From Paraburkholderia sp. PGU19 (GTDB lineage: Bacteria > Pseudomonadota > Gammaproteobacteria > Burkholderiales > Burkholderiaceae): a stretch of 64,000 bases of DNA. Position numbers and translations under genes: made by a program. The notes below the pieces were generated by a model that made no database searches, was not told where the DNA came from, and saw only the letters and a program-made list of their open reading frames with translations. The stretch spans positions 1,674,001-1,738,000 of the forward strand of contig NZ_AP023179.1 in NCBI RefSeq assembly GCF_013426915.1. Direction: 5' to 3'. Of this stretch, positions 1 through 64,000 are shown in pieces (positions within the stretch are counted from its first letter, which is position 1; each line of letters starts with the position of its first letter).

Positions 1-135
1 CGCGGGCGTGGTTGCGCGATCGTCATCGCCAATGACGCACCAGTCGATATCCTCAGGCGCAATGCGGTTCGCAAGCGCCTGTAGCGCGGCTTCGCGCCAC
101 GCCGCATAGCTGTCGTCGATCGAGATGACCCGCAT
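1..135 (-). CDS. UdgX-type uracil-DNA glycosylase family protein, N-terminal fragment
   Basis: Reading leftward from an ATG at 135, the frame gives MRVISIDDSYAAWREAALQA and then a region rich in acidic residues, open to the window edge. This N-terminus resembles the conserved domain (TIGR03915/DUF4130 type) that precedes the glycosylase domain in UdgX-like proteins. Those proteins bind or excise uracil in DNA and are typically encoded next to a radical SAM partner. Here the partner ends at 152, only 16 bases upstream, so the two genes are almost certainly co-transcribed from the LexA-boxed promoter near 1400. Only about 45 codons are visible, so the glycosylase domain itself cannot be checked. 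Confidence 0.72.
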   Translation of the reverse strand, partial: MRVISIDDSYAAWREAALQALANRIAPEDIDWCVIGDDDRATTPA

Positions 136-151
136 GCCTTCGCGTCCAGTG

Positions 152-1363
152 TCAAAGCAGCGACAACTGCGTCGGTGGCGGCGTCAGCGCGTGTCGTAAG
201 CGCTGCGTCGATACGTCGGCGTGTGCAGGGCGATAGTCGGCTGTCACGACGAACGGCCGCGTCTTGTCCATCGAACACCGCAACTGCACGAGATCCTGAT
301 AGCGGATGCGCCGCGAGCGCCGCAGCGCCACCAGACGCTTTGCGTTGCGCATGCCGATGCCCGGCACGCGCGCGATCATGCGTACGTTGGCGCGATTCAG
401 GTCGACGGGAAAACTCTCCCGATGATTCAGCGCCCACGCGAGTTTTGGATCGATATCGAGCGCGAGATTGCCGGGCGTGGCGAACAGTTCGTCGACGCGA
501 AAGCCGTAGCCGCGAAGCAGAAAATCCGCTTGATACAAACGATGCTCGCGCAACAGCGGCGGCGCCTTGGCGGGCAGCGCGGTCGGACTGTCGGGAATCG
601 GGCTGAACGCGGAGTAGTAGACGCGCTTGAGCCGGTACGAGCCGTACAGCGTTTCGGCTGTTTGGAGGATCGTGCTGTCGCTGGTGTCGTCCGCGCCGAC
701 GATCATCTGCGTGCTTTGCCCCGCAGGCGAGAAGCGCGGCGCTTTCGCGTCGCTCTCGGCTTCGTCGCTGGCGAGCCGGATCGAGCCCATCGCGAGGCGG
801 ATCGTGCGCGCGCTTTTCTCGGGCGCGAGCCGTTCCAGGCTGATTTCGGTCGGCAGTTCGATATTGACGCTCAGGCGATCCGCGTAACGGCCCGCTTGCG
901 CGATCAGTTCCGGATCGGCATCGGAAATGGTTTTCAGATGGATATAGCCGCGAAATAGATGTTCTTCGCGCAACGACTGCGCGACGCGCACCAGTTGTTC
1001 CATCGTATAGTTCGACGAGCGGATCACGCCGGAACTGAGAAACAGACCGTCGATGTAATTGCGTCGATAAAAGTCGAGCGTGAGGCTCACGACTTCCTCG
1101 GGCGTGAAACGCGCGCGCGGCACGTTGCTCGTGCGCCGGTTCACGCAATACTGACAGTCGTACAGACAGAAGTTGGTCAGCAGGATTTTCAGCAGGGACA
1201 CGCAGCGGCCGTCAGGTGTGAAGCTGTGGCAGATGCCCGCGCCCGTGCTCGCGCCGAGACCGTCCGCGCCGCGCGAACTGCGCTGTGGCGCGCCGCTGCT
1301 CGCACACGACGCGTCGTACTTGGCGGCGTCGGCGACTATTTCGAGCTTTTTGAGCAGTTCCAT
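152..1363 (-). CDS. Putative DNA modification/repair radical SAM protein
   Basis: About 403 residues. The cluster-binding motif Cx3CxxC is visible as CLYDCQYC near residue 75, which would ligate the 4Fe-4S cluster that activates S-adenosylmethionine. The C-terminus carries a helix-hairpin-helix-like stretch (VPGIGMRNAKRLVALRR), usual for nonspecific DNA contact. This is the family linked to uracil-DNA glycosylase-like genes (TIGR03916 type), and the gene just downstream fits that partner. I start at the ATG giving MELLKKLEIVADAAKYDASC, because this is the conserved N-terminus. An upstream start would place codons across the promoter and LexA box. The substrate of these enzymes is not established, so a repair role is inferred from partner and SOS control. 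Confidence 0.88.
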   Translation of the reverse strand: MELLKKLEIVADAAKYDASCASSGAPQRSSRGADGLGASTGAGICHSFTPDGRCVSLLKILLTNFCLYDCQYCVNRRTSNVPRARFTPEEVVSLTLDFYRRNYIDGLFLSSGVIRSSNYTMEQLVRVAQSLREEHLFRGYIHLKTISDADPELIAQAGRYADRLSVNIELPTEISLERLAPEKSARTIRLAMGSIRLASDEAESDAKAPRFSPAGQSTQMIVGADDTSDSTILQTAETLYGSYRLKRVYYSAFSPIPDSPTALPAKAPPLLREHRLYQADFLLRGYGFRVDELFATPGNLALDIDPKLAWALNHRESFPVDLNRANVRMIARVPGIGMRNAKRLVALRRSRRIRYQDLVQLRCSMDKTRPFVVTADYRPAHADVSTQRLRHALTPPPTQLSLL

Positions 1364-1375
1364 GGCAGACGGCGA

Positions 1376-1395
1376 TACTGTATATATGTACAGTA
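1376..1395. promoter_or_regulatory. LexA (SOS) box
   Basis: The sequence tactgtatatatgtacagta matches the CTG-N10-CAG LexA consensus exactly and is almost fully palindromic. It ends 12 bases upstream of the radical SAM start codon and overlaps the last base of the proposed -10 element, an ideal position for repression. Confidence 0.9.
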
Positions 1396-1422
1396 TTCTA
1401 CGCCGTCGCGTGTCGTCCACAA
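1395..1422 (-). promoter_or_regulatory. Sigma70-like promoter of the radical SAM-UdgX operon
   Basis: On the minus strand TTGTGG (1417-1422) and TAGAAT (1395-1400) are separated by 16 bases. The start point would fall inside the LexA box, consistent with SOS repression. The -35 is a weak match, so the assignment rests mainly on position. Confidence 0.55.
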
Positions 1423-1620
1423 GGCACGTATCGACGCAAACGCGGCGGCTGTCCCGGATTTGTCCTATTTTTCAGTGGATAAGCGGAACAACGGCGACGT
1501 CTGCCTTCACACAACTTCACAGCTCGCCGGCGGCGCAGTGCCATCATTGCTGCCCCCGAGCCGAATCGACGTATCGACGGTTCGAAGCCTCAGTTTTGTC
1601 GCGGTGAAGGACATGATCGA

Positions 1621-3163
1621 ATGACATCCCAGCCAGATATCGACCAGCGGTACGCGGCAGCCGAGCAAGCCTTCTTCGCGGGCGACCACGACGCGGCGCG
1701 CGCGCATCTGGACGCCGTCCTGCAAGCGCGGCCCGAGCACGCCGCTGCGCTCCATCTGCGCGGCCTCGTTGCGCTCGAAGCGAAAGAGCCGGGCGGCGCG
1801 GCGCACTGGATCGAGCAGGCGCTGCGCGTGCGGCCCGATGCCATTTTCTACAACAGCTTGAGCGTCGTGCAGATTCGGTCGGGCGCGCTCGCCGAGGGCG
1901 CGGCGAGCGCGCAACGCGGCCTCGATCTCGCGCGCAGCGAGCCGTCCATGTCGATCGATACATCGATTCTCGCCTTCAATCTGGGCGTCGCGCTGCAACT
2001 GAACGACGACATCGAAGCGGCAGAGCACGCGTATCGCAGCGTGATCGCGGCGAACCCGGCGCACTCCGGCGCGCACAACAACCTCGGGCTCGTGCTGAAC
2101 GCGCTCGGCGACGTCGAAGCGGCCATCGTGCATCACCGGGCGCGCGTATGAACTCGATCCGTCCAATCTCGAAGCGCGCAGCAATATCGGCCATATGATG
2201 CTCGCGGCCGGGCGATACGAAGAAGCGTGGCCGCATTTCGAATACCGCTGGGCGGCGCTCGGCAACAATCGCGGCGAGCGCGGTGCGCGGCCGGCTGAAT
2301 GGCCCGTGCCGCAGTGGCTGGGTGAAACTTCGCCGAAACGGGACGCGCGGCTGTTCATCGTGTACGAGCAGGGACTCGGCGATGCGTTGCAGTTCAGCCG
2401 TTTCTTCCCGCTCGCGCTCGACCATTTCGCGACGATCGGCTTCAACTGCCCGAAGCCGCTGCGGCGGCTCTTCGAGGATTCGTTTGGCGAGCGTTATCCG
2501 CAGTTGCGACTGCTGGACGATGTGCCCTCCGACTGGAGCGAATGGGACTGTTATTCGCCGATGCTCTCCCTGCCGATGGCGCTCGAAATCGGCCTGCAAA
2601 ATCTCGATTCGGCGCCGTCGCGCTATCTGCGCGCCGATCCGCAGCGCGCCGCATATTGGCGCGCGCGTCTCGCGGCTGTCGCGCCGCAACGCGTGCCACG
2701 CATCGGCATCGTGTGGGCGGGCGGCAGGATCAACGCGCATATGGACAGGATGCGCAGCATCGCGCCCGCACAGATCGAGCGTCTGCTCGCGTGGCCGCTC
2801 GCGCAGTGGATCAGCTTGCAGAAAGCGGACGATGCGTCGAAGGAACTCGCTGCCGCCCAGCGTCCGAACCTGACCGACTGGATGACCGAGATCACGGATT
2901 TCGCCGACACGGCGGCGCTCGTCGAGCCACTCGATCTGGTGATCGCCGTCGATACGTCGGTTGCGCATCTCGCTGCGGCGATGGGTAAGCGCGTGTGGCT
3001 GCTCAATCGCTACGCGGGATGCTGGCGGTGGCTGCGCGAGCGCACGGATAGCCCGTGGTATCCGGGCATGCGGATCTTCAATCAGTCGGAGCGCGGCAAC
3101 TGGGTCGACGCGCTGTCGAATTTGATCGCAGCGCTGGAAGCGGAATTTCCGGCGCGCGCATAA
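1621..3163 (+). pseudogene. TPR-repeat glycosyltransferase-like protein, interrupted by a +1 frameshift
   Basis: Two adjacent frames form one protein. The first (1621-2151) carries tandem tetratricopeptide helices such as AAALHLRGLVALEAKEPGGA and NLGVALQLNDDIEAAEHAYR. The second (readable from about 2147) continues as YELDPSNLEARSNIGHMM into a GT9-like C-terminal domain ending in PLDLVIAVDTSVAHLAAAMG. At 2137-2146 the bases cggGcgcgcg contain one extra G: removing it gives HHRRAYELDPSN, an uninterrupted TPR. The repaired product is about 513 residues. Proteins of this layout are thought to glycosylate proteins or surface polymers. The break is one base in a G run, so sequencing error is as likely as real decay. 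A GAAGGA ribosome site lies upstream of 1621. Confidence 0.8.
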
Positions 3164-3180
3164 AAGGCAACACGCAAAGC

Positions 3181-3213
3181 AAAACGCGGCGCATACAATG
3201 CGCCGCGTTTTTT
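3181..3213. terminator. Bidirectional intrinsic terminator
   Basis: A 14-bp perfect stem (aaaacgcggcgcat / atgcgccgcgtttt) with a 3-base loop and T tract, between the convergent TPR-glycosyltransferase and permease genes. Confidence 0.92.
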
Positions 3214-3227
3214 CGAACGCTATCCGT

Positions 3228-4568
3228 TCAGATCGCCACTTCAGGCGGCGCCTGGCGGAACAGGCGCGTGATCCAGCACAGATACGCGATACCCAGCACG
3301 AACCACACCGCGCCGAGCACGAGCGCCGTCTTTTCGAGGCTCGCGAGCAGCCAGATATCGGCCACTGCGCCGATCAGCGGAAACACCAGCCCGCCGAGCA
3401 GGCCGATCTTGCGGTCGCCATGATTACCCGACAGATACACGCGAATCACGCACAGGTTGACGGCAGTGAACGCGAGGAACGCGCCGAAGTTGATGAACGA
3501 CGTCGACGTGGCCACATCGAGCTTCAGCGCGATCAGCCCGACGATGCCCGCAATCGCGATATTGATCGCCGGCGTCTTGAAGCGCGGATGGATGTAGCCG
3601 AAAAAGCGCTTCGGCAGAATTTCATCGCGGCCCATCGCGTACAGCAAGCGGCCGACGCTCGCCTGCGCCGAGATGCCCGACGCGAACTGCGCGAGGATCA
3701 GACCCGCGAGAAACACGGTCACGAAAATATCGCCGCCGATCATTTTCGCGACCTCGAACGCGGCCGAGTCCGTGTCCTTGAACTCGACACCGGGGTGCGC
3801 CAGCTGCATCGTGTACGCGGCGATCACGAAGATCGCGCCGCCGATCAGCGCAATCAGCAGGATCGCGCGCGGCATGTTCTTCTTGGGATCGATGGTTTCT
3901 TCCGTCAGCGTCGACACGGCATCGAAGCCGAGATACGAATACGCGGCAATCGCGGCGCCCGCCATCGTCGCGCCGAGCGGCACATGCGGCTTGAAGAACG
4001 GCTCGGCCATCGCGATGCCGCCAGGACCCGCTGCCGCCGACGCATAGTGCCAGCACAGCGCGACGAACATCGCGACGATCGCCAGTTGCACGACCATCAG
4101 CACGATGTTGAAGCGCGCCGCGAGTTCGATCCCGACGATGTTCAGGCCGCTAGTCAGCACGATGAACGCGACGATCCAGATCCACGACGGCACATGCGGA
4201 AACGCCGCGTTCAGATACGCAGCGCCGATCAGCCAGATCACCATCGGCAGGAAGAAATAGTCGAGCAGCGTCGCCCAGCCGATCAGGAAGCCCAGGTGCG
4301 CGTTGAAGGTTTTGCGCGTGTACGTGTACGCCGAGCCGGCGACGGGGAAAAGCCGCGCGAGCTTGCCATAGCTGAGCGCCGTAAAGGCGATCGCGATCAG
4401 CGCGAGCAGATAGGCGAGGGCGGCTGTGTCATCGCTGGCTTTGGCGAGCACGCCGTAGGTGCCGTAGACGATCAGCGGCGCCATGTAGGCGAGACCGAAC
4501 AGCAGCACGGACGGCAAGCCGAGCGTGCGCTTCAGGTGCGACGGTTCATGGGATGACGACGCTTGCAT
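3228..4568 (-). CDS. APC-family amino acid/polyamine permease
   Basis: 446 residues with about twelve hydrophobic segments. The N-terminal stretch LGLPSVLLFGLAYMAPLIVYG has the glycine-rich first membrane helix typical of the amino acid-polyamine-organocation superfamily. It presumably imports an amino acid or amine across the inner membrane by cation coupling. A good AGGAGA site precedes the ATG at 4568. It lies 157 bases downstream of the nitrilase-family gene on the same strand, and the pair probably form one operon: import followed by amide or nitrile hydrolysis. A link to putrescine or a carbamoylated amine is possible but cannot be read from sequence. Confidence 0.88.
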   Translation of the reverse strand: MQASSSHEPSHLKRTLGLPSVLLFGLAYMAPLIVYGTYGVLAKASDDTAALAYLLALIAIAFTALSYGKLARLFPVAGSAYTYTRKTFNAHLGFLIGWATLLDYFFLPMVIWLIGAAYLNAAFPHVPSWIWIVAFIVLTSGLNIVGIELAARFNIVLMVVQLAIVAMFVALCWHYASAAAGPGGIAMAEPFFKPHVPLGATMAGAAIAAYSYLGFDAVSTLTEETIDPKKNMPRAILLIALIGGAIFVIAAYTMQLAHPGVEFKDTDSAAFEVAKMIGGDIFVTVFLAGLILAQFASGISAQASVGRLLYAMGRDEILPKRFFGYIHPRFKTPAINIAIAGIVGLIALKLDVATSTSFINFGAFLAFTAVNLCVIRVYLSGNHGDRKIGLLGGLVFPLIGAVADIWLLASLEKTALVLGAVWFVLGIAYLCWITRLFRQAPPEVAI

Positions 4569-4725
4569 GATTTCTCCTAAAGCCAGGCCGAGAGCGATGG
4601 CCGATATGGATGTCTTCTGGATGCCTTATGGTGCCTATGGCTGGCATTTCGACGGGCGTGGGCGCACCCGCGCAGGGCGCGCTCGGCCCCGTGCGGTGCA
4701 TCCCGGACAGACTGCTGGAAAGCGT

Positions 4726-5571
4726 TTAGTCGGTGCGGCGGCGGCGCGCTTCGACCATCAGCGCGCGATGACCATTCGACTGTTCGACGGGCACGAGGCC
4801 GAGCGGCACGCGTGCGTCGTGCAGATAGTTGTAGTGCTCGCGGCTCGCTTCGAGCCGGTTGAAGTCAATGGTCGCCTTCGTCACCGTTTCTTCGCCGCCC
4901 AGTTCGAGCACCGTCTCGCCGAACGGATCGATCAGCGCGGAGAGGCCGGGGAAGGTCAGGTTGTCGTCGCCTGAACCGCAGCGGTTCACCATCAGCGCGA
5001 ACATCTGGTTTTCCATTGCGCGTGCCGTGATCGCGCGTCGATGCACGGGGCCGAACGGGTCCATGTTGCCGTTGGTGACGATCAGCAGATCGGCGTCGAG
5101 CGCGGCGATGGCGCGCGCCGATTCGGGGAATTCGATGTCGTAGCAGATCAGCAGGCCCACGGTGAGGCCGTTCCACATGCAGGTTTCGAAGCGGTCGCCA
5201 GGCGTGAACACGCCCACATCCGATGCCCACAGATGCGTCTTGCGATAGCGCAGCGCGATGTCGCCGCGTTCGTCGACGAGCACCGTCGTGTTGTAGAACT
5301 GGTTGCCGTCGCGTTCGGCGAGGCCCACTGCAACGGCGACGCCCTTTTGCCGGGCGGCGTCGCGCACGGTGGTCAACGCGGGGCCATCGAGCGTCTGCGC
5401 GACGTCGGCGATGTTCTCGCGCGTCGGAAAGCCCGATAGCGTGGTTTCGGGGAACACGATCAGTTTCGTGCCGCCCGTTACGTCGGCATGTCCGATCGTC
5501 TCGATGACCTTGCGCGTGTTGTGCGCGACGTCGCTGTCGATCAGCGCGAGTTGCGCCAGTTCAACCTGCAT
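4726..5571 (-). CDS. Carbon-nitrogen hydrolase (nitrilase superfamily)
   Basis: 281 residues. The catalytic triad of the superfamily is visible: Glu in VFPETTLSGFP (about residue 42), Lys in YRKTHLW (about 113) and Cys in GLLICYDIEFPE (about 147). These enzymes hydrolyse non-peptide C-N bonds in amides, carbamoyl compounds or nitriles. A strong GGAGG site precedes the ATG. The gene is first in an apparent operon with the downstream permease and is divergent from a LuxR-type regulator, so it is likely induced by the transported substrate. The substrate itself is unknown. Confidence 0.9.
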   Translation of the reverse strand: MQVELAQLALIDSDVAHNTRKVIETIGHADVTGGTKLIVFPETTLSGFPTRENIADVAQTLDGPALTTVRDAARQKGVAVAVGLAERDGNQFYNTTVLVDERGDIALRYRKTHLWASDVGVFTPGDRFETCMWNGLTVGLLICYDIEFPESARAIAALDADLLIVTNGNMDPFGPVHRRAITARAMENQMFALMVNRCGSGDDNLTFPGLSALIDPFGETVLELGGEETVTKATIDFNRLEASREHYNYLHDARVPLGLVPVEQSNGHRALMVEARRRRTD

Positions 5572-5730
5572 GGTGTTGCCTCCTTCCAGATGCCTTTCAG
5601 CGGTGCGCGGTGTGCGTTGCGCATCCGTATTGCCTGCGATTCTTGTGCCGCGCGGAACAGTGCGTACGTCGCCCGCTCCTCGTATTGAGGCGGATTATCA
5701 GGGTATTATTTTTGTCCTGAAATTACCCAC

Positions 5731-5743
5731 GAGGGTTACCCTC
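5731..5743. promoter_or_regulatory. Perfect palindrome in the nitrilase/LuxR divergent region
   Basis: gagggttaccctc is a perfect dyad with a one-base centre, lying 14 bases upstream of the LuxR-type gene. The region 5572-5756 must hold both divergent promoters. The palindrome is a plausible operator for autoregulation, but no consensus is known to me. Confidence 0.45.
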
Positions 5744-5756
5744 ACCGGAGGACACG

Positions 5757-6575
5757 ATGGACTTCGAATGGCGAGATCTCGCTTTTCATCGGGAGATCGG
5801 CTCGGCCATCGACGCCCTCGATGGTCCGCATTTCTGGGCGCGCCTGACGCGTGTGCTCGAAAGGCATGTCGGTTTCGACAGCTGGGTCGCGTTGCGCTTC
5901 AAGCGCGATGCCGCGCCGCTCGTGCTCGCCGAGCAGGCCATGCCAGACGGCAAGATCGACCTGATGTTCCAGGATTATCTGGCCGCGCTCTATCAGCTCG
6001 ATCCGTTCTATCTCGCCGCGTTCGAAACGCAGGCGTCGGGCTTCTATACGCTCGCCGACGTCGCGCCCGACAACTTCCGGATGACCGAGTACTACCAGCG
6101 TTACTTCAAGAAGAACATCGTCGGCGACGAGGTGCATTTCAATGTCGTGATCGATCGCGATCATACGATGGGCTTTTCGCTCGGCAAGACGAGCCGCTAC
6201 GACGAGCGCGAGATCGCGTTGTTCACGCTGTATTCGCCGTGGGTGCTCGCGTTGATGCAGCAGCGCTTGCGTTTCGAGAAATTCGTTGGGGAGGAAGAGC
6301 CGCGCGCAGCCGGAAACGATGATGCCGATCTGCATGCGCGCTTCGGCATGCTGACGGGCAAGAACGGGCGCGGCGCGTTGACAGCGCGCGAGATCGAAGT
6401 GGCGATGCTGTCGCTGAGCGGGTTTTCGTCGCGCGCAATCGCGGAGAAGCTGTCGATCTCGTTCGAAACGGTTCGCGCGCACAAGAAGCATATCTATGCA
6501 AAGCTCGGCGTCGGATCGCAGTCCGAACTGTTCGCGATGTTTTATGAGCCGGGGAGAACGGTCGAGCCGGAGTGA
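5757..6575 (+). CDS. LuxR-family transcriptional regulator
   Basis: 272 residues. The C-terminal LuxR helix-turn-helix is clear from about residue 206 (LTAREIEVAMLSLSGFSSRA, then IAEKLSISFETVRAHKKHIY). The N-terminal 190 residues form a GAF-like sensor region (ERHVGFDSWVALRF...). They lack the W-Y-D-P-W pattern expected of acyl-homoserine lactone receptors, so quorum sensing is unlikely. A ggagga ribosome site sits just before the ATG. It is divergent from the nitrilase-permease operon and is its probable regulator. Confidence 0.87.
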   Translation: MDFEWRDLAFHREIGSAIDALDGPHFWARLTRVLERHVGFDSWVALRFKRDAAPLVLAEQAMPDGKIDLMFQDYLAALYQLDPFYLAAFETQASGFYTLADVAPDNFRMTEYYQRYFKKNIVGDEVHFNVVIDRDHTMGFSLGKTSRYDEREIALFTLYSPWVLALMQQRLRFEKFVGEEEPRAAGNDDADLHARFGMLTGKNGRGALTAREIEVAMLSLSGFSSRAIAEKLSISFETVRAHKKHIYAKLGVGSQSELFAMFYEPGRTVEPE

Positions 6576-6582
6576 GGTTTGG

Positions 6583-6618
6583 CGCGCTGCTTCGATTGCT
6601 TGTGATCGAAGCAGCGCG
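6583..6618 (+). terminator. Strong hairpin after the LuxR-type gene
   Basis: A 14-bp stem (cgcgctgcttcgat / atcgaagcagcgcg) with an 8-base loop begins seven bases after the stop codon. No T tract follows, so it may block exonucleases or assist Rho rather than act as a classical intrinsic terminator. Confidence 0.6.
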
Positions 6619-6682
6619 CGGCGCAGGGTGCTAGCACGGCGAGCGGGCGTCGAGTTCGTGGCCTGGTGATGGCTTAAGCGGC

Positions 6683-7351
6683 TTAATAGCGGTCGAGCCG
6701 GTTGCCCGCAACACGCACGCGATCGCCGGGATGCAGGTCGCCGGGCGAGCCGACATCGAATGCGCGCACCGAGCCGTCGTTCAGTTGCACCGAAATCCGA
6801 TAGCCGCCCGGCGACGACGCGCCCGCCTGCTGACCCAACTGGTTGCCCGCGACGGCGCCGCCCAGCACGCCGATCGCAGTCGCCGCGTCGCGTCCATGGC
6901 CGCGCCCGAACTGGTTGCCGATCACGCCGCCGACAACCGCACCGATCACGGTGCCTGCAACTCCGCCCGCCGTCACGGCGCCTGGATTCGCAAGCGGCTG
7001 GATCGACGAAACTACGCCGTATTGCTCGCCATATCCATAGCCCTGCTGCGGCTGCTGATAAGCCTGGTTGTCTTGCTCATCGGGCTGATCGTAGCCGGGT
7101 TGTTGATACTGCGGCTGCTGCGCATACGGCTGCTGATAAGGCTGTTGATACTGCGGCTGCTGCGCGTAGCCGGGCTGCGCATAGACGGGTTGCGCCGGTT
7201 GTGCGTAGGCCGGTTGCGTGGCGTAGGTCGAGCCATAGCTCGCGCCGTACGGCGAATTGCCAGGGACAACGCAGCCTGCGAGCGGCAGCGTAACGCAGAG
7301 CGCGATCAACGTCGTTCGAACGAGAGGGCGAGCAAAACGGGTGTGGGTCAT
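6683..7351 (-). CDS. Glycine-zipper outer-membrane lipoprotein
   Basis: 222 residues from the ATG giving MTHTRFARPLVRTTLIALCV. A lipoprotein signal ends in LAGC (about residue 27). A low-complexity stretch of repeated Y-A-Q-P and Q-P-Q-Y units follows (about 40-100). Next comes a glycine zipper 2TM domain (GTVIGAVVGGVIGNQFGRGH, then GVLGGAVAGNQLG), the Rickettsia 17-kDa/SlyB type. Such proteins sit in the outer membrane and are often envelope-stress regulated. A GTG eight codons upstream is an alternative start. The Q/P/Y repeats look variable and are likely slippage-prone. Confidence 0.85.
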   Translation of the reverse strand: MTHTRFARPLVRTTLIALCVTLPLAGCVVPGNSPYGASYGSTYATQPAYAQPAQPVYAQPGYAQQPQYQQPYQQPYAQQPQYQQPGYDQPDEQDNQAYQQPQQGYGYGEQYGVVSSIQPLANPGAVTAGGVAGTVIGAVVGGVIGNQFGRGHGRDAATAIGVLGGAVAGNQLGQQAGASSPGGYRISVQLNDGSVRAFDVGSPGDLHPGDRVRVAGNRLDRY

Positions 7352-7533
7352 GTTACGTGATTGTCGTGATGCCACGAGGTGTGGACCGCGACGAGTATAG
7401 GGAAACGCGCATCGCTAGTGATGCGCGCGCCGCGTAACAGTGTGTAAATTGCGCGTCCGATAAAAACGCCTGGTGAAACAGTGACGCGCGGGCGGGAACC
7501 GGGTGGGAAAAACGATTGAGAGAAGCGAGGAAG

Positions 7534-7698
7534 TCAGAAGCGAAAACCGGTACCGATGCCACAATTGCCGCCAACTCCGCCGCTGCCCCCGCCGATGTTG
7601 CAAAACACGCCGCAGCCAGACAGCGCGAGCGACAGTGCGATGCCTGTTACAAGCACCCTGACGAACGAGACGACGCGGCGGCGATTTGCGCCCGGCAT
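7534..7698 (-). CDS. Small putative lipoprotein
   Basis: 54 residues from the ATG at 7698. Arginine-rich start, a hydrophobic helix (VRVLVTGIALSLALSGC) with an LSGC lipobox, then a glycine-rich tail (GGGSGGVGGNCGIGTGFRF). The signal peptide and lipobox are the main support. No clear ribosome site precedes the ATG, so the start is uncertain. Function unknown. It lies in the gap between the glycine-zipper lipoprotein and DUF1992. Confidence 0.5.
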   Translation of the reverse strand: MPGANRRRVVSFVRVLVTGIALSLALSGCGVFCNIGGGSGGVGGNCGIGTGFRF

Positions 7699-7929
7699 CC
7701 GCGAACTGCGTGTGGCGGCACCCTTCGGGCAAATTGAGACGATGGCGGGAGTGAAAATTCGATGGGACATGACGGAGCCGGAAGCGCTGAAAAACCGACA
7801 ACCATATCTGAGCCTGGAATGCCAGCCCATACGACTAATCCTAAACCTGGGTGTGTCCTCTAGGCGTCAGACAAATCCATTTCGCAGCGTCCTGATAAAA
7901 TGCCGGAGCCGCAACGTAGTGGACTGCAA

Positions 7930-8331
7930 ATGAAATTGCTTGATGCACTTGTCGAACAACGGATTGCCGCCGCGGCTGCGCGCGGCGAGTTCGATGATTT
8001 GCCGGGAACCGGCGCGCCGCAGGTTCTCGATGACGACGCCCTGGTGCCCGAGGAAGTTCGAGTAGCGAACCGCATTCTGAAGAATGCGGGCTTCGTACCG
8101 CCCGCCGTCGAACAATTACGGGCGCTGCGCGACCTGCAGAACGAGCTGGATGCCGTCAGCGACCGTAGCAGCCGCTGCCGCCTGCAAGCGAAGATGCTGG
8201 CCCTCGATATGGCACTGGAATCGCTGCGCGGCGGGCCGCTCGTGATGCCGCGCGAGTACTGCCGCCGGATCGCGGAGCGCCTGTACGAGCGCGTCGCGGA
8301 CGAGCCGGCCGCCGATGCGGGGCCGGCGTGA
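7930..8331 (+). CDS. DUF1992 (DnaJ-like C-terminal family) protein
   Basis: 133 residues from MKLLDALVEQRIAAAAARGE. The signature FDDLPGTGAPQVLDDDALVPEE followed by VANRILKNAGFVPP defines DUF1992, a small helical family sometimes labelled DnaJ homologue. An ATG ten codons upstream (7900) overlaps a TAAAAT element that could be the -10 of this gene, so I prefer the later ATG. The 3' end overlaps the start proposed for tadA by 17 bases, suggesting translational coupling. Biochemical role unknown. Confidence 0.85.
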   Translation: MKLLDALVEQRIAAAAARGEFDDLPGTGAPQVLDDDALVPEEVRVANRILKNAGFVPPAVEQLRALRDLQNELDAVSDRSSRCRLQAKMLALDMALESLRGGPLVMPREYCRRIAERLYERVADEPAADAGPA

Positions 8332-8995
8332 ACCCGGCGTCGATCCGGCTGTTTTGCCGTCTGTCGACTCCGATTTGTCTGACGTTTCGACGGTCTCTTC
8401 CTGCTCGGGCGTCAGCGTCGCGAACGAGACGAACGCTACGCCTGAACCCGCCCCCATTACCGAACGCGATCGCCGCTTCATGGCGCTCGCGCAGGCTGCC
8501 GCCGAAGAGGCGCGCACCGCTGGCGAGGTGCCGGTCGGCGCGGTGCTGGTCTGTGGCGACGAAGTGATTGCGACGGGCTTCAATCATCCGATCGGCGGTC
8601 ACGATCCTTCGGCGCACGCCGAAATGGCCGCGCTGCGCGCCGCCGCGCAAAAGCTCGAAAATTACCGGCTGCCGGGTTGCGAACTCTATGTGACGCTGGA
8701 GCCTTGCCTGATGTGCGCGGGCGCGATCATGCACGCGCGCATCGCACGCGTCGTGTTCGGCGCGCGCGATCCGAAGACGGGTGCGTGCGGCAGCGTCGTC
8801 GATGCGTTCGCGAATCCGCAACTGAACCATCACACGACAGTGACGGGCGGCGTGCTCGAAGAGGAGTGCGGCGCTGCGTTGCGCTCGTTTTTTGCCGACC
8901 GCCGGCGCGCCGCGCGGGAAGCGCGCGCGGCAGCCGCATTGAACAACGCGTCGGATGCGGCCGATCCGCGTCCGGACACCAATCAGACCCACTGA
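8315..8995 (+). CDS. tadA: tRNA-specific adenosine deaminase
   Basis: Deaminates A34 to inosine in tRNA-Arg(ACG), needed to read CGN codons. The zinc-binding and catalytic motifs are both present: HAE in PSAHAEMAALRA (about residue 105) and PCLMC in TLEPCLMCAGAIMHARI (about 130). The core domain begins near residue 50 (ITERDRRFMALAQAAAEEAR). The 50 residues before it are low complexity, and an ATG at 8480 would give a shorter but complete enzyme. N-terminal extensions are common in Burkholderiaceae TadA, so I keep the longer form. The stop lies 13 bases before ldcA. Confidence 0.93.
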   Translation: MRGRREPGVDPAVLPSVDSDLSDVSTVSSCSGVSVANETNATPEPAPITERDRRFMALAQAAAEEARTAGEVPVGAVLVCGDEVIATGFNHPIGGHDPSAHAEMAALRAAAQKLENYRLPGCELYVTLEPCLMCAGAIMHARIARVVFGARDPKTGACGSVVDAFANPQLNHHTTVTGGVLEEECGAALRSFFADRRRAAREARAAAALNNASDAADPRPDTNQTH

Positions 8996-9008
8996 CTTGC
9001 CACTTCAT

Positions 9009-9935
9009 ATGGCCAAGCACCGCACCATCGAACTGATCGCGCCTTCCGGCTATCCGCACGATCCGAACGCGGTTCATCTCGCGCTGAAGCGCTTGCGTGC
9101 GCAAGGGCATCACGTGGAGAACGTCAACGCGACGCAGCGGCGCTATCAGCGGTTCGCCGGCACGGATGGCGAGCGCGCGGCGGAACTCAATCGCCTCGCG
9201 GATCCATCGCGCGAACTGCCGGATATCGTGCTCGCCGTGCGCGGCGGCTACGGCGCAGTGCGCATCCTGCACGGGCTCGACTATCGCGGCCTGCAGCGCC
9301 GCCTGGGCGACCAGCCGATCGCCTTCTGCGGACACAGCGATTTCACGGCGCTGCAGCTTGCGTTGCTGTCGCAGGCGAATGTGAAGACCTTCGGCGGCCC
9401 GATGCTCGCCGTCGATTTCGGTGCCGAAAGCGTCAGCGATTTCACGATGAAGCATTTCTGGAACGCGCTGACTTCGGAAACGTTCACGATTTCCAGCACG
9501 GCTCCCCAACCGCAAACCGTCGACGTGACGGGCACGCTGTGGGGCGGCAATCTGGCCGTGATCGCATCGCTGGTCGGCTCGCCGTACATGCCGCCTGTGG
9601 AAGGCGGCATCCTGTTCGTCGAGGACGTGAACGAGCAACCGTTCCGGATCGAGCGGCTGATCTATCAACTGCATCTGGCGGGCATTCTTGAGCGTCAACA
9701 GGCGCTCGTGCTGGGCGATTTCTCGGGCGGCAAGCCTTTCGACTACGACAACGGCTACGATCTGCGCGCGATGATCGAGCAGGTGAGGTCGGTGATCGGA
9801 ATTCCGATCGTAACGGGGCTGCAGTTCGGCCATATCCCCGATATGGTGACGCTGCCCGTCGGCGCGGAAGCGCGTCTCGTTGCGGGCGCGCGTGGGTTCA
9901 AGCTGACCGTTTCAGGGTATCCCGTGCTCGAATGA
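9009..9935 (+). CDS. ldcA: Muramoyltetrapeptide (LD-) carboxypeptidase
   Basis: 308 residues from MAKHRTIELIAPSGYPHDPN. S66-family hydrolase that removes the terminal D-Ala from the tetrapeptide of recycled peptidoglycan in the cytoplasm. The nucleophilic Ser is in CGHSDFTAL (about residue 114), the Glu in LFVEDVNEQPFRIERL (about 210) and the His in LQFGHIPDMVTLPVG (about 279). No signal peptide, as expected. The ATG at 9009 is chosen because the upstream in-frame codons belong to the end of tadA in another frame. Confidence 0.93.
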   Translation: MAKHRTIELIAPSGYPHDPNAVHLALKRLRAQGHHVENVNATQRRYQRFAGTDGERAAELNRLADPSRELPDIVLAVRGGYGAVRILHGLDYRGLQRRLGDQPIAFCGHSDFTALQLALLSQANVKTFGGPMLAVDFGAESVSDFTMKHFWNALTSETFTISSTAPQPQTVDVTGTLWGGNLAVIASLVGSPYMPPVEGGILFVEDVNEQPFRIERLIYQLHLAGILERQQALVLGDFSGGKPFDYDNGYDLRAMIEQVRSVIGIPIVTGLQFGHIPDMVTLPVGAEARLVAGARGFKLTVSGYPVLE

Positions 9936-9963
9936 CGGGTGCGTTCTCGTTTCATATCCGGCG

Positions 9964-9990
9964 AAGGCGAGGCAACTCGCCTTTGTTTTT
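9964..9990 (+). terminator. Intrinsic terminator after ldcA
   Basis: Stem aaggcgag / ctcgcctt with a GCAA tetraloop, followed by a T-rich tract, 29 bases after the ldcA stop. It ends the DUF1992-tadA-ldcA unit. Confidence 0.85.
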
Positions 9991-10061
9991 GAGCGTCTAA
10001 TGCAACTAACTGTCTGATTCGTTTGTTGCATCCCAGTCTGGGTACGTCACCGTACAGCCCG

Positions 10062-10077
10062 ATTTTGTTGACAAAAT
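10062..10077. promoter_or_regulatory. Palindrome 1, distal GntR operator candidate
   Basis: attttgttgacaaaat: 7-bp inverted arms around TG. It shares the core TTGTTGACAA with the second site at 10209, 147 bases away. The rest of 10000-10208 shows no gene. Confidence 0.55.
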
Positions 10078-10208
10078 AGTCTGCAAGGCAGCTGTCGATC
10101 GAACCGCGCGTATGCCCTGAAATCAAGTACTGGTAAGGTTTTCGGTGCGTTTGGGTTAGTTTTGAGCACGTCAGTCCAAACCAGAATTGTCGTAAATCCA
10201 CTCTCAAA

Positions 10209-10240
10209 ATTGTTGACAATATTTATGTCCGTCCTAAGAT
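10209..10240 (+). promoter_or_regulatory. Promoter of the GntR gene with overlapping palindrome 2
   Basis: TTGACA (10213-10218), a 16-base spacer and TAAGAT (10235-10240) make a strong sigma70 promoter 25 bases upstream of the GntR start. The -35 lies inside the palindrome attgttgacaat (10209-10220), so a protein bound there would occlude RNA polymerase. This fits autorepression. Confidence 0.7.
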
Positions 10241-10264
10241 GGACCACATAACAGCACGCCCATC

Positions 10265-10981
10265 ATGTCCGAGACACTCAACGCCACCGCGAGCAGCACG
10301 AAACCCGAAGCGATCGCCGAGCGCATTCGCGCCGCGATCCTCGAGCATCGGCTCGCGCCTGGCGCGAAATTGACGGAAGCCCAGTTGTGCGAAGTATTCG
10401 GCGTCAAGCGCGGACCGATCCGTCAGGCGCTGGCTCTGTTGTCCACCGACCGTCTCGTCGATCTGGAGCCGAACCGTGGCGCGTTTGTCGCGAGTCCGTC
10501 GCTGCAGGAAGTGCATGAAGTGTTCGAGATGCGCCGGATCATCGAACTGGCCGTCGTCGACAAGATTTGCGCGAGCCAGGGCTCGCGGCGGTTGAAGAAC
10601 ATCGGCGGGATGATCGCCCGGGAGCGCAAGGCGTTCGAATCGCGCGACTTTCCGGCGTGGATCAGGCTGTCGGGCGAATTCCATACGGAGCTTGCGTCAT
10701 TGACGGGCAACACGGTGCTGTGCGATTGCCTGAACGGACTGGTCGCGCGCTCGACGCTGATCTCGGCGCTGTACGAATCGCTGGGCCGCAGCCCGTGCTC
10801 GTTCGAAGACCACGAAGCGATTCTCGCCGCGCTCGACGCCGGCGATGCAAAGACAGCAGGCGCGCTGATGTCGCGTCACTTGCAGAGCGTCGAGTTGAAG
10901 ATGCTGGATCGGCCGGCTAGCGGTGGGACCGATCTGCACGAAGTGTTCGGCATGCGCGCGCCCAGGGCCGCAGCCGGCTGA
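10265..10981 (+). CDS. GntR-family (FCD domain) transcriptional regulator
   Basis: 238 residues. Winged helix-turn-helix at about 15-75 (AERIRAAILEHRLAPGAKLT, EAQLCEVFGVKRGPIRQALA), followed by an all-helical FCD effector domain with metal-ligand-like residues (FEMRRIIE, FHTELASL). FCD regulators usually sense small organic acids or ureides. Two TTGTTGACAA palindromes lie upstream, one over its own promoter. Its downstream neighbours are the NCS1 permease, the racemase and the allantoin-degrading genes, so control of ureide use is the natural inference. Confidence 0.88.
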   Translation: MSETLNATASSTKPEAIAERIRAAILEHRLAPGAKLTEAQLCEVFGVKRGPIRQALALLSTDRLVDLEPNRGAFVASPSLQEVHEVFEMRRIIELAVVDKICASQGSRRLKNIGGMIARERKAFESRDFPAWIRLSGEFHTELASLTGNTVLCDCLNGLVARSTLISALYESLGRSPCSFEDHEAILAALDAGDAKTAGALMSRHLQSVELKMLDRPASGGTDLHEVFGMRAPRAAAG

Positions 10982-11367
10982 CGATTGTCGAAAGTGCAAG
11001 CCTGACGCATGCCCGCGCTCGCTGGCGGTGCGCGCTGCACTGAAGTGAACGGAGCTTGACCAGAAAGTCGACCCAAAGGTCGATTGCCACCCCACCCGAT
11101 ACACGCCGCACCCGGCATGTATCGAGACCGAAAGACCGTACGGCGAAGGACGTCCACCAGGCGGCCACGCTCACGCGGCGAAGCCCTGCAGGCGTTCGCG
11201 GAAAGCCTGCAAGGTCATCAAAACAAGTACGTAAGTACGGAGACATCCGCGGCAACCTGTAAGCGATGCGCCTACGCGCCAGCCACCAAGTGGGCCGGCC
11301 GTGCGCCTGGCATACACGATGCAATGCTCGTCGATTCCCGTCGGCGTTCCCATCTTAGGAGGAATCC
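10982..11367 (+). other. Non-coding leader upstream of the NCS1 permease
   Basis: 386 bases with no convincing ORF and no recognisable riboswitch consensus. A strong ribosome site (taggaggaat) ends it. A short inverted element (gtacgtaagtac, from about 11226) is visible. Confidence 0.5.
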
Positions 11368-12864
11368 ATGGCTCAGTTCAGTGCAGCACCGGATAGTTCG
11401 GCAATCCCCGATTACGAGAGCAGCGGACAAGGCGCTCACGCGCTGCCCGCAGGCTACAGCGAACGCCTGTACAACGAAGACCTCGCGCCGTTGAAGCATC
11501 AGACGTGGGGCGCGTATAACATCTTCGCATTCTGGATGTCGGACGTGCACAGCGTCGGCGGTTACGTGTTCGCGGGGAGTCTCTTCGCGCTCGGGCTGAC
11601 GAGCTGGCAGGTGCTGATTGCGCTGCTCGTCGGCATTACGTTCGTCAACGTGCTGTGCAACATGATCGCCAAGCCGAGCCAGCAGAACGGCGTGCCGTAC
11701 CCCGTCGCGTGCCGCGCGACTTTCGGCGTGCTGGGCGCCAACGTGCCCGCCGTGATCCGCGGCCTGATTGCGGTTGCGTGGTATGGCATCCAGACGTATC
11801 TCGCGTCGAGCGCGCTCGTGATCGTCGTGCTCAAGTTCGTCCCACAACTGCTGCCCTACGCGGATGTGCATCATCACGGCTTCATGGGCCTGTCGACGAT
11901 CGGCTGGGCCGGCTTCATGTTGCTGTGGGTGCTGCAGGCACTCGTGTTCTGGAACGGCATGGAGACGATCAAGAAGTTCATCGACTTCGCCGGTCCTGCA
12001 GTGTACGTGGTGATGTTCATTCTCGCCGGCTATATGATCTGGCGCGCGGGCTGGAAGAACATCGGTATCAACCTGGGCGGTGTGAAGTATCACGGCATGG
12101 AAGTGATCCCGGTGATGATCACGGCGATCTCGCTGGTGGTGTCGTACTTCTCCGGCCCGATGCTGAACTTCGGCGACTTCTCGCGGTACGGCAAGAGCTT
12201 CCGCAGCGTCAAGCGCGGCAACTTCTGGGGCCTGCCCGTCAACTTCCTCGCGTTCTCTCTGGTGACGGTCGTCACGACGGCTGCGACGCTGCCCGTGTTC
12301 GGCGAACTCATCACCGATCCCGTGGAAACGGTGGGCCGTATCGACTATCCGACGGCTGTGATTCTCGGTGCCCTGACGTTCACGATTGCGACCATCGGCA
12401 TCAACATCGTCGCGAACTTCGTGTCGCCTGCATTCGATTTCTCGAACGTTGCGCCGAAGCTCATCAGCTGGCGTGCAGGCGGCATGTTGGCTGCAGTGGC
12501 ATCGATTTTCATCACGCCGTGGAACCTGTTCAACAACCCGGCTGTCATCCACTACACGCTCGACGTGCTCGGCAGCTTCATCGGACCTTTGTACGGCATC
12601 TTGATCGTCGACTTTTTCCTCGTGAAGCGTCAGAAGATCGTGCTCGACGATCTGTACACGGTGTCGGAAAAGGGTTCGTACTGGTATCGCAACGGCGTGA
12701 ACTATCGTGCAGTCGGTGCGTTGCTGCCGGCTGCAGTGATCGCGGTGATCTGCGTGATGGTGCCGTCGCTGAACAGTTTCGCGAACTTCTCGTGGTTCAT
12801 CGGCGCCGGACTCGGTGCAGTGTTCTACAGTGTATTGGCGCGCGATCTGCCGCGCGGTGCATGA
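11368..12864 (+). CDS. NCS1-family nucleobase/allantoin:cation symporter
   Basis: 498 residues, about twelve membrane helices. The NCS1 signature region NEDLAPLKHQTWGAYNIFAF, then WMSDVHSVGGYVFAGSLFAL, is clear, with the acidic and tryptophan residues that line the substrate site. Relatives carry uracil, hydantoins, allantoin or purines in symport with Na+ or H+. Placement between the ureide regulator and racemase/allantoinase genes points to allantoin or a related ureide. The 85-base gap to the racemase has no terminator, so they are probably co-transcribed. Confidence 0.9.
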   Translation: MAQFSAAPDSSAIPDYESSGQGAHALPAGYSERLYNEDLAPLKHQTWGAYNIFAFWMSDVHSVGGYVFAGSLFALGLTSWQVLIALLVGITFVNVLCNMIAKPSQQNGVPYPVACRATFGVLGANVPAVIRGLIAVAWYGIQTYLASSALVIVVLKFVPQLLPYADVHHHGFMGLSTIGWAGFMLLWVLQALVFWNGMETIKKFIDFAGPAVYVVMFILAGYMIWRAGWKNIGINLGGVKYHGMEVIPVMITAISLVVSYFSGPMLNFGDFSRYGKSFRSVKRGNFWGLPVNFLAFSLVTVVTTAATLPVFGELITDPVETVGRIDYPTAVILGALTFTIATIGINIVANFVSPAFDFSNVAPKLISWRAGGMLAAVASIFITPWNLFNNPAVIHYTLDVLGSFIGPLYGILIVDFFLVKRQKIVLDDLYTVSEKGSYWYRNGVNYRAVGALLPAAVIAVICVMVPSLNSFANFSWFIGAGLGAVFYSVLARDLPRGA

Positions 12865-12949
12865 AAGTTCATCAAAGGATGCAAGCAATATCTTGCATGG
12901 GACCGGAGTAAGCGCTAAAGCGCCAACTCCCGTCGACACAGGAGTCGAG

Positions 12950-13807
12950 ATGCGTATCAAACTGATCAACCCGAACACGACGCAACGGATGACGGAAGCC
13001 ATGGGCCGTTGTGCGCGCGACGTCGTGGCGCCGGGAACGGAACTGGTGGCGGTGAGCCCGACCATGGGCCCGCCGTCGATCGAAGGCTATTACGACGAGG
13101 CGCTCGCCACGCCGGGCCTGCTCGCGGAAATCGAAGCGGGCGAGCGAGACGGCTTCGATGGTTATGTGATTGCGTGTTTCGGCGATCCTGGTCTCTATGC
13201 GGCGCGCGAACTGGCGCGCGGCCCGGTGATCGGCATCGCGGAAGCAGCGATGCATGCGGCGAGCGTGCTGGCGCCGGGTTTCTCAGTGGTGACGACGCTC
13301 TCGCGGACCTGCGGCATGGCCTGGCATCTGGCCGAGCGCTACGGCATGAAGCGGTTCTGCCGCAACGTGCGCGCAACGGATGTCGCCGTGCTCGAACTCG
13401 ATCAGCCCGGCTCGTCCGCGCGGCGCATCATTCTCGACGAATGCCGGCGCGCGCTCGACGAGGATGGATCGGACGCGATCGTGCTCGGCTGCGCGGGAAT
13501 GGCCGAGCTATGCCGGGAGATCGAGGATGCGCTCGGCGCGCCCGTCGTCGAAGGCGTGACGGCGGCTGTGAAGTGGGTCGAAGCGCTGGTTTCGCTGCGG
13601 CTGGCCACGGCCAAGCGAGGCGACTATGCGCGCCCGCTTGCCAAACGCTATGACGGCGAGTTCGCGCGCTTTAGCCCGACGGGCGACCAGCCAGCCGCAG
13701 TGTCCGCTGCCCAGCAAACCGCCGGGGAAGCGCTGCTGCGGGTGAACTCGAGTGCGCTACGCGCCGACCCCGCCGCCAATATTGCACCGCACATACACTC
13801 AGTCTGA
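12950..13807 (+). CDS. Asp/Glu/hydantoin racemase family; probable allantoin racemase
   Basis: 285 residues from the ATG at 12950, preceded by a ggag site. The family's paired cysteines are visible in VIACFGDPGLY (about residue 77) and IVLGCAGMAELC (about 182), expected to act as the two acid/base residues. The N-terminal MRIKLINPNTTQRMTEAMGR is typical of the hydantoin racemase branch that includes HpxA. Its product would interconvert R- and S-allantoin so that the S-specific downstream allantoinase can use both. The specific substrate is inferred from context. The tail after about residue 245 is low complexity. Confidence 0.85.
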   Translation: MRIKLINPNTTQRMTEAMGRCARDVVAPGTELVAVSPTMGPPSIEGYYDEALATPGLLAEIEAGERDGFDGYVIACFGDPGLYAARELARGPVIGIAEAAMHAASVLAPGFSVVTTLSRTCGMAWHLAERYGMKRFCRNVRATDVAVLELDQPGSSARRIILDECRRALDEDGSDAIVLGCAGMAELCREIEDALGAPVVEGVTAAVKWVEALVSLRLATAKRGDYARPLAKRYDGEFARFSPTGDQPAAVSAAQQTAGEALLRVNSSALRADPAANIAPHIHSV

Positions 13808-13820
13808 CATGCACTATCTG

Positions 13821-13850
13821 CCCGGGTGTATGGGCGCACCCGGGTGTTTT
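13821..13850 (+). terminator. Intrinsic terminator between racemase and puuE
   Basis: Stem cccgggtg / cacccggg with an 8-base loop, then TGTTTT. It suggests that the racemase ends one transcript and that puuE-uraD-alc-allA are expressed from a promoter in 13851-13962. Confidence 0.75.
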
Positions 13851-13962
13851 CGCTACACTGGTTCAACCCTGCCGGCCTTGCCGTAGCGTGTTTACCCGCT
13901 CTTACGACGTCCGCCGGCGCGTACCTGTCAACGCTTACGTCAACCGCTGCGCCATTCAAATC

Positions 13963-14916
13963 ATGTCATTCGATCCGAACTATCCGCGCGACCTGATCGG
14001 CTACGGCCGCCACCCCGTGCAGGCAAACTGGCCAGGACGCGCGCGCGTCGCGGTTCAGTTCGTACTCAACTACGAAGAGGGCGGCGAAAACTGCGTGCTG
14101 CATGGCGATCCGGGCTCGGAACAGTTCCTGTCGGAGATCGTCGGCGCGGCGTCGTATCCGGCGCGTCACATGAGCATGGAGTCGATCTACGAATACGGTT
14201 CGCGGGCGGGCGTGTGGCGCATCCTGCGTGAGTTCGAGAAGCGCGGCCTGCCGCTGACGGTGTTCGGCGTCGGCATGGCGATCGAGCGGCATCCGGAACT
14301 CGCGCGCGCGTTCGTCGAGCTGGGCCATGAGATTGCGTGTCACGGCTATCGCTGGATTCACTATCAGGACATGTCGCCCGAGCGTGAAGCCGAGCATATG
14401 CGCCTCGGCATGGAAGCGATCGAACGCGTGACGGGCCAGCGGCCGCTCGGCTGGTACACGGGCCGCGACAGTCCCAACACGCATCGGCTGGTTGCCGAAT
14501 ACGGCGGCTTTCTGTACGACTCCGATAACTATGGCGACGATCTGCCGTTCTGGATGGACGTCGAAACGACAGGCGGCACAAAAGTGCCGCAACTGATCGT
14601 GCCGTACACGCTCGACACCAACGACATGCGCTTCGCCACGCCACAAGGTTTCAACACGGCGGACCATTTCTTCACGTATCTGCGCGACGCATTCGACGTG
14701 CTGTACGAAGAGGGCGACGAAGCGCCGAAGATGCTGTCGATCGGCATGCACTGCCGCCTGCTCGGCCGTCCTGGTCGCATGCGCGCGCTGCAGCGCTTTC
14801 TCGATCACATCGAAAAGCACGAGCGCGTGTGGGTCACGCGGCGTGTCGATATCGCGCGCCACTGGCGCGAGCATCATCCCTACCAACAACAGGACAACCG
14901 CGGGGCTGCGGCATGA
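13963..14916 (+). CDS. puuE: Allantoinase PuuE (polysaccharide-deacetylase fold)
   Basis: 317 residues from MSFDPNYPRDLIGYGRHPVQ. Metal-independent type allantoinase that opens S-allantoin to allantoate. Characteristic segments are VAVQFVLNYEEGGENCVLHG, HMSMESIYEYGSRAGVWRIL and HEIACHGYRWIHYQDMSPER. It is unrelated to the dinuclear metal AllB type. No strong ribosome site is seen at 13963, and an in-frame ATG at 13888 would add a non-conserved 25-residue extension. The stop overlaps the uraD start in ATGA, so translation is coupled. Confidence 0.95.
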   Translation: MSFDPNYPRDLIGYGRHPVQANWPGRARVAVQFVLNYEEGGENCVLHGDPGSEQFLSEIVGAASYPARHMSMESIYEYGSRAGVWRILREFEKRGLPLTVFGVGMAIERHPELARAFVELGHEIACHGYRWIHYQDMSPEREAEHMRLGMEAIERVTGQRPLGWYTGRDSPNTHRLVAEYGGFLYDSDNYGDDLPFWMDVETTGGTKVPQLIVPYTLDTNDMRFATPQGFNTADHFFTYLRDAFDVLYEEGDEAPKMLSIGMHCRLLGRPGRMRALQRFLDHIEKHERVWVTRRVDIARHWREHHPYQQQDNRGAAA

Positions 14917-15434
14917 AGGCGATGCAATACACACTGGACCTACTCAACAGCATCTCGACCGACGCGTTCGTCGCGGCGCTGTCGGGCATCTTCGAGCATT
15001 CGCCGTGGGTCGCCGAAGTGGCCGCCGCGCAGCGTCCGTACGCGAGCATCGACGCGTTGCACAAGACGATGTCGAACGCCGTCGAAACCGCAGGCGAAGC
15101 GAAGCAGCTCGCGCTGATCAATGCTCACCCGGAGCTTGCGGGCAAGGCGGCCGTGCGAGGCGAACTGACGGCCGAATCGACACGCGAGCAAAGCGGCGCC
15201 GGCCTCGGCCAATGTACTCAGGAAGAGTTCGACAAGTTGCTGCGCCTGAACGCGGCGTATCGCGAGAAGTTCGGCTTTCCGTTCATTCTCGCCGTGCGCG
15301 GCTACGACCGGCACGGCATCATCGCGAACTTCGAAGCGCGCGTGAACAACAGCCGCCCCGACGAACTGCGCGCAAGCCTCGACCAGATTTATCGCATTGC
15401 GCGTTTCCGTCTCGACGATCTGATCAGCGCGTGA
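14913..15434 (+). CDS. uraD: 2-oxo-4-hydroxy-4-carboxy-5-ureidoimidazoline (OHCU) decarboxylase
   Basis: 173 residues. Converts OHCU stereospecifically to S-allantoin, the last step of the urate-to-allantoin branch. The catalytic His is in LINAHPELAGKAA (about residue 71) and the conserved EQSGAGL motif follows at about 92. Begins within the puuE stop codon (4-base overlap). Clustering with PuuE, which uses its product, supports the call. Confidence 0.95.
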   Translation: MKAMQYTLDLLNSISTDAFVAALSGIFEHSPWVAEVAAAQRPYASIDALHKTMSNAVETAGEAKQLALINAHPELAGKAAVRGELTAESTREQSGAGLGQCTQEEFDKLLRLNAAYREKFGFPFILAVRGYDRHGIIANFEARVNNSRPDELRASLDQIYRIARFRLDDLISA

Positions 15435-15500
15435 TCGTCGGCACGCACTCGCGCATTCACGCACTCACAAAGCAACAACCAGACAGCAAGGAAGACAACG

Positions 15501-16514
15501 ATGGCACTCCCGATTCTCGATCCCAACGCACCCGAATTCACGCGCCGTTTCGTGAACCTCGCGGACCCGCGTCTTGGCGCACAGGCGCTCGAAGCCAGCG
15601 ACGATTTCTTCGCGCCGAAAGACCGCATGCTGAATCCTGAGCCAGCCGTCTTCATTCCGGGCAAGTACGACGAGCACGGCAAGTGGATGGACGGCTGGGA
15701 AACGCGCCGCAAGCGCACCACGGGCTACGACTGGTGTGTCGTGAAGCTCGCGCGTCCGAGCGTCATCAAGGGTCTCGATCTCGACACCAGCCACTTCACG
15801 GGCAACTTCCCGCCGGCGGCATCGGTGGAAGCGGCGCGCGTGGTGGACGGCGCGCCGAACCAGTCGACGCAATGGACCGAGATCGTCCCGTCGACCACAT
15901 TGCAAGGCAACAGCCACCACTACCTCGAAGTGGGCGACACGAACGCGTACACGCACCTGCGCGTGAACATCTATCCGGACGGCGGCATCGCGCGTCTGCG
16001 CGTGTACGGCCAGCCGCAGGTCGATTGGGCGGGCGCGAGCCGCACCGATCTGTTCGACCTCGCCGCGATGGAAAACGGCGCATATCTGGTCGGCGCGAAC
16101 AACCAGCACTTCGGCGCCGCATCGACACTGCTGATGCCGGGTCGCGGCGTCAACATGGGCGACGGCTGGGAAACGCGCCGTCGCCGCGAACCGGGCAACG
16201 ACTGGGCAATCGTCGCGCTCGCACAACCGGGCGTCATCAAGAAGATCGAAGTCGATACGGCGCACTTCAAGGGCAACTATCCGGACCGCTGTTCGATCCA
16301 GGCCGCGTACGTGACGGGCGGCACCGACAGCTCGCTGATCACGCAGGCGATGTTCTGGCCCGTGCTGCTCGGCGAACAGAAGCTGCAGATGGACAAGCAG
16401 CACTTCTACGAAAGCGAAATTGCCGCGCTCGGCCCCGTCACGCATATCCGCTTCAACATCATTCCGGATGGCGGCGTGTCACGTCTGCGTCTGTGGGGCA
16501 CGCTCGCATCATGA
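15501..16514 (+). CDS. alc: Allantoicase
   Basis: 337 residues. Hydrolyses allantoate to ureidoglycolate and urea. The protein is two tandem copies of the allantoicase jelly-roll domain: [20 protein letters not shown] in the first half and [20 protein letters not shown] in the second, each followed by a D-T-S/A-H-F-K/T-G-N block. Full length for the family. The final codon overlaps the allA start (ATGA). Confidence 0.96.
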
Positions 16515-17023
16515 AGACACTCGCTATCGAACCGCTGACACGCGAAGCGTTCGCGCCGTTCGGCGACGTGATCGAACTGGAAGGCGCGAAGCAGATTCCC
16601 ATCAATCTCGGCACGACGATCCGTTATCACGATCTCGCGAAAGTCGACGTCACCGACGAAGGCGGCCGTACACTCGTCAATCTGTTTCGTGGACAGGCGC
16701 GCGCGCTGCCGTTCGAAATCACGATGATGGAGCGGCATCCGCTGGGTTCGCAGGCGTTCATTCCATTGAACGACAAGCCGTATCTGGTTGTCGTTGCGCC
16801 TGCCGGCGAGCTGGATGAATCGAAGATTCGCGCGTTCGTGACAAGCGGCTGGCAAGGCGTGAACTACGCGAAAGGCGTGTGGCATCATCCGCTGCTCGCG
16901 TTGGGCGACGTGAGCGATTTCATCGTCGTCGATCGTGGCGGTGATGGGCTCAATCTCAACGAGCAGAATTTGCGTGAGTCGCAGTGGTTGACGGAAGAGG
17001 CGATGAATGCGGTTGTCGTCTGA
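16511..17023 (+). CDS. allA: Ureidoglycolate lyase
   Basis: 170 residues. Splits ureidoglycolate into glyoxylate and urea, finishing the pathway. Family motifs include [35 protein letters not shown] and [13 protein letters not shown], the last with the histidine pair near the active site. Cupin-like fold, expected length. Translationally coupled to alc by a 4-base overlap. Glyoxylate would then need glyoxylate carboligase or malate synthase, which are not in the window. Confidence 0.95.
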
Positions 17024-17087
17024 GGCTTGCGTGCTGCGCTTATGCTTTGAATCGCGCGGTTTGGTAGTGTGATTGATTGTGGTTGAA

Positions 17088-17123
17088 AAAAGCCCATTGC
17101 GATGGAAGTCGCAATGGGCTTTT
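17088..17123 (+). terminator. Intrinsic terminator after allA
   Basis: 15-bp stem (aaaagcccattgcga / tcgcaatgggctttt) with a 6-base loop and T tract. Ends the puuE-uraD-alc-allA operon. Confidence 0.93.
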
Positions 17124-17216
17124 GCTTTGGCGCGTGTGTTGTGCATGACATGTGAAATCGCGGACAATCGCTGGCGGGCTTGATGATAGACAGCACAACC
17201 TATTCGCGAGAAAAAC

Positions 17217-17585
17217 ATGCACGCGTCACTGAACCGGATTTTGCTGTATGTGAGGGACGTCGAACGCGCGTGTGCGTTTTATCAGCGCTATTTCGGCTTC
17301 ACGGCCATGTGCGATGACGACGACTCTATCGTCGAGCTGACTCCGCCTCACGGCGGCGCGATCCTGATGATTCATCCTGCCGCGAAAGGCGTCAAGGCAG
17401 GGCAAGCGACCGTCAAGCTGGTGTTCGATGTCGAGGACGTGGAAGCGTTCAAGGCGCACTGTGCAACTGAAGGACTCGCATTCGGCGCGACGCATCGCGC
17501 GGACGGCTACAGCTTTGCCAATGCAAAAGACCCGGACGGCAATTCCGTGTCGATCTCCAGTCGCGGTTTTCGTGCGGGCCGATGA
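17217..17585 (+). CDS. VOC-superfamily (glyoxalase/bleomycin resistance type) protein
   Basis: 122 residues with one beta-alpha-beta-beta-beta VOC module repeated: NRILLYVRDVERACAFYQRY in the first half and VKLVFDVEDVEAFKAHCATE, then FANAKDPDGNSVSI in the second. These small metalloenzymes isomerise, cleave or bind electrophilic metabolites. The substrate cannot be read from sequence. It sits between allA and puuD but behind its own promoter region, so a purine link is only positional. Confidence 0.87.
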   Translation: MHASLNRILLYVRDVERACAFYQRYFGFTAMCDDDDSIVELTPPHGGAILMIHPAAKGVKAGQATVKLVFDVEDVEAFKAHCATEGLAFGATHRADGYSFANAKDPDGNSVSISSRGFRAGR

Positions 17586-17621
17586 GCATGCGTGACGATT
17601 CTGGCGCACTGTCACTGGCAT

Positions 17622-17642
17622 AAAAAAAGCGGACTGCCGCTT
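17622..17642 (-). terminator. Intrinsic terminator of the uraH-puuD unit
   Basis: On the minus strand, aagcgg / ccgctt with a CAGT loop followed by seven T residues, 61 bases after the puuD stop. Confidence 0.85.
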
Positions 17643-17703
17643 GCGCGAACAGCCCGCTAACCTCGAAGAAACGGGCTTGCGCCCGTCATCGACACCTCGA
17701 TCG

Positions 17704-18897
17704 TTAATTCACCGCACCGCCCTGGAACCACGCGGCAATCTTCTGCCGCTCCTCGTCGGTCATGTGCGTGACGTTGCCAAGCGGCATCGCCTTCAGCGTC
17801 ACGGCCTGCTGATAGATGCGCTGCGCGTTCGTCGAAATCTCTGCAGGCGTATCGAGCAGCACGCCGGCGGGCGCGCTACCCATCATCGTCGGATGCGCGG
17901 AGTGGCAGGCGACGCAGCGCTGCTGCAGCACGGGCGCGATATCGGCCGTCTTCACGACAGGCGCGTTCGCCGCTTCCGCCACGGGCACGACGGGCTTCGG
18001 CATCGTCCAGAACAGCGCGCCGAACATCAGCACGATGCCGGCGAGCGGCAGATACCACAGCACCTGGCCGCGGTGACGCATCACGAAGAACTGGCGAATC
18101 AACGCGCCCGCCAGCATGATGACGACCAGCACCGCCCAGTTGTACGGATGCGTGTACGTCATCGCGTAGTGGTTCGACAGCATCGCGAACACGACGGGCA
18201 GCGTGAAGTACGTGTTGTGCACCGAGCGCTGCTTGCCGCGCTTGCCGTAGATCGGGTTCGGCGTTTCGCCCTTGAGCATCGCGGCGACCATCTTGCGCTG
18301 GCCGGGGATGATGACGAAGAACACGTTCGCCGACATGATCGTCGCGAGCATTGCGCCCATGATCAGATACGCCGCGCGGCCCGCGAAAATGTGGCATGCG
18401 AGGAACGCCGCGATCAGCACATAGATGCCCACGCAGATGCCGAGCACCTTGTCCTTGTTGCCGAGCAGTCGGCACAACGAGTCATACACGATCCAGCCCG
18501 CGGCGAGAAAGCCGAGCGCCGAGAAGATCGCGACGACGGGACCCATGTCGAGCACGTTCTTGTCGATCAGATACGTGTTCGGCGCGAACAGATACAACAC
18601 GGTGAAGAGACCGAAGCCCGACAGCCAGGTCGTATACGACGGCCACTTCGACCAGTGCAGGTCGTCGGGCATTTCGGGCGGTGCGACGGTGTACTTCTGC
18701 ATGTTGTAGAAGCCGCCGCCGTGCACGTGCCACAGTTCGCCGAACACGCCGCGCCGGCGCTGATTCGGGTCCGTTGGCGGTTTCAGGCTGTTGTCGAGCG
18801 CAACGAAGTAGAACGACTCGCCGATCCATGCAATCGCGGCGATAACGTGAAACCAGCGAATCGCGAGATTCAGCCAGTCAGTGATAAAGCCTTCCAT
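17704..18897 (-). CDS. puuD: Urate hydroxylase PuuD with cytochrome c domain
   Basis: 397 residues from MEGFITDWLNLAIRWFHVIA, preceded by GGAGGAG. Oxidises urate to 5-hydroxyisourate at the inner membrane, passing electrons to the respiratory chain instead of making peroxide. Eight hydrophobic helices carry conserved histidines (RWFHVIAAIAWIG, WHVHGGGFY, ACHIFAG). The C-terminal 90 residues form a cytochrome c domain with a single haem motif RCVACHS. This C-terminal cytochrome is the family hallmark. uraH is encoded 208 bases upstream on the same strand. Confidence 0.95.
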   Translation of the reverse strand: MEGFITDWLNLAIRWFHVIAAIAWIGESFYFVALDNSLKPPTDPNQRRRGVFGELWHVHGGGFYNMQKYTVAPPEMPDDLHWSKWPSYTTWLSGFGLFTVLYLFAPNTYLIDKNVLDMGPVVAIFSALGFLAAGWIVYDSLCRLLGNKDKVLGICVGIYVLIAAFLACHIFAGRAAYLIMGAMLATIMSANVFFVIIPGQRKMVAAMLKGETPNPIYGKRGKQRSVHNTYFTLPVVFAMLSNHYAMTYTHPYNWAVLVVIMLAGALIRQFFVMRHRGQVLWYLPLAGIVLMFGALFWTMPKPVVPVAEAANAPVVKTADIAPVLQQRCVACHSAHPTMMGSAPAGVLLDTPAEISTNAQRIYQQAVTLKAMPLGNVTHMTDEERQKIAAWFQGGAVN

Positions 18898-19105
18898 GAA
18901 ACTCCTCCACTCCTGATTCGTTGTTCGCGCAGCATCTTGGGTGTTGCGCGGCATGCGGGGTTGTTGCGCCGGTGCATGTCCGCTATCGGATTAGTGCATG
19001 CAACGGCAATCGGATGAAATCGGGTGCCGATCGATCACGGCTTGCTGGCTTGCGCTTCGCGAATGTCTCCATGTCATCTGCGAAATGCACGCGACGCCGT
19101 TTGCT

Positions 19106-19459
19106 TCAGCTGCCGCGATAGGTGCTGTACGCCCAGGGCGACACCAGCAGCGGCACGTGATAGTGCGCACCCGCATCGGCAACGCCAAAACGCAGCACGA
19201 CGCGATCGACGAAGCGCGGTTCGGGCACTTTGGTGCCGATCGACGCAAAATAGTCGCCTGCATGGAACACCAGTTCATATTCGCCGACGGCGAGTGCATC
19301 GCCTTCTAGCAGCGGCTCGTTGCAGCGGCCGTCGTGATTGGTGGTGGTGGTTTTGAGCGCGCGGCGCGTGTCGCCGGAGAGCGCAAAGAGTTCGACCTTG
19401 ATATCGGCGCCGGGACGGCCGTTTGCCGTGTCGAGCACGTGGGTAGTGAGCTTGCCCAT
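19106..19459 (-). CDS. uraH: 5-hydroxyisourate hydrolase (transthyretin-like)
   Basis: 117 residues. Hydrolyses 5-hydroxyisourate from PuuD to OHCU for UraD. All three signatures are present: the N-terminal MGKLTTHVLDTANGRPGAD with the catalytic His, an internal Arg (DTRRALKTTT), and the C-terminal YSTYRGS that distinguishes the enzyme from transthyretin. No signal peptide, so cytoplasmic. Confidence 0.95.
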   Translation of the reverse strand: MGKLTTHVLDTANGRPGADIKVELFALSGDTRRALKTTTTNHDGRCNEPLLEGDALAVGEYELVFHAGDYFASIGTKVPEPRFVDRVVLRFGVADAGAHYHVPLLVSPWAYSTYRGS

Positions 19460-20079
19460 TCGCGATTGTCCTTGTGTGGATGCGAGGTTTCAGCGGCGGC
19501 CCGATCCATGACACGTTGCGGCGGATCGAGGCTCCACGTCAGTGGCTACATACCCGTCGGCGGTTTGAAGCGAGCGCCGTGACATCCATTGTAGAAACAT
19601 TGTTCACCTCCGCGAACCAGCGATAGGAAAGATAATCGCTGGCGCATGACGCCCCGCCGACGGGTATCGGACAGGCAGTCCGATGCAGGCGCAGCGGGGC
19701 GTTGCTGCACGGTTCCGATCCTACCGGCGCCAAAAATGCCGACTATATGCGCGGCGTGAACTTCGGTATCGCTGCGGCGCGAGTTGCCAGCGCAATTTTG
19801 TCGCCTGAAGGTTACGTTCATGCGCGGCACGGCCACGCATCCCGAAGACGGCGGAACACGCTGGGTAACCGGGCCAACTGCGTTCGAACGGACGCGGCGG
19901 CATGGTGGCGTGCCGGCGACATCGCGTTCGAACGACTTTTGCATTTGCCCGGGAACCGCGCGCTGCGCAGACGGCAGAACGATGTAGCTTTGAGCGGCTA
20001 TGCAGCAAGAGCAAGCCTCGGCGGCAGCATCATGCATCGGCCTCAGCGGCGGTAACACAGGGCAGCACTGGAGAAACGA
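19460..20079. other. Divergent control region uraH / 8-oxoguanine deaminase
   Basis: 620 bases without a supported gene. It must carry the promoters of uraH-puuD (minus) and the deaminase (plus). A 26-bp inverted repeat is annotated separately at 19617. Open frames here are short and unlike known families. Confidence 0.6.
19617..19642. promoter_or_regulatory. Inverted repeat, operator candidate for purine genes
   Basis: ccagcgat and atcgctgg are perfect inverted arms separated by the A-rich spacer aggaaagata. Arm and spacer sizes suit a LysR-type or dimeric regulator. It lies 158 bases upstream of uraH and 438 upstream of the deaminase. Confidence 0.5.
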
Positions 20080-21489
20080 ATGACGATGCAAACCAGTTCC
20101 ACCGGCGCGACCCGAACGACCGGCCAGCGCGGCAAGACCATGCTGGTCAGACATGCGGACGTGCTGGTCACGATGGACGGTGCGCGGCGGGAGTTGCGCG
20201 ACGGTGGTCTCTATATCGAGGACAACCGGATTGTCGCGGTCGGTCCGACCGATGAACTGCCGGATACCGCCGATGAAATACTCGACATGACCGGGCATCT
20301 GGTGATTCCCGGCCTCGTCAACACGCACCACCACATGTATCAGAGCCTGACGCGCGCGATTCCCGCCGCGCAGGACGCCGAGCTGTTCGGCTGGCTGACC
20401 AGCCTGTACAAGGTGTGGGCGAACCTCACACCGGAAATGATCGAGGTATCGACGCTGACGGCGATGGCCGAACTGCTGCTGTCGGGCTGCACGACGTCGA
20501 GCGATCACCTGTACATCTATCCGAACGGCAGCCGGCTCGACGACAGCATTGCTGCCGCGCGCCGCATCGGCATGCGTTTTCATGCGAGCCGGGGCAGCAT
20601 GAGCGTCGGCCAGAAGGACGGCGGCCTGCCGCCAGATTCCGTCGTGGAGAAGGAATCGGACATTCTGAAAGACACGCAGCGCCTGATCGAGACGTATCAC
20701 GACGAAGGGCGTTACGCGATGCTGCGCGTGGTCGTCGCGCCGTGTTCGCCGTTCTCGGTGAGCCGCGACCTGATGCGTGAATCGGCTGCGATGGCGCGTC
20801 ATTATGGCGTGTCGCTGCATACGCACCTCGCCGAGAACGTGAACGATATTGCATACAGCCGCGAAAAGTTCGGCATGACGCCGGCTGAATATGCAGAGGA
20901 TCTCGGCTGGATCGGGCACGATGTGTGGCATGCGCACTGCGTGCAACTCGACGATGCCGGTATCGAACTGTTTGCGCGCACAGGAACGGGCGTCGCGCAT
21001 TGCCCATGCTCGAACATGCGGCTCGCATCGGGCATCGCGCCCGTGAAGAAGATGCGGCTTGCGGGCGTGCCTGTCGGCTTGGGTGTCGACGGATCGGCGT
21101 CGAACGATGGCGCGCAGATGGTCGCCGAAGTGCGTCAAGCTTTACTGCTGCAGCGGGTCGGTTTCGGGCCGGATGCGATGACCGCACGTGAGGCGCTGGA
21201 GATCGCGACCCTCGGCGGCGCGAAAGTGCTGAATCGCGACGATATCGGCGCGTTGGCGCCCGGCATGGCGGCGGACTTCGTGTCGTTCGATCTGCGGCAA
21301 CCGCTCTTTGCTGGCGCGCTGCATGATCCCGTCGCGGCGTTGGTGTTTTGCGCGCCGTCGCAGGTATCGACGAGCGTGATCGGTGGAAAGGTCGTGGTGA
21401 AGGACGGCGTGCTGACGACAGTCGATCTCGGCCCGGTAGTCGAGCTGCACAACCGTCTCGCGCAGACGTTGTATGAAAGTGCAGCCTAA
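20080..21489 (+). CDS. 8-oxoguanine deaminase (amidohydrolase superfamily)
   Basis: 469 residues. Zinc amidohydrolase of the ATZ/TRZ-like group. Metal ligands are visible in PGLVNTHHHMYQSLTRAIPA (HxH, about residue 86), THLAEN (about 249), HAHCVQLD (about 287) and GVDGSASND (about 337). The family converts 8-oxoguanine to urate, so in this island it would feed oxidised guanine into PuuD. Isocytosine, guanine or atrazine-like substrates are alternatives. The ATG at 20080 follows a weak gaga site, and a later in-frame ATG (residue 21) is possible. Confidence 0.85.
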   Translation: MTMQTSSTGATRTTGQRGKTMLVRHADVLVTMDGARRELRDGGLYIEDNRIVAVGPTDELPDTADEILDMTGHLVIPGLVNTHHHMYQSLTRAIPAAQDAELFGWLTSLYKVWANLTPEMIEVSTLTAMAELLLSGCTTSSDHLYIYPNGSRLDDSIAAARRIGMRFHASRGSMSVGQKDGGLPPDSVVEKESDILKDTQRLIETYHDEGRYAMLRVVVAPCSPFSVSRDLMRESAAMARHYGVSLHTHLAENVNDIAYSREKFGMTPAEYAEDLGWIGHDVWHAHCVQLDDAGIELFARTGTGVAHCPCSNMRLASGIAPVKKMRLAGVPVGLGVDGSASNDGAQMVAEVRQALLLQRVGFGPDAMTAREALEIATLGGAKVLNRDDIGALAPGMAADFVSFDLRQPLFAGALHDPVAALVFCAPSQVSTSVIGGKVVVKDGVLTTVDLGPVVELHNRLAQTLYESAA

Positions 21490-21500
21490 GCGCGTCGAAT

Positions 21501-21530
21501 AAAAAAGGCGGCGGTTGGAAGCCGCCGCCT
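21501..21530 (-). terminator. Intrinsic terminator between convergent deaminase and LysR genes
   Basis: 9-bp stem aggcggcgg / ccgccgcct with a 7-base loop. On the minus strand it is followed by a T run, so it chiefly terminates the LysR gene. Confidence 0.85.
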
Positions 21531-21568
21531 GCACGATAGTGCTTTGCCTGTCGCGATTGAAAGCCGTG

Positions 21569-22498
21569 TTACTTGGCGATCAGCGTCTTGGTCGCTTCGG
21601 CGACGAGGCTGCGCAACCAGCGCACTTCATCGGAGTAGTGAACGCGTTCATGCCACAGCTGGTAATACTGCATCGGCGGGAAATCGAGCGGCGCGGGCAC
21701 GACGGTCAAGGGCAGGAATTTGGCGTAGTAGTCAGCGAACAGGCGCGTGGTCGTGAAGATCAGATCCGATTTGATCAACACGTACGGTGCAAGATTGAAG
21801 TACGGCAACGTGACGACGACATGGCGCTTGAGGCGCTCGCGCGCGAGATGCACGTCGATCGCGCCGCGCTGGCCGACGGAATAGGGCGTCGGCGCAAGAT
21901 GCGGTGCGTTCAGGTATTGATCGAGCGTGAGGCTGCCGCGCTTTGCAAACGGGTGCGTGTTGCTCATCAGGCACACGATCTGATCGACGAACAGATTAGA
22001 CAGGTGCAGCTGCTCGGGCGGTTCCGGCCAGTTGCCGACGACGATATCGAGCTTGCCGTCCTCGAGCGCCAGTTCGTAGTCGAACGCGGGGCCGAGCGAG
22101 TGGAACTCGAGTGTCGCGTTCGGCGCGGCTTTGCGGAAACGCTCGACGACGGTCGGCACGAACAGCACGTTCAGGTAGTCCGGGCAGCCTATCCGGTAGC
22201 AGCGGATCGACGTCGCCGGATCGAAATTGTGCTGCTGAAATTTAATGCGTTCGATTTCGCGCAGTGCATTTTGCACGGGTTCGAGCAGGCGCAATCCGTA
22301 CTCGGTCGGCACCATGCCGGATTTACCGCGCACGAGCAGCGGGTCGCCCGTGATGTCGCGCAGGCGTCGCAGCGCGGCGCTGATTGCAGGTTGGGACTGA
22401 TTCAGTTTGACGGCGGCGCGCGTGACGCTGCGCTCCATCAAAAGGGTGTGCAAGACGCGCAATAGGTACGTGTCGATCGCCTCGCGTTGCTGACTCAT
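21569..22498 (-). CDS. LysR-type transcriptional regulator
   Basis: 309 residues. N-terminal winged helix with the canonical helix-turn-helix LLMERSVTRAAVKLNQSQPA then ISAALRRLRD (about residues 18-48), and a C-terminal periplasmic-binding-like effector domain. It is divergent from the purine-type ABC transporter and convergent with the oxoguanine deaminase, so it is the likely activator of one or both. Phased repeats lie between it and the transporter. Effector unknown; urate or another purine is the natural candidate. Confidence 0.92.
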   Translation of the reverse strand: MSQQREAIDTYLLRVLHTLLMERSVTRAAVKLNQSQPAISAALRRLRDITGDPLLVRGKSGMVPTEYGLRLLEPVQNALREIERIKFQQHNFDPATSIRCYRIGCPDYLNVLFVPTVVERFRKAAPNATLEFHSLGPAFDYELALEDGKLDIVVGNWPEPPEQLHLSNLFVDQIVCLMSNTHPFAKRGSLTLDQYLNAPHLAPTPYSVGQRGAIDVHLARERLKRHVVVTLPYFNLAPYVLIKSDLIFTTTRLFADYYAKFLPLTVVPAPLDFPPMQYYQLWHERVHYSDEVRWLRSLVAEATKTLIAK

Positions 22499-22706
22499 GA
22501 CTTCTCCGAAATATATGTTCTGGCTGATCGAGCGGGCTTGGGGGTATATGCGTTTTAATATAGAGATAAAGAACCGTCAAGGGTGGGATACCCGCAAACC
22601 GCGTAGCGGCGCGGCTCTGCGGGAATTTTGGCGGCTCGACTGAGCGGGGCGATTTCGGTATTGTCGATCGGCTGCGGCAGCACGACGCGCGCGTCCGGGC
22701 CGGGAT

Positions 22707-22758
22707 TTCGAGCGGAATTGAACGGGAATTCGAGCGGGATTCGGGCGGACTCAAGCGG
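22707..22758 (+). repeat. Five helically phased TTCGAGCGG-like repeats
   Basis: Nonamers ttcgagcgg, attgaacgg, ttcgagcgg, ttcgggcgg and ctcaagcgg start at 22707, 22717, 22729, 22740 and 22750. Spacing is 10-12 bases, about one helical turn, so all copies face one side of the DNA. They lie between the divergent LysR and ABC-transporter genes and could bind a regulator cooperatively. Confidence 0.5.
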
Positions 22759-22810
22759 GGAGCGCGAGAGGCGCCGCGTGCCGCCGGCCACACGCGTAAC
22801 ACGGAACAAC

Positions 22811-24424
22811 ATGAGCGACACATCAACACGCGGCCCGACGGGCAGCAGCACACACGCCACCGGCGCAAACCGTAGCGACGGCGCCACACCGCGCCTCGCG
22901 TTGACGGGTATCAGCAAGCAATATCCTGCAGTTCGCGCAAACGACGACGTCACACTGATCGTCGCCCCCGGCGAAATTCATGCAGTGCTCGGTGAAAACG
23001 GCGCGGGCAAGAGCACGCTGATGAAGATCATCTACGGCGCGGTGCGGCCGGATGCAGGCGAAATCCGCTGGGAAGGTCAGCTTGTCGATATCACGAACCC
23101 GGCGGCGGCGCGCAAGCTCGGCATCGGCATGGTGTTCCAGCACTTCTCGCTGTTCGAGACGCTGACGGTCGGCGAAAACATCGCGCTTGCGCTCGACGAG
23201 CCATTCGATCTAAAGCTACTGGGCAAGCGCATCCGCGACGTGTCGGCGGAATATGGGCTCGACATCGACCCGCAGCGCCACGTGCACAGCCTGACGGTGG
23301 GCGAGCGGCAGCGCGTCGAAATCGTGCGCTGCCTGTTACAGAATCCGCGGCTGCTCATCATGGACGAGCCGACCTCGGTGCTCACGCCGCAAGCCGTGCG
23401 AAAGCTGTTCGCGACGCTGCGCCGGCTCGCGTCGGAGGGCTGCAGCATTCTCTACATCAGCCACAAGCTCGACGAAATCCAGGAACTCTGCGACACGGCC
23501 ACCGTGATGCGCGGCGGCAAGGTGACGGGCCGCGTGACGCCGCGCGAAGAGACACATGCATCACTCGCGCAACTGATGGTCGGTCACTCGCTGCCCGATT
23601 ACGAGCGTCGCACGCACACACCGGGCGATGTACTGCTCGACGTGAAAAATCTTTCATCTGCCAGCGACGATCCGTTCGGCACGTCGCTTGACGATGTGTC
23701 GTTCGGCGTGCATGCAGGTGAAATATTTGGCATCGCGGGTGTATCGGGCAACGGTCAGGCGGAACTGCTGGCGGCGCTCTCGGGCGAGCACAAAGGCACT
23801 CGCGCCGATGCCGTCACGATCTGCGGCAAGCCCGCCGCCAAGCTCGGCGCAGCGGCGCGCCGCAAGCTGGGCTTTGCATTCGTACCCGAAGAGCGGCTGG
23901 GACGCGGCGCGGTGCCTGCCATGTCGCTTGCGGAAAACGCGCTGCTGACGGCGCATCGTCAACAGATGGTGCGTTCGGGCTGGATCAACGCGGGCGCAAT
24001 GCGCGCGTTCGCGAAGCGCTGCATCGAATCGTTCGACGTGCGTTGCGGCGGCGACGGCGCGCTCGCGCAGAGCCTGTCGGGCGGCAATCTGCAGAAATTC
24101 ATCGTCGGCCGCGAGATTCTTCAGGCGCCGAAGGTGCTCGTCGTAGCACAACCGACCTGGGGTGTCGACGTCGGCGCGGCCGCGTTCATCCGCCAGCAGT
24201 TTCTCGATCTGTCGGCGCGCGGCGTCGCAATTCTGGTGATCTCCGAAGAACTCGAAGAACTGTTCGACATCTGCGACCGCATCGCGGTGATTGCGCGCGG
24301 GCGCATGTCGCCGACCCGCAAGACGGGCGACACCAACGCCGAAGAGATCGGCCGCTGGATGGCCGGGCTGTTCGGGGACCGCGAGGGTGCGCCGCCCTCT
24401 GCGGAGCAACCGGCGCATGCATGA
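22811..24424 (+). CDS. ABC transporter ATPase, BMP/purine nucleoside type
   Basis: 537 residues from MSDTSTRG, with two fused nucleotide-binding domains as in sugar- and nucleoside-type importers. The first has a full Walker A (GENGAGKST, about residue 64) and Walker B (LLIMDEPTS). The second has the degenerate GVSGNGQAE loop usual for this group, with signature LSGGNLQK. It would energise the two permeases encoded downstream, with the BMP-family binding protein. The start is set at 22811, because upstream in-frame codons run through the phased repeats. The ribosome site is weak. Confidence 0.93.
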   Translation: MSDTSTRGPTGSSTHATGANRSDGATPRLALTGISKQYPAVRANDDVTLIVAPGEIHAVLGENGAGKSTLMKIIYGAVRPDAGEIRWEGQLVDITNPAAARKLGIGMVFQHFSLFETLTVGENIALALDEPFDLKLLGKRIRDVSAEYGLDIDPQRHVHSLTVGERQRVEIVRCLLQNPRLLIMDEPTSVLTPQAVRKLFATLRRLASEGCSILYISHKLDEIQELCDTATVMRGGKVTGRVTPREETHASLAQLMVGHSLPDYERRTHTPGDVLLDVKNLSSASDDPFGTSLDDVSFGVHAGEIFGIAGVSGNGQAELLAALSGEHKGTRADAVTICGKPAAKLGAAARRKLGFAFVPEERLGRGAVPAMSLAENALLTAHRQQMVRSGWINAGAMRAFAKRCIESFDVRCGGDGALAQSLSGGNLQKFIVGREILQAPKVLVVAQPTWGVDVGAAAFIRQQFLDLSARGVAILVISEELEELFDICDRIAVIARGRMSPTRKTGDTNAEEIGRWMAGLFGDREGAPPSAEQPAHA

Positions 24425-24486
24425 ACTCAAGTGCATGAACTGAAGTGCTCGCGAATGCAACTGCATAGACAACGACAAAACGCACA

Positions 24487-25587
24487 ATGATTCTTCCGTA
24501 TCGACTCGAAGCCCGCACGTCGCCGTCACGAACGATGCAGCTTGCCGTGCCGCTGATCGCCGCGCTCCTGACGCTCGTGATCGGCTTTCTGATTTTCAGC
24601 CTCGTCGGGCGCGACCCGGCGCAGGCGATGCACGCGTTTTTCATCGAGCCGCTGTCGAGTGTCAACGGCTGGGCCGAACTGCTGCTGAAGGCGTCGCCGC
24701 TCTGCCTGATCGGGCTGGGCCTTGCCATCGGCTACCGCGCGAACGTCTGGAATATCGGCGCGGAAGGGCAGATGCTGCTCGGCGGCATTGCGGCGAGTGG
24801 CGTCGCGATCTACTTCGATCAGGCGACCGGCTGGTGGATTCTGCCGACCATGATGATTGCGGGCGTGCTGGGCGGCATGGCGTGGGCCGCGATTCCCGCG
24901 CTGCTCAAGAGCCGCTTCAACACCAACGAGATTCTCACGAGCCTGATGCTCACCTACGTCGCCACGCAGTTGCTGATCTATCTCGTGAGCGGCCCGTGGC
25001 GCGATCCGCAGGGCATGAACTTTCCGCTTTCCGAAATGTTCTCAGGCGACGCGCTCTATCCGACGTTTTACGGCGACTGGCATTGGAAGTTTCTGAAAGG
25101 CACGCGACTTAACGCGTCGATCATCGTGACGATCATCGCAATTCCGCTCGTGTGGCTCTTCATGCGCAAGAGCTTTGCGGGCTTCCGCATGAACGTCGGT
25201 GGTCTTGCGCCGCTGGCCGCGCGCTACGCTGGCTTCTCCGACAAGAAGACGATCTGGACGTCGCTGCTGATCAGCGGCGGCCTCGCGGGACTCGCCGGCA
25301 TGGGCGAGATCTCCGGTCCGATCGGCCAGTTGCAGGCGACGTGGTCGCCAGGCTATGGCTTCACCGCGATCATCGTCGTGTTCGTCGGACGGCTGCACCC
25401 GGTCGGCATCGTGCTCGCGAGTCTGCTGATGGCCTTGCTTTACCTCGGCGGCGAGGCCGTGCAGACGTCGATGCAACTGCCGCAGGCGTTGTCGGGCGTG
25501 TTCCAGGGGTTGCTGCTGTTCTGTTTGCTGGGCGCGGACCTGTTCGTCAACTATCGCGTGCGCCGTCGCGGCATCGCGGCATCGTAA
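24487..25587 (+). CDS. ABC transporter permease, BMP type (first)
   Basis: 366 residues with about eight to ten hydrophobic helices. The conserved block KASPLCLIGLGLAIGYRANV then WNIGAEGQMLLGG is the signature of permeases paired with Bmp-family lipoproteins or binding proteins (nucleoside importers). It follows the ATPase by 62 bases and precedes the second permease by 25, in one operon. Confidence 0.92.
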   Translation: MILPYRLEARTSPSRTMQLAVPLIAALLTLVIGFLIFSLVGRDPAQAMHAFFIEPLSSVNGWAELLLKASPLCLIGLGLAIGYRANVWNIGAEGQMLLGGIAASGVAIYFDQATGWWILPTMMIAGVLGGMAWAAIPALLKSRFNTNEILTSLMLTYVATQLLIYLVSGPWRDPQGMNFPLSEMFSGDALYPTFYGDWHWKFLKGTRLNASIIVTIIAIPLVWLFMRKSFAGFRMNVGGLAPLAARYAGFSDKKTIWTSLLISGGLAGLAGMGEISGPIGQLQATWSPGYGFTAIIVVFVGRLHPVGIVLASLLMALLYLGGEAVQTSMQLPQALSGVFQGLLLFCLLGADLFVNYRVRRRGIAAS

Positions 25588-25612
25588 AACCACCGGATTC
25601 AGATCAGATCTC

Positions 25613-26542
25613 ATGGATATTCAACAAGCTAGCGCGCTCACGTCGAGTGCCGTCGTCGCCGCGATTCCGCTGATGTTCGCCGGCGTCGGCGAACTCGTCA
25701 CCGAGAAGTCGGGCGTGCTCAACCTCGGCGTCGAAGGGATGATGCTGATGGGCGCCGTGACGGGCTACGCGGTGACGGCCGTCACAGGCAACCCGTGGCT
25801 CGGCGTGCTCGCCGCGATTGTCGCGGGCATCGCGATGTCGCTGCTGTTCGCGTTCCTCGTGCTGTCGATGCTCGCGAACCAGGTCGCCACGGGGCTCTCG
25901 CTGACGATCTTCGGCATCGGCCTGTCGGCCTATGTCGGCAAGCCGTACACGTCGGCGGCCGTGCGCGAGTCGATCGGCACGTGGGTGATTCCCGGCCTCT
26001 CGAAGATTCCCGTGCTCGGACCTGCACTATTCAGCCTGACACCGCTCGACTACCTTGCGTTCGTGATGTTCGGCGTCGTCGGCTGGTTCCTGTATCGCAC
26101 ACGCGCCGGGCTCGTGCTGCGCTCGGTTGGTGAGTCGCCGCAGGTCGCGCACTCGGTCGGCTTCCCCGTGATCGGCGTGCGTTATGGCGCGACGCTATTC
26201 GGCGGCGCGATGGCGGGGCTCGCGGGCGGCTACTACTCGATCGTCAACCTGCACTTGTGGCAGGAGCAGTTGACTTCAGGTCGCGGCTGGATCGCGCTGG
26301 CGCTCGTCGTGTTCGCGACATGGCGGCCGGGGCGTCTGCTGATTGGTGCACTATTGTTCGGTGCAGTGACGGGCCTGCAGTTTTATGCGCAGGCGATCGG
26401 CGTACCCGTGCCGACGCAGTTCCTCGCTATGCTGCCGTACGTCGCGACAGTCGTCGTGCTCGTGCTGATCTCGCGCAATCCGAACACGATTCGCCTGAAT
26501 GCGCCCGCGTCGCTCGGCAAGCCGTTCTTCGCGGCTGGCTGA
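25613..26542 (+). CDS. ABC transporter permease, BMP type (second)
   Basis: 309 residues. Begins in the typical way for the partner permease: SAVVAAIPLMFAGVGELVTE, then KSGVLNLGVEGMMLMGAV. About eight hydrophobic helices. It forms the membrane channel with the preceding permease. 77 bases separate it from the binding-protein gene. Confidence 0.92.
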   Translation: MDIQQASALTSSAVVAAIPLMFAGVGELVTEKSGVLNLGVEGMMLMGAVTGYAVTAVTGNPWLGVLAAIVAGIAMSLLFAFLVLSMLANQVATGLSLTIFGIGLSAYVGKPYTSAAVRESIGTWVIPGLSKIPVLGPALFSLTPLDYLAFVMFGVVGWFLYRTRAGLVLRSVGESPQVAHSVGFPVIGVRYGATLFGGAMAGLAGGYYSIVNLHLWQEQLTSGRGWIALALVVFATWRPGRLLIGALLFGAVTGLQFYAQAIGVPVPTQFLAMLPYVATVVVLVLISRNPNTIRLNAPASLGKPFFAAG

Positions 26543-26619
26543 GCGCGGCGTCCAGTAATGAATGACAGTGCATGCCAGTTCATCAAGCAAAAACATCTGA
26601 TTCAACGACAGGAGAAAAC

Positions 26620-27714
26620 ATGAAGAAAAGAACCATGTTGAGCGCGCTGGCGCTGGCCGCCGCGACGCTGGCGACGGGCGGTGCGCTGACGCAGCCTGCG
26701 CAGGCCGCCGATGTGCCCGGCGTCGCGTTCGTGTATCTCGGCAACCCCGGCGATGCAGGCTGGACCTATGCGCACGACCAGGGCTCGAAGGAAGCGGAAG
26801 CGAAGTTCGGCAACAAGATCAAGATCACGCGTGTCGAGAACGTGCCCGAGTCCGCCGACTCGGAGCGCGTGTTCCGCGACCTGGCGAACAAGGGCAACAA
26901 GATCATCATCGGTTCGAGCTTCGGCTTCCAGGACTTCGAACTGAAGGTCGCGAAGGATTTCCCGGACACCGTCTTCCTGCACGCAACGGGCTACAAGAAG
27001 GCAGCAAACTTCGGCACGTACGACGTTCGCATGTATCAGGGTGCCTATCTGGCAGGCGTTGCCGCCGGCTACGTGACGAAGACGAATACACTCGGCTTCG
27101 TCGCCTCCGTGCCGATTCCTGAAGTGGTGCGCAACATCAATGCATACACGCTCGGTGCGCGCTCGGTGAATCCGAAGGTGCACACGAAGGTCATCTGGAT
27201 CAACAGCTGGTTCGATCCGGGCAAGGAAAAGCAGGCGGCCGAAACGCTGATTGGCCAGGGCGCGGACGTGCTGCTGCAGAACACCGATTCCAGCGCGACG
27301 CTGGCCACTGCGTCTGAAAAGCATGTGCATGCATTCGGCTGGGACTCGGACATGAAGAAGTTCGGTCCTGATGCACATCTGGGTTCAGTGGTTGCGCACT
27401 GGGGCGTGTACTACACGGCCGCGATCCAGCAGGTGCTGGACGGCAAGTGGAAGAACGATCCCGTGTGGTGGGGCATTCCGCAGAAGGCCGTCAACCTGGA
27501 AGATATGAACACGTCCGCAATTCCCGCCAACGCGATGAAGGATGTGGACGCGAAGCGCACGCAACTGGCAAGCGGCAAGTGGGATGTGTTCACCGGCCCG
27601 ATCAAGGACCAGACGGGTGCAGTGAAGGTGCCGGCTGGCAAGACACTGGCCGATCCTGAACTGCAGCGTTTGAACTGGTATGTCGAGGGTGTGGACGGTT
27701 CGCTGCCGAAGTGA
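26620..27714 (+). CDS. BMP-family ABC transporter substrate-binding protein
   Basis: 364 residues from the ATG after caggagaaaac. A Sec signal peptide ends near AQAADVPG and there is no lipobox, so the protein should be a free periplasmic receptor. The Bmp domain is recognised by VAFVYLGNPGDAGWTYAHDQ, FGSSFGFQDFELKVAKDFPD-like segments and the closing VHAFGWDSDM. Relatives bind nucleosides or other purines. Together with neighbouring urate and oxoguanine catabolism this supports purine uptake. Ligand not proven. Confidence 0.93.
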   Translation: MKKRTMLSALALAAATLATGGALTQPAQAADVPGVAFVYLGNPGDAGWTYAHDQGSKEAEAKFGNKIKITRVENVPESADSERVFRDLANKGNKIIIGSSFGFQDFELKVAKDFPDTVFLHATGYKKAANFGTYDVRMYQGAYLAGVAAGYVTKTNTLGFVASVPIPEVVRNINAYTLGARSVNPKVHTKVIWINSWFDPGKEKQAAETLIGQGADVLLQNTDSSATLATASEKHVHAFGWDSDMKKFGPDAHLGSVVAHWGVYYTAAIQQVLDGKWKNDPVWWGIPQKAVNLEDMNTSAIPANAMKDVDAKRTQLASGKWDVFTGPIKDQTGAVKVPAGKTLADPELQRLNWYVEGVDGSLPK

Positions 27715-27802
27715 TGCACTGCATTGAAATGCGTGAGGCACGCGGGGTTTGATTTCCACGGTTGAGGCGTAGTGGCGCGTTTACGCACCCTGCGCGAACG
27801 CT

Positions 27803-27841
27803 AAAAGCTGCATTCGGTGTCGTGCCGGATGCAGCTTTTTT
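27803..27841 (+). terminator. Intrinsic terminator of the purine ABC operon
   Basis: aaaagctgcat / atgcagctttt with an additional CGG/CCG inner pair, followed by TT. 88 bases after the binding-protein stop. Confidence 0.9.
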
Positions 27842-27920
27842 CATGGTCATGATTGCGCGGATCGCGCCGCCTGCGGGCTGCATGCGTCATGCAACTCGCT
27901 GCACGCCATTCCGAATGGAC

Positions 27921-28130
27921 TCAATCGTCGATGCGCAATCCGACCTTTAGCGTCACCTGCCAGTGCGAGACCTTGTTGTCTTCGATGTGACCGCGCGTTT
28001 CGATGACCTGGAACCAGTGCAGATTGTGCAGTGTTTTGCCGGCTTTTTCGATCGCGCAGCGGATCGCGTCATCGCTGGACTTCGTCGACGAACCCGTTAG
28101 CTCGATCTGCTTGTACACATGGTCGCTCAT
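27921..28130 (-). CDS. Dodecin (flavin-binding storage protein)
   Basis: 69 residues, exactly the family size. MSDHVYKQIELTGSSTKSSD, then IRCAIEKAGKTLHNLHWFQV with the Trp that stacks on flavin, and GHIEDNKVSHWQVTLKVGLR. Dodecins form hollow 12-mers that bind FMN, FAD or lumichrome and buffer free flavin. A taaatc/ggaggt-like ribosome site lies upstream on the minus strand. Confidence 0.93.
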   Translation of the reverse strand: MSDHVYKQIELTGSSTKSSDDAIRCAIEKAGKTLHNLHWFQVIETRGHIEDNKVSHWQVTLKVGLRIDD

Positions 28131-28318
28131 GATTTACCTCCTGATGGTCCAAAAAGTATAGGCAATGGCTGTCACGTGGCGAACTCGAATGCATCCCGCA
28201 CATCGCGTGCCCGGTATGCTGCGCCGCGATGCGGCCGGTATGATGGACAGTTCGCATGCCGTCGTTCAGCGGCGGATGTAATCCGTTGCGTGCAGTGCAT
28301 CAAATGGAGGAGAGAGAA

Positions 28319-29212
28319 GTGGAAATCGGTTTTTGCGGGCCGGGCTTGATGGGCGCGCCGATGATTCGGCATCTGCTGGGTGCAGGTCATGCAGTGCAGG
28401 TGTGGAACCGCACGCGCGCGAAGGCGGAGGCACTGGTGCCGGACGGCGCGACGGTCGCGTCGACCCCCGCCGGACTCGTCGGCCGGGCTGAAGCGATCTT
28501 CCTGTGCGTGCTGGACGCGGCAGCCGTCGAAGAAGTCGTATTCGGCGCCAACGGCATCGTGGCTGGCGTGCTCGGGGCGAACGGCAACAGCCCCGTGCGC
28601 TGGATCGTCGATCACGGCAGCATCCCGCCGTCGGCAACGCGCGCGTTCGCGGCGCGGGCGGCCGAAGCGAACATCGGCTGGATCGACGCGCCTGTCTCGG
28701 GCGGCGTGGCGGGCGCGATCGCCGGAACGCTCGCCGTGATGGCGGGCGGCGACGCCGCCGACGTTGCGGCCGTCACACCCGTGATCGGGGCGTACGCGGC
28801 ACGCGTCACGCACATGGGCGCGGCGGGCGCGGGGCAAACCACCAAGCTGTGCAATCAGGCGATCGTGACGTCGACGGTGGCGGCCATCGCCGAGGCCGTC
28901 AGCCTCGCGCAGCGCAGCGGTATCGACGCCGCACGTCTGACGCAGGCGCTCGCTGGCGGCTGGGCCGACTCGGTGCTGCTGCAGACCTTCGTGCCGCGTA
29001 TGACGCAGTCGGGTCAGCCGCCGATCGGCGCATTGAGCACGTTTCAGAAGGATGTGGACACGATTGCCGCCGCCGCGTACGAAACAGGCACTCCAATGCC
29101 GGTTTCGGGCACAGTGCAGCAACTGTTGCGTCTGGGTGCAGCCATGGGACTCGCGGATGCAGATTTGTCGGGTTTCATCGACGTGTTGCACACGCCACGT
29201 AAAAAAGGGTAG
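28319..29212 (+). CDS. NAD(P)-dependent 3-hydroxyisobutyrate dehydrogenase family oxidoreductase
   Basis: 297 residues from a GTG start at 28319. The Rossmann motif GFCGPGLMGAPM is at the very N-terminus, the substrate motif DAPVSGGVAGA at about residue 120, and the catalytic Lys in GAGQTTKLCNQ at about 170. The family reduces or oxidises beta-hydroxyacids, including tartronate semialdehyde from glyoxylate. That would suit the pathway upstream, but is not shown. The ATG at 28304 overlaps the gaggaga ribosome site, so I prefer GTG. Confidence 0.87.
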   Translation: MEIGFCGPGLMGAPMIRHLLGAGHAVQVWNRTRAKAEALVPDGATVASTPAGLVGRAEAIFLCVLDAAAVEEVVFGANGIVAGVLGANGNSPVRWIVDHGSIPPSATRAFAARAAEANIGWIDAPVSGGVAGAIAGTLAVMAGGDAADVAAVTPVIGAYAARVTHMGAAGAGQTTKLCNQAIVTSTVAAIAEAVSLAQRSGIDAARLTQALAGGWADSVLLQTFVPRMTQSGQPPIGALSTFQKDVDTIAAAAYETGTPMPVSGTVQQLLRLGAAMGLADADLSGFIDVLHTPRKKG

Positions 29213-29248
29213 CAGGGCGTTTGCAGTGGTCTGGAGCGCGGCGCGCGT

Positions 29249-29269
29249 GACGCGATAACCTGCTAAAAT
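29249..29269 (+). promoter_or_regulatory. Promoter-like box of the ABC-F gene
   Basis: Contains cgcgataacctgctaaaat with TAAAAT as a -10 element, 41 bases before the ABC-F start. The same 21-base box, with two differences, lies at 36917-36937 before the polyamine leader. Confidence 0.5.
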
Positions 29270-29309
29270 ACTAGGTTTTTCGCCGATCTATCATTCAAAG
29301 GGACGCGCC

Positions 29310-30901
29310 GTGCTGTCTACTGCCAACATCACCATGCAATTCGGGCCGAAGCCCCTGTTCGAGAACATCTCGGTCAAATTCGGCGAAGGCAACCGCTACG
29401 GCCTGATCGGTGCGAACGGTTGTGGTAAATCGACGTTCATGAAGATTCTGGGCGGCGATCTGGAACAGAGTTCGGGCAATGTGATGCTCGAGCCGAACGT
29501 CCGTCTCGGCAAGCTGCGTCAGGACCAGTTCGCGTATGAAGACGTGCGCGTGCTCGACGTCGTGATGATGGGCCACACGGAAATGTGGGGGCGATGACCG
29601 AGCGCGACGCAATCTACGCGAACCCGGAAGCCACCGACGACGACTACATGCACGCGGCCGAACTGGAAGCAAAGTTCGCCGAATACGACGGCTATACGGC
29701 CGAAGCGCGCGCAGGCGAACTGCTGCTCGGCATCGGCATCTCGATAGACCTGCACAATGGTCCGATGAGCAACGTCGCGCCGGGCTGGAAACTGCGCGTG
29801 CTGCTCGCTCAGGCTCTGTTCTCGAAGCCGGACGTATTGCTGCTCGACGAACCGACCAACAACCTGGATATCAACTCGATCCGCTGGCTCGAAGACGTGC
29901 TGAACGAGTACGACTCGACGATGATCATCATCTCGCACGATCGACACTTCCTGAACCAGGTCTGCACGCACATGGCGGACATGGACTACGGCACGCTGAA
30001 GGTCTATCCCGGCAACTACGACGACTACATGCTCGCGAGCACGCAGGCGCGCGAGCGTCAGCAGGCCGCGAACGCGAAGGCGAAGGAACGTGTCGCCGAC
30101 CTGCAGGATTTCGTGCGCCGCTTCTCGGCCAACAAGTCGAAGGCACGCCAGGCAACCAGCCGTCTGAAGATGATCGACAAGATCAAGATCGAGGAATTCA
30201 AGCCGTCGTCGCGTCAGAATCCATTCATCCGCTTCGAGTACGAGAAGAAGCTGCACAATATTGCAGTGGTCGCGGACAGCATCACGAAGAAGTACGACCG
30301 CACGATCTTCAGCAACTTCAATCTCAGCGTGCAACCGGGCGAGCGCATCGCGATCATCGGTGAAAACGGCGCGGGCAAGACGACGCTGCTGCGTTCGCTG
30401 CTCGGTAATCTGAGCGTCGACCACGGTTCGATCAAGTGGGCGGAGAACGCGAACGTCGGCTACATGCCGCAGGACACGTACGAAGAGTTCCCGGGCGACG
30501 TCACGCTGATGGACTGGATCGACCAGTACCGCAAGGAAGGCGATGACGAGCAGATGGTGCGCGGCACGCTTGGCCGCCTGCTCTTTAATGCAGATGACAT
30601 CAGGAAGTCGGTGAAGGTGCTGTCGGGCGGCGAGAAGGGCCGCATGATCTGGGGCAAGCTGATGCTCGGCCGCCATAACGTGCTGCTCATGGACGAGCCG
30701 ACGAACCACATGGACATGGAGTCGATCGAATCCCTGCAGATCGCGCTGGACAAGTACGACGGCACGCTGATTTTCGTTTCGCATGACCGTGAATTCGTGA
30801 GCGGGTTGGCGAACCGGATCATCGAGGTGAAGACGGATGGCACGCTGAGCGATTTCGGCGGCAACTACGAAGACTTCCTTTCGAGCCAAGGCGTGCAGTA
30901 A
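29310..30901 (+). pseudogene. ABC-F ATPase (YbiT-like), interrupted by a -1 frameshift
   Basis: Two tandem ATPase domains without membrane helices, as in ribosome-associated ABC-F factors. Domain 1: GANGCGKST and [11 protein letters not shown]. Domain 2: [17 protein letters not shown] and [11 protein letters not shown]. Frame 1 (from GTG 29310) stops at 29597. The rest reads from about 29585. At 29586-29596 tgggggcgatg lacks one base relative to an expected W-x-A-M-T codon path: restoring it joins TEMW to [16 protein letters not shown]. Repaired length is about 530 residues. All motifs are otherwise intact, so error in the sequence is the most likely explanation. Confidence 0.85.
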
Positions 30902-30924
30902 GCGTTACCGCCGCTGTTTCGAAC

Positions 30925-30955
30925 AAAAACCCGCTTCTTACGAAGCGGGTTTTTT
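30925..30955 (+). terminator. Intrinsic terminator after the ABC-F gene
   Basis: aaaaacccgcttc / gaagcgggttttt with a TTAC loop and T tract. Confidence 0.94.
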
Positions 30956-31072
30956 ATTGGCCGCTGTCGTTGCGTTTTGCGGTCTCGCGCCGATTCCTCT
31001 CGCCTGCGTCCGATCCCGTCCTTTCCCCACGAGTAAAATGAACAGACTATCCAGGAGACAGGACGCAAAACA

Positions 31073-32509
31073 ATGAAGACCTTCGAGCATTTCTACATCG
31101 ACGGCAAATGGATCAAGCCGTGCGGCACAGGCACGATCGACGTGATTGACTCTGCCACGGAAGAAGTGATGGGCCGCATTCCCGAGGGCATCGAAGCCGA
31201 TGCCGAGGCAGCTATTGCCGCTGCCCGCGCTGCTTTCGACGGTTGGGCCGCGACGTCGCCCAAGGAGCGCGGCGCCTACCTGCAAAAAATTGCAGACAAT
31301 CTCAAGGCGCGCACCGATGAACTCGCGGGATACATCTGCGGCGAGGTCGGCATGCCGATCAAGCTCGCGCGCGCGATACAGGTCGGCGGTCCCGTCTACA
31401 ACTGGAATGCCTATGCGAAGCTCGCGGGTGAATTTCAGTTCGAAGAGCAGGTCGGCAATTCGCTCGTCGTGCGTGAGCCCGTCGGTGTCGTCGCCGCGAT
31501 TACGCCTTGGAACTATCCGCTGAACCAGGTCACGCTGAAGGTGGCAGCCGCACTTGCGGCTGGCTGCACTATCGTGCTCAAGCCGTCGGAAGTGGCGCCG
31601 TTGAATGCTTTCGTGCTCGCGGAAGCGATTCATGAAGCGGGGCTGCCCGCCGGCGTGTTCAACCTGGTTAGCGGCTATGGTCCCGTGGTCGGTGAAGTGC
31701 TCGCGAGTCACCCATCTGTCGACATGGTGTCGTTCACCGGGTCGACGCGCGCGGGCAAGCGGGTGTCGGAACTGGCGGCGGCGTCGGTGAAGCGCGTTGC
31801 GCTGGAACTCGGCGGCAAATCGGCGTCCGTCATTCTCGACGATGCGGATTTCGCTGCGGCGATCAAGGGCACGGTGGGCGCGTGCTTTCTGAATTCGGGG
31901 CAAACGTGCTCGGCGCACACGCGCATGATCGTGCCCGAATCGCGCTATGACGAAGCGCGCGAACTGGCAAAGAAGGCAGCCGAAGCATTTGTCGCAGGCG
32001 ATCCTCGTGTCGAGACGACGCGTCTGGGTCCGCTGGCTTCCGCTGCACAACAGTCTCGCGTGCACCACTATATTGCGCGTGGCATCGAAGAAGGCGCGGA
32101 GCTCGTCACGGGCGGCACCGGCATGCCGGATGGCATCTCGAAGGGCTTTTTCGTGAAACCGACTGTGTTCGGCCGCGTGCATCCGAAGGCGACGATTGCG
32201 CAGGAAGAAATCTTCGGTCCCGTGCTGACCATCCTCACCTACAAGGACGAAGAAGAAGCCGTGCGCATCGCTAATGACTCAGTGTACGGACTCGGCGGCG
32301 CCGTATGGGCGGGGAGCGACGAGCGCGCGATGGGCGTCGCGCGACGTATCCGCACGGGGCAGGTCGATATCAACGGCGGCGCATGGAACATGGCGGCTCC
32401 GTTCGGCGGCTACAAGCAGTCGGGACATGGCCGCGAGAACGGCACATACGGGCTCGAAGAATACCTCGAGTACAAGTCGATGCAATTGAAGGCGAATAAG
32501 CCTGCATAG
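31073..32509 (+). CDS. NAD(P)+-dependent aldehyde dehydrogenase
   Basis: 478 residues, full family length. Catalytic Cys in [12 protein letters not shown] (about residue 281), general base Glu in [12 protein letters not shown] (about 247), cofactor-binding [11 protein letters not shown] (about 225) and oxyanion segment [10 protein letters not shown] (about 145). Oxidises an aldehyde to the acid. The closest feel is the broad-specificity AldA/betaine aldehyde group, and the substrate is not evident from neighbours. The ATG follows a caggagacagg ribosome site. It is a single-gene transcript with its own terminator. Confidence 0.92.
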
Positions 32510-32578
32510 GTTTGCATGAGCGCGACGCGGGGCAATTCATGTCGACGCGACGTGCACAACCGATGACGGAGCGCAACG

Positions 32579-32611
32579 AAAGCGCGTGTCGATAACCGGC
32601 ACGCGCTTTTT
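32579..32611 (+). terminator. Intrinsic terminator after aldehyde dehydrogenase
   Basis: aaagcgcgtg / cacgcgcttt stem with an 11-base loop and TT. Confidence 0.85.
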
Positions 32612-32695
32612 GTTTGACCTCACGCAAGATACTGCATTGGCCAGTTGCGACCATCGAGGCTTTTCGTCGAATCCCATCGACGACGGAGGCCTCTC

Positions 32696-33886
32696 ATGTT
32701 TCCTTCCCATCCCTTTGCGCCGCTCGTGATTCGCGGGCGGTCGCTGTTGCCCGTCGTGCAGGGCGGCATGGGCGTTGGCGTGTCCGCGCACCGGCTTGCG
32801 GGCAGCGTGGCGCGCGAAGGCGCGCTCGGCACGATCGCCAGCATCGATTTGCGCCATCATCACGCCGACCTGCTCGAACGTTGCCGCGCGACCCCCGACC
32901 GCGCGACGCTCGAAGACGCGAACCGCGTCGCGCTCACACGTGAGATCCGTGCCGCACGAACCCTCAGCGAAGGGCGCGGCATGATTGCCGTCAACGTGAT
33001 GAAGGCGGTCAACGCGCAAGCGGACTATGTGCGGATTGCCTGCGACCTGGGCGCGGACGCGATCGTCATGGGAGCCGGCCTGCCGCTCGATCTGCCCGAC
33101 CTGACACAAGGCCGCGATATTGCGTTGATCCCGATTCTGTCCGACGGCCGGGGCGTCGGCGTGGTGCTCAGGAAGTGGATGAAGAAAGGCCGCTTGCCCG
33201 ATGCGATCGTGATCGAGCACCCCGCGCACGCGGGCGGTCATCTCGGCGTAACGAATCTCGACGACATGCACGATGCGCGTTTCGAGTTCACGCGGGTACT
33301 GCAGGAAATCGACGAGATCTTTACTTCGCTGCAGATCAGCCGAAGTGAAGTGCCGGTGATCGTTGCGGGCGGCATCAACAGCCATGAAGCGGTGCGAGCG
33401 TGTCTCGAAGCCGGCGCGAACGGCGTGCAGATCGGCACGCCGTTCGCCGTCACGGAAGAGGGCGATGCCCATCCGAACTTCAAGCGCGTGCTGGCCGATG
33501 CGACGCCTGACGACATCGTCGAATTCATCAGTGTGACGGGCTTGCCCGCGCGCGCCGTGAAGACGCCGTGGCTCGAACGCTATCTGCGCAACGAGTCGCG
33601 CATACGCACAAAAATCGGTGCACTCAAACGCGCATGCCCTACTGCACTCGAATGCCTGAGTGCATGCGGTTTGCGCGACGGCATTGAAAAGTTCGGTCAC
33701 TTCTGCATCGATACGCGTCTTGCGGCTGCACTGCGCGGTGACGTGAACAACGGCCTGTTTTTCCGTGGACGCGAAGCATTGCCGTTCGGCACTGCAATCC
33801 GCAGCGTGCGCGACCTTCTCGAACTGCTGCTGACGGGCGTGGCGCGACCGGCAGTCGCAGGGCGTCTTGCGTTTTCGCTGGATTGA
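32696..33886 (+). CDS. Nitronate monooxygenase-like FMN TIM-barrel protein
   Basis: 396 residues from MFPSHPFAPLVIRGRSLLPV, after a ggagg site. FMN-binding features are VVQGGMGVGVSAHRLAG at the start, IEHPAHAGGHLG (the AGGH segment holding the catalytic His of nitronate monooxygenases, about residue 180), VIVAGGINSHEAV and ANGVQIGTPF. The family oxidises toxic nitronates or, in the FabK branch, reduces enoyl-ACP. The roughly 80-residue C-terminal extension with several Cys is typical of this longer subgroup, so exact substrate assignment is uncertain. Confidence 0.85.
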   Translation: MFPSHPFAPLVIRGRSLLPVVQGGMGVGVSAHRLAGSVAREGALGTIASIDLRHHHADLLERCRATPDRATLEDANRVALTREIRAARTLSEGRGMIAVNVMKAVNAQADYVRIACDLGADAIVMGAGLPLDLPDLTQGRDIALIPILSDGRGVGVVLRKWMKKGRLPDAIVIEHPAHAGGHLGVTNLDDMHDARFEFTRVLQEIDEIFTSLQISRSEVPVIVAGGINSHEAVRACLEAGANGVQIGTPFAVTEEGDAHPNFKRVLADATPDDIVEFISVTGLPARAVKTPWLERYLRNESRIRTKIGALKRACPTALECLSACGLRDGIEKFGHFCIDTRLAAALRGDVNNGLFFRGREALPFGTAIRSVRDLLELLLTGVARPAVAGRLAFSLD

Positions 33887-33981
33887 CGGGGTCAAAGAGC
33901 GCGTGTAGGGGAACTTCGACAATGCTCTCGCGCACGATGCTTCGCACCTCGCGCAATTACACAAAAAAATCAGGGTAGCTT

Positions 33982-34626
33982 ATGAACAAAAAAATTCGAT
34001 CGATCGGGGTCGCGCTGTGCACAGCTGGGCTGGCGATGATGACTTCGCATGCATTCGCCGCGGAAACCGACACCACTTCAGGCATTCATGCCGGCGACGT
34101 GCTGGTGCGCCTGCGCGCCATCAGTATCATGCCGCAGGTCAGTACGAGTGACACGCTGTCGGCGCTGAACGTCGACGTCAACAACGCGATCGTGCCTGAA
34201 CTCGACTTCACCTACATGATTCGCGACAACATCGGCGTGGAACTGATTCTCGCCACGTCGCGGCATCAACTGACTTCGAATCTCGGCGACCTGGGCGGCG
34301 TCAACGTGCTGCCACCGACGCTGTTGCTGCAGTACCACTTCAATCATCAGGGGCAGGTTCGGCCGTATGTCGGCGCGGGCGTGAACTACACGTACTTCTA
34401 CAACAACGGCCTGCATGCGGGCGACCAGCAGATTTCGGTCAAGCGCAGCAGTTTTGGTCCGGCACTGCAGGTGGGCGTCGACGTGCAGTTGACGAAATCG
34501 GTGTTCGCGAACGTCGATGTGAAGAAGGTCTGGATGAAGACGGATGCATCGCTCAATGGCGCATCGCTCGGTACGCTGCATATCGATCCGTTGATCGTCG
34601 GCGTCGGTGTCGGGATGAAGTTCTGA
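33982..34626 (+). CDS. ompW: OmpW-family outer membrane protein
   Basis: 214 residues. Signal peptide ending AFAAETD, then alternating beta strands of an eight-stranded barrel. Family segments seen: HAGDVLVRLRAISIMPQ, NNAIVPELDFTYMIRDNIGVEL, LPPTLLLQYHFNHQGQVRPY and a C-terminal Phe (VGMKF) as required by the BAM complex. OmpW forms a narrow hydrophobic channel, usually up under low oxygen or oxidative stress. Confidence 0.93.
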   Translation: MNKKIRSIGVALCTAGLAMMTSHAFAAETDTTSGIHAGDVLVRLRAISIMPQVSTSDTLSALNVDVNNAIVPELDFTYMIRDNIGVELILATSRHQLTSNLGDLGGVNVLPPTLLLQYHFNHQGQVRPYVGAGVNYTYFYNNGLHAGDQQISVKRSSFGPALQVGVDVQLTKSVFANVDVKKVWMKTDASLNGASLGTLHIDPLIVGVGVGMKF

Positions 34627-34655
34627 ATGCCTCCCGTCTCAACGATCATGCAATG

Positions 34656-34687
34656 AAAAACGCCGGCTCGTCATGAGCCGGCGTTTT
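34656..34687. terminator. Bidirectional intrinsic terminator
   Basis: aaaacgccggctc / gagccggcgtttt with a 5-base loop, between convergent ompW and DUF1289 genes. Confidence 0.92.
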
Positions 34688-34746
34688 CGCTTTTCGGATC
34701 AGTGCATGTGCAGTCAAGCGGTGCGTCCGCCCAATAGGCAAATGCA

Positions 34747-34950
34747 TCACAGCTTGTCGAACTTGAACCGCATCGCCGTGCCTTCGCGCTCGATGCGCAT
34801 CCAGACGGAGCGCTTTTCCTCCTCGGTCAGAAACACCCAGTTCGACACTTCCGTCGCCGTGCGGCCACACCCTTTGCAGATTTCGTCGAAAAGCGTCGAG
34901 CAGACGCCGATGCAGGGGCTGTCGGGAAGGTCGTGCAGATTCGATGACAT
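34747..34950 (-). CDS. DUF1289 small cysteine protein
   Basis: 67 residues from MSSNLHDLPDSPCIGVCSTL. Four cysteines in the family pattern PCIGVCS...CKGCGRT, likely a metal or Fe-S site, then the conserved W-x-x-L-T-E-E-E-K tail. Found widely in proteobacteria, function unknown. The ATG follows a short AAGGTATC-like site. Longer upstream reading has no family support. Confidence 0.88.
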   Translation of the reverse strand: MSSNLHDLPDSPCIGVCSTLFDEICKGCGRTATEVSNWVFLTEEEKRSVWMRIEREGTAMRFKFDKL

Positions 34951-35403
34951 CGAGATACCTTGAACGGGAAATGCGTGCGGTCCGCTATGGTAAACCAAAA
35001 GCGCAGTCGGCTTCCGGCACCGATTTCGCGCCAGGATGGCAGGCGGGAAAGCGACCGGCGGGCAAGCGAGACGAAGCGGCACGACACGGCGTTCGATGGC
35101 ATGAGCGGTCGTCCTTTGTTATCGCTTGTCGGCGGCTTGTCGGCAGCGACCTTCGTGCACGCTGCGCAGAACCGGCGACGACGCGTCCTGCAACGCGAGC
35201 TTCGTATGCATTGCTTTGCATTGCACTTCGCTGCACGCGTTGGCAACGTATTTCATACCGTGGCGCAATCGCTTGCAGCGACTCAATGCAGCAAGTCAAC
35301 GCGGATCGCGATCAAGTCGTTGTGAAAGACGCCTTACGAAGCGCAAGCTGCACGCGCGCATGTATTGAAGCGGCGGCACTCCAATGCATCTGGACGCGTT
35401 CAT
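34951..35403. other. Gene-poor gap between DUF1289 and mntH
   Basis: 453 bases. Open frames exist on both strands but are Arg/Cys-rich and unlike any family. Near 35210-35240 there are short repeats of ttgcattgc/cttcgctgcacgc type. I see no supported gene or RNA. Confidence 0.5.
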
Positions 35404-36699
35404 TCAACCGGTCGCTGTCTCCCAGACCAACGCGCCATTCAGTGCAATGATGCCCGCCGCGCATATCCACGCGAGCACGAGCGGCCCGCCGCGCACGCGC
35501 CAGCCGTACATCAGCTGACTGTCCGATCCAAAGCGGATCAAGGGCACGACGGCGAGCGGCAGTTGCAGGCTCAGCACCACCTGGCTCGCAACCAGCAACT
35601 GCGCCGAGCCATGCGGCCCGAACAGGCCGACGGCGACGAGCGCCGGGCCGATCGCCAGCTCACGCGTGAGCAGCGCGCGTTGCCAGCGCGGCAGCCGGAT
35701 CTGCAGGAAGCCTTCCATTACCGCCTGACCCGCGAGCGTGCCCGTCACGGTCGCGCTCAGGCCGCACGCGAGCAGCGCGGCCGCGAACAGGATAGCCGCC
35801 CAGTGCGAACCGACGATGGGCGCGATCAGCCGGTGCGCATCGGCGAGGTCCGTCACGGTGCGGTGCCCGCTTGCGTGGAAGACGGCCGCCGACACGACGA
35901 GCAACGCCGCATTGATCACGAAAGCCAATGAAAGCGCGCTGAAGGTGCCGAAGTTGACGCCGCGCAAGGCATCCGCGATGTCGGCGTCACTGGTGGAGTG
36001 CGCATGCGTTTTGACGAGCGCCGAATGGAGATACAGGTTATGCGGCATCACCGTCGCGCCCAGAATGCCCGCCGCGAGCCACACCATGCCGGCGATACGC
36101 AGCAATTCGGCGCTGGGTGCCGCCCCTGTCAGCGCGGCTCGCCAGTCGGGCCGCGCGAGCACCAGCTCGATCACGAAGCACAGGCCGACGAACAGAATGA
36201 GCGCGACCACCACCGTCTCCAGCGTGCGCTGTCCGTGCCGCTGCAAGGCGAGCATCGCGAAGGTGCCGACGGCCGACATCAGCACGCCCGCCGTCAGCGA
36301 CACGCCGAATAGCAGCTGCAACGCGACCGCGCTGCCGACCACCTCGGCGACATCGCACGCGATGATCGCGATCTCGCCCGTCACCCACAGGAACAGCGTC
36401 ATGCGCCGGCCAGTGCGTTCGCGGCACAGTTGCGCGAGATCGCGCCCCGTCACCACCCCGAGGCGCGACGACACCCACTGCAGCAGCATCGCCATCAGGC
36501 TCGACATGATGACGACGCTCAGCAGTGCATAGCCGTAGCTCGCGCCTCCCGCGAGCGCCGTCGCCCAGTTGCCGGGGTCCATATAGCCGATCGCGACGAG
36601 TGCGCCCGAGCCGACGAACGGCAGCCAGGTGCCGAGGCGGGGCGGCTTCGAGCCGGGGCGGCGGCGGGACGGATCCAACGCGAACGGATTCGTGTTCAT
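35404..36699 (-). CDS. mntH: Nramp-family divalent metal (Mn2+/Fe2+) transporter
   Basis: 431 residues from MNTNPFALDPSRRRPGSKPP. The metal-binding DPGNW motif in helix 1 (IGYMDPGNWATALAGG) and the MPHNLYLHS motif in helix 6 are both intact, giving the Asp, Asn and Met ligands. About eleven helices. Proton-driven import of manganese, used against oxidative stress. An imperfect dyad (cactat / atagtg, 36784-36815) lies upstream and might bind a Mur or MntR-like regulator, but it matches no consensus I know. Confidence 0.93.
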   Translation of the reverse strand: MNTNPFALDPSRRRPGSKPPRLGTWLPFVGSGALVAIGYMDPGNWATALAGGASYGYALLSVVIMSSLMAMLLQWVSSRLGVVTGRDLAQLCRERTGRRMTLFLWVTGEIAIIACDVAEVVGSAVALQLLFGVSLTAGVLMSAVGTFAMLALQRHGQRTLETVVVALILFVGLCFVIELVLARPDWRAALTGAAPSAELLRIAGMVWLAAGILGATVMPHNLYLHSALVKTHAHSTSDADIADALRGVNFGTFSALSLAFVINAALLVVSAAVFHASGHRTVTDLADAHRLIAPIVGSHWAAILFAAALLACGLSATVTGTLAGQAVMEGFLQIRLPRWQRALLTRELAIGPALVAVGLFGPHGSAQLLVASQVVLSLQLPLAVVPLIRFGSDSQLMYGWRVRGGPLVLAWICAAGIIALNGALVWETATG

Positions 36700-36909
36700 C
36701 GCACTGTGACGGTGAAAGACGCACTCCACGGGGCAATCGGCATGCCATGCAGTCCGCTGCATCCCGATGCATAACGTCGCGACCACTATCTGGGCTAATT
36801 TGACAGTCTATAGTGATGGTGAAGGATGGTTTGGGGCGGGATGCAATCCGCTTCAGCGGACCCGCACAGCACAGGACGTCGCGATGCAGGAAGCAAGGTT
36901 TTTTTCGGG

Positions 36910-36937
36910 TGGACAGGACGCGATAACCCGATAAAAT
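36910..36937 (+). promoter_or_regulatory. Promoter of the polyamine operon leader
   Basis: TGGACA (36910-36915), 16-base spacer, TAAAAT (36932-36937). Predicted start near 36944, just ahead of the structured leader. The -10 region shares 19 of 21 bases with the box at 29249. Confidence 0.6.
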
Positions 36938-36943
36938 TGCGGC

Positions 36944-37131
36944 CAATTTTGCAGCGGCGTGCCGGCCGTGCCGACCCAATGCATGTCGGCGGGACGGAGT
37001 GCCGCTGTTTAGCCTCGACAGGCCGCCGATGACAGGCTCGATTCCGGAGTCGCATGGAATCCTCCTGTAAGGCGGAACCGGGCCACGGAGCGCCGCGCTG
37101 TACCCTTTGCGCGACATCTGGCGGTTTTTTT
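36944..37131 (+). ncRNA. Structured leader RNA or small RNA upstream of potF
   Basis: Two consecutive composite hairpins are visible. Hairpin 1: gcggc (36954) pairs with gccgc (37001), and inside it gccgac (36970) with gtcggc (37085 minus 100, i.e. 36985). Hairpin 2: ccgcc (37023), acagg (37032) and attcc (37041) pair with ggaat (37056), cctgt (37064) and ggcgg (37071). A possible terminator stem then runs into eight T residues (37124-37132). The segment ccgccgat of hairpin 2 can pair instead with atctggcgg before the T run, so two exclusive folds exist. This resembles attenuation. It matches no RNA family I recognise. A free sRNA is the alternative. Confidence 0.5.
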
Positions 37132-37132
37132 T
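37091..37132 (+). terminator. Candidate terminator inside the pot leader
   Basis: cgccgcgc pairs with gcgc and ggcg across a 7-base bulge, directly before tttttttt. Weak alone, but 117 bases before potF, a position typical of conditional termination. Confidence 0.45.
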
Positions 37133-37249
37133 GAATCGGGCATCGATTGATGGTAGTTTTCGGGTTTTTCAAGGGTGGCCGCGGGTAGTGCACAGCGGTT
37201 TGAAGCGGGGTCAGCGACCGGTTTCGCGCCGGTCAGAACGGAGAACGGA

Positions 37250-38350
37250 ATGAACAAACGGGTGGTGGGCCAACTGGCTGCGCTGGTACTGTGCGCGACG
37301 CCTTTCATGTCGGCGGCGGCAAAAGATACACAACTGAATGTGTACAACTGGTCGGACTACATCGCCAAGGACACGATTCCGAACTTCACCAAGCAGACGG
37401 GTGTGCAGGTCAAGTACGACAACTACGATAGCGACGACACGCTGCAGGCCAAACTGCTGACGGGCAATTCGGGCTACGACATCGTCGTGCCGACCAGCAA
37501 CTACGCGGGCAAGCAGATCGCAGCGGGCATCTTCGCGCCGCTCGACAAGTCGAAGATCCCGAACCTCAAGTATCTCGATCCGGCGCTGATGGCGCTCGTC
37601 GCGGGCGCGGACCCGGGCAACAAGTTCTCGGTGCCCTGGGCATACGGCACGACGGGACTCGGCTACAACGTCACGAAGGCGCAGCAGATTCTCGGCAAGG
37701 GCGTCGCGCTCGACAACTGGGACATCCTGTTCAAGCCGGAAAACATCTCGAAGCTGAAGGCGTGCGGCGTCTCCGTGCTCGACGCGCCGGACCAGATGTT
37801 CGCGGCCGCGTTGCATTACATCGGTAAGGATCCGATGAGCACGAACCCGGCCGACTATCGCGAGGCGCTCGCGATGATGAAGAAGATCCGTCCGTACATC
37901 ACGCAGTTCAACTCGTCGGGCTACATCAACGACATGGTCGGCGGCGACATCTGCTTCGCCTACGGCTGGTCGGGCGATGTCGTGATCGCGAAGCATCGCG
38001 CGGCGGAAGCGAAGAAGCCGTACAAGATCGACTATTACATTCCGAAGGGCGGCGCGCCCGTGTGGTTCGACGTGATGGCGATTCCGAAGGACGCGAAGAA
38101 CAAGGAAGCCGCGATGGAGTGGATCAACTACATCGAGACGCCTCAGGTCCACGCGGCCATCACGAATGCCGTCTACTATCCGAGCGCGAATACGGAAGCG
38201 CGCAAGTACGTCGACAAGGATGTCGCGAACGATCCCGCCGTCTATCCGCCCGCGGACGTCGTCAAGACGCTGTTCCTGTTGAAGCCGCTGCCGCCTGAAA
38301 TCCAGCGTCTGCAGACGCGGCTGTGGACCGAGTTCAAGTCCGGCCGCTGA
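37250..38350 (+). CDS. potF: Putrescine/spermidine-binding periplasmic protein
   Basis: 366 residues. Signal peptide MNKRVVGQLAALVLCATPFM ending near SAAAKD. The mature start LNVYNWSDYIAKDTIPNFTK is the PotF/PotD signature, with the aromatic and acidic residues that hold the amine chain. YDIVVPTSNY, VPWAYGTTGLGYN and AYGWSGDVVIAK follow. Presents polyamines to the PotGHI transporter. A gacggagaacgga ribosome site sits after a small hairpin (37216-37234). First gene of the operon, behind the structured leader. Confidence 0.93.
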   Translation: MNKRVVGQLAALVLCATPFMSAAAKDTQLNVYNWSDYIAKDTIPNFTKQTGVQVKYDNYDSDDTLQAKLLTGNSGYDIVVPTSNYAGKQIAAGIFAPLDKSKIPNLKYLDPALMALVAGADPGNKFSVPWAYGTTGLGYNVTKAQQILGKGVALDNWDILFKPENISKLKACGVSVLDAPDQMFAAALHYIGKDPMSTNPADYREALAMMKKIRPYITQFNSSGYINDMVGGDICFAYGWSGDVVIAKHRAAEAKKPYKIDYYIPKGGAPVWFDVMAIPKDAKNKEAAMEWINYIETPQVHAAITNAVYYPSANTEARKYVDKDVANDPAVYPPADVVKTLFLLKPLPPEIQRLQTRLWTEFKSGR

Positions 38351-38404
38351 CCTCGCAACAGAGCCAGTCTGAGCCAGACGATAGTGCAGGAAAGCATCAT
38401 CATG

Positions 38405-38435
38405 AAGCCCTCGGTATCCAGCCGGGGGCTTTGTT
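38405..38435 (+). terminator. Intercistronic hairpin between potF and potG
   Basis: 10-bp stem (aagccctcgg / ccgggggctt, one G-U) followed by a weak T-rich tail. Likely a partial terminator or 3'-end stabiliser, which would give more binding protein than transporter. Confidence 0.6.
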
Positions 38436-38465
38436 CGTCAAATGCAGGGAGAGAAGCAGCAGATC

Positions 38466-39629
38466 ATGAGTGACCAGTCGAACGTGCTGGCAGGGGCCGG
38501 CGTGTCGTCCTCGGGCAATTACGCCGCTGCGCAGGACGCAGCGGACAATTTCGTGCAGATCGTCGACGTCGTGAAGAAATTCGGCGAGACGGTCGCGGTC
38601 AAGGGCGTCAACCTGTCGGTGAAGAAGGGCGAGCTGTTCGCGTTGCTCGGCAGTTCCGGTTGCGGCAAGTCGACGCTCTTGCGCATGCTCGCGGGGCTGG
38701 AAACAGTCACGTCGGGCAAGATTTTGATCGACGGCGAAGACCTCGCGCAGATGCCGCCGTACCGGCGTCCCGTCAACATGATGTTCCAGTCGTACGCGCT
38801 CTTTCCGCACATGACGGTCGAATCGAATGTCGCGTTCGGCCTCAAGCAGGAAGGCGTGTCGAAGGCCGAGCTGAAGGAGCGCGTGCAGTCCGCGCTCGAG
38901 CTCGTGCAGATGGCGCGCTTCGCGAAGCGCAAGCCGCATCAGCTGTCGGGCGGCCAGCAGCAGCGCGTCGCGCTCGCGCGCTCGCTGGTCAAGCGTCCGA
39001 AGCTGCTGCTGCTCGACGAGCCGATGTCCGCGCTCGACAAGCAGATCCGCCAGCGTACCCAGATCGAGCTCGTCAATATTCTCGACAAGGTCGGCGTCAC
39101 CTGCATCATGGTCACGCACGATCAGGAAGAGGCGATGACGATGGCAGGCCGGCTCGCCGTGATGAGCGAAGGCGAGATCGTGCAGCTCGGCACGCCGAAC
39201 GAAGTCTACGAGTATCCGAACAGCCGCTTCTCGGCGGAGTTCATCGGCTCGACGAATCTGTTCGACGGCAATGTCGTCGAGGACGAGCCGGATCACGTTT
39301 ACATCGAAACCCCCGATCTGCCCGTGCGCCTGTATGTGAGCCATGGCATCACGGGACCGCTCGGCATGCCCGTGACGATTTCGGTGCGCCCGGAGCGCAT
39401 CGCGCTCACGCGCAAGCCGCCTGAAGGCGCGTTCAACTGGGGCAAGGGCGTCGTCACGAACATCGCGTACATGGGCGGCTACTCGCTGTATCACGTGAAG
39501 CTCGACGCGGGCAAGACTGTGATCGCGAACGTGTCGAGTCTCGCGTTGTCGGAAATCGAAACGCCGACGTGGGGCGATGAAGTGTACGTGCGCTGGAGTG
39601 CATCGGCGGGCGTGGTGCTGACATCATGA
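38466..39629 (+). CDS. potG: Polyamine ABC transporter ATPase
   Basis: 387 residues from MSDQSNVLAG. Walker A GSSGCGKST (about residue 60), Q-loop MMFQSYALFPHMTV, signature LSGGQQQR, Walker B LLLLDEPMSALD and the switch His in MVTHDQEEAM. The C-terminal TOBE-like domain (ISVRPERIALTRK) is typical of the PotA/PotG group. An ATG eight codons upstream lacks a ribosome site. The stop overlaps potH (ATGA). Confidence 0.93.
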   Translation: MSDQSNVLAGAGVSSSGNYAAAQDAADNFVQIVDVVKKFGETVAVKGVNLSVKKGELFALLGSSGCGKSTLLRMLAGLETVTSGKILIDGEDLAQMPPYRRPVNMMFQSYALFPHMTVESNVAFGLKQEGVSKAELKERVQSALELVQMARFAKRKPHQLSGGQQQRVALARSLVKRPKLLLLDEPMSALDKQIRQRTQIELVNILDKVGVTCIMVTHDQEEAMTMAGRLAVMSEGEIVQLGTPNEVYEYPNSRFSAEFIGSTNLFDGNVVEDEPDHVYIETPDLPVRLYVSHGITGPLGMPVTISVRPERIALTRKPPEGAFNWGKGVVTNIAYMGGYSLYHVKLDAGKTVIANVSSLALSEIETPTWGDEVYVRWSASAGVVLTS

Positions 39630-40555
39630 AAAGCGCGCTGCATTCGTTCATGCGGTGGCCCGTGCGCCGCTTCAATCTGACGGGGCGCACGGCCGTCGTC
39701 GCGGGGCCGTTCATCTGGCTGCTGCTGTTCTTCCTCGTGCCGTTCCTGCTGGTCGTCAAGATCAGCTTCGCGGACCTGCAGCTCGGCATTCCGCCGTACA
39801 CGGAACTGACGACCATCAAGGACGGCGTGATTCACATCGCGCTCGACCTGTCGCACTACGCGTTCCTGTTGCAGGACAGCCTGTACTTCGCGACGTATGT
39901 GAACTCGGTGGTCGTCGCGGCGATCTCGACGCTGCTGTGCCTGCTGCTCGGTTATCCGATGGCGTACTACATCGCGCGCTCGAATCCCGCCACGCGCAAC
40001 ATCCTGATGATGGCGGTGATGCTGCCGTTCTGGACGTCGTTCCTGATTCGCGTCTATGCGTGGATCGGCATCCTGAAGAACAACGGGCTGCTGAACAACT
40101 TCCTGATGTCGATCGGGCTGATTCATTCGCCCATCGAGCTGTATCACACGAACACGGCCGTCTATATCGGCATGGTCTATTCGTACCTGCCGTTCCTCGT
40201 GATGCCGCTCTACGCGCATCTCGTGAAGATGGACCTGACGCTGCTAGAGGCCGCATACGACCTCGGCGCGAAGCCGTGGCGGGCGTTCTGGCAGATCACG
40301 CTGCCGCTGTCGAAGAACGGCATCATCGCGGGCTGTCTGCTGGTGTTCATTCCGGCCGTGGGCGAGTACGTGATTCCTGAACTGCTCGGCGGCGCGAACA
40401 CGCTGATGATCGGCCGCGTGATGTGGAATGAGTTCTTCGATAACGCCGACTGGCCGATGGCATCCGCCGTCACCTGCGCGATGGTGCTGCTGCTGCTCGT
40501 GCCGATGGCGCTTTTCCAGTATTCGCAGGCGAAGGCACTGGAGGAGAAGCGCTGA
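39626..40555 (+). CDS. potH: Polyamine ABC transporter permease
   Basis: 309 residues, six membrane helices. The EAA loop EAAYDLGAKPWRAFWQITLP (about residue 208) contacts PotG. N-terminal FIWLLLFFLVPFLLVVKISF and the PotB/PotH-type segment AVGEYVIPELLGGANTLMIG support the assignment. Overlaps potG by four bases, and its stop codon abuts the potI start. Confidence 0.93.
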   Translation: MKSALHSFMRWPVRRFNLTGRTAVVAGPFIWLLLFFLVPFLLVVKISFADLQLGIPPYTELTTIKDGVIHIALDLSHYAFLLQDSLYFATYVNSVVVAAISTLLCLLLGYPMAYYIARSNPATRNILMMAVMLPFWTSFLIRVYAWIGILKNNGLLNNFLMSIGLIHSPIELYHTNTAVYIGMVYSYLPFLVMPLYAHLVKMDLTLLEAAYDLGAKPWRAFWQITLPLSKNGIIAGCLLVFIPAVGEYVIPELLGGANTLMIGRVMWNEFFDNADWPMASAVTCAMVLLLLVPMALFQYSQAKALEEKR

Positions 40556-41372
40556 TGAAGCCAAATCGTCTATTGCAGTTCATCGCGCTCGCGATCGGCT
40601 TCGCGTTCCTGTACGTGCCGATCATCAGCCTCGTCGTGTATTCGTTCAACGAATCGCAGCTCGTGACGGTGTGGACGCGTTTCTCGACGCGCTGGTACGC
40701 CGCGCTGTTGCAGGACGAGGAGCTGATCAATGCCGCGTGGCTGTCGCTGCGGGTGGCGTTGCTGACAGCGTTCGCGTCGGTGATCATCGGCACGTGGGCG
40801 GGTTTCGTGCTCGCGCGCATGGGGCGTTTTCGGGGCTTCACGCTGTACACGGGGATGATCAATGCGCCGCTCGTGATCCCGGAAGTGATCCAGGGCATTT
40901 CGCTGCTGCTGCTGTTCATCGAAATGGGCAAGTGGCTGGGTGGCCGGCGGGTCGCGGTATCTTCACGATCTGGATCGGTCACGTCATGCTGTGCATTTCC
41001 TACGTGGCGATTATTGTGCAGTCGCGTGTGCGTGACCTGCATCCGTCGCTCGAGGAAGCGGCACTGGATCTCGGCGCCACGCCGTTGCGTGTATTTTTCT
41101 TCATCACGCTGCCGCTGATCTCACAGGCATTGATTGCCGGCTGGCTGCTGTCGTTCACGCTGTCGATCGACGATCTGGTGCTGTCCGCGTTCCTGTCGGG
41201 GCCGGGCTCGACGACGCTGCCGCTGGTGGTGTTCTCGCGCGTGCGCCTGGGGTTGAACCCGGAGATGAACGCACTGGCGACGTTGTTCATTGCAGTCGTC
41301 ACCGTCGGTGTCGTGGTGGCCAATCACTTCATGCAGCGCGCCGAGAAGCGGCGCCTGGCGATGGCTGTCTAG
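40555..41372 (+). pseudogene. potI: Polyamine ABC transporter permease, interrupted by a -1 frameshift
   Basis: Begins MKPNRLLQFIALAIGFAFLY and follows the PotI family to IEMGKWLG (about 40938), then the frame turns to nonsense ending at 41118. The other frame resumes at once with WPAGRGIFTIWIGHVMLCIS and continues through the EAA loop EEAALDLGATPLRVFFFITL to the natural end LAMAV at 41372. One G is missing in ctgggtggcc. Repaired length is 272 residues, normal for PotI. A sequencing error is more likely than decay, because the rest of the operon is intact. Confidence 0.88.
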
Positions 41373-41395
41373 TTCATCGTCGTCGTTTCATATCC

Positions 41396-41425
41396 TTTGC
41401 CGGCGCCTGTGTGGGCGCCGGCAAA
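41396..41425. terminator. Hairpin between convergent potI and chemoreceptor genes
   Basis: 12-bp perfect stem tttgccggcgcc / ggcgccggcaaa with a 6-base loop. No long T tract. Confidence 0.65.
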
Positions 41426-41464
41426 GCGAGTCTTCATCAGCGGGCGTGAGCGCGATTCCCGCCC

Positions 41465-42877
41465 TCAGATTCGATATCCGATCCGCAATCCGCCCCAATG
41501 CCTGCCGTTCACGAAAATCGGCGCTGACGCGTCCTTCATCAGTGCATATTCGCCGCCGCCCATGTCGCGCCGATAGGTTTGCAGCAGGAAGCGTTTCGTA
41601 CTGGTCCCGGCAGCGAGGCCGGTGCGGTCGTTGAATATCCGCCGGTTGCGGCAGTTCGCGGCATTCCAGACGGGGTCGCCACGCTGCGGCTGTGAGAACT
41701 TGAGATTGTGGGTGGGCAGGTAGCCGCGTGTGTCGACGGCTGCGCAGAACGCGACGCGCGGATCGAGTTCGAGCATGGGTTCCTGGATCAACGGCAGGAC
41801 GCGGTCGGTGAGGTCGGTAAAGCGCGTCGTGAACTGCTGCGGATTCGTACCCGGTACGGGTACGTAGCGATCGTCGAACAGGTCGTTCATCGACAGTTCG
41901 CCCCGCGCGACGGCCGCTTCGAACAGCTTGCCGACTTTCGCGGCAGCCTGTTCGACGGCTTCGATGAACGGTGTGTCCGCCGTTGCGATGCCCGTGGCAG
42001 CCGTCAGTTCGATCAGGTTTTCCGATACGCCGAGCAGATTGCCGAGCCGGTTCTTTGCCTGCACGAAGTTTTCGCCGGAATGTTCGACGTCGGTGGCAAT
42101 ATCGAGCACCTGCGACTCGAATGCATTGCATTGCTCTTCGATTTCACCGGACAGCGTCGCGATCTGGTTTGCCTCTGCATTCAATTGCATGATCGCGTGA
42201 CCCGTCGAATGCACGACGTCACCGATCATCCGCGTGCCTTCGCGCACCCGCTGTGCGCGGGCCGTGTTCTCGGCGCCTTCGGTAATCAGGCGCTCGGTCT
42301 GCTCGGTGAGTTGCGCGAGCGTCGTTTCTATCTGACCCGTTGCCTGCGCGGTTTTCGCCGACAGCGTCTTCACCTCGGCGGCGACCGCCGCAAAACTCTT
42401 GCCGAATTCGCCCGCACGCGCGGCCTCGATCGCGGCATTCAGCGCGAGCAGATGCGTCTGGCGCGCGATCAGCGATATCTCCTCCGACACGCTGCTCACG
42501 TGCGACAGCGCTGCGCGCAACGCGCCGATCTGGCTCTCGATCACCGTCACGCCTTCCACCAGTCCATGAATATCCGACAGCGACGCTTCGAGCGTCTGCT
42601 GCGAGGTCTCGACGTCACCCGCTGCCTGCGCCGTTACCGTGCGCATTTCGCGGGCCGCAGCGGCGATGCGGTGATTGCCGGCGAGCGTCGCCGCCGCCGA
42701 CTGGCGCAGTGTCTGGCATACGTCGGCCTGCCGATCGACGCGGGTGGCGACTTCTTCGATATGACCGGAGACGTCGCAGATCTCGATGCCGAGCTTCCCC
42801 GCCTGCGCGGCGATGTCGCCGACAACGGATAAGGTGCCGCCGCTGTGGCGCCGGCGGCGATTGAAAAAGCCCGTCAT
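41465..42877 (-). CDS. Soluble methyl-accepting chemotaxis protein with C-terminal sensor-like domain
   Basis: 470 residues from MTGFFNRRRRHSGGTLSVVG, after AGGAG. No membrane helix is visible, so it is cytoplasmic. The signalling hairpin tip is close to consensus: EEISLIARQTHLLALNAAIE then AARAGEFGKSFAAVAAEVKT (about 132-172), which contacts CheA and CheW. Unusually the signalling region lies in the N-terminal two thirds. It is followed by about 150 residues ending in RFTDLTDRVLPLIQEPMLEL and DPRVAFCAAVDTRGYLPTHN, which look like a ligand- or redox-sensing domain. Stimulus unknown. Confidence 0.88.
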   Translation of the reverse strand: MTGFFNRRRRHSGGTLSVVGDIAAQAGKLGIEICDVSGHIEEVATRVDRQADVCQTLRQSAAATLAGNHRIAAAAREMRTVTAQAAGDVETSQQTLEASLSDIHGLVEGVTVIESQIGALRAALSHVSSVSEEISLIARQTHLLALNAAIEAARAGEFGKSFAAVAAEVKTLSAKTAQATGQIETTLAQLTEQTERLITEGAENTARAQRVREGTRMIGDVVHSTGHAIMQLNAEANQIATLSGEIEEQCNAFESQVLDIATDVEHSGENFVQAKNRLGNLLGVSENLIELTAATGIATADTPFIEAVEQAAAKVGKLFEAAVARGELSMNDLFDDRYVPVPGTNPQQFTTRFTDLTDRVLPLIQEPMLELDPRVAFCAAVDTRGYLPTHNLKFSQPQRGDPVWNAANCRNRRIFNDRTGLAAGTSTKRFLLQTYRRDMGGGEYALMKDASAPIFVNGRHWGGLRIGYRI

Positions 42878-43154
42878 GGTCAAGTCTCCTGAACGGCGCG
42901 GCGCTGGCGCCCGCCGACCTGGTATCCGTTTAATGTGTGAGAGTTCATGTGGCGAGCAGGGCGACACGCACTGATCGCAATCCGGCAGATGAACTGCGGC
43001 ACATGAATTGCACTTCGTCTTACACGCTTACGGTTTCTCAACGGCCCCTTACCGAACTGCTTGATAGGGACTATCCCGAAGTCGAATCGGGTACGATCGC
43101 CGGTGTCCGCGCGCAAGCCGTGCCGCATGTCCGTCGAATCCGCCAACCAGACTA

Positions 43155-43271
43155 ATGATTGAATCCTTCGCGCGCGTCTCGGGCTGGGAACAGCTGTGGT
43201 ATCTATGGGAACTGATCGTCATGGTCTGCAAGTTCCTGTGGGGCCTACTGCGTCTGCTGGGCGGCGGCTGA
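43155..43271 (+). CDS. Small membrane protein candidate (38 residues)
   Basis: MIESFARVSGWEQLWYLWEL followed by IVMVCKFLWGLLRLLGGG. One hydrophobic, Trp- and Leu-rich helix with a Cys and a Gly-rich end, too short for routine gene finding. Composition is far from that of chance frames here, which are Arg/Ala-rich. No good ribosome site precedes it, so it is tentative. It lies 88 bases before the methyltransferase, in an otherwise empty 482-base gap (42878-43359). Confidence 0.45.
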   Translation: MIESFARVSGWEQLWYLWELIVMVCKFLWGLLRLLGGG

Positions 43272-43359
43272 ACCTGAAACAGAATGTGATGCACTGTCAC
43301 GCGTTGCAGGATGAACTGCAGTAAGCTGAAATCCATTTCATCCCGGTAAACCACCACCG

Positions 43360-44133
43360 ATGACCGACGATTCCACCGAGCGCTTCACCGACCGCGTGAC
43401 CGACTACGTCAAATACCGGCCGGGCTATCCGCGTGAAGTTGTGACCTTCCTGCACGCGACATGCGGGCTCGCCGACGGCGCACGGGTTGCCGACATCGGC
43501 GCGGGCACGGGCATTTCGTCGAAGCTCCTGCTCGATGCCGGGCACACGGTCGTCGCCGTCGAGCCAAATCAGGCAATGCGCGCAGCCGCCGACGCATGGC
43601 TTGACGGGTACGCGGGCTTCACGAGCGTCGCGGGGACGGCCGAGTCGACTACATTGGACGGCGCAAGTGTCGATCTCGTCATCGCGGCACAGGCGTTTCA
43701 CTGGTTCGATCCCGCGACAGCGCGACGCGAATTCGCGCGCATCCTGAAGCCGCGTGGGCTGATCGCGTTGATCTGGAATAGCCGGCTACTCGACGCGACG
43801 CCTTTTCTTGCAGGCTACGAAGCGCTGTTGCAATATTTCAGCGTCGACTACCAGGCTGTGGCCGAACGCTATGCGGATGACGAATCAATGGCTGTCTGGT
43901 TCGGTGACAGGCTTGCTCACAAAGCGCGCTTCGCGAACGCACAGCGGCTCGACTTCGAAGGCGTGCAAGGGCGGCTGATGTCATCGTCTTATGCGCCGAA
44001 GGCCGGGCATCCGAATCATCAACCGATGCTGACGGCGCTGCGTGAACTGTTCGATCGTACCGCGCAAGGTGGTACGGTCGAGTTCGCGTATGAGACGCGC
44101 GTATATGTCGGATATGCAGAGGACAACCGCTAG
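43360..44133 (+). CDS. Class I SAM-dependent methyltransferase
   Basis: 257 residues. Motif I VADIGAGTGISSKLLLDAGH (about residue 43), the acidic residue in VVAVEPNQAM (about 66), motif IV VDLVIAAQAFHWFDP (about 104). The YRPGYPREVVTFL start places it in the Methyltransf_11/TAM-like group. Substrate unknown. It converges on the monooxygenase gene and has no obvious operon partner. Confidence 0.88.
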   Translation: MTDDSTERFTDRVTDYVKYRPGYPREVVTFLHATCGLADGARVADIGAGTGISSKLLLDAGHTVVAVEPNQAMRAAADAWLDGYAGFTSVAGTAESTTLDGASVDLVIAAQAFHWFDPATARREFARILKPRGLIALIWNSRLLDATPFLAGYEALLQYFSVDYQAVAERYADDESMAVWFGDRLAHKARFANAQRLDFEGVQGRLMSSSYAPKAGHPNHQPMLTALRELFDRTAQGGTVEFAYETRVYVGYAEDNR

Positions 44134-44294
44134 ACCTGCAACGGAGTGCGTCCGGTAGGGAACTGAGCGAGCGCTCATGATTTGCCCGAATCGGGAACCG
44201 GCTTGCGTGTAATGGCGCTTCAGTTCATCTCGCGGGACGCTCGTGATGCCGAGGCGGGCAGCGAGCGACCGAGGCGACAGCGGGACTGTCTGAA

Positions 44295-45788
44295 TTACTC
44301 ACGCTCCTGATCTGAATACACGTATTCGGCACTGCGCACGCGACGTGTGCGCCGACGGAAATTGAATGTGAAGCGCGGCCAGATTGCCGTGATCTTGCCG
44401 CTCTTCGTCTGATACCAGCTGTGGCAGCCGCTCGCCCAGACAGTTCGCTGCATGTCGCGTTGCAGGCTCGCATTGAATGCGCGCTGTACGTCAGCACGAA
44501 GATTCATCGTGCGGGCGCCGCGACGGTGCAGTTCGCGCAGGCAATCGGCAATGTATTGCACCTGTGACTCGATCATGTAGATCATCGAGTTGTGCCCAAG
44601 GGCCGTGTTGGGTCCGGCCATCATGAAGAAATTCGGAAAGTCCGCGATGCTCGTGCCGAGATACGCTTCGGGTCCGTCGCGCAGCCAGAGCGCACCGAGA
44701 TCGGCGCCGCCGAGTCCCGTCACGTCAAATGGCGCGCCGACGTCGTTCACCTGAAATCCGGTGCCGAAGATGATCGCATCGACAGGATGATGCGCGCCGT
44801 CGGCCGTCACGATGCCGTCATGCACGATGGTGCGGATCGGTGTCGTCACCACGTCGACATTCGGTTGGCCGAGTGCCGGATAGTAGTCGCTCGATAGCAG
44901 CACGCGTTTGCATCCCAGCCTGTAGTCCGGTGTCAGCTTGGCGCGCAATGCAGGGTCTTTCACCCGCCGTTCGAGATAGCTGCGTGCGAATTTCATCGCC
45001 GGGTTCACCAGCTGCGGATTGACGAAAAATCCGAGGCCGCGCGATTCCATCTGCCAGTAGATCGCGCTGCGCACGCAGCGTTGCGTGAAGGGCAGGTGTG
45101 TGAAGAGCCAGCGCGCGCGTTCGCTGACGGGCTTGTCGGGCTTGGGCATGATCCACGGCGCGGTACGCTGGAAGAGCAGCATCTGCGCGACGCGTGGCTG
45201 GATTCGCGGGATGAACTGGATCGCGCTGGCGCCGGTGCCGATGACGGCGACCCGTTTGCCTTCGAGCGGATAGTCGTGGTCCCAGCGCGCCGAGTGAAAT
45301 ATCTTGCCCCCGAACGTGTCGAGTCCGTCGATCCGCGGAATCGCCGGTCGCGACAACAGCCCGATCGCAGAGATCACTGCATCGGCCTCGACGGTTTCAT
45401 GCACGCCATTGCGCGCGATATCGAGCCGCCAGACGAGCCGCGCCTCATCGAAACGCGCGGCCGTTACGCGCGCATTGAACTGCATCGCGCTGTCCACCTG
45501 ATACTTGCGTGCACAATGCTTCAGATACGCAAGGATCTCGTGTTGATGACTGAACGCGCGTGACCACGACGGGTTCGCTTCGAATGAAAACGAGTACAGA
45601 TGCGACGGTACATCGCATGCAGCGCCGGGATACGTGTTGTCGCGCCACGTACCGCCCAGGTCGGCCGCCGCTTCGTAGATCGTGAACGAGGTAAATCCCA
45701 TGCGCTTGAGCCGGATCGCCATGCCGATGCCCGAGAAGCCGCTTCCGATAATCGCGATACGCATCTCAGAACGATGGGGTGAAGGCAT
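44295..45788 (-). CDS. Flavin-containing monooxygenase of Baeyer-Villiger type
   Basis: 497 residues from MPSPHRSEMRIAIIG. FAD motif IIGSGFSGIGMAIRL at the N-terminus and a second dinucleotide motif VAVIGTGASAIQFIP (about 185). The Baeyer-Villiger fingerprint FxGxxxHxxxW is present as FGGKIFHSARW (about 160). Such enzymes insert oxygen next to a ketone using NADPH. ATG or TTG starts up to 12 codons upstream are possible. It is divergent from a TetR regulator across two nested inverted repeats, so it is probably induced by its substrate. The substrate is not known. Confidence 0.9.
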   Translation of the reverse strand: MPSPHRSEMRIAIIGSGFSGIGMAIRLKRMGFTSFTIYEAAADLGGTWRDNTYPGAACDVPSHLYSFSFEANPSWSRAFSHQHEILAYLKHCARKYQVDSAMQFNARVTAARFDEARLVWRLDIARNGVHETVEADAVISAIGLLSRPAIPRIDGLDTFGGKIFHSARWDHDYPLEGKRVAVIGTGASAIQFIPRIQPRVAQMLLFQRTAPWIMPKPDKPVSERARWLFTHLPFTQRCVRSAIYWQMESRGLGFFVNPQLVNPAMKFARSYLERRVKDPALRAKLTPDYRLGCKRVLLSSDYYPALGQPNVDVVTTPIRTIVHDGIVTADGAHHPVDAIIFGTGFQVNDVGAPFDVTGLGGADLGALWLRDGPEAYLGTSIADFPNFFMMAGPNTALGHNSMIYMIESQVQYIADCLRELHRRGARTMNLRADVQRAFNASLQRDMQRTVWASGCHSWYQTKSGKITAIWPRFTFNFRRRTRRVRSAEYVYSDQERE

Positions 45789-45856
45789 GGGTTCAACGCT
45801 CCAGCGCATCGTCGAAGTCTGCAAACTCTCCGATGGCGAATAGGATAGAAATTGAT

Positions 45857-45931
45857 TTGTCTACATCCGTCTACGACGGTTAAAGCGCAGGGTAGACAAC
45901 TGTACACAGCGCGTCAAGATCGTTGTACAGT
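45857..45931. promoter_or_regulatory. Two long inverted repeats between monooxygenase and TetR
   Basis: ttgtctac (45857-45864) with gtagacaa (45892-45899), spacer 27. actgtaca (45899-45906) with tgtacagt (45924-45931), spacer 17. The second lies 57 bases before the TetR start and is the better TetR operator by arm symmetry. Confidence 0.6.
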
Positions 45932-45988
45932 GCTGGCTCCAAGGCCATGACATTGCATTGGCCGTCATGCGTCGTTAAACGGAAGCTC

Positions 45989-46615
45989 ATGCAATCCGCA
46001 TCGGAACTGGAACTCGCTCCTGGCAAGCGCAAGCTGATCGAGGCCGCGTTGCGCCTGACAGCGGGCGGCCGCAGCTTTGCGAGCCTCGGCCTGCGCGAGC
46101 TCGCGCGCGAGGCGGAACTCAACCCCAACACGTTCTACCGGCACTTCGAAACGCTCGACGATCTCGCGCGCGAAGCCGTCGAATCGGTCAGCCGGCGCCT
46201 GCGCCCGATGCTTCGGCGCGAACGGTGGCTAGCCGCGCACGACGAGCCGCATAGCGTGCCGCGCCGCGCGTGCGTCGCTTTCTTTGCGTTTACGCTGGAA
46301 AACCGCGAGGCCTTTCTGAGCGCGCTGGCCGAGTATCACGGCACGTCGCCGGTGTTGCGCGAGGCGGTGCGAGTGAACCTGAACGAGGTGTCGGCCGAAA
46401 TGGCCGAGGACGTCGTGCAGTTGAATCTGATGCCCGTGCTGCCGCGCGAGACCGTCGAGGAAATCTGCACGCAGATCGTGTTGCAGCTTTTCCATCTTTC
46501 GCATGAATTCATCGGCAATGCCGCGCAGCGTGAGTCGTTGATCGATTATGCGGAGCGTTTCATCGTCAGGCTGTTCGCGGGCGCCGTCGTTCTCGCGCAG
46601 CATGAGGCGCAATGA
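45989..46615 (+). CDS. TetR-family transcriptional regulator
   Basis: 208 residues from MQSASELELAPGKRKLIEAA. N-terminal DNA-binding domain LRELAREAELNPNTFYRHFE (about 37-56). The remaining helices form the ligand pocket and dimer face, with a FabR-like feel (PNTFYRHFETLDDLAREAVE). It is divergent from the monooxygenase and the probable repressor of that gene and itself. A ggaagc site precedes the ATG. An upstream in-frame start (45923) would run through the operator. Confidence 0.9.
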   Translation: MQSASELELAPGKRKLIEAALRLTAGGRSFASLGLRELAREAELNPNTFYRHFETLDDLAREAVESVSRRLRPMLRRERWLAAHDEPHSVPRRACVAFFAFTLENREAFLSALAEYHGTSPVLREAVRVNLNEVSAEMAEDVVQLNLMPVLPRETVEEICTQIVLQLFHLSHEFIGNAAQRESLIDYAERFIVRLFAGAVVLAQHEAQ

Positions 46616-46616
46616 G

Positions 46617-46640
46617 AAAAGGGCTCCGTGAGGAGCCCTT
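46617..46640. terminator. Intrinsic terminator between TetR and the TPR membrane protein
   Basis: 9-bp stem aagggctcc / ggagccctt with a GTGA tetraloop. T-rich on the minus strand, so mainly for the gene at 46669. Confidence 0.85.
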
Positions 46641-46668
46641 CGCGTTTCATACGGACGAGGTGAATCGG

Positions 46669-47895
46669 TCAGGTGTCGTTCCAGCCGCCCGAATCGTCGT
46701 TGCTGCCCATATCGACACCACCATCTCCGCCATCGCTCCAGTCGTTCGAGCCCTGGCCGAAGTCGATCGAGCCGGCATCGTTGCCGCCGCGCTTGCGCGA
46801 TTCGTCGTCGACGATCACATCGCGTTCGATCACGCGGTCACGGCCTGAGTTGAGCGCTTCGCCGAGCAGCACGCCCGTCAGCAAGCCACCCATGCCGCCG
46901 CCAAAACCGCCGCCTTGCTGCACGATGACGGGCGGCTGCTGTTGCTGCGGCGGATACGGGTAGGGCGCTTGCGGATAACCGGGCGGGTAACCTGGCTGCT
47001 GGCCGCTGCGTCCGAACGCCTGGTCCGCTTCGCGCGCGTAGGAAGAGTCGCCCATGCCCGCCGATGCGGCAGGCGCCGCATTCGGATCGGGCCGGCCTTC
47101 GGCGCGTGCCTTGAGGCTCGCGACCTGCCGTTCGAGGTCTTCGATCTGATACGGCGGCACGGGTTTCTTGCTATTCGACAGCGCTTCGACCAGCTGACGC
47201 AGTTGCGTCTCCGCGCCTTCGACTTCGCGTTCGAGCGCTTCATGTCCCGGTGCCGTCGACAGCTTCACGTCGAGCTTCAGCGAGCGCACGTCGTTGAGCA
47301 GATCGGTTGCGCGTTTGAGCTGCGCGCGACGGTCGTCGGTGGCGCGCGTGTCGTCCTGCGAGCGCGCGCGGCGCAGCGTCCAGCGCAGGACCAACACGAT
47401 CGCGCCGATCAGCACGACGATGCCGATCCACATGCCCATCGAAGGACCATGCCGTTCGGGAGCCGGCTGGAACGCCGACGGCGTGGCGGGCGCGGATTGC
47501 TGCTGCGCGAACGGATTGTTCGCGCGATGCGTGACGCCACCGGCGCCGCCGCTCACGCGCGCGGCGTCCGAGCGCAGACGCGCTTCCGTCTGCGCGAAGC
47601 GGGCGGGGTCGGTGAAGCGAACCTGCGGGTCGAGCGTCTTCGCCTGTTGAAGCTGCGCGAGCGCGTCGGCGGGGCGGCCTTCGCGATCGAGCACCTGTGC
47701 GTACAGATAGTGCGCCCGGGCGCTGTCGGGATGCGCCTTCAGCACCTCGTTCAACTGCGAATCGGCTTTCTGCCAGTCGCCCTGTTGAATCGTCGTTTCG
47801 ATCTGCGTCGCCGTCGGCAACGCAAAGGCGGCGCCAGACACGAGCATCAGCGAAAGCGTCAGGGACACACTGGCTGCTGCGAGGAGTTTTTTCAT
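46669..47895 (-). CDS. Membrane-anchored TPR protein partner of PspA
   Basis: 408 residues. Signal sequence MKKLLAAASVSLTLSLMLVS ending AFA, then a periplasmic TPR-like region (WQKADSQLNEVLKAHPDSAR), and one membrane helix (MWIGIVVLIGAIVLVLRWTL, about 153). A cytoplasmic coiled-coil segment follows (about 175-265), then a Pro/Tyr/Gln-rich stretch, a GGGFGGGMGG glycine patch and an acidic, Gly/Asp-rich tail. It follows the PspA-family gene by 121 bases on the same strand. The layout suggests an envelope-stress partner, with the coiled coil able to meet PspA. I know no named family for the whole protein. Confidence 0.8.
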   Translation of the reverse strand: MKKLLAAASVSLTLSLMLVSGAAFALPTATQIETTIQQGDWQKADSQLNEVLKAHPDSARAHYLYAQVLDREGRPADALAQLQQAKTLDPQVRFTDPARFAQTEARLRSDAARVSGGAGGVTHRANNPFAQQQSAPATPSAFQPAPERHGPSMGMWIGIVVLIGAIVLVLRWTLRRARSQDDTRATDDRRAQLKRATDLLNDVRSLKLDVKLSTAPGHEALEREVEGAETQLRQLVEALSNSKKPVPPYQIEDLERQVASLKARAEGRPDPNAAPAASAGMGDSSYAREADQAFGRSGQQPGYPPGYPQAPYPYPPQQQQPPVIVQQGGGFGGGMGGLLTGVLLGEALNSGRDRVIERDVIVDDESRKRGGNDAGSIDFGQGSNDWSDGGDGGVDMGSNDDSGGWNDT

Positions 47896-48016
47896 GATGC
47901 GGGCCGGGCGGATTGACGCCCGTCTCCTTGACTATCGAGTTGCCGTGCCGCGCGGCCGTCGTGTCGTAGTACACGGCGCCGCGCGGCACATCGCCTGTTG
48001 CGCGCTGATTGCGCGC

Positions 48017-48697
48017 TTACTGCGCAGGCGTGTCCAGCTGCTTCTTCAGCGCGGCGAGACGGTCGTCGATCGACGGGCCGCGGTTCAGGTCCGCGAGCTT
48101 GTCGTCGAGCGCCTTGCCGCTCTTCACGTCGGCCGAGTTCAGCCGCGCGTCGGAACGTGCCGTCGACAGCGCGACCTTGTCCTCCAGCTTCTGAAAGTCT
48201 TCAGCAAGATTCTTGCCGCCGATTCCGCCCAGCGCGGTGGCCGCCGTGTCCTTGGCCTCCGCGATCTGCTGCTTGGCCTGCAGGATGTTCGAGCGCGCGT
48301 TCAGGTCGTTGCGGCGCTGACGCATATCGTCGATCTGCGTCTTCAACTGTTCGACGGAAGGCTCGAGCGTGGACAGTTCCTTCGCGAGCGCATCGCGCTC
48401 GGCTTCCGCTGTCGACTGCGCGCCGAGCGCTTCGCGCGCGAGCGCTTCGTCGCCCGACTGCAGCGCGCGTTTGGCGCCGTCTTCGTACTTCTTCGCCTTG
48501 TCGGCGGCCACGTCGCGCTTGCTTTGCTGCGTGGCGACCTGCGCCTGGATCTCGATCAGCGAGTTCTCCGCTTTCGCGATGCTCTCGTCGAGTTCGCGCA
48601 CGATCTGGCGCGCATCACGCGACGGGTCTTGCACGGAGTCGGCTGCATCGTTCAGGAGACCTTTGACCGTCCGCGTGATGCTGTCAAAAAGCGACAT
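48017..48697 (-). CDS. PspA/IM30 (ESCRT-III-like) membrane-stress protein
   Basis: 226 residues from MSLFDSITRTVKGLLNDAAD. The amphipathic N-terminal helix and the long alpha-helical coiled coil (DPSRDARQIVRELDESIAKA, then QQSKRDVAADKAKKYEDGAK) define the PspA family. It binds damaged or curved inner membrane and forms rods. The usual PspBC and PspF genes are absent. I found no sigma54 -24/-12 site upstream, so it is not under classical Psp control. Probably an operon with the downstream TPR membrane protein. Confidence 0.9.
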   Translation of the reverse strand: MSLFDSITRTVKGLLNDAADSVQDPSRDARQIVRELDESIAKAENSLIEIQAQVATQQSKRDVAADKAKKYEDGAKRALQSGDEALAREALGAQSTAEAERDALAKELSTLEPSVEQLKTQIDDMRQRRNDLNARSNILQAKQQIAEAKDTAATALGGIGGKNLAEDFQKLEDKVALSTARSDARLNSADVKSGKALDDKLADLNRGPSIDDRLAALKKQLDTPAQ

Positions 48698-49212
48698 GAA
48701 ATACCTCCATTGATTGAAATCGACGCTGAATACCCGGCGCATTGAACCTTGTGCGCAACGACGTCGACTGAACATAGTTTACGCCGCCCTGCGCGATGCT
48801 GCGGGTCATGCTCCATGCCATCAGACAGCGCCTCTTCGCGCTTGTTGCATGACAGCGGAGCAGACGGACCTGACATCGGGGCGCGCGCACGGAATGCAAC
48901 ACCTGAACGCATATTTAACTTGCCGCGATGCACCCGCTGACGCTTCGCAAACACCGTGCATTCGATGCATGACCGGCTATTCAACAGCTCGCGGATATTA
49001 CACCACGCGTACCCTTAAAACGGTCTTAAAACGCGATTTCCTGCGCGTTTCAGCCGATGCTTTCGCAATCTTTGCGGCGTGCGCGCGCATACGCAACGTG
49101 ATGAACGAATCAGCGCCCGGATTTGTCAAATGGCGTGATCGAATTCTTTCGGATAGCCGACGATACAGCGTGCTGCGAGCACGACGTACCCGTGCCATCT
49201 AGCGCCGCGAAT
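48698..49212. other. Intergenic region upstream of pspA
   Basis: 515 bases without a supported gene. It contains a short direct repeat of cttaaaacg (49013 and 49024), in an A/T-richer patch that could be promoter material. Frames here are Arg-rich and unlike known families. Confidence 0.5.
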
Positions 49213-49866
49213 TCAGGCGAAGTGGCCGCTGCCTTCGGCGGGATCGATACCCGGTTCGCCGTCTTCGTGCGCCCGCTTACGCTTGCTTGCGGCATTGCGC
49301 TTCGACGGAAGCAGTGTGGGCGCGCTGGATGGCGCGCGCGTGTCGGTAGCGGCATCGGCGGCATCGTGCGACGCGAGCGCGGCGGCTTTCGCGGCCGTTA
49401 CGCGTGCGGCAGCCTGAGCGGCGGCAGCGTCGTCGGTGCTGTCGAGCGTAACGGACGCAACGGACGCGACGGGTGTCGCGAGCGCGGCGACGGGGGTGGC
49501 GAGATCGATGGGGGCGAGCGGCTCTTGCGGCGTTCCGGAGCCGGCGAAGACGGTATCGTTTTCAGTCGGCGTGCTTTTGCTGCCCGTTGCGGGCGATCGA
49601 AGCGCGGCCGGCGTGGCTTGCCGCAGATGCTTGCTCGCGCGCGCGACGCGTTGCAGCGCTTCGTTCAGCGCGTCGGGTTCGCGCGGCGCCCGCAACCGGT
49701 CGACGATGCTCGCTGCCTTGACCTGTTCGCTGGTCGCGCCGAAGCTCAGCACTGCGCGCCGCATCAGCTCGCTGACGCTGATGCCGAGGGTCTCCGCCGT
49801 CGTGGAGATGGCGCGTTTCTGGGCGGGGCTGACGAAGACGACGATGCGTTCGCTAGGCTTGTTCAT
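49213..49866 (-). CDS. Ribbon-helix-helix protein with long Ala/Thr-rich tail
   Basis: 217 residues from MNKPSERIVVFVSPAQKRAI. Residues 5-45 read as a ribbon-helix-helix fold: beta strand ERIVVFVSPAQKRAI, helix ISTTAETLG, helix VSELMRRAVLSF. This suggests a small DNA-binding dimer. From about residue 85 it is low complexity (alternating A, T, V and P), ending in a basic patch SKRNAASKRKRAHED. Targets unknown. It is monocistronic by spacing. Confidence 0.72.
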   Translation of the reverse strand: MNKPSERIVVFVSPAQKRAISTTAETLGISVSELMRRAVLSFGATSEQVKAASIVDRLRAPREPDALNEALQRVARASKHLRQATPAALRSPATGSKSTPTENDTVFAGSGTPQEPLAPIDLATPVAALATPVASVASVTLDSTDDAAAAQAAARVTAAKAAALASHDAADAATDTRAPSSAPTLLPSKRNAASKRKRAHEDGEPGIDPAEGSGHFA

Positions 49867-50495
49867 AGATCGGCTCGCGTTCTTTGTTGGTGTCGAACTG
49901 CGGAGGAATCCGGGCAGGGCGGCGAATCCTGCTTGGCGCACGTCGAATCATCATAAGACTAAAACGCGGCGCGCGGTTGTGCGCGGGCGTAAATCGGGCT
50001 GCCCGTAAAATGGCTGTCACATCAATGAGTTGCTACGTTTGCATGTGTATTGTCCACAGGGCTGTGAACATTATCTGTTGATAACCGCACGGCGCGGCAC
50101 AGGCGGACTCGCATGGCGCCGCACGGTGTTTTTTCTTACTTGGGGGCGCAATCGTGAGGGAATTCTTACAAAAAAATCACCTTCCGCGTCGCTTGATTTC
50201 TTTAAAATGCGCTGTTACGTTGCGCCAGACACTGCCTGGGCGCGCCGTACGGCCGGCCGGGGCGGGGTGAAACAGCCGGTGCCGCGCGGTGGCAGTCGCC
50301 AAGGGTAGGAACCGTCGTCATGCGTTGCGCGCGGGGCGTCCTTGCATGGTTGCCGTCGGATCGGCGGCAAGGCGCCGATCTGGCGCGCAACGGGGCCGCA
50401 GTCGCGCGTTATGTCGCGCGAGCGGCGCCACGATCACGATTCAGGCGCACCGCGCGTGCAACTCCGGCGTGTAGGTAGCGCCCATCATTCCAGTC
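49867..50495 (+). other. Intergenic region upstream of the penicillin-binding protein
   Basis: 629 bases with no supported gene. It holds DnaA-box-like nonamers near 50050-50084 (ttgtccaca and tgttgataa, one mismatch each) and a TTTAAAAT promoter-like element near 50201. Confidence 0.55.
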
Positions 50496-53045
50496 ATGCC
50501 AATCATCAAACGACCGCAATCTTCCAGCTCCTCAGGGCATTCAGGCCGCGAGCCTTCTTTCGGCAGCAACGACAACCCGAGTCGCGATTACCGTTACGCG
50601 CAGCGCGAAGAAGACGATCGCGATGAGCGCGGGCGCGGTGCCCGTTCAGGCGGCTCGGGTCGCTCGATAGGCGGCACGATCGCGTTGTGGTTCGCCGGAC
50701 TGTTCGCGACTCTCGCGGTGGTCGGCGCGCTGATCATCGGCTATGCGCTCGTCGTGATGGGGCCGCAACTGCCGTCGCTCGATGCGCTCACCGACTACCG
50801 CCCGAAAGTGCCGCTGCGCATCTATACGGCGGACCACGTGCTGATCGGCGAATTCGGCGAGGAGCGCCGCAGTCTGGTGCGCTTCCAGGACATTCCCGAC
50901 GTGCAGAAGAAGGCCGTGCTCGCGATCGAGGACTATCGCTTCTACGAGCATGGCGGCGTCGATTTCATCGGCATCCTGCGTGCGGGTTTCGCGGACCTCG
51001 CGCATGGCGGCTCGTCGCAGGGCGCGAGCACGATCACGATGCAGGTCGCGCGCAACTTCTTCCTGTCGAGCGAGAAAACGTACACGCGCAAGATCTATGA
51101 AATGCTGCTCGCGTACAAGATCGAGCGCGCGCTCACGAAAGACCAGATTCTCGAGCTGTACATGAACCAGATCTATCTGGGCGAGCGCGCCTATGGCTTC
51201 GCGGCCGCGGCGCGCGTGTACTTCGGCAAGGATCTGAAGGACATCACGCTTGCTCAGGCAGCGATGCTCGCGGGGCTGCCGAAGGCGCCGTCCGCGTACA
51301 ACCCGGTCGTCAATCCGAAGCGCGCGAAGATTCGCCAGGAGTACATCCTGAAGCGGATGCTCGATCTGAACTACATCACGCAAGACCAGTACAACCAGGC
51401 CATCAAGGAAGAGATCCACACGAAGACGGCGGGCAACGAATACAGCGTGCACGCCGAGTACATCGCGGAGATGGTCCGCCAGATGATGTACGCGCAGTAC
51501 AAGGACGAGACCTACACGCGCGGTCTGAACGTCACGACGACGATCGATTCCGCGGATCAGGAAGCCGCCTATCTTGCCGTGCGCAAGGGCGTGATGGACT
51601 ACGAGCGCCGTCACGGCTATCGCGGACCGGAAGGTTTCGTCGAGTTGCCGGCTGCCGGCGACGAGCGCGACGAAGCCATCGAAGACGCGCTGAACGATCA
51701 CCCTGACAACGGCGAGATCATTGCGGCCGTCGTGACGTCGGTGACGCCGAAGGAAGTGAAGGCGCAATTGCTCGACGGCACGCAGGCGAGCGTGACGGGC
51801 GACGGCTTGCGTTTCGCGGCGGGCGCGCTGTCGGCGCGCGCGGCGCAGGCGCAACGCATCCGGCCGGGTTCGATCGTGCGCCTGATCGCCGATGCGAACG
51901 GCAACTGGCAGATCACGCAGTTGCCGCAAGTGGAGGGCGCGCTGGTGTCGATGACGCCGCAGGACGGTGCGATCCGCGCGCTGGTCGGCGGCTTCGACTT
52001 CAACAAGAACAAGTTCAACCACGTGACGCAGGCATGGCGTCAGCCGGGTTCGAGCTTCAAGCCGTTCATCTATTCGGCGGCGCTCGACAAGGGCCTCGGA
52101 CCGGCGACGATCATCAACGATGCGCCGCTGTACTTCCCGCCGAGCGCGCCGGGCGGCGACGCGTGGGAGCCGAAGGACGACGATCAGCCGGATGGTCCGA
52201 TGCCGATGCGTCTCGCGCTGCAGAAGTCGAAGAACCTCGTGTCGATCCGCATCCTGTCGTATATCGGCACGAAGTACGCGCAGGATTTCGTCACGCAGCG
52301 CTTCGGCTTCGATGCCGACAAGACGCCGCCGTATCTGCCCATGGCGCTTGGCGCTGGTCTGGTGACGCCGCTGCAATCGGCGGGTGCGTATAGCGTGTTC
52401 GCGAACGGCGGCTATCGGATCAATCCGTATCTGATTGGGGAAGTCGACGACGCGCACGGCCAGCCGCTGTCACGTGCGCAGCCGCTGACGGCGGGCAAGG
52501 ATGCACCGCGCACGCTGGAGCCGCGCAACGCGTACATCATGAACAGCCTGCTGCATTCGGTGGCGACGGCGGGCACGGGCGCGGGCACGAACGTGCTGCA
52601 TCGTAACGACCTGCAAGGCAAGACGGGTACGACAAACGATGCGAAGGACGGCTGGTTCGCCGGCTATCAGCAGTCGCTCGTGGCGGTTGCGTGGATGGGT
52701 TATGACCAGCCGAAGTCGCTCGGTAGCCGCGAATTTGGTGCGCAACTGGCGTTGCCGATCTGGGTCGAGTATATGCAGCGTGCGCTGCGTGGTGTGCCGC
52801 AGGTTGAGCCTGAGATGCCTCAGGGTGTCACTTCCGTCGATGGCGAGTTGTTCTACGCGGATATGACGCCGGGGAGTGGGTTTGTCGCGAGTATTGGGAT
52901 GGATTCGGCGAATCCGCTCGCTAGTGGTGGGGATGCTGTCGGCACGGTTGGGCCAGCGGGGATGACGCCGCCAGCGCCGCCGCCGAATGTCACTTCGACT
53001 GAGAAGAAGCAGATTATGGATTTGTTTGAGTCGAATAAGCCGTAA
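50496..53045 (+). CDS. mrcA: Penicillin-binding protein 1A (bifunctional transglycosylase/transpeptidase)
   Basis: 849 residues. Polar N-terminal tail, one membrane helix (about 57-85), then the GT51 domain with catalytic Glu in AIEDYRFYEHGGVDF (about 144) and QGASTITMQVARNF. A PBP1A-type insert precedes the transpeptidase with SxxK in PGSSFKPFIY (about 518), SKN (about 578) and KTGTT (about 708). It polymerises and cross-links peptidoglycan at the inner membrane. The gene is complete. It is not beside the usual pil cluster, so it could be a second paralogue in this genome. Confidence 0.93.
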   Translation: MPIIKRPQSSSSSGHSGREPSFGSNDNPSRDYRYAQREEDDRDERGRGARSGGSGRSIGGTIALWFAGLFATLAVVGALIIGYALVVMGPQLPSLDALTDYRPKVPLRIYTADHVLIGEFGEERRSLVRFQDIPDVQKKAVLAIEDYRFYEHGGVDFIGILRAGFADLAHGGSSQGASTITMQVARNFFLSSEKTYTRKIYEMLLAYKIERALTKDQILELYMNQIYLGERAYGFAAAARVYFGKDLKDITLAQAAMLAGLPKAPSAYNPVVNPKRAKIRQEYILKRMLDLNYITQDQYNQAIKEEIHTKTAGNEYSVHAEYIAEMVRQMMYAQYKDETYTRGLNVTTTIDSADQEAAYLAVRKGVMDYERRHGYRGPEGFVELPAAGDERDEAIEDALNDHPDNGEIIAAVVTSVTPKEVKAQLLDGTQASVTGDGLRFAAGALSARAAQAQRIRPGSIVRLIADANGNWQITQLPQVEGALVSMTPQDGAIRALVGGFDFNKNKFNHVTQAWRQPGSSFKPFIYSAALDKGLGPATIINDAPLYFPPSAPGGDAWEPKDDDQPDGPMPMRLALQKSKNLVSIRILSYIGTKYAQDFVTQRFGFDADKTPPYLPMALGAGLVTPLQSAGAYSVFANGGYRINPYLIGEVDDAHGQPLSRAQPLTAGKDAPRTLEPRNAYIMNSLLHSVATAGTGAGTNVLHRNDLQGKTGTTNDAKDGWFAGYQQSLVAVAWMGYDQPKSLGSREFGAQLALPIWVEYMQRALRGVPQVEPEMPQGVTSVDGELFYADMTPGSGFVASIGMDSANPLASGGDAVGTVGPAGMTPPAPPPNVTSTEKKQIMDLFESNKP

Positions 53046-53081
53046 GGGTTTGGGGTTGGGTTTGGTTTGCGGTGCGCGGGC

Positions 53082-53395
53082 GGTTTGGTTGGTTTGCTTT
53101 GCTTAGCGCTGGCATCCGCGATTTGTTATCTAGCTTCACGCGTCGCCCCTGTGCGGGGCGGCACCTACTTTTCTTTGCCGCCGCAAAGAAAAGTAGGCAA
53201 AAGAAAGCGGCTCACACCGCCAGCGCTAGTTCCTGCCTGAGGGCCCCCAGCCGGTCCCACACTTCACACGGCAACCACGTGACTCATGCTTGTTGCCAAC
53301 GCTCTGATCTGACGCATCACCCGCTTCACACACCCGCGTCGCCACATGCCGTGCCAGACATTCCACGGCCGCCCAGGTGGCAAACTGTGTGTAGG
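53082..53395 (-). repeat. Dispersed palindromic element, copy A (inverted relative to copy B)
   Basis: Near-identical in blocks, reverse-complemented, to 54957-55270. Contains a 15-bp perfect hairpin (53164-53197, cctacttttctttgc stem, 4-base loop), a gcccc/ggggc hairpin (53145-53159), and a ggcaac/gttgcc stem with a 16-base loop (53270-53297). Conserved blocks are separated by diverged blocks of almost equal length. No credible protein. Looks like a structured RNA or MITE-like element. Confidence 0.85.
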
Positions 53396-53445
53396 CCGTA
53401 GTACCCCACACGCCTCACTCCGGACCGATAGCGCCCGCGTTCCAC

Positions 53446-53456
53446 CCTGTAAGAGC
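53446..53456 (+). repeat. Left target-site duplication of the IS
   Basis: cctgtaagagc, repeated exactly at 54924-54934. Confidence 0.92.
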
Positions 53457-54923
53457 CAGCCCTTTCAAGGTCTTGATCAAGATGTCCCGCCTTTGGCGCG
53501 TTTAAGCAGGCGAGCGGTACTGTGATGGGCGCGGGCTACCGCACCTTCGACATAGGGTGCGGGTTTGCGGGTCTTGGGGCCACGCGTGCGTGTGCGCACC
53601 TGAATCGGGTCGACGCAGCGGGCCAGCTCGAGCAGTTTGCCGGCAATCACGTCGGGCGTGGCATCGCTCCAGTGCGACCATTCATTTGGCGGCAGCGCGA
53701 TGAGCATGCCCTCATACTGGCTGCGAATCTGCACGGCGAGGTAGTACGTCGAGACGTCCGGCGGCGCTGCACCTGTTTCATCGGCGGCAGCATGCGCAGC
53801 TTCAACACTGCGCTTGAGCGTGGCCAGCACGTTGTACGCCAGCACCGCGACGGTAAAGCCCAGCAGCGCGGCACGTGGATGACCCAAGGTGCGGATCTCG
53901 CTGTGCAGGACCGACTCGAGTCGCTGGAACATGCCCTCGATACGCCAGCGCTTGCGGTACAGCCGGGCAATCTCGTGTGCGCCCACCGCGGCAGGCAGGT
54001 TGCTCCACAACAGAATCACGGTATCGCCTGCATCAGTCGGCTTGTCCAGCGTCAGCTCGATGCGACGCCAGACGAAGCCAGCCTTCAGGTCAATGCGTTG
54101 CTCTCGCACCTGACCTGTCTCGATACGTGCACCGTCCACCCATGGCCCACTGCTGGCAAGAGCCGGGCTGTTGCGGCCGTGTTCGCGCACGATGAAGCAG
54201 GCCTGTGCCTGATGCCAGCCCTGCAGGATGGTCCCGGTGCAGAAGTTCCGGTCAGCCAGCCACAATTCGCCCGCGCCGGCACATTCAATCAGCGGGGCCA
54301 TGGCCGAGCGCTCCTGCGCGTGCGCATCCTCGATGGCGACCAGATCTGTGACCAGACCCAGATCCGGCTCGTAGACCACCAGCGCGTGCCCCGGCAACGC
54401 CGCGCCACGCTGCTCGCGCAACGCCGCCAGCCGTTTCTCACTGGCCGGCAGGTGATTGCCATCAAGCACCCGCACACGCCAGCCGGGCAGGCTGGGCTGG
54501 CATGGCAACGCCGCCAGCACCGGCCCCAGACGCTGTGCGCTGCCCTGTACCAGGGCACGCAGGATCGCGGGTTCGGTGCGGTTGACCTTCTCGTAGAGCG
54601 CGGCCAGCGACACCGGCAGGGGCTTCGTCTGTGTCGCTGCAGCGTGCAGCGACGGACTCAGTCCCAGCGACACCAGCGTCATCAGTTCAACCACCGTCGA
54701 GAACAGCAATTCACGTGGATATTGCCGCTGCCGGTGCTCGGCGAACACCTCGTCGATCCATTGCGGCGCGATGGCTCTCTGCAGTGCCAGGCGTGCCATC
54801 ACGCATACCGGTGCCTGCTGCTCGAAACGCTTCATCACCTCGTCGAACATCCCTTCGTACCCGTCGTTCCTTAACATCTCGCCAGGTTACCAGGTTTGCA
54901 GCGCAAAGACCTTGAAAGGGCTG
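53457..54923 (-). mobile_element. IS4-family insertion sequence, complete
   Basis: 1467 bases bounded by 18-bp perfect terminal inverted repeats (cagcccTttcaaggtctt at the left end, its complement at the right) and an 11-bp direct duplication of the target. One transposase gene fills it. Perfect ends and duplication suggest recent insertion. It landed in the 83-base spacer between two inverted copies of a dispersed element. Confidence 0.95.
53477..54877 (-). CDS. IS4-family DDE transposase
   Basis: 466 residues. First Asp in VRVLDGNHLPASE (about residue 139), second in WLADRNFCTGTI (about 207), and the IS4 YREK-type motif as YRKRWRIEGMFQRLE (about 306) carrying the catalytic Glu. Cuts the element out by a hairpin intermediate and joins it to a staggered target. 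The frame is intact with no frameshift, so the element may be active. Confidence 0.95.
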   Translation of the reverse strand: MLRNDGYEGMFDEVMKRFEQQAPVCVMARLALQRAIAPQWIDEVFAEHRQRQYPRELLFSTVVELMTLVSLGLSPSLHAAATQTKPLPVSLAALYEKVNRTEPAILRALVQGSAQRLGPVLAALPCQPSLPGWRVRVLDGNHLPASEKRLAALREQRGAALPGHALVVYEPDLGLVTDLVAIEDAHAQERSAMAPLIECAGAGELWLADRNFCTGTILQGWHQAQACFIVREHGRNSPALASSGPWVDGARIETGQVREQRIDLKAGFVWRRIELTLDKPTDAGDTVILLWSNLPAAVGAHEIARLYRKRWRIEGMFQRLESVLHSEIRTLGHPRAALLGFTVAVLAYNVLATLKRSVEAAHAAADETGAAPPDVSTYYLAVQIRSQYEGMLIALPPNEWSHWSDATPDVIAGKLLELARCVDPIQVRTRTRGPKTRKPAPYVEGAVARAHHSTARLLKRAKGGTS

Positions 54924-54934
54924 CCTGTAAGAGC
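54924..54934 (+). repeat. Right target-site duplication of the IS
   Basis: cctgtaagagc, identical to 53446-53456. Confidence 0.92.
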
Positions 54935-54956
54935 GCCACGCTATATGTTGCGACAA

Positions 54957-55270
54957 CCTACACACAGTTTGCCACCTGGGCGGCACATACCATTCGCAGC
55001 CGCTTGCCCGCGCAAATGCATTCGAAGCGGGTGAGGCGTTTATTCAAAGCGTTGGCAACACGCGCCAACAGAGTCGTTGCCGGGTGAAGCGTAAGACCCT
55101 TTGGGGGCCCTCAGGCAAGAAGAAATGTTGGCGGTGTTAGCCGCTTTCTTTTGCCTACTTTTCTTTGCGGCGGCAAAGAAAAGTAGGTGCCGCCCCGCAC
55201 AGGGGCAACGCGTGAAGCTAGATAACAAATCGCGGATGCCAGCGCGAAGCAAACCAAACCAACCAAAACC
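54957..55270 (+). repeat. Dispersed palindromic element, copy B
   Basis: Read on this strand: cctacacacagtttgccacc, a diverged block, gcgttggcaac with a 16-base loop closing at gttgcc (55054-55081), tgggggccctcaggca, a diverged block, then the 34-base hairpin (55154-55187) and tgaagctagataacaaatcg. The distance from the first to the last conserved block is 289 bases, against 290 in copy A. Confidence 0.85.
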
Positions 55271-55412
55271 GCTTGCGCAGCAAACACCGCATCGCAGACG
55301 CCACCGCACACCAAAAGCATATTTCGATGCACGCTCAACGACTTATCTCACCTATCCAGAAGATATCAACAAGCCTGTGAACAAAAACTGTTGATAACAA
55401 CAAAATCCACCA

Positions 55413-56888
55413 TCACCGCGCAACAGGCGCCGAAGAAGCCACCTCATCCGGCGGAGGATTCCCCATCGCCTGAAACAACGCTGCCGTATCGTTCAGCCTT
55501 GCCCCCGTAAACCGAATCTCATCGAGCCGCGCATTGCGATACTGCTGCTCGCTCGCCCGCGACGCCGTGACAGGCACGGCCCCCAGCCGATACCGCGCCG
55601 CCGTCTCCTCAAACGACCTTTGCGCCGCCCGAGCAGCAACATTCGCGGCATCGAGCGATTGCGCATCGTGCTCGAGCGCGGCGAGCGTATCCGCGACATT
55701 CTGGAACGCGGCCAGCACGGTCTGCTTGTACTGCGACGTCGCAGCTTCATACGAAGCAACAGCCGCGCGCCGCTGCGCAAACAGCGCACCGCCATGAAAG
55801 ATCGGCTGCGTGAGCGATGCGCCGATGCTCCAGATCGCTCCCGCGCCCGACAGCGCAACTGGCCAGCTAAACCCGCCTTGTCCCATCGATGCGCTCAGCG
55901 TCAAGCTCGGAAACATCTGCGCAGTCGCGACACCGACATCGGCGGCAGCGGCCTTGAGCGTCGCATCGGCGGCCTGAATATCGGGGCGTGCCTTTAGCAG
56001 ATCGGATGGCACGGAGACGGGCACCTGTTCCGGCACATGCAGTGATGCAAGATCGAGCGCAGGTGGCGCCTCGTCCGGCGTACGTCCCAGCAGCACGGCA
56101 AGCGCATGCCGCGTCGTCAGCAACTGCTGGCGCGCCGGCGGCAGACTCGCGGCAAGCGACGCCGCGCTCTGCTGCGCGCTCAGCAGATCGCTGTGCGACA
56201 CCGCGCCGAGATCGTAGCGGCGCTGCGTGTCGCTTGCCTGGTCGTTGGAGAGCGCGACGAGCCGCTCGGTGGTCTGCACCTGCGCGTCGAGCATCGCCGC
56301 CGAAATCGCCGCGGCCACGATGTTCGCAGCAAGCGCGCGCCGCGCCGCATCGAACTGATACGCCTGCACGTTCACACGCGACGCCAGCGCCGCATTCGCG
56401 AGCCGCGATGCGCCGAAAATGTCGAACGTGTACTGCGCCTGCAACTGCCCGACGAACGTGTTGTACAGAAACGTGTTCGGCCCGATCACGGGAATCGCGA
56501 GCGCGCGCTGGCGAGCCGCCTGGCCGCCGGCGTCGATGGTCGGCAACATGTTGCTGCCGATCTGCGCGCGCAACTGCTCGCGCGCGGCCTTGAGACTCTT
56601 GTCGGCGGCGTCGAGCGTCGGGCTGTTGCGCAGGCCTTCGTCGACGAGCGCGTTCAGTTGATCCGATTCGAACGTGCGCCACCATTGCGGCACCGCCTTC
56701 GCGCCAACCACGAACTGCTGCGTGACGCCCTGCGCGGGAACGGTTTGCACCGGTTGCGGATCGGCGCCGTAGTGCGCGGGTTCTGGCATCGCGGGCGGAT
56801 TGCCGTTCGGGCCGAACGAACAGGCCGCTGCGATCACGCAAGAAACGGCGACGGCAAAAGACGTACGGGTCATCGAAACAGGGCTCAT
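55413..56888 (-). CDS. RND efflux outer membrane factor (NodT/OprM type lipoprotein)
   Basis: 491 residues. Signal with lipobox IAAAC near residue 22, then the two-fold repeated alpha-barrel/beta-barrel domain of OMF channels (LRNSPTLDAADKSLKAAREQ and the later DLLKARPDIQAADATLKAAA). Forms the exit duct of the tripartite pump. The start codon lies one base after the RND pump stop, the third gene of the operon. Confidence 0.93.
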   Translation of the reverse strand: MSPVSMTRTSFAVAVSCVIAAACSFGPNGNPPAMPEPAHYGADPQPVQTVPAQGVTQQFVVGAKAVPQWWRTFESDQLNALVDEGLRNSPTLDAADKSLKAAREQLRAQIGSNMLPTIDAGGQAARQRALAIPVIGPNTFLYNTFVGQLQAQYTFDIFGASRLANAALASRVNVQAYQFDAARRALAANIVAAAISAAMLDAQVQTTERLVALSNDQASDTQRRYDLGAVSHSDLLSAQQSAASLAASLPPARQQLLTTRHALAVLLGRTPDEAPPALDLASLHVPEQVPVSVPSDLLKARPDIQAADATLKAAAADVGVATAQMFPSLTLSASMGQGGFSWPVALSGAGAIWSIGASLTQPIFHGGALFAQRRAAVASYEAATSQYKQTVLAAFQNVADTLAALEHDAQSLDAANVAARAAQRSFEETAARYRLGAVPVTASRASEQQYRNARLDEIRFTGARLNDTAALFQAMGNPPPDEVASSAPVAR

Positions 56889-56889
56889 G

Positions 56890-59800
56890 TCAGTTCCCCG
56901 AATGGTCGGACGGTGCGGGGCGCGGATCGCGCTCGTCGCCGCGCACGCGGAACCACGCGGCATACAGCGCGGGCAGATAGAACAGCGTGAGCACCGTCGC
57001 GCTCGTGATGCCGCCCATCAGCGCCGTCGCCATCGGGCCGAAGAAGTTGGAGCGCAACAGCGGAATCAGCGCGAGCACGGCGGCCGCCGCCGTCAATGTG
57101 ATGGGCCGGAAACGCCGCACCGTCGCGCCGACGATCGCATCGAAGCGCTTGTGCCCCTGCGCGATATCCTGTTCGATCTGATCGACGAGAATCACCGAGT
57201 TGCGCATGATGATGCCGAACATCGCAATCACGCCGAGCATCGCGACGAAGCCGAACGGCTTGCCGAACAGCAGCAAGGTCGCGACCACGCCGATCAGGCC
57301 GAGCGGCGCAGTCAACACGACCATCAGCACGCGCGCGAAGCTCTGCAACTGGATCATCAGCAACACCAGCACGGCGATGATCATGATCGGCATCTGCGCA
57401 TTGATCGACGTCTGTCCCTTCGCGCTTTCCTCGACCGAGCCGCCGATCTCGATCCGGTAGCCCACAGGCAGCGTCGAACGAATCTGCGCGAGCTGTTTGT
57501 CGACGGCATGCGTGACGTCGATACCTTGCGCGTTGCCGCGCACGTCGGACTGCACGGTGATCGTCGGTTGGCGGTCGCGTTCCCAGATCACGCCGTATTC
57601 GAGGTCGTCGCGCATGCGCCCGAGCGCGCCGAGCGGCACTGAGCCGTTGGGTGTGGGCATCGCGAGCGTCAGCAGTTGCGACGGGTCGACGCGCTCGTTC
57701 TTCGGCGCGCGCAGATCGACGCTGATCAGTTTGTCGCGCTCGCGGTACTGCGTGACCGTGTAGCCCGACAGCGTCATCGCCAGAAAGCTCGATACGTCCG
57801 CTGACGTCACGCCCAGTTCTCGCGCCTTCTTCTGGTCGACCTCAAAGCGCACCGAGCGCTCGGCGGGCTCGTCCCAGTCGAACTGCACGTTCGCCGTGCC
57901 CGGATTCCCGCGCATCGTCGCGGCCACTTTTTCGGCAATCGAGCGCACCGTGGCGATGTCGTCGCCGCTCACGCGGAACTGCACGGGATAACCGACAGGC
58001 GGCCCGTTTTCGAGGCGCGACAGACGCGTGCGGATCGCAGGGAAGTCGCTGCGCAGTTTCGGTTCGAGCCAACGCGCGAGCTTCTCGCGATCTTCGACGG
58101 ACTTCGCGGTGATCACGAACTGCGCGAAGTTCGGCTGCTGCAATTGCTGGTCGAGGGGGAGATAGAAACGCGGTGCGCCCGAGCCGACGAAGTTCACCGA
58201 ATGATCGATTTCGGGCCGGCCTTCAAGGGCTTTTTCGATGCGCTGCGCCTGGCGCAAGGTCGCCTGGAACGAGGCGCCTTCGAGCAGTCGCACATCGACG
58301 AGCAGTTCGGGCCGGTCGGAACTCGGGAAGAACTGCTGTGGCACGAGCGCAAATCCCGCTAGCGACACGACGAACAGAATCACGGTAATCGCGAGCACGA
58401 CGAAACGCCGCTCGATGCACCACGTGATCCAGCCCGTCAAACGCCGATAGAAACGCGTTTCATAGATGTCGTGCTCGTGATCCTCGGGTTCGTGCGCCTG
58501 CCGTTTGCGCTCGGGCAACAGGTGATAGCCGAGCATCGGAATCAGCACGACGGCCGCGAGCCACGACGCGATCAGCGCAATCGCCGACACTTCGAAAATC
58601 GAGCGCGTGTATTCGCCCGTGCTCGACTTGGCGAGCGCGATGGGCAGAAAGCCGGACACGGTGACGAGCGTGCCCGTCAGCATCGGGAACGCCGTGCTCG
58701 TATAGGCGTAAGCGGCGGCGCGTGTGCGGTTCCAGCCCTGTTCGAGTTTCACGGCCATCATTTCGACGGCGATGATCGCGTCGTCGACGAGCAGACCGAG
58801 CGCGAGCACCAGCGTACCCAGCGACACCTTGTGCAGCCCGATATCGAACAGGTACATGCACAGCGCCGTGACGGCGAGCACGACGGGAATCGAGATCACG
58901 ACCACCATCCCCGTGCGCACGCCGAGCGACACGAGACTCACCACCAGCACGATCGCCACCGCTTCCGCGACAGCTTCGAGGAAGTCGTCGACGGAACGCG
59001 CGACCGCGTGCGGCATGCTCGATACTTCGACCAGCTTCAGCCCCGCGGGCAGATGCGCCTGCAACTCCTTCATCCTCTCGTCGAGCGACTTGCCGAGCTG
59101 GATCACGTCACCGCCCGTCTGCATCGTCACACCGATGCCAAGCACGGGCTTGCCCTGGAAACGCATCTGCGTGACGGGCGGATCGTCGTAGCCGCGTTTG
59201 ATGGTCGCGATATCGCCGAGCCGGAACGAGCGGCCGTTGATGCGGATCAGCGTGTCGGCGAGCGCGTTCAGGTCTTTGAATTGTCCTGTGGGACGCACGA
59301 ACACGCGGTCGTCATAGGTCGTCAGCGTGCCGGACGGCGAGACACTGTTCTGCGAGTTGATCGCCTGTGCGAGTTGATTCGGCGAAATGCCCAGGCGCGT
59401 CAGCTGCGTATTCGTAATCTCGACATAGATGTGCTGGTCGGGATCGCCGAAATAGTCGACCTTGCCGACGCCCGGTACGCGCAACAGCACCGTGCGCAAT
59501 TCGTCTGCGTAGTCGTGCAATTGCGCTGAAGAAAAGCCGTCGCCTTCGAGTGTGTAGATGTTCGTGTAGACGTCGCCGAACTCGTCGTTGAAGAACGGCC
59601 CCCGAATGCCTTGCGGTAGCGTCTGCGCGATATCACCGACCTTCTTGCGCACCTGATACCAGGTTTCCGGCACGTCCTTGACGGGTGCCGAGTCCTTCAT
59701 CGTGAAGAAGATCAGCGATTCGCCGGGGCGCGAGTAGCTGCGCAGAAAATCGATGGCGGGCGTTTCCTGCAACTTGCGGCCGATACGGTCGGTGACTTCT

Positions 59801-60012
59801 TCCTGCACCTGGCGCGCGGTCGCGCCGGGCCAGAAGGTGCGGATCACCATTACGCGGAACGTGAACGGCGGGTCTTCGGATTGCGCGAGCTTCGTATAGG
59901 CGAGGATGCCGAACGCCGTCGCCAGCGTGATCAGAAACACCACCAGCGCCTGATGACGCAGCGCCCAGGCGGACAGGTTGAAGCGTCCTTCTTCGTCGTG
60001 TACTGCGCTCAT
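56890..60012 (-). CDS. RND-family efflux pump inner membrane transporter
   Basis: 1040 residues from MSAVHDEEGRFNLSAWALRH. Twelve membrane helices with two large periplasmic loops. The conserved GLLVDDAIIAVEMM in helix 4 holds the proton-relay Asp. The start FNLSAWALRHQALVVFLITL and early EDPPFTFRVMVI suit the HAE1-like subgroup of beta-proteobacteria. Exports hydrophobic toxins or metabolites. Overlaps the adaptor gene by four bases (ATGA). Confidence 0.94.
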   Translation of the reverse strand: MSAVHDEEGRFNLSAWALRHQALVVFLITLATAFGILAYTKLAQSEDPPFTFRVMVIRTFWPGATARQVQEEVTDRIGRKLQETPAIDFLRSYSRPGESLIFFTMKDSAPVKDVPETWYQVRKKVGDIAQTLPQGIRGPFFNDEFGDVYTNIYTLEGDGFSSAQLHDYADELRTVLLRVPGVGKVDYFGDPDQHIYVEITNTQLTRLGISPNQLAQAINSQNSVSPSGTLTTYDDRVFVRPTGQFKDLNALADTLIRINGRSFRLGDIATIKRGYDDPPVTQMRFQGKPVLGIGVTMQTGGDVIQLGKSLDERMKELQAHLPAGLKLVEVSSMPHAVARSVDDFLEAVAEAVAIVLVVSLVSLGVRTGMVVVISIPVVLAVTALCMYLFDIGLHKVSLGTLVLALGLLVDDAIIAVEMMAVKLEQGWNRTRAAAYAYTSTAFPMLTGTLVTVSGFLPIALAKSSTGEYTRSIFEVSAIALIASWLAAVVLIPMLGYHLLPERKRQAHEPEDHEHDIYETRFYRRLTGWITWCIERRFVVLAITVILFVVSLAGFALVPQQFFPSSDRPELLVDVRLLEGASFQATLRQAQRIEKALEGRPEIDHSVNFVGSGAPRFYLPLDQQLQQPNFAQFVITAKSVEDREKLARWLEPKLRSDFPAIRTRLSRLENGPPVGYPVQFRVSGDDIATVRSIAEKVAATMRGNPGTANVQFDWDEPAERSVRFEVDQKKARELGVTSADVSSFLAMTLSGYTVTQYRERDKLISVDLRAPKNERVDPSQLLTLAMPTPNGSVPLGALGRMRDDLEYGVIWERDRQPTITVQSDVRGNAQGIDVTHAVDKQLAQIRSTLPVGYRIEIGGSVEESAKGQTSINAQMPIMIIAVLVLLMIQLQSFARVLMVVLTAPLGLIGVVATLLLFGKPFGFVAMLGVIAMFGIIMRNSVILVDQIEQDIAQGHKRFDAIVGATVRRFRPITLTAAAAVLALIPLLRSNFFGPMATALMGGITSATVLTLFYLPALYAAWFRVRGDERDPRPAPSDHSGN

Positions 60013-61187
60013 GACGCGAAATCCTCGGGATGCAACGGCGGCACGACGCGGACTTTCTCGCCCGCGGTGACCGTATGCACGCCTTGCCATATGACACGCT
60101 CGCCTTCGTTCAGCCCTTGCGAGATCGCGACGGTCCGTTCGGCGTAATGCGCGACCTGCACGCGACGCAGTTCGAGTTGATCGCTGCCGCCTTTCACGAT
60201 CCAGACAGCGGGTTGCGTGCCGTCGTGAAAGAGCGCCGTGGCGGGCAATGTGTACAGGCTTGCATGCGCAGCGGCGTTGTCGTGCGTGAAGTCGATGTCG
60301 GCTGTCATGCCGAGGCGTACGTCGGGGCCCGGTTGGTCGAGCGTGAGCTTCGCGCGATAGGTGCGGCTTTGCGGATCGGCGGCGGGCGACAGTTCGCGCA
60401 CGCGCGCATTGAACGTGCGGCCGGGCAGCGCGCCGAGCTTGACGCTTGCCATCTGGCCGACGCGCAGCGATGCGAGCGCGCCTTCGGGCACGTCGCAGAC
60501 CACGTCCACATCGCCCGACCACGCGAGGTTGTAGACGGCCTGTCCCGCCGACACGTTCTGCCCCGTATCCGCCTGTTCGGCCGTGATGACGCCCGCGTGA
60601 TCGGCGGTGAGGGTTGTGTACTGAAGCTGGTCTTTGGCCAGCGCGGCCTGTTGCTGCGCCTGATCGCGTTGCGCGGCGGCCGACGCATACGCGTCTTCCG
60701 TCTGCTCCAGCTGCGTCTGCGCGATCAGGTTCTCGTGCGCCTGCGCGCGGTCCCGGTCGAGCTGCTGCTTCGCATAGACGAGCCGGTGCTGCGCGGCTTC
60801 GAGTTGCGCGGCGGCGCTGGCGGCGTTCTTCTGCGCGTCGGCGGGATCGAGCCGCGCGACGACCTGGCCGTTCTGCACGACGTCACCCAGCCGCACGCGC
60901 CGCTCGATGATCTTGCCGGCGATACGGAACGACAGCGGCGTCGAATAGCGCGCCTGCACTTCGCCCGGCAGCGACGCGGCGAGCGGCAGGCCGTCGGCAT
61001 GCACGGCGACGGCGACGACGGGCCGTGGCGCGGGTGCAGCGGCTTCCTTGTTGTGACACGCAGCGAGTGTCAGCGCGCCCACGAGGACGAGCACGCCGAG
61101 CGAGGTATGGCGAAACAACGGAGCAGAGGCGGACAGGCGGGACTGCTTGCGCGCGATGGATGGCGCGCCACGACGGGAACGATTCAC
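60009..61187 (-). CDS. RND efflux periplasmic adaptor lipoprotein
   Basis: 392 residues from a GTG at 61187 with GGGGG just upstream. Lipobox LTLAACHN (near residue 46), lipoyl-like domain halves (SFRIAGKIIERRVRLGDVVQ and ADHAGVITAEQADTGQNVSA) flanking an alpha-hairpin (about 105-175), then beta-barrel and membrane-proximal domains. Bridges pump and outer membrane channel. A TTG twelve codons upstream is an alternative start. First gene of the operon. Confidence 0.9.
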   Translation of the reverse strand: MNRSRRGAPSIARKQSRLSASAPLFRHTSLGVLVLVGALTLAACHNKEAAAPAPRPVVAVAVHADGLPLAASLPGEVQARYSTPLSFRIAGKIIERRVRLGDVVQNGQVVARLDPADAQKNAASAAAQLEAAQHRLVYAKQQLDRDRAQAHENLIAQTQLEQTEDAYASAAAQRDQAQQQAALAKDQLQYTTLTADHAGVITAEQADTGQNVSAGQAVYNLAWSGDVDVVCDVPEGALASLRVGQMASVKLGALPGRTFNARVRELSPAADPQSRTYRAKLTLDQPGPDVRLGMTADIDFTHDNAAAHASLYTLPATALFHDGTQPAVWIVKGGSDQLELRRVQVAHYAERTVAISQGLNEGERVIWQGVHTVTAGEKVRVVPPLHPEDFAS

Positions 61188-61310
61188 GATGCCCCCAGGC
61201 TGAGATGCAAACGGATACGGCAAGCCAGAGGCTACCGACGGCGTGCAGCGAAGCGGGCCGCGAGCATTTCGTTTCGCGTCGCAACGCGGCTCATTGCTTC
61301 AGATGGTGAA

Positions 61311-61344
61311 TTGCATTCTAATACACTCATGTATCTGAATGCAA
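61311..61344. promoter_or_regulatory. 34-bp dyad operator between RND operon and TetR
   Basis: ttgcattc (61311-61318) with gaatgcaa (61337-61344), and inside it ataca (61321-61325) with tgtat (61330-61334), all sharing one centre. Typical size and symmetry for a TetR-family operator. It lies 40 bases before the TetR start. Confidence 0.8.
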
Positions 61345-61383
61345 AACTGAATCTTGTTGGGGAACGATGCTAGACTGTTAAAT

Positions 61384-62004
61384 ATGAAACGCAAACGACT
61401 CACACGCGAACAGAGCAAAGACCAGACGCGCCTGCGTCTGCTCGATGCTGCGCAGGCCATTTTCATGAAGAAGGGATTCGTCGCGGCGAGCGTCGAAGAC
61501 ATCGCGGAGGCGGCGGGTTACACGCGCGGCGCGTTCTATTCGAACTTCCGCAGCAAGCCCGAACTGTTCCTGGAGTTGTTGCGGCGCGATCACGAGTCGA
61601 TGCAGGCCGATCTGCAGAACATCTTCGAAGAGAACGCGACGCGCGAAGATATGGAAGCGAGCGTGCTGCGCTACTACAGCCGCATGCCAAGCGAGAACAA
61701 GTGCTTTCTGCTATGGGTCGAAGCGAAGTTGCTGGCCGCGCGCGATGTGCGATTCCGCGTGCGTTTCAATGCGTTCATGCATGAAAAGCTCGAGCAGCTC
61801 ACGGTGTACATCACGGAGTTTTCGGTGCGCGTCGGCACGCCGCTGCCGTTACCGGCCGAGACGCTGGCGCTTGGTCTGATGGGTTTGTGCGACGGCATGC
61901 AGTTTTTCTTTACCGTCGATCCTCAACGTTTTTCGGGCGAGCGCGCGGAAGAAGTGCTCGGCAATTTCTTCGCGCGCGTCGTGTTCGGCAGGACGATGGA
62001 ATAG
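61384..62004 (+). CDS. TetR-family repressor of the RND operon
   Basis: 206 residues from MKRKRLTREQSKDQTRLRLL. Helix-turn-helix in FVAASVEDIAEAAGYTRGAF then YSNFRSKPELF (AcrR/TtgR-like, about 34-64). Divergent from the pump genes with a strong dyad between them, the standard arrangement for ligand-relieved repression. The ATG ten codons upstream is possible but nearer the operator. Confidence 0.92.
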   Translation: MKRKRLTREQSKDQTRLRLLDAAQAIFMKKGFVAASVEDIAEAAGYTRGAFYSNFRSKPELFLELLRRDHESMQADLQNIFEENATREDMEASVLRYYSRMPSENKCFLLWVEAKLLAARDVRFRVRFNAFMHEKLEQLTVYITEFSVRVGTPLPLPAETLALGLMGLCDGMQFFFTVDPQRFSGERAEEVLGNFFARVVFGRTME

Positions 62005-62016
62005 GGCGCGGCCCGC

Positions 62017-62388
62017 TCAGATCCAGACGTCGTTGGCGGCTGTGCGCTCGCTGGTTTCGCTTCCCATGTTCTTCACGCCGCGCGGCTCGATCAACAGCAG
62101 TTTCACTTCTTTCTCTGCGTAGGGCTTGTGTTCCTTGCCCTTCGGCACGACGAACATGTCGCCCGCTGACAGCTTCACCGCGCCGTCGCGAAAGTCGATG
62201 CGCAGCTCGCCTTCGAGCACGATGAACGTCTCATCCGTCTCGGCATGATCGTGCCAGATGAAATCGCCTTCGATCTTCACGAGCTTGAACTGGTAGTCGT
62301 TCATCTCGGCGACCACGCGCGCTTGCCACTGGTCGTGGATCAGGCTCAGCTTGTCGGCGAAATTGATGGGGAGATAGGCGGAGGACAT
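62017..62388 (-). CDS. Cupin-domain protein
   Basis: 123 residues. Single cupin barrel with metal ligands in FIWHDHAETDETFIVLEGEL (HxH and E, about 45-62) and VPKGKEHKPYAEKEV (H, about 85). Metal-binding enzyme or small-molecule binding protein. The exact role is unknown. It is encoded on the same strand as the AraC-type gene, which starts upstream. Confidence 0.88.
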   Translation of the reverse strand: MSSAYLPINFADKLSLIHDQWQARVVAEMNDYQFKLVKIEGDFIWHDHAETDETFIVLEGELRIDFRDGAVKLSAGDMFVVPKGKEHKPYAEKEVKLLLIEPRGVKNMGSETSERTAANDVWI

Positions 62389-62478
62389 CGTGTTTCCTTG
62401 TGTTGAAAGTCGATGCCATCGAGTGTAGAGACGCGACCGCGCGGCCGTCTTGAACGTTCGTGCACGCGCCCGGTGTCC

Positions 62479-63342
62479 TCAGCGGTTTTGCGCGTTGATC
62501 ATCCGTAACCAGCGCGACGGCGTCACACCATACGCGGACACGAAGTGCCGCGTCATATGGCTCTGATCCGCAAAGCCCGCGGCAGCGGCAGCATCGACGA
62601 GCGCCACGCCGCCCAGCATCGATTGACGCGCGGCATTGAGACGCCGCATCGTCAGATAGCGATGCGGGCTGGTGCCGAAGAACGCCCGGAAATCGCGCGA
62701 CAGGCTCCAGCGGTCGCGCCCGCTTGCAGCGGCCAGTTCGTCGAGCGTGACGGGGCGTTCGAGCGCGCCATGCAGGTAATCGCGCGCCAGTTGCGCCGCG
62801 CGGAAGTCGGCGGAAGCGCGCAGTGGCCGCGCGCCGGACACGGCGTCGAGCGCATGCGCGAGATCGAAGAGCGCGTCGTCCTGTTCGAGCGGGTCCATTG
62901 CGCGGTCGATGCCTTGCAGCAGCGCCTGCGTCGCGGCAGCCAGACGCGGATCGTCCGACAGCCCGCCTTCGATGAACGGCAGCGGCTTGCCGCCCAGCGC
63001 CGCCTGGAACAGCGCGGGCTCGATATAAATCATCCGGTAGCGGAAGCCTTCGTCGGTGCCGGCCTGACCGTCGTGCGTTTCGTCGGGGTGCAGCACCATC
63101 GTGCCGCCGGGCAGGCTGTTGCGCACGCTGCGCCGGTAATGAAAGCTCTGCACGCCCGCCAGCGTGCAACCGATTGCGTAAGTATCGTGCCGGTGCAACG
63201 CGTAGCCGTTGTGCTGGAAAAATGCCTCGATGCGCTCGACGCCGTCCTGCGCAGGCGCGCGCCGGATCCAGTCGTGATTGCGCTGCGCAGTGTCGGAAGG
63301 CGGCTGGGTTGCCGGCACGGCCGTCGAGCCAGGGTCCTGCAT
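62479..63342 (-). CDS. AraC-family transcriptional regulator
   Basis: 287 residues from MQDPGSTAV. N-terminal cupin-like sensor (YALHRHDTYAIGCTLAGVQS) and C-terminal double helix-turn-helix (VTLDELAAASGRDRWSLSRD, then FRAFFGTSPHRYLTMRRLNA and QSHMTRHFVSAYGVTPSRWL). An ATG at 63363 would overlap the preceding DUF2795 gene by 11 bases. The downstream cupin gene (90 bases away) may be its target. Confidence 0.9.
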   Translation of the reverse strand: MQDPGSTAVPATQPPSDTAQRNHDWIRRAPAQDGVERIEAFFQHNGYALHRHDTYAIGCTLAGVQSFHYRRSVRNSLPGGTMVLHPDETHDGQAGTDEGFRYRMIYIEPALFQAALGGKPLPFIEGGLSDDPRLAAATQALLQGIDRAMDPLEQDDALFDLAHALDAVSGARPLRASADFRAAQLARDYLHGALERPVTLDELAAASGRDRWSLSRDFRAFFGTSPHRYLTMRRLNAARQSMLGGVALVDAAAAAGFADQSHMTRHFVSAYGVTPSRWLRMINAQNR

Positions 63343-63352
63343 AGCTTCGCCG

Positions 63353-63583
63353 TCAGATGCCAAGGCCCGGCCCGAAATTGCTGCCGATCAGCTTCGTCAC
63401 AGAATCGATATCCGCGTAATCCTGCTCGGGCAGGCCATCGAGCATCGACAGCACTTCGTTGCTGGCGCCGGCTTCGCGCGCGGCATCGACGAGCGCGTCC
63501 TTGTTGAGCGGGTAGGTGACGCCGCTCAGGATATCTGCGATCTGCAGGTCAATCGATTCACCCGGAATAGCCGATTCCGTCAT
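63353..63583 (-). CDS. DUF2795 protein
   Basis: 76 residues. LQIADILSGVTYPLNKDALV then AREAGASNEVLSMLDGLPEQ is the DUF2795 core, a small all-helical family of unknown function common in proteobacteria and actinobacteria. Ends 10 bases before the AraC start, so co-transcription is possible. Confidence 0.85.
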   Translation of the reverse strand: MTESAIPGESIDLQIADILSGVTYPLNKDALVDAAREAGASNEVLSMLDGLPEQDYADIDSVTKLIGSNFGPGLGI

Positions 63584-63679
63584 ACTCGCGCTCCATTATT
63601 TTTTGAAAGTGGCAAGCGCGAGCGGCACGATCCGCTGATCGGATCGTGATCGAAGCCAAGGTCGACGTATCTCGCGCCG

Positions 63680-63931
63680 TCATGTCTGCAAATGTTCGTC
63701 CTGTGCAACGAAGCCTCGGTCCAGATGCCGCGACTTAGGCAGTGCGATGTGCTCCCATCGCTCGGGCCGGATATCGGTCTGGGCCGCGACGTCCGGCGCG
63801 GCGGGCGCGACGGGGGCAGCGTTGGCGCGGGCGGCGGCCGTGTCGATCGTGCCGTCCGTCGCCGTATGCACCGGCGCGGCGAAACACGAAGCCGACAACG
63901 TCACCATGATCAACAGCGTCGAGGTTTTCAT
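63680..63931 (-). CDS. Small exported protein, unknown
   Basis: 83 residues. Clear signal peptide MKTSTLLIMVTLSASCFAAP, then an Ala/Pro/Thr-rich linker and a polar tail (RPERWEHIALPKSRHLDRGF). A textbook aggaggt ribosome site seven bases upstream of the ATG is strong support for translation. No family recognised. Confidence 0.72.
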   Translation of the reverse strand: MKTSTLLIMVTLSASCFAAPVHTATDGTIDTAAARANAAPVAPAAPDVAAQTDIRPERWEHIALPKSRHLDRGFVAQDEHLQT

Positions 63932-64000
63932 CGCTCGACCTCCTTATGCCTGGCAGCGCAGGAACTGCATGCAAGCGGTATGCCATTGCGACAACAGCGT

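Follow-up and report, generated by a model that had tools for sequence, protein, structure and literature searches.

The genome of Paraburkholderia sp. PGU19 contains a genome-wide family of intergenic palindromes, in which two inverted copies of a near-fixed, covarying core stand head to head behind gene ends, and in which the sequence around the cores is reshuffled among copies by gene conversion. One member lies in a stretch of 64,000 nucleotides of this genome (hereafter the window), where the first-pass annotation had described two inverted copies of a hairpin-rich, block-conserved element; the finding is real, and larger than was first noted. Dispersed repeats of bacteria are usually taken as fossils of separate transposition events, whereas more than 100 copies here act as a freely recombining population, whose sites are kept between species while their sequence is swapped in tracts from tens to hundreds of bases long. 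Should this be borne out, the family would provide a natural system in which to measure ectopic gene conversion in bacteria and to test its seeding by palindromes, as well as a way to ask about the role, behind gene ends, of a covarying core that 10 of 25 sampled genera possess. Full-text searching, whose coverage excludes most subscription journals, returned no earlier description of the element.

Anatomy of the Element in the Window

Positions 53082-55270 hold one head-to-head pair of inverted arms that is split by an insertion sequence (IS) (Table 1). The arms are complementary at 91% over an outer stretch of 195 nt (53084-53278 / 55073-55267), at 83% over an intermediate stretch of 40 nt (53288-53327 / 55024-55063) and at 100% over the 28-nt inner motif. 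The 34-base hairpin at 53164-53197, previously called exact, does recur in the other arm, at 94% identity and hence not quite exactly. The IS is bordered by an 11-base duplication (53446-53456 / 54924-54934), and a count of lengths without it leaves a spacer of 83 bases between the arms, the same distance as had been given for the pair before insertion. Beyond the outer edge of the arm, the flanks are degenerate and G/T-rich. The element lies between convergent genes, since both neighbours (ends at 53045 and 55413) finish towards it. An open frame of 109 aa (53072-53401), with KKSRQKK-like text, runs across the hairpin and could be annotated as a hypothetical protein; a Pfam search with it gave no match, and the coding reading is probably spurious.

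Table 1. Features of the element and its neighbours, in window positions
Feature	Position	Strand	Remark
Left neighbour (flank), bifunctional penicillin-binding protein gene	50496..53045	+	3' end towards element; PF00912, PF00905, PF17092
Left arm, B type: outer linker, core, inner blocks, inner motif	53082..53395	+	outer edge diffuse
Left core: S0 (GCCCC/GGGGC), S1 (15-bp hairpin), purine linker, GCGGC segment complementary to S1 loop region	53140..53216	+	covariance model R1, 107.7 bits (G000:C1:1727140-1727216)
Left inner motif, 28 nt	53368..53395	+	perfect inverted copy at 54957-54984
Left piece of asymmetric middle	53396..53456	+	final 11 bases are the left IS target duplication
Insertion sequence within the middle, foreign to the element	53457..54923	-	DDE_Tnp_1 transposase 53477-54877, minus strand
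Right piece of middle	54924..54956	+	initial 11 bases are the right IS target duplication
Right arm, A type, inverted	54957..55270	-	
Right core	55135..55211	-	hairpin 55154-55187; ends set by symmetry with left core; core pattern match at G000:C1:1729173-1729196, minus
Right neighbour (flank), outer membrane efflux protein gene	55413..56963	-	3' end towards element; PF02321

A Family of Paired Elements in the Genome and in Relatives

The inner motif, with up to three mismatches, occurs 135 + 133 times in the 11.25-Mb genome (0 and 1 for the reversed-pattern control), and the core pattern 139 + 136 times (0 and 0 for its control), so that chance does not account for the repeat. The 268 inner motifs correspond to approximately 134 elements of about 0.7 kb each, which by arithmetic make up roughly 0.8% of the genome. 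Those reachable among the matches listed, 83 distinct elements of the ~134, were extracted, and all 83 are paired head to head, as had been seen for the window copies. Their middle measures 83 bp in 53 elements, 84 bp in 21 and 81-93 bp in seven, and the last two are split by the same IS. A single arm as the unit was rejected, as the three unpaired motifs encountered (L001, L033, L034) are pieces of two IS-split pairs. At locus L092 (G000:C2:1206264-1206443), the outer modules of the arm (query positions 5-80) are present twice more in tandem beside the element.

With up to two mismatches, the inner motif was found in 1 of 200 family genomes drawn, namely PGU19 itself. Among 144 genomes of the genus, whole-element relatives occur at 84-90% identity in four and at ~69-78% in ten more; some match is present in 128 of the 144 and, among the matches listed, consists mostly of the core alone. 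In the plasmid collection, Paraburkholderia caribensis, P. largidicola and P. sp. 22B1P cover 96-99% of the query at 82-86%, P. phymatum covers 81% of it at 71.6%, and records from P. terrae, Caballeronia and Burkholderia match smaller parts. A covariance model of S0 and S1 only, applied with strict filters to a sample of 120 family genomes, detected the core in 47 of them and in 10 of 25 genera, often as inverted pairs. A phage origin was rejected, since the phage collection gave no match to the element and the viral contigs lacked the exact hairpin pattern.

Arm Types, Conserved Blocks and Variable Blocks

When arms are sorted by the asymmetric middle, they fall into two consensus types, A and B, which are alike from the outer part through the core and unlike in the inner blocks, where identity is 0.750 for A-A, 0.771 for B-B and 0.637 for A-B. 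The inner blocks of the two window copies differ since each arm type has a consensus of its own there. The earlier statement that the blocks between the conserved ones differ fully does not stand: identity is 91% over the outer 195 nt, and the blocks that do differ represent fixed A-arm and B-arm types plus segregating alleles. Core identity is 99.1-99.3% whichever arm is considered (150 usable arms of 166), and that of the inner motif is 92-95%; diversity is 0.00-0.01 in the core versus 0.2-0.4 in other blocks. The 16-base loop reported for both window copies, between GGCAAC and GTTGCC, is general, being 16 nt long in 149 of the 155 readable loops of the 166 arms, and its sequences form discrete allele families; 9 of 18 readable 16-nt loops in the sister species G312 are identical to one in PGU19.

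The two outer parts of one copy are slightly more alike than those of different copies (p 0.0005-0.001). Linkage between the A arm and the B arm does not exceed the background (r2 0.022 vs 0.018), and a long stem kept by compensatory change between the arms was rejected on this ground. Among variable sites, 430 of 18,145 pairs passed a loose two-sided pairing filter that was run without a control, and the most strongly linked pairs fall inside the 16-nt loop, where they form no clear helix. The view taken in the first-pass annotation, that fixed lengths and conserved stems are features of a structured element and not of neutral decay, holds for the constrained lengths and for the core, which covaries across genera; the variable blocks, which may yet be structured, lend it no such support.

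The Core and Its Proposed Fold

The covariance model of the core was built on S0 and S1 alone, the pairing between the loop and the downstream segment being left out of it. Among 82 unique cores, GCNGC is present at the S1 loop in 64 and absent in 17 (one was unparsed), and the downstream segment is the exact complement of the loop in 53 of the 82, as GCCGC/GCGGC (23), GCGGC/GCCGC (17) or GCTGC/GCAGC (13); in the remaining GCNGC cores this segment is GCGGG (9) or was unread (2). The central loop/downstream pair in a 38-row alignment is C-G in 22 rows, G-C in 11, U-A in 1 and other in 4; in alignment A1 the S2 counts are lowered, because its short-linker rows are not in register. In addition, 78 of 81 readable cores have a purine linker that reads as the parallel complement of the pyrimidine strand of the stem, where shuffling gives 38.8 on average and 51 at most. 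The linker/stem classes are TTTTCTTT/AAAAGAAA (47 cores), TTTCTTT/AAAGAAA (28 cores, symmetric, so that parallel and antiparallel cannot be told apart), and two rare asymmetric ones, TTCTCTTT/AAGAGAAA and TCTTCTTT/AGAAGAAA, which rest on 2 and 1 unique cores, respectively. Thus, covariation, which the first-pass annotation had proposed to look for in the stems, is found across genera in the core, both between loop and downstream segment and between linker and stem, with the qualification that core sequences share ancestry and the counts are not independent events.

These sequence relations fit a hairpin with a pseudoknot, perhaps with a third strand. An antiparallel purine third strand needs a mirror relation such as the one between linker and stem, and a parallel linker/stem relation is more easily explained in DNA than in RNA.

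Short-Tract Exchange Among Copies

Linkage was analyzed in 62 of the 81 unsplit elements, those with both hairpins readable, at 191 variable sites. The r2 falls from 0.151 at 1-3 bp to 0.078 at 6-12 bp and 0.029 at 25-50 bp, beyond which linkage is nearly absent (0.020-0.021 at 100-300 bp and 0.016-0.017 beyond 300 bp; independence expects 0.016). An old star-like burst could give the same decay, and for this reason the comparison of strains matters. In P. largidicola PGU16, one of four elements differs from those of F2 and 22B1P at 155-158 of ~785 columns, mostly in the left half and the middle, between flanks that are 98.8-99.8% identical. This element shares 139 identical bases across its middle with a neighbouring element of the same strain 6.2 kb off, and the match shrinks to 85 bases in F2 and 22B1P, because it includes private differences of the PGU16 neighbour; no donor was found for the remainder of the replaced sequence in PGU16. 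The other three P. largidicola loci show 11-21 differing columns between F2 and PGU16 and 0-10 between F2 and 22B1P, so that no large conversion separates F2 from PGU16 at three of the four.

Similar tracts are found in P. caribensis. In strain 852011, one element has 50 bases identical to its neighbour 2 kb off, at a place where strain MWAP64 has a different allele and shares 12, and a third tract, this one in MWAP64, differs from the neighbour's copies at 3 of 78 positions and from its own ortholog at 14, which is suggestive only; the flanks of a further strain, MBA4, are too divergent to inform. The true donors could be other, unseen copies of the neighbour's type. The diversity of the family comes mainly from short-tract gene conversion among copies, which the first-pass annotation, partly supported in its interpretation, had not considered.

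Shared Sites and Unshared Sequences

Of 60 candidate loci, 22 were traced into relatives. The element is present at 21 of these 22 sites in the sister species G312; in G262 at least one core is present at 8 of 21 traced sites, five of which bear the marks of at least two hairpin pairs, and in G254 a core is present at 0 of 20. Orthologous elements of PGU19 and G312 are 83.0% alike (19 loci), against 82.1% for non-orthologous ones and 81.4% and 83.7% for paralogous ones, and the true ortholog ranks first among 21 at only 2 of 19 loci. A comparison by parts (21 loci; 19 for the middle) gave, for orthologous versus non-orthologous elements, 94.1/53.0 for the coding end, 71.4/59.0 for the flank (p 0.0002), 85.2/83.6 for the outer part (p 0.034), 98.3/98.3 for the core, 76.2/74.2 for the inner block (p 0.07), 97.3/97.4 for the inner motif and 74.6/66.6 for the middle (p 0.004, partly due to shared orientation). 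Some memory of orthology thus persists in flank, outer part and middle, which counts against the conversion reading. Orientation is reversed at 4 of 21 loci between PGU19 and G312. Because elements at shared sites swap short tracts with other copies, the sequence proper to a locus is lost, as at times is its orientation.

The interior as a whole is also replaceable, as in other species the same cores enclose palindromic interiors of another kind. Many cores of G262, among the matches listed, are paired 406-426 bp apart, and four pairs that were read (411-414 bp) have an interior unlike the window family, with a long inverted repeat and an asymmetric centre; pairs in G315 (396-426 bp) and G299 (581 and 603 bp) likewise have an inverted-repeat interior unlike it. 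The window-family interior is found in G254 (531 and 533 bp) and in one G262 pair (535 bp). In genus g12, which is probably Burkholderia, judging from the Rfam match described below, 2-4 core matches are listed per genome, and the four pairs read (L284, L285, L286, L287) share one location, next to the same pair of genes, with a centre of variable length that brings their span to 660-2,644 bp. A gene-bearing form was not found at these four loci, whose longest interiors offer no more than a single weak frame (210 aa, score 9, L284). Four core pairs of another interior family on G262:C1 (105553-107270, 217360-219077, 434453-436166, 2414962-2416679) stand 1,690-1,694 bp apart and not ~410 bp; the one that was opened has an IS481-type transposase inside.

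Position Behind Genes and Transcription Terminators

The mapping of flanking genes, which had been suggested earlier, showed that the elements lie mostly behind genes. Within 500 bp of elements there are 102 gene 3' ends (median 71 bp) and 37 5' ends (median 176 bp; p 3e-8), according to a home-made codon-usage caller that misses genes. The 60 elements with both neighbours within 500 bp comprise 30 in convergent, 27 in co-directional and 3 in divergent gaps, as compared with 3, 23 and 20 element-free gaps of at least 150 bp (Fisher 7e-7), which were drawn from the same loci and are an approximate control only.

At the window locus, of mrcA type, a strong intrinsic terminator follows the stop codon in all 8 of the nearest genomes that lack the element (-24.8 to -28.6 kcal/mol), and the six element-bearing genomes have no canonical one; this may be a single event. 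Among nine more distant element-free genomes, four have a terminator at -26 or below. S1 is not followed by a T run, and S0 plus a later T-rich tract scored -21.5 and -22.0 kcal/mol in G312 and G286, two of the six element-bearing genomes. Terminator replacement as a general rule was not borne out by ten loci at which an element-free relative has a terminator: PGU19 has retained one at 4 and has none at 6, and two element-free relatives agree with each other at 6 of 9, no clear difference from the element-bearing genome. As the comparison over ten loci is mixed, a role of the element at gene 3' ends is plausible, not established.

Proposed Mechanism and Competing Explanations

We picture the element as two inverted, near-invariant structured cores within arms of fixed A or B type, joined by a conserved asymmetric middle of ~83 bp. 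Once single-stranded, the core would fold as the S1 hairpin, with the loop pairing to the downstream GCNGC segment as a pseudoknot and the purine linker turning back to lie along the stem as a third strand. The palindrome would provoke breaks or fork stalls that are mended from other copies, giving conversion and inversion, and the element would be tolerated, or useful, as a two-way 3'-end barrier. Both the function of the element and the driver of conversion we infer, and we hold the chances to be about even that the family is a dispersed intergenic head-to-head palindrome of ~0.7 kb, reshuffled by conversion, with this fold, these breaks and this barrier role. A more far-reaching version, which we consider rather unlikely, would make it a class of self-homogenising elements, in which a cellular machine recognises the single-strand core fold (a hairpin with a loop pseudoknot and an antiparallel purine third strand) and drives both the spread behind gene ends and the short-tract conversion among more than 100 copies, the interior being freely exchanged over evolution.

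A non-autonomous transposon of the MITE or REPIN type, in which a transposase that acts on single-stranded hairpins recognises the cores as ends, copies arise by transposition and conversion is incidental, would account for the high copy number and strict inverted pairing, for the occasional extra outer modules beside elements, and for site sets that differ in more distant relatives (G262 and G254), on which account a mobile element is plausible. REPINs are extragenic, high-copy pairs of inverted hairpin repeats, in which the pair is the unit and which are tied to RAYT genes (PMC3116915). The present element shares with them the inverted hairpin pair as unit, seen in 83 of 83 extracted elements, the extragenic location and the copy number, and differs from that description in its size of ~0.7 kb, its interiors that vary from species to species and its conversion-shuffled copies (PMC3116915). 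It works like a REPIN-type intergenic palindromic repeat, yet stands apart from RAYT genes: no core (up to two mismatches) lies in the loci of the genome's three genes with a PF01797 match (Y1/RAYT type), 1.5 kb on each side included, so that a RAYT partner was rejected, and no transposase tied to the element was found. There was also no clean empty site, the lone candidate (locus 18) being non-syntenic, no target duplication of the element was recognised in flanks inspected by eye, and whole-element copying would not give unlinked blocks; transposition as the main explanation is therefore somewhat unlikely in our estimate. A plain degenerate repeat, left by an old burst and in neutral decay since then, with inner sites near saturation and orthologs no closer than paralogs, would likewise show low distant linkage and high inner-block diversity if the burst was star-like. 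It is at odds with the contrast in diversity between the core and other blocks, the fixed loop length, the 16-nt alleles exactly common to two species and the core covariation, and it is largely refuted by tracts replaced between strains ~99% alike in the flanks, which makes it highly improbable.

The element may instead act as RNA, as a 3' UTR element, a two-way terminator or a small RNA under selection on transcripts, with a catalogued Rfam family as its described end. The location behind genes, the conserved core that covaries across genera and the terminators of the window locus agree with this. So does Rfam RF02421 (Bp1_684), the Burkholderia sRNA Bp1_Cand684_SIPHT, a single sRNA of 114 nt for which an RT-PCR signal is reported (PMC3521395). 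It scores 43.0 and 38.5 bits against the window copy, below the gathering score of 44, and exceeds this threshold at both pair ends of g12 loci L287 and L284 (56.6-60.7 bits), at one match each in L246 (46.2) and L294 (45.1), and not in L243 and L174. The Rfam family covers the outer half of the core, on the opposite strand, plus flank, and overlaps the element only at its outer ends; the available part of its description presents a single sRNA, with no paired architecture, interior or amplification (PMC3521395). The overlap suggests that the catalogued sRNA belongs to a larger, paired element, of which it makes up one end. Selection as an RNA has against it the terminators over ten loci, which show no clear difference, the lack of a T run behind S1 and the parallel linker/stem relation, and we regard it as unlikely.

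Insertion Sequences in the Elements

REP sequences are extragenic palindromes that serve as specific insertion sites for particular IS (PMC1525189). The present elements resemble them as extragenic palindromes hit by particular IS, and differ in that several transposase types have their own fixed points in one larger element (PMC1525189). Among the inserts examined, a DDE_Tnp_IS66-type transposase recurs at the S1 apex, HTH_38/rve-type and DDE_Tnp_1/DUF772-type transposases at the S1 base, and a DDE_3-type transposase near consensus position 171/528. Loci with further IS at recurrent points are L012, L013, L050 and L088; L041, L078, L071 and L086; L030 and L089; and L022 and L072. The window IS (53457-54923; L155-L163), which we take to be of the IS4 family, has eight copies in the PGU19 genome, five at the same point of the element middle, one in an arm and two elsewhere; with 6 of 8 copies within these elements, it is target-specific.
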